In this document: piece by piece, positions 1 through 25,517 of the stretch
How positions within the stretch are numbered: position 1 is the first letter of the stretch
Layout of the letters: every line of letters begins with the position of its first letter
IMG/VR virus record: IMGVR_UViG_3300030329_006558
Location: 1 to 25,517 of that record
Length of the DNA: 25,517 nt
Source of the DNA: a virus
Direction: 5' to 3' (one strand)
Translations under genes and position numbers: made by a program
The notes under the pieces: model-generated
What the model was told of the DNA's origin: nothing
Database searches by the model: none
What the model saw: the letters and a program-made list of their open reading frames with translations, nothing else

Positions 1-2
1 TG

Positions 3-992
3 AACTTTATCGAGCGCGAATACCACGGTGCTGGTCCCGTTTTTGCTGAAACGCGTTGGACTATAGGTCAAGTAGCTACAGGCCTACAATCCCAGCCTAG
101 TGACACAGGCAGCTATTTAGTTATTGGTTACAAAACTGGAGACGGCGCCACGAACCTGACGGGTTCTGATGCTATAATGACATTGTCTCCTAATGGTAAT
201 ATTCAATTCACTAGTGGCGACATAACTGTCGGAGACACTGCAGGTAATAACGACTTTATTGTAAGCGGTTCTAAAGTAGGCATCGCCTTAGGCTCTAGTC
301 TTCCTGAATATAACTTACATGTTAGTGGAACTACAAATTCAGTGGTCGCTAAATTCGAAGGAGATGTTATCGTAGGCGGTGATACTGCTAACAATGCTAC
401 ATTGGTAGTGGATCATACAGGGACTATAGGTAATGTTAATAATCCTAAGTGGGAAAATTCCGCCATCTTAATAAGTGGAACTACTGCTTCACCTGCCAGC
501 GGCGCCCAAGTAGGTATTGACAATAACCAAATTATCTTCTCAGGTGGTTTTGCCGAAGGCGTAGGCCCTTTCAATGCAAGTGTTTTCAATACGGCAGGAG
601 CTTTAGATTTGGGAGCAAGCACTTATGCAGCTCCTTATACGAAACATACTAATATAAGAATTCGTGATAATGGCATCAACATGGGAGCGGCCACCGCTTT
701 CTCAGGTTCTTATCCAGTTCATATCAGTGGAGGTCGTTCTGCTGGTGGCGTTAAGCTTAGAGCAGAAGGCGACATTTCGATTAGTGATTCATTGAAAGTT
801 GGAGATGGCAATGCGGTTCCATATGGCAGTGCTATTATTGATTGTGAGTCTACAACTAAAGCATTCTTACCCCCTCGCATGACGGCTACTCAGCGAGATG
901 CTATCAGCTCTCCTATTGCAGGAATGGTAATTTATAATACAGATGATAATGTATTAAACTTCCATAATGGAACTACATGGGGAGCGGTTTAA
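3..992 (+). CDS. Tail-fibre-like structural protein, C-terminal part (5' end outside window)
   Basis: The reading frame is open from base 3 to the TAA at 990-992, so this is the 3' part (about 329 codons) of a gene that begins before the window; the ATG at 177 is internal. The protein is rich in Gly, Ser, Thr, Asn and Val, with short beta-type repeats (two copies of a DVIVGGDTA/DITVGDTA-like unit and a LHVSGT segment). It ends with a LPPRMTATQRDAI...GMVIYNTDDNVLNFHNG segment. This type of C-terminus is common in tail fibres and other adhesive phage surface proteins (family knowledge from memory). No chaperone or enzymatic motif is visible. Inference: host-recognition fibre or appendage protein; it could also be another repeated virion decoration protein. 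Confidence 0.75.
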   Translation, partial: NFIEREYHGAGPVFAETRWTIGQVATGLQSQPSDTGSYLVIGYKTGDGATNLTGSDAIMTLSPNGNIQFTSGDITVGDTAGNNDFIVSGSKVGIALGSSLPEYNLHVSGTTNSVVAKFEGDVIVGGDTANNATLVVDHTGTIGNVNNPKWENSAILISGTTASPASGAQVGIDNNQIIFSGGFAEGVGPFNASVFNTAGALDLGASTYAAPYTKHTNIRIRDNGINMGAATAFSGSYPVHISGGRSAGGVKLRAEGDISISDSLKVGDGNAVPYGSAIIDCESTTKAFLPPRMTATQRDAISSPIAGMVIYNTDDNVLNFHNGTTWGAV

Positions 993-1003
993 TATAAAAA
1001 GCC

Positions 1004-2104
1004 TTGTCTTACATATTACCTTTTTTAGTTTTAGCGAGTGCGTTAAGCATCGCAGGAACTGCTGCTTACTTTAGTATTGTTGGTTTAACAGCTTTATTTC
1101 CTGGCGCCTTAGGTCCCATTATTGCTATGGGAACTGTTTTAGAATGCGGAAAACTAATTGCAGCCACATGGCTACATCATAATTGGCATAAATGCGCTCG
1201 CTTGATGCGTTATTACTTAACTTTTTCAGTGGGAGTACTGATGGGTATTACGAGCATTGGTATATTTGGCTTTTTAGCTAAGTCTCATCTGGAGCATCAA
1301 AAAGGAGCTTTAGAAGAAAAAGCTTTAATCGAACAATTAGATGAAAAAATTAAATTTGAACAATCTGCTATAGCTCAGTATAAGTCCAATATCGAAAAGT
1401 TAAACGCTCAAATTTCTTCATTTAGTAATTCTAGAGCCCAAGATATTACTACTGAACAACAATTGCTGGCCAACATATCTCAAAATCTAGAAAAATCCGT
1501 TCAATTAGAGCAAGAACGACTTAATTCTTTTAACGCGCGTTTTAAAGATTTAGAAGCGGAACGGTTGGCGATAGAAAATGGCAGCTCCTTTTCTAAACGT
1601 AGCAAGTTAGAAAAATTAGCTGAAGCCCAAGCGGCGGAACGCCAAGAGATTGCGGATGGAATAAAATTATCCAATAAAAAAATTGATCAACTACAATTAG
1701 AGGCTAATCAAGAAATAAAAAACCTACGAGCCAAGATAGATTCTTTGCGGCAAGAAGGTAGCAACAGCAAAGACAACACCCTGAGTGAGATTGATAAATA
1801 TAATAGCCTTATATCTAGCAGTCAGTCTAAGATTGACTCTTTTAATACTGAAAAATTTAAATTTGGCGACAAATTAAGAGAGATTGAAATGGAAGTAGGC
1901 CCCGTAAAGTACGTAGCCGATCTTTTATCAGGGATAGCAGGAAAAGAAATTGCTGTAGATGGCGCAGTTAAAACTTTAATTATAACTATAATTTTTGTTT
2001 TTGACCCCTTAGCTGTATTATTGCTATTAGCTTCAACTTCTAATTTAAAATTTAAATTTCTCTCTCCCCATGAAAAACTTAAAGAGGTTGCAAAGTGGGG
2101 TTAG
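1004..2104 (+). CDS. Membrane-anchored coiled-coil protein of unknown function
   Basis: A 366-residue protein. The start is inferred to be the TTG at 1004: an in-frame TAA lies at 995-997, and the next in-frame ATG (residue 42) would cut into the first hydrophobic region. Residues about 3-50 and 70-93 are hydrophobic and contain the motif LECGKLIAATWLHHNW. Residues about 95-300 are a long charged Glu/Lys/Gln-rich coiled coil. A last hydrophobic segment lies at about 322-343 (ITIIFVFDPLAVLLLLAS). The topology suggests an inner-membrane protein with a long helical rod. Similar proteins occur in marine tailed phages to my memory, with no assigned role. It begins 11 bases after the fibre gene and its stop overlaps the convergent lipoprotein gene. 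Lysis or host-membrane interaction are possible but unsupported. Confidence 0.75.
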   Translation: MSYILPFLVLASALSIAGTAAYFSIVGLTALFPGALGPIIAMGTVLECGKLIAATWLHHNWHKCARLMRYYLTFSVGVLMGITSIGIFGFLAKSHLEHQKGALEEKALIEQLDEKIKFEQSAIAQYKSNIEKLNAQISSFSNSRAQDITTEQQLLANISQNLEKSVQLEQERLNSFNARFKDLEAERLAIENGSSFSKRSKLEKLAEAQAAERQEIADGIKLSNKKIDQLQLEANQEIKNLRAKIDSLRQEGSNSKDNTLSEIDKYNSLISSSQSKIDSFNTEKFKFGDKLREIEMEVGPVKYVADLLSGIAGKEIAVDGAVKTLIITIIFVFDPLAVLLLLASTSNLKFKFLSPHEKLKEVAKWG

Positions 2105-2116
2105 GCACCTAATCCC
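2097..2116. terminator. Hairpin at the convergent gene ends
   Basis: GGGGTTAGG (2097-2105) can pair with CCTAATCCC (2108-2116) with one G-T wobble. The hairpin contains the stop codons of both converging genes (TAG at 2102-2104 on +, TAA from 2103-2101 on -). Neither side is followed by a good U-run, so a classical intrinsic terminator is not shown. A bidirectional pause or attenuator is a reasonable reading. Confidence 0.35.
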
Positions 2117-2421
2117 CTTCTTGGGATAACGAGAGGTATGGTAGATTTAAGTTCGATATAGCGTTTAAGTAATTTTTTATCGGCTTCGCTCATTTCATCT
2201 AGCTCTTTATTTATTTTCTTAAGCTCTTCGTCAGAAAACCTTTCTCCTTCAGGTTTTTTAAAAAAAATATAAGTTTTTCCAGGTTTTCTTATTATTTTAA
2301 TAAAGGGCTCTTCTGTGTTTTCGTTTAATTTTGTAATTTGAGGGCGTACTGGGGTTGGTTGTTGATTTAAACATCCAGGAAAAAATATCATTAAGGCAAT
2401 CATCAAAAATAATTTCCGCAT
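2101..2421 (-). CDS. Small lipoprotein
   Basis: A 106-residue protein on the opposite strand to almost everything else. The N-terminus is a classic lipoprotein signal: basic MRK, a hydrophobic core (LFLMIALMIF) and a lipobox FPGC with the modifiable Cys at residue 17, followed by a Pro/Gln/Asn-rich linker. The remainder is charged and helical, with no recognised domain. It would be lipidated and anchored in a membrane facing the periplasm. Its gene is convergent with the coiled-coil membrane protein (4-base overlap) and divergent from the recombination operon. A phage lipoprotein next to a membrane protein could be an outer spanin or a superinfection-exclusion factor; neither is shown by sequence. 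Confidence 0.7.
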   Translation of the reverse strand: MRKLFLMIALMIFFPGCLNQQPTPVRPQITKLNENTEEPFIKIIRKPGKTYIFFKKPEGERFSDEELKKINKELDEMSEADKKLLKRYIELKSTIPLVIPRRGLGA

Positions 2422-2443
2422 ATAAAGGTTTACACTTTACGTC

Positions 2444-2472
2444 TTGACTTTAGGGTAGAAATCGGGTAAAGT
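2444..2472 (+). promoter_or_regulatory. Sigma70-type promoter for the recombination operon
   Basis: -35 TTGACT at 2444-2449, 17-base spacer, -10 TAAAGT at 2467-2472. The start codon of the first gene is at 2481, only 8 bases after the -10, so the transcript would start about at the ATG. The -10 lies within GTAAAGTG (2466-2473), which is an inverted copy of CACTTTAC at 2433-2440 just upstream of the divergent lipoprotein gene. Confidence 0.6.
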
Positions 2473-2480
2473 GGGGACTT

Positions 2481-2819
2481 ATGAAATTCAATAAGAGGCA
2501 TATTATACAAAAATTAGTAGATCTGCCCGACAAAGGTCGGAGGGCTTTTTGGCCTAAGCAAATGGCCATGTTGAATAAATTATTAGAAAAGTTCCCCAAT
2601 GAAAAGTTTTGGCAAAAAGTAGATTTTGGCGAGAAATATCAAGGCATGGAGTACCTATTAAGCCCCTATGGATTAAAACTGGTTTCCAAAAAATATCTGG
2701 AATTTAATTATAAAATACCTCGCCCCCCAAAAGTTATTTTTAGTGACCAAAAAGTTGGCGAATCCGTTAATTTACCCCGTAAACCTAAAACTTTAAAAGA
2801 TTTTTTAAATGATGACTAA
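2481..2819 (+). CDS. Small conserved-looking protein upstream of the recombinase
   Basis: A 112-residue basic protein, first gene of the recombination operon, with its promoter 8 bases upstream. It is rich in Lys and aromatic residues; the middle contains LNKLLEKFPNEKFWQKV and a C-terminal proline-rich tail (YKIPRPPKVIF). No known domain is recognised. Its stop overlaps the start of the recombinase gene by 11 bases, so the two should be translationally coupled. Inference only: a DNA-binding or recombinase-accessory protein. Confidence 0.7.
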   Translation: MKFNKRHIIQKLVDLPDKGRRAFWPKQMAMLNKLLEKFPNEKFWQKVDFGEKYQGMEYLLSPYGLKLVSKKYLEFNYKIPRPPKVIFSDQKVGESVNLPRKPKTLKDFLNDD

Positions 2820-3912
2820 AGAAGACTCTTCTACTCAACAAATCAAAAACTTTCTTGCTGACAAAGATAATAAAAAATATCATTACAATGACCATGAAGA
2901 AATTGATTATAAAATCAGTTCAGGCAGTCTAAACTTAGACTTAGCTCTCGGAGGAGGCCTTCCTGCAGGGGTTCATAGATTTACAGGAGTCAATGAAGGA
3001 GGAAAAACCTCTTGCGCCTTAGCTTTCGCTCGTAATTTTCAAGATTATTTTAAAAAAGAAGCCAAAGTTATTTATATAAAAAGTGAAGGTCGCTTAAGTC
3101 CTGAGATGATTAAAAGATCAGGCATTGACACATCAGAAGAAAAGTTTTTTAAATTTGACTGCAACGTATTCGAGAAAGTATTTGAGTTGGTGCGCTTATT
3201 AGTTAATGATAATGCTGATAATAAAAAATATTTATTTATAATTGATAGTGTTGATGCGCTTTGCCGTCAAAATGATTATGACAAACCTTTTGTTGATAGC
3301 GAACAAGTAGCAGGAGGAGCTTTAATCACTTCAGTCTTCTTGAAAAAAATGGTTCTGCCAATTATGAAGTTAAACCACATGATGATTTTAACTTCTCAAG
3401 TTAGAGTAGAGGTGGCCGCGAATCCTTATGCGGCCCGTGGTGGCCCGAAAACTAAACAAGCAGGCGGAAATGCAATTAAACACTATGCTAATTTTATTTT
3501 AGAGTTCCAAGAGCGTTATAATAGTGATATTATGTTTGAAAATCCTAGTGCTACCAAACTAGAAGACAAAGGAAACCCTGTCGGTCACTTTTGTAAGATT
3601 GTATTTCGGAAGAGTGTTAACGAAAAGACGGGTGCGGCGATTAGATATCCTATTAAATATGGTCGAATCAATGGTACCTCGGTTTGGCTTGAAAGAGAGT
3701 TAGTAGATTTAATGTATTTATGGGGCTTCATTGAGAAAAAAGGTGCATGGATTTCTTTTGACTCAGATCTTCTGCAGCAACTTTCTAAAGCTAAAGTAGA
3801 GTGTGTTGAAAAAATCCAAGGAGAGCCTAAGCTAATTGATTACCTTGAAAACAATATTGAATTACGAGATTTTTTAAGCAATCAACTTACTCAAGAAATA
3901 TATGCGATATGA
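2809..3912 (+). CDS. RecA/UvsX-like recombinase
   Basis: A 367-residue RecA-fold ATPase that would form filaments on single-stranded DNA and catalyse strand exchange in phage recombination and repair. The N-terminus matches the RecA pattern: SSGSLNLDLALGGGLPAGV, then Walker A GVNEGGKTS at residues 60-68. Walker B is YLFIIDSVDA at about 141-150. The loop-L2 region TSQVRV...GGPKTKQAGGNAIKHYA lies at about 195-226. The length fits RecA/UvsX proteins (about 350-390). The start could be either of two adjacent ATG codons at 2809 and 2812. It overlaps the upstream small ORF, and its TGA overlaps the ATG of the nuclease gene downstream. The UvsX or RecA sub-branch cannot be decided by eye, so no symbol is given. 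Confidence 0.93.
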   Translation: MMTKEDSSTQQIKNFLADKDNKKYHYNDHEEIDYKISSGSLNLDLALGGGLPAGVHRFTGVNEGGKTSCALAFARNFQDYFKKEAKVIYIKSEGRLSPEMIKRSGIDTSEEKFFKFDCNVFEKVFELVRLLVNDNADNKKYLFIIDSVDALCRQNDYDKPFVDSEQVAGGALITSVFLKKMVLPIMKLNHMMILTSQVRVEVAANPYAARGGPKTKQAGGNAIKHYANFILEFQERYNSDIMFENPSATKLEDKGNPVGHFCKIVFRKSVNEKTGAAIRYPIKYGRINGTSVWLERELVDLMYLWGFIEKKGAWISFDSDLLQQLSKAKVECVEKIQGEPKLIDYLENNIELRDFLSNQLTQEIYAI

Positions 3913-4319
3913 AGTTCAAAACTTTAACTGGCAGAGAGCGGAGTATTTTTAATTTAAAAAAATATCTCATCGACTGGGAAGCGTCCAGTAAAAGTAAGCG
4001 TCAGTTTGCGGTGAAAAAATATTTAGAAAAATACTGGGGCAAACAGATTGTTTTTGAAGAATTTCCCGTTGCAGGCACAAAATTATCTCTCGATTTTTTT
4101 AACGCAAGTAAAAGAATGGCTATTGAAGTACAAGGAGAACAACATACTAAATATGTTCCTTTTTTTCACGGCTCTAACAAAATAAACTATATAGCTCAAC
4201 TAAAAAGAGACCAAGAAAAAAGTAAATTTTGTGAATTAAACAATATAGAGCTTATAGAAATTTATCCTAAAGACCCTCTAAATAAGGATTTTTTTAAATC
4301 TTATGGGGTAACCCTATAA
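3909..4319 (+). CDS. PD-(D/E)XK-type nuclease, Vsr/MutH-like
   Basis: A 136-residue protein with ATGA overlap to the recombinase gene. The core shows a restriction-endonuclease-like pattern: a basic N-terminal helix region, LSLDFFNASKRMAIEVQGEQH at about residues 57-77 with a strand-borne Asp (LDFF) followed by E-x-Q (IEVQ), then a conserved His and a C-terminal NNIELIEIYP strand. The motif EVQGEQH in place of ExK is a known variant in Vsr-like and phage nuclease-like families. Because of its link to the recombinase, a role in processing recombination or mismatch intermediates is likely (inference). It could instead be a free-standing homing-type nuclease. Confidence 0.65.
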   Translation: MKFKTLTGRERSIFNLKKYLIDWEASSKSKRQFAVKKYLEKYWGKQIVFEEFPVAGTKLSLDFFNASKRMAIEVQGEQHTKYVPFFHGSNKINYIAQLKRDQEKSKFCELNNIELIEIYPKDPLNKDFFKSYGVTL

Positions 4320-4336
4320 AAAGTGTAATATTATAT

Positions 4337-4609
4337 ATGGACGATTTTGATATGAACCAACCGCCTAAGGACAATCCTTTTTTTATTCCTGAATCATTTT
4401 TAAATCAATTATTTGAATTAACTGGGTTAGCCGACTCTCACAAAGGATTTATTTTGGCGTATGTTACTGAGCATGGGACACCTTTAGTATTAACTAAAAC
4501 AGATAGTCAGATTATAGAGCTAGGGTTACAAGAAGCACTTCAACAATATCTAGACGAGTCTACCCAAACAGAAGATATTCAATTTCCTCCTTTAGAATCT
4601 GAGGAGTAA
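4337..4609 (+). CDS. Small acidic protein, unknown
   Basis: A 90-residue acidic protein, with Asp/Glu-rich ends (MDDFDM; PPLESEE). It has no recognised domain. It follows the nuclease gene by 17 bases; the bases before the ATG form an AT-rich -10-like stretch (TAATAT/TATTAT near 4326-4334) without a matching -35. No Shine-Dalgarno is seen. It is placed last in the recombination block, before the helicase promoter. Confidence 0.65.
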   Translation: MDDFDMNQPPKDNPFFIPESFLNQLFELTGLADSHKGFILAYVTEHGTPLVLTKTDSQIIELGLQEALQQYLDESTQTEDIQFPPLESEE

Positions 4610-4630
4610 AGCGTTTTTCAAGGTTACTCC

Positions 4631-4659
4631 TTGACAGTCTGCAGTTTATCTGCTATGAT
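4631..4659 (+). promoter_or_regulatory. Strong sigma70-type promoter for the replication block
   Basis: Perfect -35 TTGACA (4631-4636), 17-base spacer, -10 TATGAT (4654-4659). The helicase ATG is at 4668, 8 bases after the -10, so the message should be leaderless or nearly so. A 6-base inverted repeat (TCAAGG 4618-4623, CCTTGA 4629-4634) overlaps the -35 and might be an operator half-site, a weak observation. Confidence 0.75.
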
Positions 4660-4667
4660 GCTGTGCA

Positions 4668-6176
4668 ATGATATATTCTCGTGAATTAGAAAAAAACTTG
4701 CTTTCTGCATTACTGAAGTTTCCTGAGAAATACGTGGAAATAGCTTCATTTATACACGAAAATGACTTTTATACAGATGGTAGTATTGTTCACCAAACAA
4801 TATTTAAAATTTTAAAACAGTCATTAGAAAAGGGCGAAAGCATTAACGATGTCGTACTAGCAGAAAGGGTAAAATCCTTCGTGTCTTCTTTTGAAGACAA
4901 TATTAATATTACCGAATACATTAAAAGCCTTTCGTTAATAAAAGTCTCTGAAGATAATGTATTGACTATCGCTAAAGAATTAAAAAAGCACACGGTTAGG
5001 AGAGAAATACATAACTCCTCCCTTGAAGTCGCTAAAAAAATGAAGTCTATGTCGCGTTCGGCTTCTTTTGACGAAATTGTTGCCACTGCCGACAGCGCAT
5101 ATAATGACCAAGTAGACTTATATCACATCACGGATAATTCTCCCCAAAATATTTATGACAAAATGGAGGAAATGGTGGAGGATCGCGGTGAAAATCCTGA
5201 TTTATACAAAGAGTCGGGTTTCATGGGGCCACACAAAAGGCTTAATGAAATGTACGGCTCGCTTTTGAGGCCAGGAAATATTTCGGTTGTAGTTGCACGA
5301 TCTGGCGTCGGTAAGACTTCCTTTTGTTTAGATTTTTCTACAAAAGTTTCTTTAGCTTATGATAATGTCCCCGTTTTGCATTTTGATAATGGGGAAATGA
5401 GTGAAACGGAGATCATCATGCGTCAATGTGCGGCTTTATCAGGAGTTCCTATGAATTTTATTGAAAGCGGCAAGTGGAGGCAAAACGAAGAATTTGTTAA
5501 AAAAATTCGAGCTACTTGGCCGAAGATCAAGAGCATGAAGTTTTATTATTATAATGTTGCAGGGGTGACGGTGGACAGTATGCTTAACATTATTAGAAGG
5601 TTTTATTACTCTAAAGTCGGCAGAGGTAATAAAATGGTTTTTAGTTTTGACTATATCAAAACCACTTCCGTTAGCACTTCTCAACAAAGTTCTTGGGAAG
5701 CAGTAGGCGAAATGGTAAATAAGTTTAAGCAGTTAATACAAAAAGAAATTGTATTTAATGATGATCCTGTTATTTCCATGCTAACCAGCGTTCAAAGTAA
5801 TCGTTACGGAATCACTAATAATCGCAACTCTGATGCTATTGTGGAAGATGAATCTATTGTAGGTCTCTCTGATCAAATTACTCAATATTCTTCCCATATG
5901 TTTATTTTGCGTCAAAAAACTTTGGATGAAATGCAATCTCATCCCCAAAACTTTGGTACTCATAAATTAACTTGTGTAAAATATCGCCATTTAGGGGAGG
6001 ATGTACATCGCGCATTGCAACCTGTAGAATGGGCCGATGGCTCCAAAAAGAAAAATGGCATCTTTCTAGAATTTGATAATTTTGATATTACTGAAAAAGG
6101 TGATATGCAAGATTTAGCCAATGCGCTTTCTACTGATTTAGAATTATTAAGTGATGATGAAATTGATTTACTATGA
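4668..6176 (+). CDS. DnaB-family replicative helicase
   Basis: A 502-residue hexameric replicative helicase that would unwind the phage fork 5'-3'. The N-terminal DnaB domain starts with RELEKNLLSALLKFPEKY and continues to about residue 110. The RecA-like C-terminal domain has Walker A ARSGVGKTS at about 210-218, motif NGEMSETEI at about 241-249 (the DnaB 'SLEM' motif that contains the catalytic Glu), and Walker B MVFSFDYI at about 323-330. The start is fixed by the promoter immediately upstream. The stop overlaps the primase start (ATGA-type), so helicase and primase should be made together, as usual for a phage primosome. Confidence 0.92.
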   Translation: MIYSRELEKNLLSALLKFPEKYVEIASFIHENDFYTDGSIVHQTIFKILKQSLEKGESINDVVLAERVKSFVSSFEDNINITEYIKSLSLIKVSEDNVLTIAKELKKHTVRREIHNSSLEVAKKMKSMSRSASFDEIVATADSAYNDQVDLYHITDNSPQNIYDKMEEMVEDRGENPDLYKESGFMGPHKRLNEMYGSLLRPGNISVVVARSGVGKTSFCLDFSTKVSLAYDNVPVLHFDNGEMSETEIIMRQCAALSGVPMNFIESGKWRQNEEFVKKIRATWPKIKSMKFYYYNVAGVTVDSMLNIIRRFYYSKVGRGNKMVFSFDYIKTTSVSTSQQSSWEAVGEMVNKFKQLIQKEIVFNDDPVISMLTSVQSNRYGITNNRNSDAIVEDESIVGLSDQITQYSSHMFILRQKTLDEMQSHPQNFGTHKLTCVKYRHLGEDVHRALQPVEWADGSKKKNGIFLEFDNFDITEKGDMQDLANALSTDLELLSDDEIDLL

Positions 6177-7219
6177 GTCTAAATACTGCAGAAATAAAGG
6201 ACATTCTTCAATCTTTAGGTTATCACTTATCAGATAAAGGTAATTTTTGGCAGACCAATGCGATTTTTAGAAATGGAGATAATAAAACCGCATTACAAAT
6301 TTATAAAGATTCAGGGGTTTGGAGAGATTTTGTAACTCAAAGTAAGCCCATGCCGTTTAGAGCCTTGATAGAGGCGCATCTAGGAACTAATTCACCTAGT
6401 GAAATAAACAAATATTTAAAACCTGAAAAAAGAGGTTCATTTTATAAAATAACGGAACCAGACACCACAAATTCAAAAATCGAAATGGATGAAATATTTT
6501 CAGACGAGTATTTACACACCCTGCTTCCTCACTACAAATTTTATACCGAAAAAGGTATTTCTAAATCCATTTTACAGAAGTTAAAATGCGGTTTTGACAC
6601 TAAAGGGCAAATGTACCAACGTTTCGTTTTCCCTATTTATGATGAAAATAAACGGATTCATGGGTTAGCGGGTCGTGACATGACCAATAAAGAAAATCGA
6701 CCTAAATGGAAGCATATGGGCAAAAAAACTAAATGGATTTACCCCCTGCATACGTTGCCTGAAGTAGATCAACATATTGAGCACAATGGAGTTATTTTAG
6801 TTGAAAGCATTGGTGACCTTCTTGCCTTAATGGAAAATGGCTATAAAAATGTTTTAGTTACTTTTGGTTTAGATATCTCTCCTGCTTTAATTTGCGCTTT
6901 AGTTTCCTTATCTCCTTCTACTATTACTTTATCTCTTAATAATGATACCGAAAGTTCTGTTAATCGGGGACTCCTTGGATCGTGCAAGAATTATCTTAAA
7001 TTACTTTCGTATTTTGATTTAGAAAAACTTAAGATTTGCCTTCCTACTAAAAATGATTTTGGAGAAATGGAGAAGTCAGATTTTTCCAAATGGAAAGAAA
7101 AGTCTGCACGATTAACCACTGAATATCAGCTTCCTCACTTAAAGAAATATATTACAGATTTTCATCGCCAAAAATTAATATCGAAATCTTTATATAAAAA
7201 CATTAAATTTTTGGATTAA
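6173..7219 (+). CDS. DnaG-like TOPRIM primase
   Basis: A 348-residue primase-like protein that would make RNA primers for the adjacent helicase. The central part (FVFPIYDENKRIHGLAGRD, about residues 151-169) is the DnaG-type core strand region, and the TOPRIM domain starts with VILVESIGDLLAL (about 207-219, catalytic-type Glu at 211). The second TOPRIM motif reads SLNNDTES (254-261), so the usual D-x-D is N256-x-D258. No Cys/His zinc ribbon is visible at the N-terminus, and it is shorter than cellular DnaG (about 580-600). The assignment rests on the TOPRIM pattern and its overlap with the helicase gene. Confidence 0.82.
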   Translation: MSLNTAEIKDILQSLGYHLSDKGNFWQTNAIFRNGDNKTALQIYKDSGVWRDFVTQSKPMPFRALIEAHLGTNSPSEINKYLKPEKRGSFYKITEPDTTNSKIEMDEIFSDEYLHTLLPHYKFYTEKGISKSILQKLKCGFDTKGQMYQRFVFPIYDENKRIHGLAGRDMTNKENRPKWKHMGKKTKWIYPLHTLPEVDQHIEHNGVILVESIGDLLALMENGYKNVLVTFGLDISPALICALVSLSPSTITLSLNNDTESSVNRGLLGSCKNYLKLLSYFDLEKLKICLPTKNDFGEMEKSDFSKWKEKSARLTTEYQLPHLKKYITDFHRQKLISKSLYKNIKFLD

Positions 7220-7220
7220 C

Positions 7221-8291
7221 ATGAATACCTTAAGTGCCAGCCGTATAAAGTTAGCCAAGCAGTGCAGTTGGCAATATTGGTGTCGTTATGTTTTAAAACT
7301 GCCTGACAAGGGCAATGATGGCTCAAGCAGAGGATGGATTGTCCACCTAGTGTTAGAACTTTTAGCACACCCCAAACGCCATAATTATTATAATAAAATT
7401 ATTAAACTGGGTTCTGTTCTTGCCGATGCGCCTTTAAATAAATTAATCCTTTATCACGCAAAAAAGTTAAATGTCGCTGATGAAGAAAATTTAGCATTAA
7501 TTGACGCTATGGCACTTAATGGTCTTACTTTTGATTTTTATGGAGACAGAAATAAGAAGCCTACAGAAGTTTTAACGGAGAAAAAATTTGATTTAACTAT
7601 TAACGAAGGTGATTTAAATTATAAAGTTTTAGGCTTCATTGATAAGTTATTTTTATATGATGATGGCACTGCGCTAATTCGTGACTTTAAGACTAGTAAG
7701 CAGGTTTTTAAAGGGGGGGACATAACCGACAATCTTCAAGATTTAATTTACTGCCTTGCTACTAAAAAACTTTATCCCGAAGTAAAAACCGTTAATTGCG
7801 AGTTTTTATTTTTAAAATTTCCTTTAGAAATAGATATGGTTGGCCAACCGAGTAAAGGGGTTTGCCAAATGGAAGAAATTTCTAATGAAGAGCTTGATGG
7901 ATTTGAGTATCAATTAACTGACGCGCAAAGATATTTAGACAACTTTACAGAAGTTACTGCTTTGAGCAATATGGCAGCAGTAAAAGGCTATCCTAAAGAT
8001 GGAACCTTTGGAGGGCCTTTAGTGTGCGGCAGAGAAGGTTTTAAAAAAATCAGAGGAGAGGAGGTTTTGGACGCTGAAGGAAACCCTATACCCAGCTACA
8101 TTTGCCCTTATCGTCAACCTCAAGATTATTATGTTCTTTTGAATAAAGATGGGAAAATTATAAAAAGCGCCTTTCAAGATTGTCGCGAAGATTTAGTTAG
8201 CGATGAAAGCAAAGGTGAGTCTGTAGAATTGAGGCATTATAAAGGATGCCCTCACTGGAATAAAGAAATAAAAGACGACTTTGACTTATAA
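7221..8291 (+). CDS. Cas4/RecB-like PD-(D/E)XK exonuclease, probable Fe-S protein
   Basis: A 356-residue nuclease. The N-terminus is typical of the RecB/Cas4 group: LSASRIKLAKQCSWQYWCRYV, then a conserved helix with His (GWIVHLVLELL, H42). The nuclease core includes ALIRDFKTSKQ at about residues 151-161 (the D-x-K motif) and a following QDLIYCLATKKLY helix. Cysteines C15 and C21 near the N-terminus and C268, C295, C321 and C343 near the C-terminus could hold an Fe-S cluster of the Cas4/AddB type (one N-terminal plus three C-terminal Cys). It starts 1 base after the primase stop. Likely function: end-processing exonuclease in phage replication and recombination. Confidence 0.8.
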   Translation: MNTLSASRIKLAKQCSWQYWCRYVLKLPDKGNDGSSRGWIVHLVLELLAHPKRHNYYNKIIKLGSVLADAPLNKLILYHAKKLNVADEENLALIDAMALNGLTFDFYGDRNKKPTEVLTEKKFDLTINEGDLNYKVLGFIDKLFLYDDGTALIRDFKTSKQVFKGGDITDNLQDLIYCLATKKLYPEVKTVNCEFLFLKFPLEIDMVGQPSKGVCQMEEISNEELDGFEYQLTDAQRYLDNFTEVTALSNMAAVKGYPKDGTFGGPLVCGREGFKKIRGEEVLDAEGNPIPSYICPYRQPQDYYVLLNKDGKIIKSAFQDCREDLVSDESKGESVELRHYKGCPHWNKEIKDDFDL

Positions 8292-8296
8292 TAGTC

Positions 8297-8326
8297 TTGA
8301 CATTTACTGCTTAATTATTGTATCAT
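8297..8326 (+). promoter_or_regulatory. Sigma70-type promoter for the polymerase operon
   Basis: -35 TTGACA (8297-8302), 18-base spacer, -10 TATCAT (8321-8326). The ATG at 8333 is 6 bases after the -10. This places the TSS at about the start codon and argues for the ATG at 8333 over the in-frame ATG at 8318, which would lie upstream of the -10 and would not be transcribed from here. Confidence 0.7.
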
Positions 8327-8332
8327 AGCAGA

Positions 8333-9085
8333 ATGACAATTCCTTTATTTAAATCTCATTATAGCATCGGAAAGTCTATTTTAACCTTAGCTTCTCCTGA
8401 GAAGTCGAGTGAAGATGGTAAAGGATCCGACAGTATTTTTGATTTAGCTATTGAGGGTGGCCTAAAGGAGATATTTCTAATAGAAGATTCCCTAGTAGGC
8501 TTCCTTCAAGCGCAAAAAACCTGCGAGAAACTTGATTTAAATTTAAGATTTGGGTTGAGACTTAATATAGTAGACTCCTTGGAAGCGGAAGATCAAAGCT
8601 GCATGCATAAGATTGTAATTTTTGCACAAAACGCCGAAGGCTGTAAAATCTTAAACAAAATTTATAGCTTTGCCTTTACTGGAGGAGAAGGAAAGATTGA
8701 TAATAAAAAATTGTTTGAATATTGGTGTGATGATTCGCTTAAACTAGCCATCCCTTTTTATGATTCTTTTATTTTTGAAAATTTATTTAAATTTTCCAGT
8801 TGTATACCTGATTTTTCTTTTACTGACCCCTTTTATTTTGTAGAAGATAACGGATTACCTTTTGATTCTGTCTTGCAAGAAAAAGTAAAGTTTTATTGCA
8901 AAACTCCCATCAAAACTAAAAGCATTTATTATAAGAATAAAAAAGATTTTGAGGCGTTTCAAACCTATAAGTGCTTATGCGCTCGCCAATTTTACAAAAA
9001 AGCCACACTAGAAAACCCCAATTTAGATCATTGTGGCTCCCCTGAGTTTAGCTTTGAGAGCTGGAGGGCAATAAATGAACGATAA
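8333..9085 (+). CDS. PHP-like N-terminal part of a split DNA polymerase III alpha subunit
   Basis: A 250-residue protein that corresponds to the PHP region of C-family polymerases. It begins MTIPLFKSHYSIGKSI, equivalent to the 'HxHSxxS' opening of DnaE but with Lys at one His site. It then follows the PHP order: DLAIEGGLKEIFLIEDSLVGFLQA, then LNLRFGLRLNI, like the DnaE 'AITDH...G.G.K...G.E' stretch. Most metal-ligand His residues appear to be missing, so the domain is probably inactive as a phosphatase or exonuclease and acts structurally. The gene overlaps the exonuclease gene by 11 bases. The start is chosen from the promoter position. Confidence 0.72.
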   Translation: MTIPLFKSHYSIGKSILTLASPEKSSEDGKGSDSIFDLAIEGGLKEIFLIEDSLVGFLQAQKTCEKLDLNLRFGLRLNIVDSLEAEDQSCMHKIVIFAQNAEGCKILNKIYSFAFTGGEGKIDNKKLFEYWCDDSLKLAIPFYDSFIFENLFKFSSCIPDFSFTDPFYFVEDNGLPFDSVLQEKVKFYCKTPIKTKSIYYKNKKDFEAFQTYKCLCARQFYKKATLENPNLDHCGSPEFSFESWRAINER

Positions 9086-9716
9086 CCTTCTGAGATTTAA
9101 TAATAAACAAAAGTATCTGCTTTTTGATTTTGAGACTTGCTCGCTTAATCTTGGCTCGCTGGACAATAAGCCGTGGCAATTAAGCTTTTTGTTAGCAGAG
9201 GGAAGCAACATCAAAGAAAAGAAAAATTATTATATTAATTGGGAAGAATTACCTATATCCGCAGACGCAAAGCGCATCACAAGGTTTAATGAAAAAAAAT
9301 ACCGTAAAGAAGCGGTAGACCCATTATTTGTATTGAAAGAATTTGAGCACTATCTTTATGATGAAGACTACATGGTAGTTGGCCATAATATTCTAGGTTT
9401 TGACGTTTATGTGCATGGCATCCTGCGTCGCTTATGTGGGCAACCAGTTGATTACAGTTATCTAGGGCGCTGTCTTGACACAAATTGCATAGCGCGGGCG
9501 ATTAAAAATCAAATAAAATTTGACCCTGAAGACTCTTTTCTTTCGTGGCAATATAAATTACTGCATCATCGGGTTAAAGGTGTTAGGACTAGTATATTGC
9601 AATTATGTAAGGACTATGACTTAGATTTTGATGAGAAAAAACTACATGACGCCTTATATGACATTTCAATAAATTTTAAATTATTTACTAAGCAGCTATG
9701 GGAAACCCAAATATAA
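9075..9716 (+). CDS. DEDD-family 3'-5' proofreading exonuclease (DnaQ/PolC-exo-like)
   Basis: A 213-residue exonuclease. ExoI motif FDFETCS has D18 and E20, ExoII GHNILGFDV lies at about 102-112, and ExoIII HDALYD is at about 190-195 with the His and last Asp in a DEDDh-type arrangement. It should remove mismatched 3' ends during synthesis by the adjacent polymerase. It lies between the PHP-like and polymerase genes; in PolC the exonuclease is likewise inserted between parts of the N-terminal half. Its start has one of the few Shine-Dalgarno-like sequences here (GGAGGG 7 bases before the ATG), and it overlaps the next gene by 19 bases. Confidence 0.85.
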   Translation: MNDNLLRFNNKQKYLLFDFETCSLNLGSLDNKPWQLSFLLAEGSNIKEKKNYYINWEELPISADAKRITRFNEKKYRKEAVDPLFVLKEFEHYLYDEDYMVVGHNILGFDVYVHGILRRLCGQPVDYSYLGRCLDTNCIARAIKNQIKFDPEDSFLSWQYKLLHHRVKGVRTSILQLCKDYDLDFDEKKLHDALYDISINFKLFTKQLWETQI

Positions 9717-12298
9717 AAGATTTCACTTCGGGCTTTGAGGACTACTCAGATAGCGTAGTTGCGGGAGTATTATTGCCTGAAATCAATATTGCTTCACGTT
9801 TTTATAAAAAATTAGGAATCACGGAAGAATCTAGTAATTTAGAATTTTTAACTCAGCTGTGTCGAGACGGAATTAAAAAACATAAGATTAATCTGGCTGA
9901 GAATAAAGATAAATATTATGAGCGCGTAAAAATGGAGTTGTCCATTTTAGATGAATTAGGTTTTGTAGATTATATTCTGCTTAACTGGGACATCTTAAAT
10001 TTTTGTCATGAAAATGATATTCCTACGGGCCCAGGAAGAGGTTCAGCCGCAGGGTCTTTAGTTTTATTTTTAATTGGCGTCACCCAAATTGACCCTGTAG
10101 AATATGATTTATTTTTTGAAAGATTTGTTTCCAAAAGTCGTGCTAGACAAATTGAAAAAGATGGGGTTGTTTATCTAGATGGCAGCCTGTTGGCTGATGT
10201 AGACAATGATATTGCTTACGAGCATAGACAAAAAGTAGTAGACTACATTGAAAAAAGTTACCCAAATAGAACTGCCAAAATTTTAACTCTTAATACCTTA
10301 AGTGGTAAATTATGCGTAAAAGAGTGTGGAAAACTTGCGGGGGCCTTGTCAGAGGCTGATGTTAATTTAATTAGCGACCTTATCCCTAAAGTATTTGGCA
10401 AAGTAATGCCTTTAAAAGAAGCGGTGGAAGAGAGTGAAAAATTAGCTGATTGGGCAACAGAAAACCCAAAAGTCTTTGCTATCGCTCGAAAACTTGAAGG
10501 TTTGAATAAAAACACAGGCGTTCATCCTTCAGGAATCGCTATATCTCGTCAAGTTATTACGGATATTTGCCCTGTTCAGCATACTAAAGACGGGGCCTTA
10601 GTAACTGGTTATGATATGAACTGGGTTGCAGAATTGATGGTAAAGTTTGATATTTTAGGTCTACGAACTTTGAGTGTTATCCAGAATACGTGTGACGCTT
10701 TAGGTATTGACTCAGCAGGAATACCCATCGATTCCGATCAGATCTACGATAATTTACAAGAATTAAGGTCTCCACGAGGCCTTTTTCAGATTGAGGCAGA
10801 AACTAATTTTAAAGTCTGTAAAAAAATATCTCCTCAAAATCTAGAAGAATTAAGTGCTGTGGTCGCTCTCGCACGGCCAGGAGCCTTAGACTTCCTTGAT
10901 GATTATATTAAAAATCGAGAAAAAGAATCCGTTGCAGGCGTTCATGCTATTTTTAACGAAATATTAAGCTATACTGGAGGGATTCCGTTATATCAAGAAC
11001 AACTAATGAAGATGGCGGTTGCAGTAGGGTTTAGCTTGGATGAAGCTGAACAACTTAGGCGCATTGTAGGTAAGAAAAAAATAGAAGAGATGCCGAAGTG
11101 GAAAAGTAAGATTGAGCAAAAAATTATTGAAAACAATTTACCACATGAAGTAGGCGATTTTCTCTGGAAAGTAGCTGAAGATAGTGCTAATTATTCCTTT
11201 AATAAAAGTCACTCCATTGCTTACGCTACTTTAGCGGCATGGACTACTTATTTAAAATTTAATTATCCCCAGCAATTCTTTTTGAGTTTGCTAAAGATGA
11301 CTAAATTTGAGCCTGCTCCTCACGAAGAAATATCTGCTATTTCTAAAGAGCTGGCGTTTTTTGATATCAAACTATTACCCCCTGATATTGTTAAATCTAA
11401 AAGTGATTTTTCTCTTGAAGGTAAGGACATTCGTTTCGGCTTAAATAGCATCAAAGGGATCAGTGATAAATCTATGGACGCTTTAAATGCTTTTAGGCAA
11501 ACGGAAATAAATAATAAATATGACATTTTCCTTGCGGCTAAGAGTTCGGGTTTAAATATCGGAGTTCTTTCCGCTTTTATACAGGCGGGAGCACTTTCCA
11601 GTTATAAAACCAATAGGTGTCGCCTAGTCCTTGAAGCGCAAGCATTTAATATTTTGACAGACAGGGAAAAAAGAAATTTTATGGAAATGGGAGAGAGATA
11701 TAATTGGGATATCCTCAATAGCATTGTCGATTGCGTTAAGAATGAATCATTAGGTGATGATGGAAAAATTTTAATCAAAGCCTCTCGCTTTCAAACTTTT
11801 AAGAAAAAATACGACAAATATAAAGCGATTTATAATAAAAATAAAAAGCATGAAAAATTCGCTAACTGGTACTTCGAAAATCAATTATTGGGATACAGCT
11901 ACAGCCAAAATTTAAGAGATGTATTTAGAGTGGGAGCAGGAGAGCTTTCTGACTCCTTAACCTTTGAAAGCTTAGAATTGCGTGAAAGTCGTAAATTCGT
12001 AGGCACCATTGAAGATATATTTAAGCGTCGAAGTCAAAATGGAAATGAATATATAAAATTGATGCTCTCAGATGAAAAAGGTACGATACCCTGTATGATG
12101 ATAAACCGCAGGGTCAGAAGCAACAGAGGTTGGGTTCAAAAAAATTCGGTAGAAGAGTTTTTAGCTAAAAATGGGGGCCTCCCCGATAAAGGTAGTATAG
12201 CTGTTGTTTCAGGGGCTAAAGGCGAAGATATATTGTTTATAGACAGTCTTTCAATTATGGATGAAATCATCTATATGAAACTAAGTGATTTAAAATAA
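9698..12298 (+). CDS. DNA polymerase III alpha catalytic core (C-family), without PHP
   Basis: An 866-residue replicative DNA polymerase. The dNTP-binding motif GPGRGSAAGS is at residues 111-120. The catalytic Asp pair is in ADVDND (D167 and D169), and a third Asp is at about 318 (KFDILGLRTL). The motifs HPSGIAIS, YQEQLMKMAVAVGFSLDEA and NKSHSIAYATLAAWTTYLKFNYP follow in the order usual for DnaE, with the HhH region next and an OB-type domain at about 765-805 (RKFVGTIEDIFKRRSQNGN). DnaE proteins of about 1,100-1,200 residues carry PHP at the N-terminus; here that part is encoded separately. No tau-binding C-terminal extension is evident. Confidence 0.92.
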   Translation: MGNPNIKDFTSGFEDYSDSVVAGVLLPEINIASRFYKKLGITEESSNLEFLTQLCRDGIKKHKINLAENKDKYYERVKMELSILDELGFVDYILLNWDILNFCHENDIPTGPGRGSAAGSLVLFLIGVTQIDPVEYDLFFERFVSKSRARQIEKDGVVYLDGSLLADVDNDIAYEHRQKVVDYIEKSYPNRTAKILTLNTLSGKLCVKECGKLAGALSEADVNLISDLIPKVFGKVMPLKEAVEESEKLADWATENPKVFAIARKLEGLNKNTGVHPSGIAISRQVITDICPVQHTKDGALVTGYDMNWVAELMVKFDILGLRTLSVIQNTCDALGIDSAGIPIDSDQIYDNLQELRSPRGLFQIEAETNFKVCKKISPQNLEELSAVVALARPGALDFLDDYIKNREKESVAGVHAIFNEILSYTGGIPLYQEQLMKMAVAVGFSLDEAEQLRRIVGKKKIEEMPKWKSKIEQKIIENNLPHEVGDFLWKVAEDSANYSFNKSHSIAYATLAAWTTYLKFNYPQQFFLSLLKMTKFEPAPHEEISAISKELAFFDIKLLPPDIVKSKSDFSLEGKDIRFGLNSIKGISDKSMDALNAFRQTEINNKYDIFLAAKSSGLNIGVLSAFIQAGALSSYKTNRCRLVLEAQAFNILTDREKRNFMEMGERYNWDILNSIVDCVKNESLGDDGKILIKASRFQTFKKKYDKYKAIYNKNKKHEKFANWYFENQLLGYSYSQNLRDVFRVGAGELSDSLTFESLELRESRKFVGTIEDIFKRRSQNGNEYIKLMLSDEKGTIPCMMINRRVRSNRGWVQKNSVEEFLAKNGGLPDKGSIAVVSGAKGEDILFIDSLSIMDEIIYMKLSDLK

Positions 12299-12317
12299 AG
12301 TGTAATTATTATACAAC

Positions 12318-14741
12318 ATGGAGCCAGATACCAAACCCAATTTTACTCCACGGGCGCAACAAGCCCTTCGTTTTTCTAAAGATTTGGCCCGCTCTGCGGG
12401 GGAAAACACGGTACTTGCAGAACATCTTTTAGTTTCTCTTTTGTCGCAAAGCGGAGGGATTCTTTACGAGATAATTAGCTTATTGAGTTTTGACGCCAAG
12501 GCCTTAAAAAGCACGCTCTTAAAAAACTTGGATAAAAAAAAATTAAAACCTGCTGATACGTGTTTTTTTGATCCCGAAGTAGAGGGTATTATTAGATTGG
12601 CTCAAGACAGCTCTATCCAATTTGATCACAATTATGTCGGGGTAGAGCATCTTTTTCTTGGCGTAGTTAACCTCAAAAAGAAATCTTTGTTGAAAACATT
12701 TTTAGACTTAGATTTAGATTTAAAAGCCATCGCTACCAAAATAAAACTTTATTTTACCGATGCTACCCAATTTACTGAATATGAAGAAGTACATGAAAAC
12801 CCCGCATCACTTCCTACTGTTCCCAAGAGTAAAGAGCATCTAGAAAAATATGGGGTAAATTATAATGCCTTAGCTCTTCAAGGTAAATTTTCCAAATTAA
12901 TACTTAGAGAGACTGAGATTTCTAAATTATGTGAAGTTTTATGTTGTAAGACTAAAAATAGCCCTCTACTTTTAGGTGATCCAGGAGTGGGGAAAACCGC
13001 TTTAATTGAAGGGCTTGCCCAACGTATAGTTGCTGGTAGTGCCCCTGATTTTTTACTTCCCGCTATGATTTATGGAATTGATTTATCGGCGATGGTAGCG
13101 GGAACCAAATATAGAGGGCAATTTGAAGAAAGGCTAAAAGGTTTAATAAAAGAAGTTAAATCGGATCCCAATATTATACTTTTTATTGATGAGCTTCATA
13201 TTTTAGTAGGAGCTGGAAGTGCCGAAGGAAGCATGGATGCCGCTAATATTTTAAAACCCATGTTGGCTCGAGGTGAAGTTAGATGTATTGGTGCCACTAC
13301 ATTTAAGGAATACAAAAAAAATATAGAAAAAGATGGAGCGTTATCTCGTCGCTTTAAGCCCATTACAGTTGAAGAGCCTTCTCCTGCTGATGCTTTAAAA
13401 ATACTTCAAGGCGTTGCCCCTTCTTACGAAAAATTTCATTCAGTTAAGTTTAAGTCGCCTATTTTACAAAAAATTGTTGATTTATCTGTGCGGTATATTA
13501 AAGAAAGCGCGCTTCCCGATAAAGCTTTAGATATATTAGATCAGGCCGCTGCAAAATGTAAAATTGAAAATTTTCAACGACCTCCTAGTGCTCAGGACGT
13601 AGAGCGCAAGATAGATATATTAATGAATAAACCTGACTCTCCTGAAGCAGATAAAATCATGGAGAATATAGATGATTTGTTTGAGGAATATAAATCCATC
13701 TTAAATGACTGGAGCGCAGAAATAGAACTCAAAGAAGTAGCGGTAGAAGAGCGTCATATTTGCGAAGTAATTGCTGAAAAAACAGGTGTCCCCGTCGGAC
13801 AGCTAAGTAAAAGCGAAAAAGATAAACTAATTAACCTGCCTCAAATTATTACTAAGCGTGTTATAGGCCAAGACCATGCTGTCGAGCCCTTGGCGGACAC
13901 AATGTTGCGCAATTCCATACGCTTAACTAAGGAGCGTCGGCCCTTGGGGTCATTTTTGTTTCTTGGCCCAACAGGAGTGGGAAAAACTTATTTAGCTAAA
14001 GTTTTAGCTAAAGAAATGTTTGGCGACGAAAAGAATCTTATTCACATTGACATGTCGGAATATTCGGAAAAAATTAATGCGTCCCGTTTAACAGGAGCCG
14101 CTCCAGGATATGTGGGCTTTGATGAGGCAGGACAATTAACCGAGCAAGTTCGCAAAAAGCCTTATTCCGTAATTTTGTTTGATGAAATTGAAAAGGCTCA
14201 CCCTGATATAATTTTGCTTTTATTACAAATATTAGAAGAAGGGCGTTTAACTGATAATGTCGGTAAGGCCGCAAGTTTTGAAAACTGCATCATTATCGCT
14301 ACGGGTAATTTTGGAAGTGAATTACTTTCTAAAAAAACAATGACTTTCGGTAGTGCCACCGAAGAAGCGCGTGACCCCGAAGACCTTAAAGATGAAATAA
14401 CAGAAGCTGCTAAGAAATTTTTTAAGCCTGAATTTGTAAATCGTTTAGATGAAATAATTTTATTTAAAAACCATTCTTTAGATACTCTAAAAAAGATTTG
14501 TAAAATTGAACTTCAGCCACTTCACAAAAGTCTGCAAGCTCGAGGAATTAAATTTAAAGTATCTCCTTCTGCGATAAATTTATTAGCTCAAGAAACGGAG
14601 GAACAAAAATTCGGATGCCGTCCTTTAAAAAAGATTATTCGCGACCAAATTGAAACTCCCATCGCTAAATTAATTTTAACCGACTCGCCTTCCTCTATAC
14701 AAGTTTCCTCTAAAAATAAAAAAATAAATATAAAATCATAG
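12318..14741 (+). CDS. clpC: ClpC/ClpA-like AAA+ unfoldase
   Basis: An 807-residue Hsp100 protein. The N-domain (about 1-150) shows the double Clp_N repeat (RAQQALRFSKDLA; ...VGVEHLFLGVV). AAA-1 has Walker A LLGDPGVGKT (217-226) and Walker B ILFIDEL (about 286-292). A short middle region (about 55-60 residues) fits ClpC better than the long ClpB middle domain. AAA-2 has GPTGVGKT (549-556) and VILFDEIEKAH (about 617-627), ending with NRLDEIILF and a GCRPLKK sensor-2 region. The loop where ClpC carries the ClpP-docking tripeptide reads KKTMTFGSATEE, so a canonical IGF/VGF is not obvious. It should unfold substrates for a host protease or act as a disaggregase. The gene follows the polymerase after 19 bases. 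ClpC is preferred over ClpA on the middle region only. Confidence 0.88.
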   Translation: MEPDTKPNFTPRAQQALRFSKDLARSAGENTVLAEHLLVSLLSQSGGILYEIISLLSFDAKALKSTLLKNLDKKKLKPADTCFFDPEVEGIIRLAQDSSIQFDHNYVGVEHLFLGVVNLKKKSLLKTFLDLDLDLKAIATKIKLYFTDATQFTEYEEVHENPASLPTVPKSKEHLEKYGVNYNALALQGKFSKLILRETEISKLCEVLCCKTKNSPLLLGDPGVGKTALIEGLAQRIVAGSAPDFLLPAMIYGIDLSAMVAGTKYRGQFEERLKGLIKEVKSDPNIILFIDELHILVGAGSAEGSMDAANILKPMLARGEVRCIGATTFKEYKKNIEKDGALSRRFKPITVEEPSPADALKILQGVAPSYEKFHSVKFKSPILQKIVDLSVRYIKESALPDKALDILDQAAAKCKIENFQRPPSAQDVERKIDILMNKPDSPEADKIMENIDDLFEEYKSILNDWSAEIELKEVAVEERHICEVIAEKTGVPVGQLSKSEKDKLINLPQIITKRVIGQDHAVEPLADTMLRNSIRLTKERRPLGSFLFLGPTGVGKTYLAKVLAKEMFGDEKNLIHIDMSEYSEKINASRLTGAAPGYVGFDEAGQLTEQVRKKPYSVILFDEIEKAHPDIILLLLQILEEGRLTDNVGKAASFENCIIIATGNFGSELLSKKTMTFGSATEEARDPEDLKDEITEAAKKFFKPEFVNRLDEIILFKNHSLDTLKKICKIELQPLHKSLQARGIKFKVSPSAINLLAQETEEQKFGCRPLKKIIRDQIETPIAKLILTDSPSSIQVSSKNKKINIKS

Positions 14742-15097
14742 TGCAGTACATTTACCTTTTAGCAGGGGTGCTGGTGGGATTATATATCTGGAGGCTTCAG
14801 AAGCTTTTAAAAATTAAAAATGCAGCATACAAGAAGCTGTATTCTCAGAAGAAACAAAGCGAGGTCCGAACAGGACAAATAGCGGAACATTTTGCGCCCT
14901 TACTGGAAGACTTCAAGTATGATCGTAAGCAAGCGAGATTTTTAGCAAGCCCCATAGACTTTATTATTTTTGAAGAAAAAGAAGTCATTTTTATGGAAAT
15001 TAAAACTGGGAATAGCCAGTTAAATGCCAACCAAAGAAGGATTAAAAAGTTAATAGAGGAAAAAAAAGTAAAATGGGAAGTAATGAGAATAAAGTGA
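14741..15097 (+). CDS. Membrane-anchored Holliday-junction-resolvase-like endonuclease
   Basis: A 118-residue protein that starts at a GTG sharing its first base with the preceding TAG. Residues about 2-18 form a transmembrane helix, followed by a basic helix. The rest matches the Endonuc_Holl-type PD-(D/E)XK pattern: GQIAEHFAPLLEDFKYDRK, ARFLASPIDFIIF (Asp), then EVIFMEIKTGNSQLNANQRR (E-x-K), ending in a VKWEVMRIK strand. Such proteins occur in cells and phages as predicted nucleases of uncertain role. The stop overlaps the next nuclease gene (TGATG). Confidence 0.78.
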   Translation: MQYIYLLAGVLVGLYIWRLQKLLKIKNAAYKKLYSQKKQSEVRTGQIAEHFAPLLEDFKYDRKQARFLASPIDFIIFEEKEVIFMEIKTGNSQLNANQRRIKKLIEEKKVKWEVMRIK

Positions 15098-15834
15098 TGC
15101 GGACAAATATTAAAGACGGCCTAACTACTTGCGAGAAAGGAGATATAGGAGTCTTGATGGTTTCAGCTGATTTAATTAAACAAGGGGTATCGGTATTTAA
15201 TCCCTGTACTGAATCGGCGGCTTATGACATAATAGCTAAATACGAGGGGCAATACTACGAAATTCAAGTGAAATACAGAGCTACCGATAACTCTGGCTGT
15301 AGGAGTGGTGTAATTCAACTATCCCCTCGCAGGGTTAACATAAAATCTAAAGGGGACGTACTTCAAAATAATTATGTAGTAAATAAACAATTTGATATTT
15401 TAGCTGTTTATTGTCCTGAGCTACCCAAAGGGGAAGATGTTGCTTATGTCCGCCCTGATGAATATGGAGAAAGCTTATCGCTGAGAATTACTCCTCCCAT
15501 CCGCAACATTAAGACAATGAATAATAAAAAAATTCTTTTTTTTAAAGATTTCTTAAGATTCGATAGGTTATTCGAGGAGTCCCATAAAGAATCAAAAGAA
15601 AGGCTAACACGGCTTAACAGATTAGGCCAAGAAGTTAAATGGACAATAACTCCCTTTAATGTTTTTTCTAAACGCGAAGGAAAGCAAGTTAAAAAATTCA
15701 GGGTGGTATCGGGCATTAAAAAAGGAATTAAAAGCGAGAGAATAGACAGGCAACTATGCTCTTACAAGGAAGCTCTTAACTTCATTAATCAGTGGGAGAA
15801 GGCAGAAGCTGCGCTAAGGCTAAGAAATACTTGA
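15097..15834 (+). CDS. PD-(D/E)XK endonuclease-like protein
   Basis: A 245-residue protein if it starts at the ATG in the TGATG stop/start overlap; an alternative start at 15073 adds 8 residues. The N-terminal half fits the PDDEXK_5-like pattern: CEKGDIGVLMVSADLIKQGVSVFNP, then AAYDIIAKYEGQYYEIQVKY, where the YD Asp and the Q-V-K (E/QxK type) form the probable catalytic core. The C-terminal half is basic and helical with no recognised domain. It is the third gene in the Clp-nuclease block and the last before the next promoter. Function likely DNA cleavage or repair; a free-standing homing nuclease is the main alternative. Confidence 0.62.
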   Translation: MRTNIKDGLTTCEKGDIGVLMVSADLIKQGVSVFNPCTESAAYDIIAKYEGQYYEIQVKYRATDNSGCRSGVIQLSPRRVNIKSKGDVLQNNYVVNKQFDILAVYCPELPKGEDVAYVRPDEYGESLSLRITPPIRNIKTMNNKKILFFKDFLRFDRLFEESHKESKERLTRLNRLGQEVKWTITPFNVFSKREGKQVKKFRVVSGIKKGIKSERIDRQLCSYKEALNFINQWEKAEAALRLRNT

Positions 15835-15859
15835 CTTTTCTCCTCCCCTTTGGTAACAT
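15831..15859 (+). promoter_or_regulatory. Sigma70-type promoter for the nucleotide genes
   Basis: -35 TTGACT (15831-15836) contains the TGA stop of the previous gene. There is a 17-base spacer and a -10 TAACAT (15854-15859). The ATG is at 15869, 9 bases after the -10. Confidence 0.6.
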
Positions 15860-15868
15860 GGGAAAATA

Positions 15869-16405
15869 ATGAATTTATTAGATAAAACAAAAACCTACCT
15901 TGTAGGCCACATGCAATATCTCAGTGGTCGCAACTGGAGAGAAGAAGTCGCTGAAAAACTGACGCCTCTGGGAATTACTTGCTTTGATCCTTACAAAAAA
16001 CCTTTTATTAAAGACGTGGAAGAAGACGAGGCGACTCGTCAACAAATGGATGTTTGGATGAAAACCAAACAATATGATAGAGTTACTGATAGAATGAAAA
16101 CTATTAGAGCTTATGATCTTAATTTGGTAGATCGTTCAGATTTCATCATTGCCCATCTGGTTCCTGATGTAGCTAGTTGGGGAAGTGCAGAAGAAATTGT
16201 TACTGCGGTGAGAATGAAAAAACCTGTTTTTGTAAGTATGGAAGGGGGCAAATCTAAAACTCCATTATGGATGCTAGGTATGTTTCCCCATAAATACATT
16301 TATAATTCTTTGGAAGAAATATTAAATATGCTTTATGCTATTGATGATGGGAGCAAAGAAATAGATTCAGATCGTTGGAGATTACTAAGAAAGGAATTTA
16401 GATAA
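15869..16405 (+). CDS. Nucleoside 2-deoxyribosyltransferase-like protein
   Basis: A 178-residue protein of the nucleoside deoxyribosyltransferase/TIR-like fold. It begins with YLVGHMQ (equivalent to the YLAGPM of the family), then a NLVDRSDFIIAHLVPDVASWGSAEEIVTAVRMKKPVFV core with the Asp, the 'G(T/S)..E' motif (the catalytic Glu is probably in SAEE) and the Ala-rich helix. The enzyme would exchange or hydrolyse bases of deoxynucleosides or nucleotides. The stop overlaps the GMP reductase start (TAATG), which points to a joint purine function. Exact substrate unknown. Confidence 0.75.
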   Translation: MNLLDKTKTYLVGHMQYLSGRNWREEVAEKLTPLGITCFDPYKKPFIKDVEEDEATRQQMDVWMKTKQYDRVTDRMKTIRAYDLNLVDRSDFIIAHLVPDVASWGSAEEIVTAVRMKKPVFVSMEGGKSKTPLWMLGMFPHKYIYNSLEEILNMLYAIDDGSKEIDSDRWRLLRKEFR

Positions 16406-17340
16406 TGAAAGCTTTAAAATATTCCGATATTACTTTAATGCCTAAATATTCTACTTTAGGATCTCGTTCTTACGCAGATACTAGCGTAGAATTTGGAGGT
16501 AGAAAATTTAAATTGCCTGTAGTTCCCGCAAACATGAAGGCGGTTATTGACCTAAATCGAGCGAGGCAACTTAGCGATGACAATTATTTTTATATAATGC
16601 ATCGTTTTGATATGGATCCCGTTTCTTTTTGTAGCGAAGCGAGGACTTTGAAAACCATTTCCATTAGCGTAGGCGTTAAACAAAAAGATCAGGAACACAT
16701 TGTTCAATTAGCCAATAGTGGACTAAGAGTAGATTTTATTACAATTGATATTGCCCATGGGCATTCTATCCTTATGAAGGAAATGATTGCTCACATAAAA
16801 AGGCATTTGCCCCATGTATTTATTATTGCAGGCAATGTAGCGACAAGGGATGCAATTATTGATTTAGAAGATTGGGGCGCAAATTGTATTAAAGTAGGTA
16901 TTGGCCAAGGTTTAGCTTGCATCACTAAAGACAAAACAGGTTTTACTTACCCTATGTTTTCTTCCATGCTGGAATGTTCGGCTGTGGCCGCAGTCCCCCT
17001 GATAGCCGATGGCGGGGTTAAAGCTAATGGGGATATTGCAAAAGCTATTAGAGCAGGAGCCACCCTAGTTATGGCAGGCTCAATTTTCAGCCAATGCACC
17101 GATAGCCCTGCTCCCACTATACCCCGCGACCATAAAATTTATAAACAATACTTTGGTTCAGCAAGTGAAAGGAACAAGGGGAGCAAAGACCACGTCGAAG
17201 GTGTAGTACGAGAGGTTGAAAGTAATGGCATGAGATATAAAGAAAAGTATAAAGAAATTACCCAAGACCTACAATCCTCCATTTCTTATGCGGGAGGAAA
17301 TATAAAAGATTTATTGCATGTAGACTATAGAGAAATTTAA
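16405..17340 (+). CDS. guaC: GMP reductase (GuaC, Bacillus-type)
   Basis: A 311-residue TIM-barrel enzyme of the IMPDH/GMPR family without a CBS module. It matches the Bacillus-type GMP reductase along its whole length: LKYSDITLMPKY, FKLPVVPANMKAVID, FYIMHRFD, ISVGVK, VDFITIDIAHGH, IIAGNVATRD, IKVGIGQGLACITKDKTGF (catalytic Cys about residue 172), PLIADGGVKANGDIAKAIRAGATLVMAG, YFGSASERNKG, and LQSSISYAGG. It should convert GMP to IMP with NADPH. The match to GMPR rather than IMPDH is based on the FGSASE and SSISYAGG segments. A phage copy would recycle guanine nucleotides toward IMP/AMP, useful for an AT-rich genome (inference). Confidence 0.9.
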   Translation: MKALKYSDITLMPKYSTLGSRSYADTSVEFGGRKFKLPVVPANMKAVIDLNRARQLSDDNYFYIMHRFDMDPVSFCSEARTLKTISISVGVKQKDQEHIVQLANSGLRVDFITIDIAHGHSILMKEMIAHIKRHLPHVFIIAGNVATRDAIIDLEDWGANCIKVGIGQGLACITKDKTGFTYPMFSSMLECSAVAAVPLIADGGVKANGDIAKAIRAGATLVMAGSIFSQCTDSPAPTIPRDHKIYKQYFGSASERNKGSKDHVEGVVREVESNGMRYKEKYKEITQDLQSSISYAGGNIKDLLHVDYREI

Positions 17341-17364
17341 TTTAACTATTATAATAAAAGTATT

Positions 17365-17577
17365 ATGACTGACTCAGAACTAAAAAATATCTTAATCGGC
17401 AGGGCTATCAACAATATTCCTTTTCATCAAACTGTAGAATTAATCCGTAACTTCTCTGAAACAGTAGTTGATGCGGAACTCGAAAAGCTAACTGAAGAGC
17501 AAAAAGAAGAGCTTAAGGCTACTCTTACTCCTCCACAAGCTTCTTCCGAAGAAACGCCTTCTGAAGAAAACGAGTAA
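17365..17577 (+). CDS. Small acidic protein, unknown
   Basis: A 70-residue protein with a helical N-terminal part and an acidic Pro/Ser/Glu-rich tail (PSEENE). No domain is recognised. A TATAAT at 17350-17355 is 9 bases before the ATG, in the same position as the -10 of other promoters in this window, but no -35 is seen. Its stop is 5 bases before the tmRNA 5' end, so it and the tmRNA may share a transcript. Confidence 0.6.
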   Translation: MTDSELKNILIGRAINNIPFHQTVELIRNFSETVVDAELEKLTEEQKEELKATLTPPQASSEETPSEENE

Positions 17578-17582
17578 ATTTT

Positions 17583-17995
17583 GGGGGCGTAATGGATTCG
17601 ACTCATGTTGGATACTTTTGCCGCAAGCAGGAGTGGGCTGGCTCCTTAAAAAGCCCGTGGTTTATAAGTGCCAAAACTCAACTTATACAAGGTCTTCTTG
17701 ACCGCTTTAATCCTGCCAAGAAGGTTGCTTCTAGCAAGATTATCGCTCGTAAGAGCGTTGCGCGTCAGCTGGCTGTTGCAGCATAAGCTGCCCCTTTTCT
17801 TTTTGGACGCAGATAAAATTAGAAGAGGACGACATCTGCACAAACAGAAACAGTTTACTTGTATCATAAACTGTAAATAAATGAAACAAGAAGTTGGATG
17901 TTAATATCATAACTTTAAAAAAAATTAACTAAGCTTGTAGAAACAGAAGATTGAAGACGATGAGGACGCGGGTTCGACTCCCGCCGCCTCCACCA
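17583..17995 (+). ncRNA. ssrA: One-piece tmRNA (SsrA RNA)
   Basis: A complete transfer-messenger RNA of about 413 bases. The acceptor stem is GGGGGCG (17583-17589) with CGCCTCC, a G3-U70 pair (the alanine identity element) and an encoded CCA end (17993-17995). The tmRNA signature TAATGGATTCGAC follows the acceptor, and the T arm is GCGGG-TTCGACT-CCCGC. Helix 2 GCAAGC can pair with GCTTGT near 17933. PK1 is GGAG...CTCC with GGGCT...AGCCC (about 17630-17656). The resume codon is inferred as GCC at 17670, 13 bases after PK1, with U-5 and A-4 before it as in E. coli. The ORF ends at TAA 17784-17786 in the loop of GCAGC(17778-17782)/GCTGC(17787-17791). Three downstream pseudoknots can be paired: 17793-17800/17821-17828 with 17809-17814/17834-17839; 17850-17857/17867-17874 with 17858-17862/17886-17890; 17891-17895/17911-17915 with 17900-17905/17924-17929. 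Confidence 0.96.
17670..17786 (+). other. Predicted tmRNA tag reading frame (38 residues, ends AVAA)
   Basis: Translated from the inferred resume codon, the tag starts AKTQLIQGLL and ends SVARQLAVAA, followed by TAA in the H5 loop. It has eight Lys/Arg and one Asp. Usual tags are about 10-25 residues; I know of none this long. The last residues, with AVAA, are the usual protease-recognition type end. A later resume codon would shorten the tag, but the spacing after PK1 and the A-4/U-5 pattern favour this one. Confidence 0.65.
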
Positions 17996-18004
17996 ATTTT
18001 GGCA

Positions 18005-18012
18005 TATAAATA
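18005..18012 (+). promoter_or_regulatory. T4-late-type TATAAATA element
   Basis: TATAAATA, the exact T4 late promoter core, lies 9 bases after the tmRNA 3' end and 4 bases before the methyltransferase ATG at 18017. Such octamers arise by chance in AT-rich DNA, and no sigma-like gene is seen here, so confidence is low. Confidence 0.3.
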
Positions 18013-18016
18013 CCTC

Positions 18017-18625
18017 ATGAAAGAAATAGTCTCCAACTATGAAACTCACAGGTCTAATATAACATCTTTTTTGAATAAATTATGCCCGCATGGAATAGGT
18101 GCGGAGATCGGAGTAAAGAAAGGGGAATTTTCCAAGATTTTACTAGAAGGCTGGCAGGGCTCCAAGCTATACTTAATTGACCCATGGGAAGAGCAAGACA
18201 AATTCGTTTACGATGAAAACATTCACGACCATCAGTCGGACTACAACAATACAATAGAAAACCTAAAAGGCTTCACTTCTAGATTCGAAATCATTAGGGA
18301 ATATTCTCATAATGCGCATTCTCATTTTGCAAAAAATTCTTTAGACTTTGTGTATATAGACGGTAATCATACCTATAATTCGGTCAAGTTAGATCTAGAA
18401 TTATTTTACCCCAAGCTAAAATATGGCGGTATCATGATGGGAGATGACTACCACGTAAAAGATGTTGAAAAAGTTTTCGGCTTTACCTTTGGGGTAAAAA
18501 AAGCCGTTGACGAATTTTGTTTGGCGCATAAACATAACTTATCATTAAACTATTACGGGGACTGGTGCTACCAGACAAGCGCTACGGAAAAAATGCCATG
18601 CCGAAACTGGATGTTTATTAAATAA
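18017..18625 (+). CDS. Class I SAM-dependent methyltransferase (Methyltransf_24-like)
   Basis: A 202-residue protein. A longer frame begins at 17951 inside the tmRNA and would give a nonsense proline-rich N-terminus; the real start is the ATG at 18017 (MKEIVSNYE). Motif I is GIGAEIGVKKGEFSKILL (SAM-binding Gly-rich loop), then LYLIDPW (acidic end of strand 2), LDFVYIDGNHTYNSVKLDLE (characteristic 'IDGxHxY' of this family, used in sugar- and metabolite-modifying enzymes), and GGIMMGDDY. It lies at the start of an island with sulfotransferases and a glycosyltransferase, which suggests methylation of a sugar or surface component (inference). Confidence 0.82.
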   Translation: MKEIVSNYETHRSNITSFLNKLCPHGIGAEIGVKKGEFSKILLEGWQGSKLYLIDPWEEQDKFVYDENIHDHQSDYNNTIENLKGFTSRFEIIREYSHNAHSHFAKNSLDFVYIDGNHTYNSVKLDLELFYPKLKYGGIMMGDDYHVKDVEKVFGFTFGVKKAVDEFCLAHKHNLSLNYYGDWCYQTSATEKMPCRNWMFIK

Positions 18626-18659
18626 GGCAAAGATGGCACAATGGACTTCTTAGCGAAAT

Positions 18660-18706
18660 CTCCTCCTCTATTTTTTCTTGACAAATTTTTTTTCCTATAG
18701 TATAAT
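18660..18706 (+). repeat. Direct repeat copy 1 (promoter cassette)
   Basis: CTCCTCCTCTATTTTTTC followed by the -35, T-run and -10. The same stretch recurs at 19271-19316 with only a one-base deletion in the C/T region before CTATAGTA and one change in the -10 (TATAAT to TACAAT). The two copies flank the sulfotransferase gene at 18713-19234. Confidence 0.9.
18678..18706 (+). promoter_or_regulatory. Consensus sigma70 promoter
   Basis: Perfect -35 TTGACA (18678-18683), 17-base T-rich spacer, perfect -10 TATAAT (18701-18706). The ATG is at 18713, 6 bases downstream of the -10, so the predicted message is leaderless. Confidence 0.85.
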
Positions 18707-18712
18707 GGCAAT

Positions 18713-19234
18713 ATGAACAAGTATATAATAAGTGGATGTCCACGAAGTGGTACGGGATTCGCCTCCAAATTCTTCAACATAGGTCATGAAAATATAAATA
18801 AAAACGGAATATCAAGTTGGTGTCTAATTAATAACCCGCCATTATATGGACCTACGATGGAAGAAGTTAAAAATAAATTCCCGTCAATACCTATTTTTCA
18901 TCAAATTAGGAGGCCAATAGATACTATATCTTCTTTTACGGCCATGAGTGATAAAGCATGGACATACTTTTATAAAGTTCTTAATTTAAATCCTTTAGAT
19001 TCTAAAATAAAAAATGGTATGAAGATATATTATCATTGGAACCTTAGGGCGAAAGAAATTTCTGAATTCACATATAAGTTAGAAGAAATTGAGCAAACTT
19101 TCCCAAACATAAAACCATACTCAAATAAAAAAGAAAATAGTCGTAAACATATATTGTATGCCGAAAATGATTTTTTAAATGCCGATAAAATATTATGGGG
19201 CAAAATACAAGACTTATACGAGTTGATTGATTAA
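18713..19234 (+). CDS. Sulfotransferase-family protein (short)
   Basis: A 173-residue protein with the PAPS-binding 5'-loop at the N-terminus (YIISGCPRSGTGFASKFF, residues 4-21) and the 3'-phosphate motif IRRPIDTISSF at about 63-73. The rest is helical, charged and unrecognised; many PAPS sulfotransferases are longer (about 250-300), so this is a short version. By eye the gene is AT-richer than its neighbours. It stands between two nearly identical promoter cassettes, which suggests later insertion. It would transfer sulfate to a carbohydrate or other hydroxyl acceptor. Confidence 0.72.
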   Translation: MNKYIISGCPRSGTGFASKFFNIGHENINKNGISSWCLINNPPLYGPTMEEVKNKFPSIPIFHQIRRPIDTISSFTAMSDKAWTYFYKVLNLNPLDSKIKNGMKIYYHWNLRAKEISEFTYKLEEIEQTFPNIKPYSNKKENSRKHILYAENDFLNADKILWGKIQDLYELID

Positions 19235-19270
19235 ATACTTTTCATTTACTATAGTATAGTTTATGGAAGA

Positions 19271-19316
19271 CTCCTCCTCTATTTTTTCTTGACAAATTTT
19301 TTTTCTATAGTACAAT
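19271..19316 (+). repeat. Direct repeat copy 2 (promoter cassette)
   Basis: Second copy of the repeat described at 18660-18706. Between the upstream gene and this copy lies a -10-like CTATAGTATAGT (19250-19260) that may be a decayed third version of the same promoter end. Confidence 0.9.
19289..19316 (+). promoter_or_regulatory. Sigma70-type promoter of the small-protein cluster
   Basis: -35 TTGACA (19289-19294), 16-base spacer, -10 TACAAT (19311-19316), with the ATG of a 22-residue ORF at 19323, 6 bases after the -10. Confidence 0.75.
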
Positions 19317-19322
19317 AGCGGA

Positions 19323-19391
19323 ATGTTAGATGCAATATTTCTCCTTACCTGCACACTGCTTTACTATTTTTTTATTTTAAAACCTGCATGA
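19323..19391 (+). CDS. 22-residue hydrophobic membrane peptide
   Basis: ATG at 19323 to TGA at 19389-19391 gives a peptide that reads MLDAIFLLTC then TLLYYFFILKPA: a single transmembrane helix with a short charged head and a basic tail end. It starts 6 bases after a promoter -10, like other genes here, and its stop overlaps the ATG of the next gene at 19388 (ATGA), so translation is likely coupled. It could be a real microprotein or a leader that sets translation of the next gene. No homologue is recognised. Confidence 0.5.
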   Translation: MLDAIFLLTCTLLYYFFILKPA

Positions 19392-19639
19392 TAACCTTGG
19401 TAACAATTGGTCATTTAAAGTATAACCCTCGATTCGGGGAGGACACCGAAAAGATGATTGACGATTTGCGCCAAAAGTATATTGACATATATGGCAAAGA
19501 GTCTTATGCTCGTAGCGCCATTATTGTTGTGGCGGAAGCTAATTTTTTTCATATCATAAAAAACATTTACAACCTCCCCAACACGTATGAATTCACCGAC
19601 AACCTTCAAGACTTTTTATTAGAAAATTTAGACTTATGA
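19388..19639 (+). CDS. Small protein, unknown
   Basis: An 83-residue protein beginning MITLVTIGHLKYNPRFGED. It looks like a small alpha/beta fold, with a hydrophobic AIIVVAEANFF strand and acidic residues toward the C-terminus. ATGA overlaps occur on both sides. No domain is recognised. Confidence 0.6.
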   Translation: MITLVTIGHLKYNPRFGEDTEKMIDDLRQKYIDIYGKESYARSAIIVVAEANFFHIIKNIYNLPNTYEFTDNLQDFLLENLDL

Positions 19640-19875
19640 AAGAAAAATATATTCAAGGAATCTATAATGAATATGCTGGCTTGCTTGACCAGCGTCGCGC
19701 CGACCTAGAGGTACTAGTAAGTATGCCCGTAGGAATTGGAGATCATGGCAATTTATCTGCGGAGATCAAAAAAACTTTGGAAGAAGTTGATAAATATTCT
19801 TCGTTAGTGGAGACTATGAAAACTTTGTTTGGATCTACGGGCCAGCCTGAGACGCCAGCAGCCCCTGAAGAATAA
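19636..19875 (+). CDS. Small acidic helical protein, unknown
   Basis: A 79-residue helical protein (QRRADLEVLVSMPVGIGDHGN...EVDKYSSLVETMKTL) with a Pro/Ala/Glu tail. Proteins with the 'VGIGDH' segment and this length are common in marine phages to my memory, without known role. It starts within the upstream stop (ATGA overlap). Confidence 0.65.
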   Translation: MKEKYIQGIYNEYAGLLDQRRADLEVLVSMPVGIGDHGNLSAEIKKTLEEVDKYSSLVETMKTLFGSTGQPETPAAPEE

Positions 19876-20149
19876 AATTTAAATTACCTGCATGAATACA
19901 TGGAACAGTAATATTACCTTTTTTCATGCGGATAGAAAAGTAATTTTCTGAAAAAGGATCGATTATATCTTCAATAAAATCAAACGCTCCTTTCTCAGTA
20001 AGCCATTTCCAATAAAAGTCTTTTATTTCAGGATCCGCTTCTAAGACAACTCTTCTTTTAATAAAGCAATTAGCATAAAGTGTCACATCACGAAAACAAG
20101 CTAAAGAGCTAGGCGGTTCACTTAGTGTGGCATCAATAATTATCGGCAT
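19835..20149 (-). CDS. Possible hypothetical protein on the opposite strand
   Basis: A 104-residue frame fills most of the 288-base stretch without a + strand gene (19876-20163). Composition is protein-like (MPIIIDATLSEPPSSLACF; FYWKWLTEKGAF). It overlaps the + gene by 41 bases in convergent orientation and starts 14 bases from the divergent sulfotransferase ATG. No domain, promoter or Shine-Dalgarno is evident. Alternatively the stretch is non-coding or a relic. Confidence 0.45.
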   Translation of the reverse strand: MPIIIDATLSEPPSSLACFRDVTLYANCFIKRRVVLEADPEIKDFYWKWLTEKGAFDFIEDIIDPFSENYFSIRMKKGNITVPCIHAGNLNFILQGLLASQAGP

Positions 20150-20163
20150 ATCTAATATTACAC

Positions 20164-20850
20164 ATGATTCATCACGCTCATAAATGCATTTTTATTCATA
20201 TCCCGAAAACAGCGGGAACTACTATCGAAACGGCCTTAACGGGTATTGATTGGCATTTTGTCAATTTGGGCATTGAAAAGCATTGCACATTAGATGAATT
20301 GGACACATTTCCTTACATGGGTAAGGATGCAGGCAAAGACGCAGGGAAAATTTATCCTAAATATCGCTTTCACCCTCCTGAAGAGAAAAAACAAGTAGAA
20401 GTGGCCTCTCGCAGGTTGTTCCCTTCAGAAGCATTAGAAACTTATTTTAAATTTACCTTCGTGCGTAATCCGTTTGAGTGGGTTGTCAGCACCTTTTTCT
20501 GGTCAGATGCTTTAAAGAAAAAATACAAAGAGGATTTTAATTTTTTTGTTCAGAAACATTTAGCACAAGATAAAAATCATTTCCATTTTGATTCTCAATA
20601 TAGATATACCCTCCATAAGGGCGTTCAAGCAATGGATTTTATTGGAAAATTTGAAAATTTTCAGCAAGACTTTTCAACAGTTATGAGGAATCTAGGGCTA
20701 CCTGACGACACAAAGCCTTTGCATTTAAATAAAAATAAAAGTCGCCCTCAAGTAAAATATCAAGACATTTACGATAAAAAGTCTATGGATATTGTTTACC
20801 GCAAATATAAGTTAGATTTTAAAAAGTTTAATTACGAATATGGCCAATAA
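20164..20850 (+). CDS. Sulfotransferase (Sulfotransfer_2-type)
   Basis: A 228-residue protein. CIFIHIPKTAGTTIETAL (residues 8-25) is the PAPS 5'-phosphosulfate loop of the carbohydrate-sulfotransferase group, and KFTFVRNPFEWVVSTFFW (about 96-113) is the 3'-phosphate motif. The C-terminal FIGKFENFQQDF segment is typical of the same family. A MGKDAGKDAGKIY local duplication (KDAG twice) occurs near residue 55. It overlaps the glycosyltransferase gene by 11 bases, suggesting a joint role in building or modifying a sulfated glycan. Confidence 0.87.
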   Translation: MIHHAHKCIFIHIPKTAGTTIETALTGIDWHFVNLGIEKHCTLDELDTFPYMGKDAGKDAGKIYPKYRFHPPEEKKQVEVASRRLFPSEALETYFKFTFVRNPFEWVVSTFFWSDALKKKYKEDFNFFVQKHLAQDKNHFHFDSQYRYTLHKGVQAMDFIGKFENFQQDFSTVMRNLGLPDDTKPLHLNKNKSRPQVKYQDIYDKKSMDIVYRKYKLDFKKFNYEYGQ

Positions 20851-21541
20851 TACCAGAGGGGTAATATATTGCTCTACAGGCCCATGCCCTTACTTCAGTA
20901 AGCAAGCTTCGTATTCTCTTTATGCGGACAGAAGCGCGGGGTCACTTAAAAAATTTCTTCCCGATATTGATATAACTTTATTTAGTGATACCTTAGAGCA
21001 TCCGCCGTTAAAAAATATTTCTAAGATTAAATTATTACCTGACTTCCCCAAAAAAGGTGCATTTTTTAGTAAAATTAGATCATTACAGAATTCACCTTAT
21101 GAAAAAACTTTATATTTAGATTCCGACACCATGATTCTTGATAACAGGGTGGAACTTATCTTTGATATGTTAGAAAAATTTGATATTTTGGGTATACATG
21201 GGCCAGTTAGGGTTTCAAATATTGTCCCTCCTAAGTATTCACATATTCCTCTGGCTTTTCCTGAAGTTAATGGCGGCGTAATCGCTTTTAAAAATAATGA
21301 GAGGACTCAGCAAGTTTGGGATAAATGGTTTGATCTTTATTATGAAGATATGGTAAAAAAAGAAGCGGGTAATGATCAATTATCATTGCGTTGCGTTTTA
21401 TGGGAGACTAATTTGCGCTTGGGTATTTTACCTGATGAATACAATTATAGAGCCAAAAATCCTGTTGTAAATGAAAAATTTCCTAATAAAAATACAGTAA
21501 TCCATCATTCCCGAGCAGGATATCCTGAAATAAAAGCTTGA
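20840..21541 (+). CDS. GT-A-type glycosyltransferase
   Basis: A 233-residue protein with a nucleotide-diphospho-sugar transferase fold. KTLYLDSDTMIL (about residues 92-103) contains the metal-binding D-x-D, followed by EVNGGVIAFKNN (about 148-159) and NDQLSLRCVLW (about 182-192), the acceptor and donor contacts of this type, and a C-terminal VIHHSRAGYP His. The donor sugar is not known. The TGA stop overlaps the -35 of the next promoter. Confidence 0.8.
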   Translation: MANNTRGVIYCSTGPCPYFSKQASYSLYADRSAGSLKKFLPDIDITLFSDTLEHPPLKNISKIKLLPDFPKKGAFFSKIRSLQNSPYEKTLYLDSDTMILDNRVELIFDMLEKFDILGIHGPVRVSNIVPPKYSHIPLAFPEVNGGVIAFKNNERTQQVWDKWFDLYYEDMVKKEAGNDQLSLRCVLWETNLRLGILPDEYNYRAKNPVVNEKFPNKNTVIHHSRAGYPEIKA

Positions 21542-21565
21542 CTTTATTTAAAAATATAGTAGAGT
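21538..21565 (+). promoter_or_regulatory. Sigma70-type promoter
   Basis: -35 TTGACT (21538-21543) overlapping the TGA stop of the glycosyltransferase, 16-base spacer ending ATAG, -10 TAGAGT (21560-21565). The junction ATAG-TA matches the two promoters at 18678 and 19289. The ATG used is at 21577. Confidence 0.5.
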
Positions 21566-21576
21566 ATCCCTCAACA

Positions 21577-21741
21577 ATGAATCAACGTTTTTCAAAAAAG
21601 CTCCGTGAAATTATAAATCCTCAAGATGAGGTAAGTAACAGAGCGTACCGCCGAGCCAAAAAAGCTTTTAAAAAAATTAAAAGCCCACAAGCTCAACAAG
21701 ATTTTATCAACGAACTTCAAAACCTATACAACCTCAAATAA
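21577..21741 (+). CDS. Small basic protein, unknown
   Basis: 54 residues from the ATG at 21577 (MNQRFSKKLREI). A longer version starting from the TTG at 21538 is unlikely because that TTG is the -35 hexamer. The sequence is basic and helical (NRAYRRAKKAFKKIK), similar in style to small phage proteins of unknown role. Confidence 0.65.
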   Translation: MNQRFSKKLREIINPQDEVSNRAYRRAKKAFKKIKSPQAQQDFINELQNLYNLK

Positions 21742-21748
21742 AATAAAT

Positions 21749-22045
21749 ATGAGCGAAGAACAAACAAATGATAGCAAATGGCGCCAGCGTGAGCTTGGAG
21801 CCTTATGGAAGCGCCAAGGGCGCAATCAAAACTACCTCACAGGAACCTTGCGGATTGGTGAATTTGGGGTTGAAAAAGAAGTAAAGATCGTAATCTTTAC
21901 TAATAAGAACAAGGCTAAAAATGAACGTGCGCCTGATTTTATAGTTTATGAATCAGAAGCTCCACAGTCAAATTCAGCCGAAAAAGCTCCTGTGGCGACC
22001 GCTTCTGAAGAAGTTAATGAAGAAGTACCTGATTTGTTAGTGTAA
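21749..22045 (+). CDS. DUF736-like small phage protein
   Basis: A 98-residue protein: QRELGALWKRQGRNQNYLTG, LRIGEFG, EVKIVIFTNKNK and ERAPDFIVYES. This is the pattern of a common small phage or plasmid protein family (DUF736-like, from memory) with no known function. The last 35 residues are an acidic Ala/Glu tail. It starts 7 bases after the previous stop in an AATAAATATG context. Confidence 0.72.
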   Translation: MSEEQTNDSKWRQRELGALWKRQGRNQNYLTGTLRIGEFGVEKEVKIVIFTNKNKAKNERAPDFIVYESEAPQSNSAEKAPVATASEEVNEEVPDLLV

Positions 22046-22055
22046 AATATAATCT

Positions 22056-22424
22056 ATGAATTTAGATTACGCATTGGTCACTTCGGCATCACTTCCTAAC
22101 CAAGTTAAGGAGAGTGTGAATTATGTTTCTTTAGATAAAGCGCAATGGCTTGATCTTATTGATTATTCCGAACAAATGGCTTCAGAAGACCCCGAACAGC
22201 GCATATTATTTTTAATTTGCGCTAGGGGAACTTCTGAACAAGAAGAGGCGGATAGATTAAGGCGAGAAGAATTAGCTCAAATGGAATCCGACACGAAAGA
22301 AAAGCTTGAAGAAGCTGAAAGATTAAAACGACAAAGAGAACAAGAAGAAGCTGAACGTAATAGTCGCCGTGCGGAACTTCGCAAGAAATCTAAATCTATA
22401 TTTAACGCCCTTTATGGGAAATAA
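22056..22424 (+). CDS. Coiled-coil protein, unknown
   Basis: A 122-residue protein; the N-terminal half is a small globular region (LDLIDYSEQMASEDPEQRILFLICA) and residues about 65-115 form a highly charged Glu/Arg/Lys coiled coil. No domain recognised. A TATAAT directly before the ATG (22048-22053) is too close to serve it as a -10. Confidence 0.65.
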   Translation: MNLDYALVTSASLPNQVKESVNYVSLDKAQWLDLIDYSEQMASEDPEQRILFLICARGTSEQEEADRLRREELAQMESDTKEKLEEAERLKRQREQEEAERNSRRAELRKKSKSIFNALYGK

Positions 22425-22740
22425 TAACACAGAAAAACTCACTCAAGCTTTAGCTTTTTTAAAGCAATATTGTGAGAATAATGGTGTTGAGTTTTACAGT
22501 CGTATACCTTCAATACCAACTTCTTCTCAAGTTTTTATTGTGGGTACTGACGCAGGAAGTTATGGCAGTATAGGCGTGGCTAATGCAAAGGTAAGATGTT
22601 TTTATATCGATCAAAAAAAATATAAATGGGCAGAGCTGGAAGGGTTCACTGAGGACCAAATATATTCTTTATTTGAAGACGAATTACTTAAAGAAGCCTC
22701 ATTAGAAGAATTTGCATCTCTATTAATTAAGGGGGCATGA
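22414..22740 (+). CDS. Small protein, unknown
   Basis: 108 residues from the ATG at 22414 (MGNNNTEKL), overlapping the previous gene by 11 bases. A GTG at 22369 would add 15 residues that read as out-of-frame coding of the coiled-coil region, so it is not preferred. The core has VFIVGTDAGSYGSIGVANAKVR. No domain recognised. Confidence 0.6.
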   Translation: MGNNNTEKLTQALAFLKQYCENNGVEFYSRIPSIPTSSQVFIVGTDAGSYGSIGVANAKVRCFYIDQKKYKWAELEGFTEDQIYSLFEDELLKEASLEEFASLLIKGA

Positions 22741-22937
22741 AAGATGACTTGCCATCTGAAACTTTATGCGATGGTTTGTGTAAAACGATGCTCTACAATG
22801 ACTGTGTTGATTTAGAAGAAATACAAATTCAACTGCAAAAACATCAAGAAGCGATATCTTTATTAGTCAACTCTATCGTAGAACTTAAAAATGAAAGCCG
22901 ATCTAAAAGTCCTAAAGACCAATCTAGAGATAATTAA
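22737..22937 (+). CDS. Small protein, unknown
   Basis: 66 residues; ATGA overlap with the previous gene. Four cysteines in the first part would allow metal or disulfide binding but form no known motif: ETLCDGLCKTM gives a C-x2-C pair. The remainder is a helix (EIQIQLQKHQEAISLLVNSI). Confidence 0.55.
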   Translation: MKDDLPSETLCDGLCKTMLYNDCVDLEEIQIQLQKHQEAISLLVNSIVELKNESRSKSPKDQSRDN

Positions 22938-23133
22938 TAATTGTGAATTAAGGGATGCCTCGATTCGCCATGTTGAATTTGATAAAATTACTGTCTCTCA
23001 CCCCCATTTAGATTTTGAAGTATTTCACAGAAATATAGTTTTTGAAGAAAATTTTATTAGAATAAGCGGTTTTATCCTGATCAATGGCGTGATGGGCAAA
23101 GCTGAATTTACCCTGTCTCATAAAAATGATTAA
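22891..23133 (+). CDS. Small protein, unknown
   Basis: 80 residues beginning MKADLKVLKTNLEIINN; beta-rich second half. It overlaps the previous gene by 47 bases and the next by 8. No domain recognised. Confidence 0.55.
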   Translation: MKADLKVLKTNLEIINNCELRDASIRHVEFDKITVSHPHLDFEVFHRNIVFEENFIRISGFILINGVMGKAEFTLSHKND

Positions 23134-23344
23134 CAAGAATAAAAGAAATGCCAATAAGTCCAAAGGCCCGTGGGGAATGCACGAATTTGATTTTACCTAT
23201 CGCAAAAAAGGCGACACAGTAAAGCGAAATAGATTTATTCAAGCTCCTTGCGAGGACTCCGCAAAAGAACAGTTTACTTATATTATGAATAAAGCGGGGA
23301 CAGAAGTAGAAATTTTGGACATCAAATGTCCTGACAACAACTAA
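23126..23344 (+). CDS. Small basic protein, unknown
   Basis: 72 residues: a basic N-terminus, then FDFTYRKKGDTVKRNRFIQA and a C-terminal helix-strand pair (CEDSAKEQFTYIMNKAG, VEILDIK). No domain recognised; last gene before the beta-barrel protein. Confidence 0.6.
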   Translation: MINKNKRNANKSKGPWGMHEFDFTYRKKGDTVKRNRFIQAPCEDSAKEQFTYIMNKAGTEVEILDIKCPDNN

Positions 23345-23350
23345 ATATAT

Positions 23351-24034
23351 ATGAAGACTAAAACTAAACTCATCATAGGTATTGTCGTCGCTGCATGTGT
23401 CGGCCTATTTGCCTATAATAAAGTAAACGCAGAAGAAGTGTCTGGCAGCTTTTCTTTGGGTCACGATTCCGATATCGGGTTCAGAGGAGTAGCAGGTAAC
23501 ACTTCTGCTATTCAAGGTTCTATGGGACTAGGTGTCGATGTGTTTGGCATTGATTTTTCTGTAGGTGCCTTTACTAATATTAAACAAGACTACGAGAACG
23601 AAACTCAATTGTCCTTAGAAACTAGTGTTTCTTTATTGGATAACATTGAAACGGCTGTCGGCATCATTACTTATGACGATAATCACGTTGTGGGTGATGC
23701 TACCGAACTTTATGTTGATCTAGGTGCGGAGTTTATTCTTTCTCCATCTGTACGTATTTACTATAATACTTCAGAAGCTGTCGCTACTTACGAAGGCCGT
23801 GTTTCACAAGGTCTTAATATTGGGGAACAAATTGGTATTGAAGCCATTGGAACCCTTGGTAATACTTCTATTGCTGACCAACGTGCGACTTATTATAGCT
23901 TAGAAGCAGTAGGAACTTACCAGCTTCAAGAAAATACTGACTTGTTTGTTGGTATTGATTATACTGAGTTACAAGATGTAAATTTAGAGGCTCCTGACGT
24001 CGCTGTAACAGTAGGTATTACTCATAGTTTCTAA
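23351..24034 (+). CDS. Exported beta-barrel outer-membrane-like protein
   Basis: A 227-residue protein with a signal peptide (basic MKTKTK, hydrophobic IIGIVVAACVGLFAY, probable cleavage after VNA at about residue 27). The mature part is alternating-pattern beta-strands with Gly and aromatic girdle residues, and it ends in ...VAVTVGITHSF with a terminal Phe, as expected for a BAM-inserted outer-membrane protein. This is unusual in a phage: such proteins can alter host surface receptors or block superinfection (inference). A periplasmic lipocalin-like role is less likely. It starts in an AAATATATATG context without Shine-Dalgarno. Confidence 0.72.
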   Translation: MKTKTKLIIGIVVAACVGLFAYNKVNAEEVSGSFSLGHDSDIGFRGVAGNTSAIQGSMGLGVDVFGIDFSVGAFTNIKQDYENETQLSLETSVSLLDNIETAVGIITYDDNHVVGDATELYVDLGAEFILSPSVRIYYNTSEAVATYEGRVSQGLNIGEQIGIEAIGTLGNTSIADQRATYYSLEAVGTYQLQENTDLFVGIDYTELQDVNLEAPDVAVTVGITHSF

Positions 24035-24052
24035 AATCATTTTGGTTTTATA

Positions 24053-24081
24053 TTGACAATCACAAGGGGTGCTGGTATGAT
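24053..24081 (+). promoter_or_regulatory. Strong sigma70-type promoter with -10 in a palindrome
   Basis: Perfect -35 TTGACA (24053-24058), 17-base spacer, -10 TATGAT (24076-24081). It precedes the small membrane gene at 24109 with a leader of about 20 bases (TSS near 24088). The -10 is the loop of a perfect 12-base inverted repeat, see 24064-24094. Confidence 0.75.
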
Positions 24082-24094
24082 TCCAGCACCCCTT
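24064..24094. terminator. 12-base perfect inverted repeat, terminator or operator
   Basis: AAGGGGTGCTGG (24064-24075), loop TATGATT (24076-24082), CCAGCACCCCTT (24083-24094). As RNA from the upstream beta-barrel gene it forms a strong GC-rich hairpin followed by TTTAAAATAAA, a plausible intrinsic terminator with a short U-tract. As DNA the repeat frames the -10 and could be an operator. Both roles may apply. Confidence 0.7.
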
Positions 24095-24108
24095 TAAAAT
24101 AAATAGTT

Positions 24109-24363
24109 ATGAATTTTTTAACAGCAAGTGTAAATCATATATGTCACAGGGTATTTCCATTTTTAATTATTACATATCTTCTTCATTGTACAATTGGCCT
24201 TTCATCATGGCCCCCGTATATAATTTTAGCATTATTAATTTTTAGTGAACGATATAATTATAAAATTGGTTATCATGCGTGCCTTGTAAAAAACATATTA
24301 ACGCCTGCGAGTATTTTACAACAACAAATAGAAAATGAAACAGAGTCAGAAGTGGAAGAATAA
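24109..24363 (+). CDS. Small membrane protein, unknown
   Basis: 84 residues with two hydrophobic segments (about 14-31, FPFLIITYLLHCTIGLSS, and 33-46, PPYIILALLIFSER) and an acidic tail (QQIENETESEVEE). Cys/His residues near the membrane (CHR, HAC) are noted. Topology would be a hairpin in the inner membrane. It is the first gene after the palindrome promoter. No family recognised. Confidence 0.65.
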   Translation: MNFLTASVNHICHRVFPFLIITYLLHCTIGLSSWPPYIILALLIFSERYNYKIGYHACLVKNILTPASILQQQIENETESEVEE

Positions 24364-24427
24364 ACTCAAAAGAAAATTATTATATAATAAATATCCTCCT
24401 AAGCCAAAGCAAAAAAGTGAAGACTAA
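24335..24427 (+). CDS. Possible 30-residue basic peptide
   Basis: ATG at 24335 to TAA at 24425-24427 gives MKQSQKWKNKLKRKLL then YNKYPPKPKQKSED: strongly basic. It fills the gap between the membrane gene (29-base overlap) and the next gene (3 bases away). Tiny overlapping ORFs like this are common in this phage layout, but no other evidence supports it. Confidence 0.4.
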   Translation: MKQSQKWKNKLKRKLLYNKYPPKPKQKSED

Positions 24428-24430
24428 AAT

Positions 24431-24979
24431 ATGGCTTATGTTAATCAGAGGGATGAAGGAGGAAAGTGTTCGAAAATAGGCGAGAACGCCGAAACTGTTT
24501 TTAGTAGGTTAGCAAAAAATAAAGGCTACAAAGTTACACCTGCGACCAGAGAAGAAAATATACATAAACATATTGATTTCTTTATTGAGAATATAAAATT
24601 ATCGGAATCTTTAAAAATAGATGTTAAAGCCCGAAAGAAAAACAAGCGAAAAGATTCTGATTTCAATGATGATTGGTTGTGGTTAGAATTTAAAAATGTT
24701 CAAGGCAAAGATGGATGGCTTAAAGGCGAGGCCACTCATATTGCGTTTGAACGAGAAAATGAATTCGCCCTCGTGCCTCGTGCCGAACTTCTTGAGTGGG
24801 CTAAGAAAAAAATAGCTGCAAATAATGGAGGGCGTCTAACTATAAAAGCTAAAGTTTCAAGTGCTTCCCAAGCCAAATATAAATTATATACTCGCTGGAG
24901 AAGAGAAGATTTATTGACACAAGTAGCTTATAATGATATTATTAAAGAAATAGAAAATGTTTTAATCTGGACTAAATAA
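24431..24979 (+). CDS. PD-(D/E)XK nuclease-like protein
   Basis: 182 residues. GENAETVFSRLAKNKGYKVTPAT, then ENIHKHIDFFI (Asp) and KIDVKARKK (D-V-K) fit the nuclease core (Asp, then D/E-x-K), with a following DDWLWLEFKN...GWLKGEATHIAF region that resembles phage restriction-endonuclease-like proteins. Role unknown; repair or DNA end-processing possible. Confidence 0.55.
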   Translation: MAYVNQRDEGGKCSKIGENAETVFSRLAKNKGYKVTPATREENIHKHIDFFIENIKLSESLKIDVKARKKNKRKDSDFNDDWLWLEFKNVQGKDGWLKGEATHIAFERENEFALVPRAELLEWAKKKIAANNGGRLTIKAKVSSASQAKYKLYTRWRREDLLTQVAYNDIIKEIENVLIWTK

Positions 24980-24981
24980 AT

Positions 24982-25428
24982 ATGAATCTACCTACCAAAC
25001 ATAAAAATAAAAAAATAAATCCCAAAGGTTGGGGCAACGAAAAAGTAATTCATAACAATGAAAGGTATTGCGTAAAGATTTTGTCTCTAAATGAAGCTGG
25101 AAGATGTAGCTTGCATTACCACAAGCGCAAAGAAGAAAGCTTTTTAGTATTGTCGGGTAAAGTAGAGGTGGATTTTGTAGTAGATGGGAAAGAGACCATT
25201 ATGATTCTAGAAGAAGGTGAATCCGTAGATATCCCTCCTTATGTTGCCCATCGTTTCAAAGCTTTAGAGTCTTCTGAATTATTAGAAGCGAGTAGTCAGG
25301 ATTTAGAAGAAGATGATTTAATTAGAATAGAAGCTGGCGACACGCAAACTCTTAAACGTCAGCTTCCTATTGGTAACCGTGAATTCACAAAATGGGAAGA
25401 AAAATGCAAATCAATAATAGGAAATTAA
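24982..25428 (+). CDS. Cupin-domain protein (mannose-6-phosphate isomerase-like)
   Basis: 148 residues. KGWGNEKVIHNNERYCVKIL, then CSLHYHKRKEESFLVLSGKVEV (metal-binding His-x-His with following Glu) and PPYVAHRFKALESSELLEASS (third His) match the type-II phosphomannose isomerase cupin pattern. It may act on a sugar nucleotide or sugar phosphate, in line with the glycan genes upstream, but the reaction cannot be read from sequence. It starts 2 bases after the nuclease-like gene. Confidence 0.8.
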   Translation: MNLPTKHKNKKINPKGWGNEKVIHNNERYCVKILSLNEAGRCSLHYHKRKEESFLVLSGKVEVDFVVDGKETIMILEEGESVDIPPYVAHRFKALESSELLEASSQDLEEDDLIRIEAGDTQTLKRQLPIGNREFTKWEEKCKSIIGN

Positions 25429-25517
25429 TTTTACTTTTAATTGCGTCTCAAGTATATTCTTTTTTAAAAATAAAAGAACTTCAGGAAACAGACCACACTC
25501 TTTTGTCTGCCGATAAA
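25404..25517 (+). CDS. N-terminus of a small exported or membrane protein (runs off window)
   Basis: ATG at 25404, 38 codons open to the window end, overlapping the cupin gene by 25 bases. It starts MQINNRKLILLLIASQVYSF: a basic end and hydrophobic core of a signal peptide or single membrane helix, with possible cleavage after VYS. No further assignment possible. Confidence 0.5.
   Translation, partial: MQINNRKLILLLIASQVYSFLKIKELQETDHTLLSADK

Follow-up and report, generated by a model that had tools for sequence, protein, structure and literature searches.

The window, by which we mean the whole 25,517-base stretch of DNA analysed here (an IMG/VR virus record), contains at positions 17583-17995 of the plus strand an RNA that the initial annotation took for a phage-borne one-piece tmRNA with an unusually long, basic tag. 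This raises the question of whether the RNA is a genuine tmRNA, whether so long a frame is really the one that is read, and what a tail of this kind would do to the proteins that receive it.

Identity and anatomy of the RNA

The Rfam covariance model for tmRNA, RF00023, matched the window at exactly 17583-17995 over the full length of the model (positions 1-374) with 127.3 bits (E = 8e-50), and at this score, against a gathering score of 47, the RNA counts as a tmRNA. The match delimits a one-piece tmRNA (ssrA) gene whose mature RNA includes an encoded CCA; it is full-length and collinear, its 3' part not coming first, which bears out the one-piece assignment, and RF04321, the model of the permuted two-piece tmRNA, found no match in the window. 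Of the two programs by which the initial annotation had proposed to check the RNA, the covariance model thus recovered it in full, while ARAGORN called no tmRNA in the window.

Around the tmRNA are genes for a UvsX/RecA-like recombinase, a DnaB-like helicase, a primase, DNA polymerase III alpha and a ClpC-like ATPase, and a GMP reductase/IMPDH-type enzyme is also encoded nearby. Because phage replication genes adjoin the tmRNA, and because the window is an IMG/VR virus record, the claim of phage origin is supported. No close cultured relative was found among 50,697 phage records: DNA polymerase matches were below 60% identity and in no case extended over 80% of the query, and what matched the tmRNA in these records was restricted to the tRNA-like end. 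Metagenome bins were unusable as a guide to the host, given that four different bins were named. On the sequence evidence we regard the window tmRNA as confirmed to be real, complete and phage-encoded, from an uncultured phage.

Related IMG/VR phages were collected by scans with the window DNA polymerase (75 loci) and with ClpC (54 loci), and an RF00023 search of the whole kin records yielded 41 full-length tmRNAs; a second round, for which a pattern of PK1 and another DNA polymerase served as seeds, added 13 more. With the window this makes 55 tmRNAs, and as the tag of L448 was left unread there are 54 read tags, 45 of them distinct. Structural conservation was assessed over the first 42 sequences and over six distinct tmRNAs of the window type.

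The 5' strand of the acceptor stem, GGGGGCG (17583-17589), pairs with CGCCTCC (17985-17991), G3-U70 included; the stem is fully paired in 42 of 42 sequences, with a G-U at pair 3 in every one, and pairs 5 and 6 show compensatory changes among the six window-type tmRNAs. The 3' CCA is present (one kin tmRNA ends in AACA instead), the D-loop-like GGATTCGAC of the tRNA-like domain (17594-17602) is invariant in the window-type alignment, and the T arm, GCGGG-TTCGACT-CCCGC (17968-17984), is paired in 42/42, with compensatory change in four of its five pairs within the window type. The pseudoknot PK1 (17629-17656; stems 17629-17634/17641-17646 and 17635-17639/17652-17656) is kept throughout the 42. 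Helix 5 is the hairpin GCAGC-ATAA-GCTGC (17778-17791), with the stop codon TAA (17784-17786) in its loop; an equivalent hairpin, with the stop in or at the loop, exists in all 42, and helix 5 shows compensatory change among the window-type tmRNAs. The acceptor with G3-U70, the CCA, PK1 and the loop stop had all been predicted, and all were recovered.

As for the further pseudoknots that had been predicted, PK2 (17793-17839; CCTTTTCT/AGAAGAGG and GCAGAT/ATCTGC) was upheld, its second stem being invariant and paired in all six window-type tmRNAs and its first having 71% of cells paired. PK3 (about 17851-17890) and PK4 (about 17891-17928) are possible, in that interleaved stems can be drawn in a region where the Rfam alignment is uncertain; among relatives, L440 too allows a PK3-like knot, and both L440 and L274 allow a PK4-like one whose second stem has a compensatory change. 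Over the six window-type tmRNAs, 92.8% of cells in the named structure are paired and the covariation exceeds that of every shuffle, a control that leaves relatedness in.

Helices are also present at the start of the tag frame and within it. A hairpin absent from the initial annotation's list, TATAAGT-11-ACTTATA (17663-17687), has the resume codon in its loop; in the six window-type tmRNAs 100% of its cells are paired, two pairs varying and staying paired, and against shuffled codons its z score is 2.4-2.9. Many other tag groups have comparable helices (z > 1.5 in 28 of the 45 distinct tags of the phage kin compared). Of the two small hairpins that had been pointed out, the GNRA-type CGCTC-GTAA-GAGCG (17744-17757) persists in five of the six window-type tmRNAs and shows a single compensatory exchange, G-C to A-U, whereas CTTCTTG/CAAGAAG is poorly kept.

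The tag, its exchange, and the phage unfoldase

The tag frame, AKTQLIQGLLDRFNPAKKVASSKIIARKSVARQLAVAA, runs for 38 codons from the resume codon GCC at 17670 to 17783, has a net charge of +7 and ends AVAA before the stop, in agreement with the length, charge and ending given by the initial annotation. All six distinct window-type tags have exactly 38 codons, with charges of +7 to +9, and because homologues (five other distinct kin tags) carry the same 38 codons the frame is fixed. Known tags had been put at about 10-27 residues, which is too low, the published range being 8-35 (PMC8012679, review), yet the 38 encoded residues of the window still fall outside it. Among 101 tmRNAs that ARAGORN identified on unrelated viral contigs, a sample bounded by what that program can call, the median tag has 12 residues, the longest 31, and the median charge is -2; one tag only, a doubtful one, reaches +3 or more.

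Within the clade the distinct tags are 19-23, 31-34, 38, 40 or 41 residues long, with net charges from -11 to +11, and form families of basic 20-mers, basic 31/32-mers, basic 38-mers and acidic 34- to 41-mers. Tags above 35 residues make up 11 of the 54, and the longest, of 40 and 41 residues, are in L294 and L439. More distant kin (L437, L444 and L447) bear further tag types, such as GNNKIVSFRKPNYSSKTVAFAA and GKNKVVTFRKSAKVARKASLAAA, which we take to be somewhat like cyanobacterial tags.

The reading we favor, and hold to be very probable, is that this is a functional phage one-piece tmRNA whose long basic tag would be added to stalled proteins as a protease mark, and whose gene is mobile. 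The processed tmRNA would be charged with alanine by the host alanyl-tRNA synthetase via G3-U70, would be bound by host SmpB, and would enter ribosomes stalled during infection and take over the nascent chain; the ribosome would then resume at GCC 17670, append the 38 encoded residues to the alanine carried by the tRNA-like part, and terminate at the stop in the loop of helix 5, TAA 17784. The resulting tail, long, lysine/arginine-rich, probably unstructured and ending in small hydrophobic residues (AVAA), would mark the protein for an AAA+ protease in the cell, and the clade would keep several tag families while the tmRNA gene moves between phages. The best reading, in short, is an ordinary trans-translation RNA with what may be called an unusually long, selected, exchangeable charged degron. 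SmpB was not found in 42 kin records, many of them fragments, by a search that detected it in 10 bacterial genomes, and because of this absence the host protein is presumably used and is the likely partner of the window tmRNA.

Exchange of tags is seen when tag types are laid on the DNA polymerase tree, which requires 21 label changes ('none' being counted as a label) against a minimum possible of 6 and a shuffled mean of 36.8, so that the clustering of labels still exceeds what chance would give. The sister phages L229 and L230, in each of which the tmRNA sits close to the unfoldase, carry wholly different tags, GNKSRIQAYSPQSEQLALAA and GEGYYSIKELLEAATEEYDSLVQFEQAEELEMVA. With the tmRNA of the more distant phage L440 that of the window shares 87% identity, and with that of the nearest relative, L273 (G004), 67%; the corresponding identities are 65% and 71% for the DNA polymerase, and 44% and 57% for the unfoldase. 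The gene also differs in position, lying downstream of the unfoldase and far downstream of recA in the window, and in L443 immediately preceding the recA region. The simplest reading of these comparisons is that the tmRNA gene has passed from phage to phage.

The ClpC-type double-AAA+ unfoldase gene (12318-14741, plus strand), whose best solved relatives are ClpC and whose product has an N domain and two AAA+ domains with Walker motifs present, is a candidate, if unproven, partner of the tag. Were the tag read specifically by this unfoldase, working on host ClpP, the phage would possess a self-contained tag-and-degrade system and would thereby control which proteins are removed. Consistent with this, a search of 75 records of the first kin set, the window among them, recovered the unfoldase in 73, the other two being fragments of 9.8 and 13.4 kb; a ClpP-docking tripeptide, [ILVMF]GF, is conserved in nearly all kin; and in 17 of 41 phages the tmRNA follows the unfoldase on the same strand within 5 kb, where random placement predicts 1.4, the distance being 77-222 nt in six. 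These proximity counts are not independent, however, because the phages are related, and in other kin the tmRNA is located elsewhere. Moreover, tag and unfoldase similarity do not co-vary once DNA polymerase distance is removed (partial Mantel -0.10 for the N domain, -0.19 for D1, 0.01 for D2): the same tag type is found with N domains of merely 22-33% identity, and sister phages with unfoldases 71-86% identical bear different tags. The docking tripeptide of the window unfoldase is MTF, a departure whose only counterpart is the ISF of G004, and in these two unfoldases ClpP docking may have been lost or changed. The ClpP-like genes of three kin (G001, G023 and G027) were dropped as protease partners, since their best match is the head-maturation protease family (PHROG 94). 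Given this lack of co-variation, the changed docking tripeptide and the head-maturation-like character of the ClpP-like genes, a dedicated phage tag-unfoldase pair is unsupported, and we consider it unlikely. ClpP-fold serine proteases with long N-terminal extensions were noted in three kin (e.g. L314:1288-1983 and L313:1255-2028), again with PHROG 94 as their best match.

Selection on the tag frame

The initial annotation had allowed that related tmRNAs might lack a conserved frame in this region; such a frame was found, extending from 17670 to 17783. For five of the six window-type tags, the sixth (L273) being omitted as too diverged for ungapped comparison, pooled pS is 0.33 and pN 0.10, a pN/pS of about 0.30, and values of 0.25 and about 0.3 were obtained for the basic 31-codon and acidic 34-codon groups. 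Variable columns among the five (n = 37) are enriched at the third codon position (19, P = 0.005) and depleted at the second (6, P = 0.006), in a test that assumes independent columns; the distinct window-type tags, six in all, are also few. In the long-tag groups selection persists with little change if the six C-terminal codons are excluded. A placement test on the single pair of window and L274 was not significant (1024 of 5000), and in the window compared with L273 alone purifying selection was not seen without realignment. Taken over the relatives, these substitution patterns show the tag frame to be kept by selection.

Selection along the whole frame, with the C terminus not alone, and the extreme net charge of the tags would also be expected if the tag were not mainly a degron, and the charged tail instead altered solubility, location or nucleic-acid binding, or were itself a functional peptide; changed targeting and a functional peptide were possibilities raised in the initial annotation. 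The acidic 34-mers, which look like amphipathic helices, point the same way. The basic tags, however, give no amphipathic signal and match no Pfam family (no convincing Pfam match was obtained for any tag), and C termini across the clade stay degron-like, with ALAA in 32 of 54 and mostly AVAA, AAVA, EMVA or xMAA in the rest. We therefore regard a role other than degradation as the main function of the tag as quite improbable.

A further concern was that the real tag might be shorter, the upstream open frame being a product of chance or of RNA-structure constraint. Since parts of the frame form small hairpins, its conservation could indeed be structural in part. On the other hand, the distance from the end of PK1 to the resume codon is 10-14 nt in 42/42 sequences (13 nt in the window) while the stem sequences vary, the resume codon falls at position 88-98 in all 54 read tags, and the same start position leads to degron-ended frames in the 54 sequences. 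Over the upstream part of the frame, silent changes also exceed amino-acid changes. A resume codon far downstream, a possibility that the initial annotation had named as fatal to its proposal, was looked for and is ruled out by the PK1 spacing together with selection across the upstream part, and the wider notion of a shorter tag is highly improbable. That the frame belongs to an ordinary small gene overlapping the tmRNA, as the 64-residue ORF from ATG 17592 might suggest, being in frame with the tag and mechanically open in the window, can practically be set aside, since in several kin whose tags run to 38-41 codons, stops break the frame ahead of the resume codon.

Known tmRNAs, their detection, and shorter RNAs

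The window tmRNA resembles the bacterial one-piece tmRNA (ssrA; RF00023) in its tRNA-like domain with G3-U70 and CCA, its PK1, resume codon, helix-5 stop, PK2 and possible further pseudoknots, and in the small hydrophobic C terminus of the tag, and departs from it in a strongly basic tag of 38 residues (41 residues in one relative), beyond the published limit, and possibly in presenting its resume codon from a hairpin loop. A tag of unusual length is also found in Mesoplasma florum, where it has 27 residues, is not strongly basic and is paired with Lon. The likeness to the M. florum tmRNA/Lon system lies in the long, unusual tag, which in M. florum is matched to a particular protease; the window tag differs in being longer and strongly basic, and in showing no co-variation with a phage-encoded unfoldase. 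The E. coli and M. florum tmRNA systems have been compared (PMC9097571).

Phage tmRNAs as such are known, from mycobacteriophages Bxz1, Cali, Wildcat and others and Bacillus phage G (PMC4131195), from Methylophilales phage Melnitz (PMC9004378), and from huge phages (PMC7162821). The window tmRNA shares with them that it is phage-encoded and that most, as far as examined, come without their own SmpB; the Melnitz tmRNA is a permuted, two-piece molecule (PMC9004378), whereas that of the window is one-piece. What is new here is not the kind of tmRNA but its tag, which exceeds the published length range, has a strongly basic character, is under selection and can be exchanged.

ARAGORN was used to assign the tmRNAs of huge phages (PMC7162821) and to type phage tmRNAs in the Melnitz paper (PMC9004378). 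Applied to the first 42 clade tmRNAs, it read the tag correctly in 13, wrongly in 12 and not at all in 17, so that 29 of 42 were missed or misread, and the right tag was never given at 34 residues or more. Because the program of these surveys misses or misreads long tags, phage tmRNAs are probably under-counted and the known range of tags under-stated. Tags longer than 8-35 residues, strongly charged in either direction and under selection, show that in phages the length and charge of the tag can evolve freely, and the apparent exchange of tags among related phages, by way of their tmRNA genes, offers a natural experiment on what tags need. More tentatively, and with considerable doubt, we suggest that exchangeable long charged tags might be selected to match host or phage proteases and so set the fate of stalled proteins, and that the apparent size limit, given tags of up to 41 residues, might in part be an artefact of detection.

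Shorter RNAs were also encountered. Besides a full tmRNA, one kin phage of 211 kb carries a 73-base mini-tmRNA (L279:1501-1573; G027:C1:8632-8704) consisting of the tRNA-like domain only, with a paired acceptor including G3-U70, a T arm and CCA, and no tag domain. A comparable molecule, limited to the tRNA-like domain, occurs in mycobacteriophage DS6A, and tmRNA is inhibited by a molecule of similar kind (PMC4131195). On unrelated viral contigs, other short matches to RF00023 (L012:655-732, L021:5315-5398, L013:176-235 and L008:5115-5246) likewise have a fully paired acceptor including G3-U70 and little or no mRNA-like domain; it is possible that these four are decoys of SmpB or of alanyl-tRNA synthetase. 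Finally, manA RNA (RF01745) was found in two kin phages (L124:14441-14653 and L123:6110-6320), and a GOLLD RNA (RF02032, 322 bits) at L055:6680-7086, on a viral contig that also bears a tmRNA.
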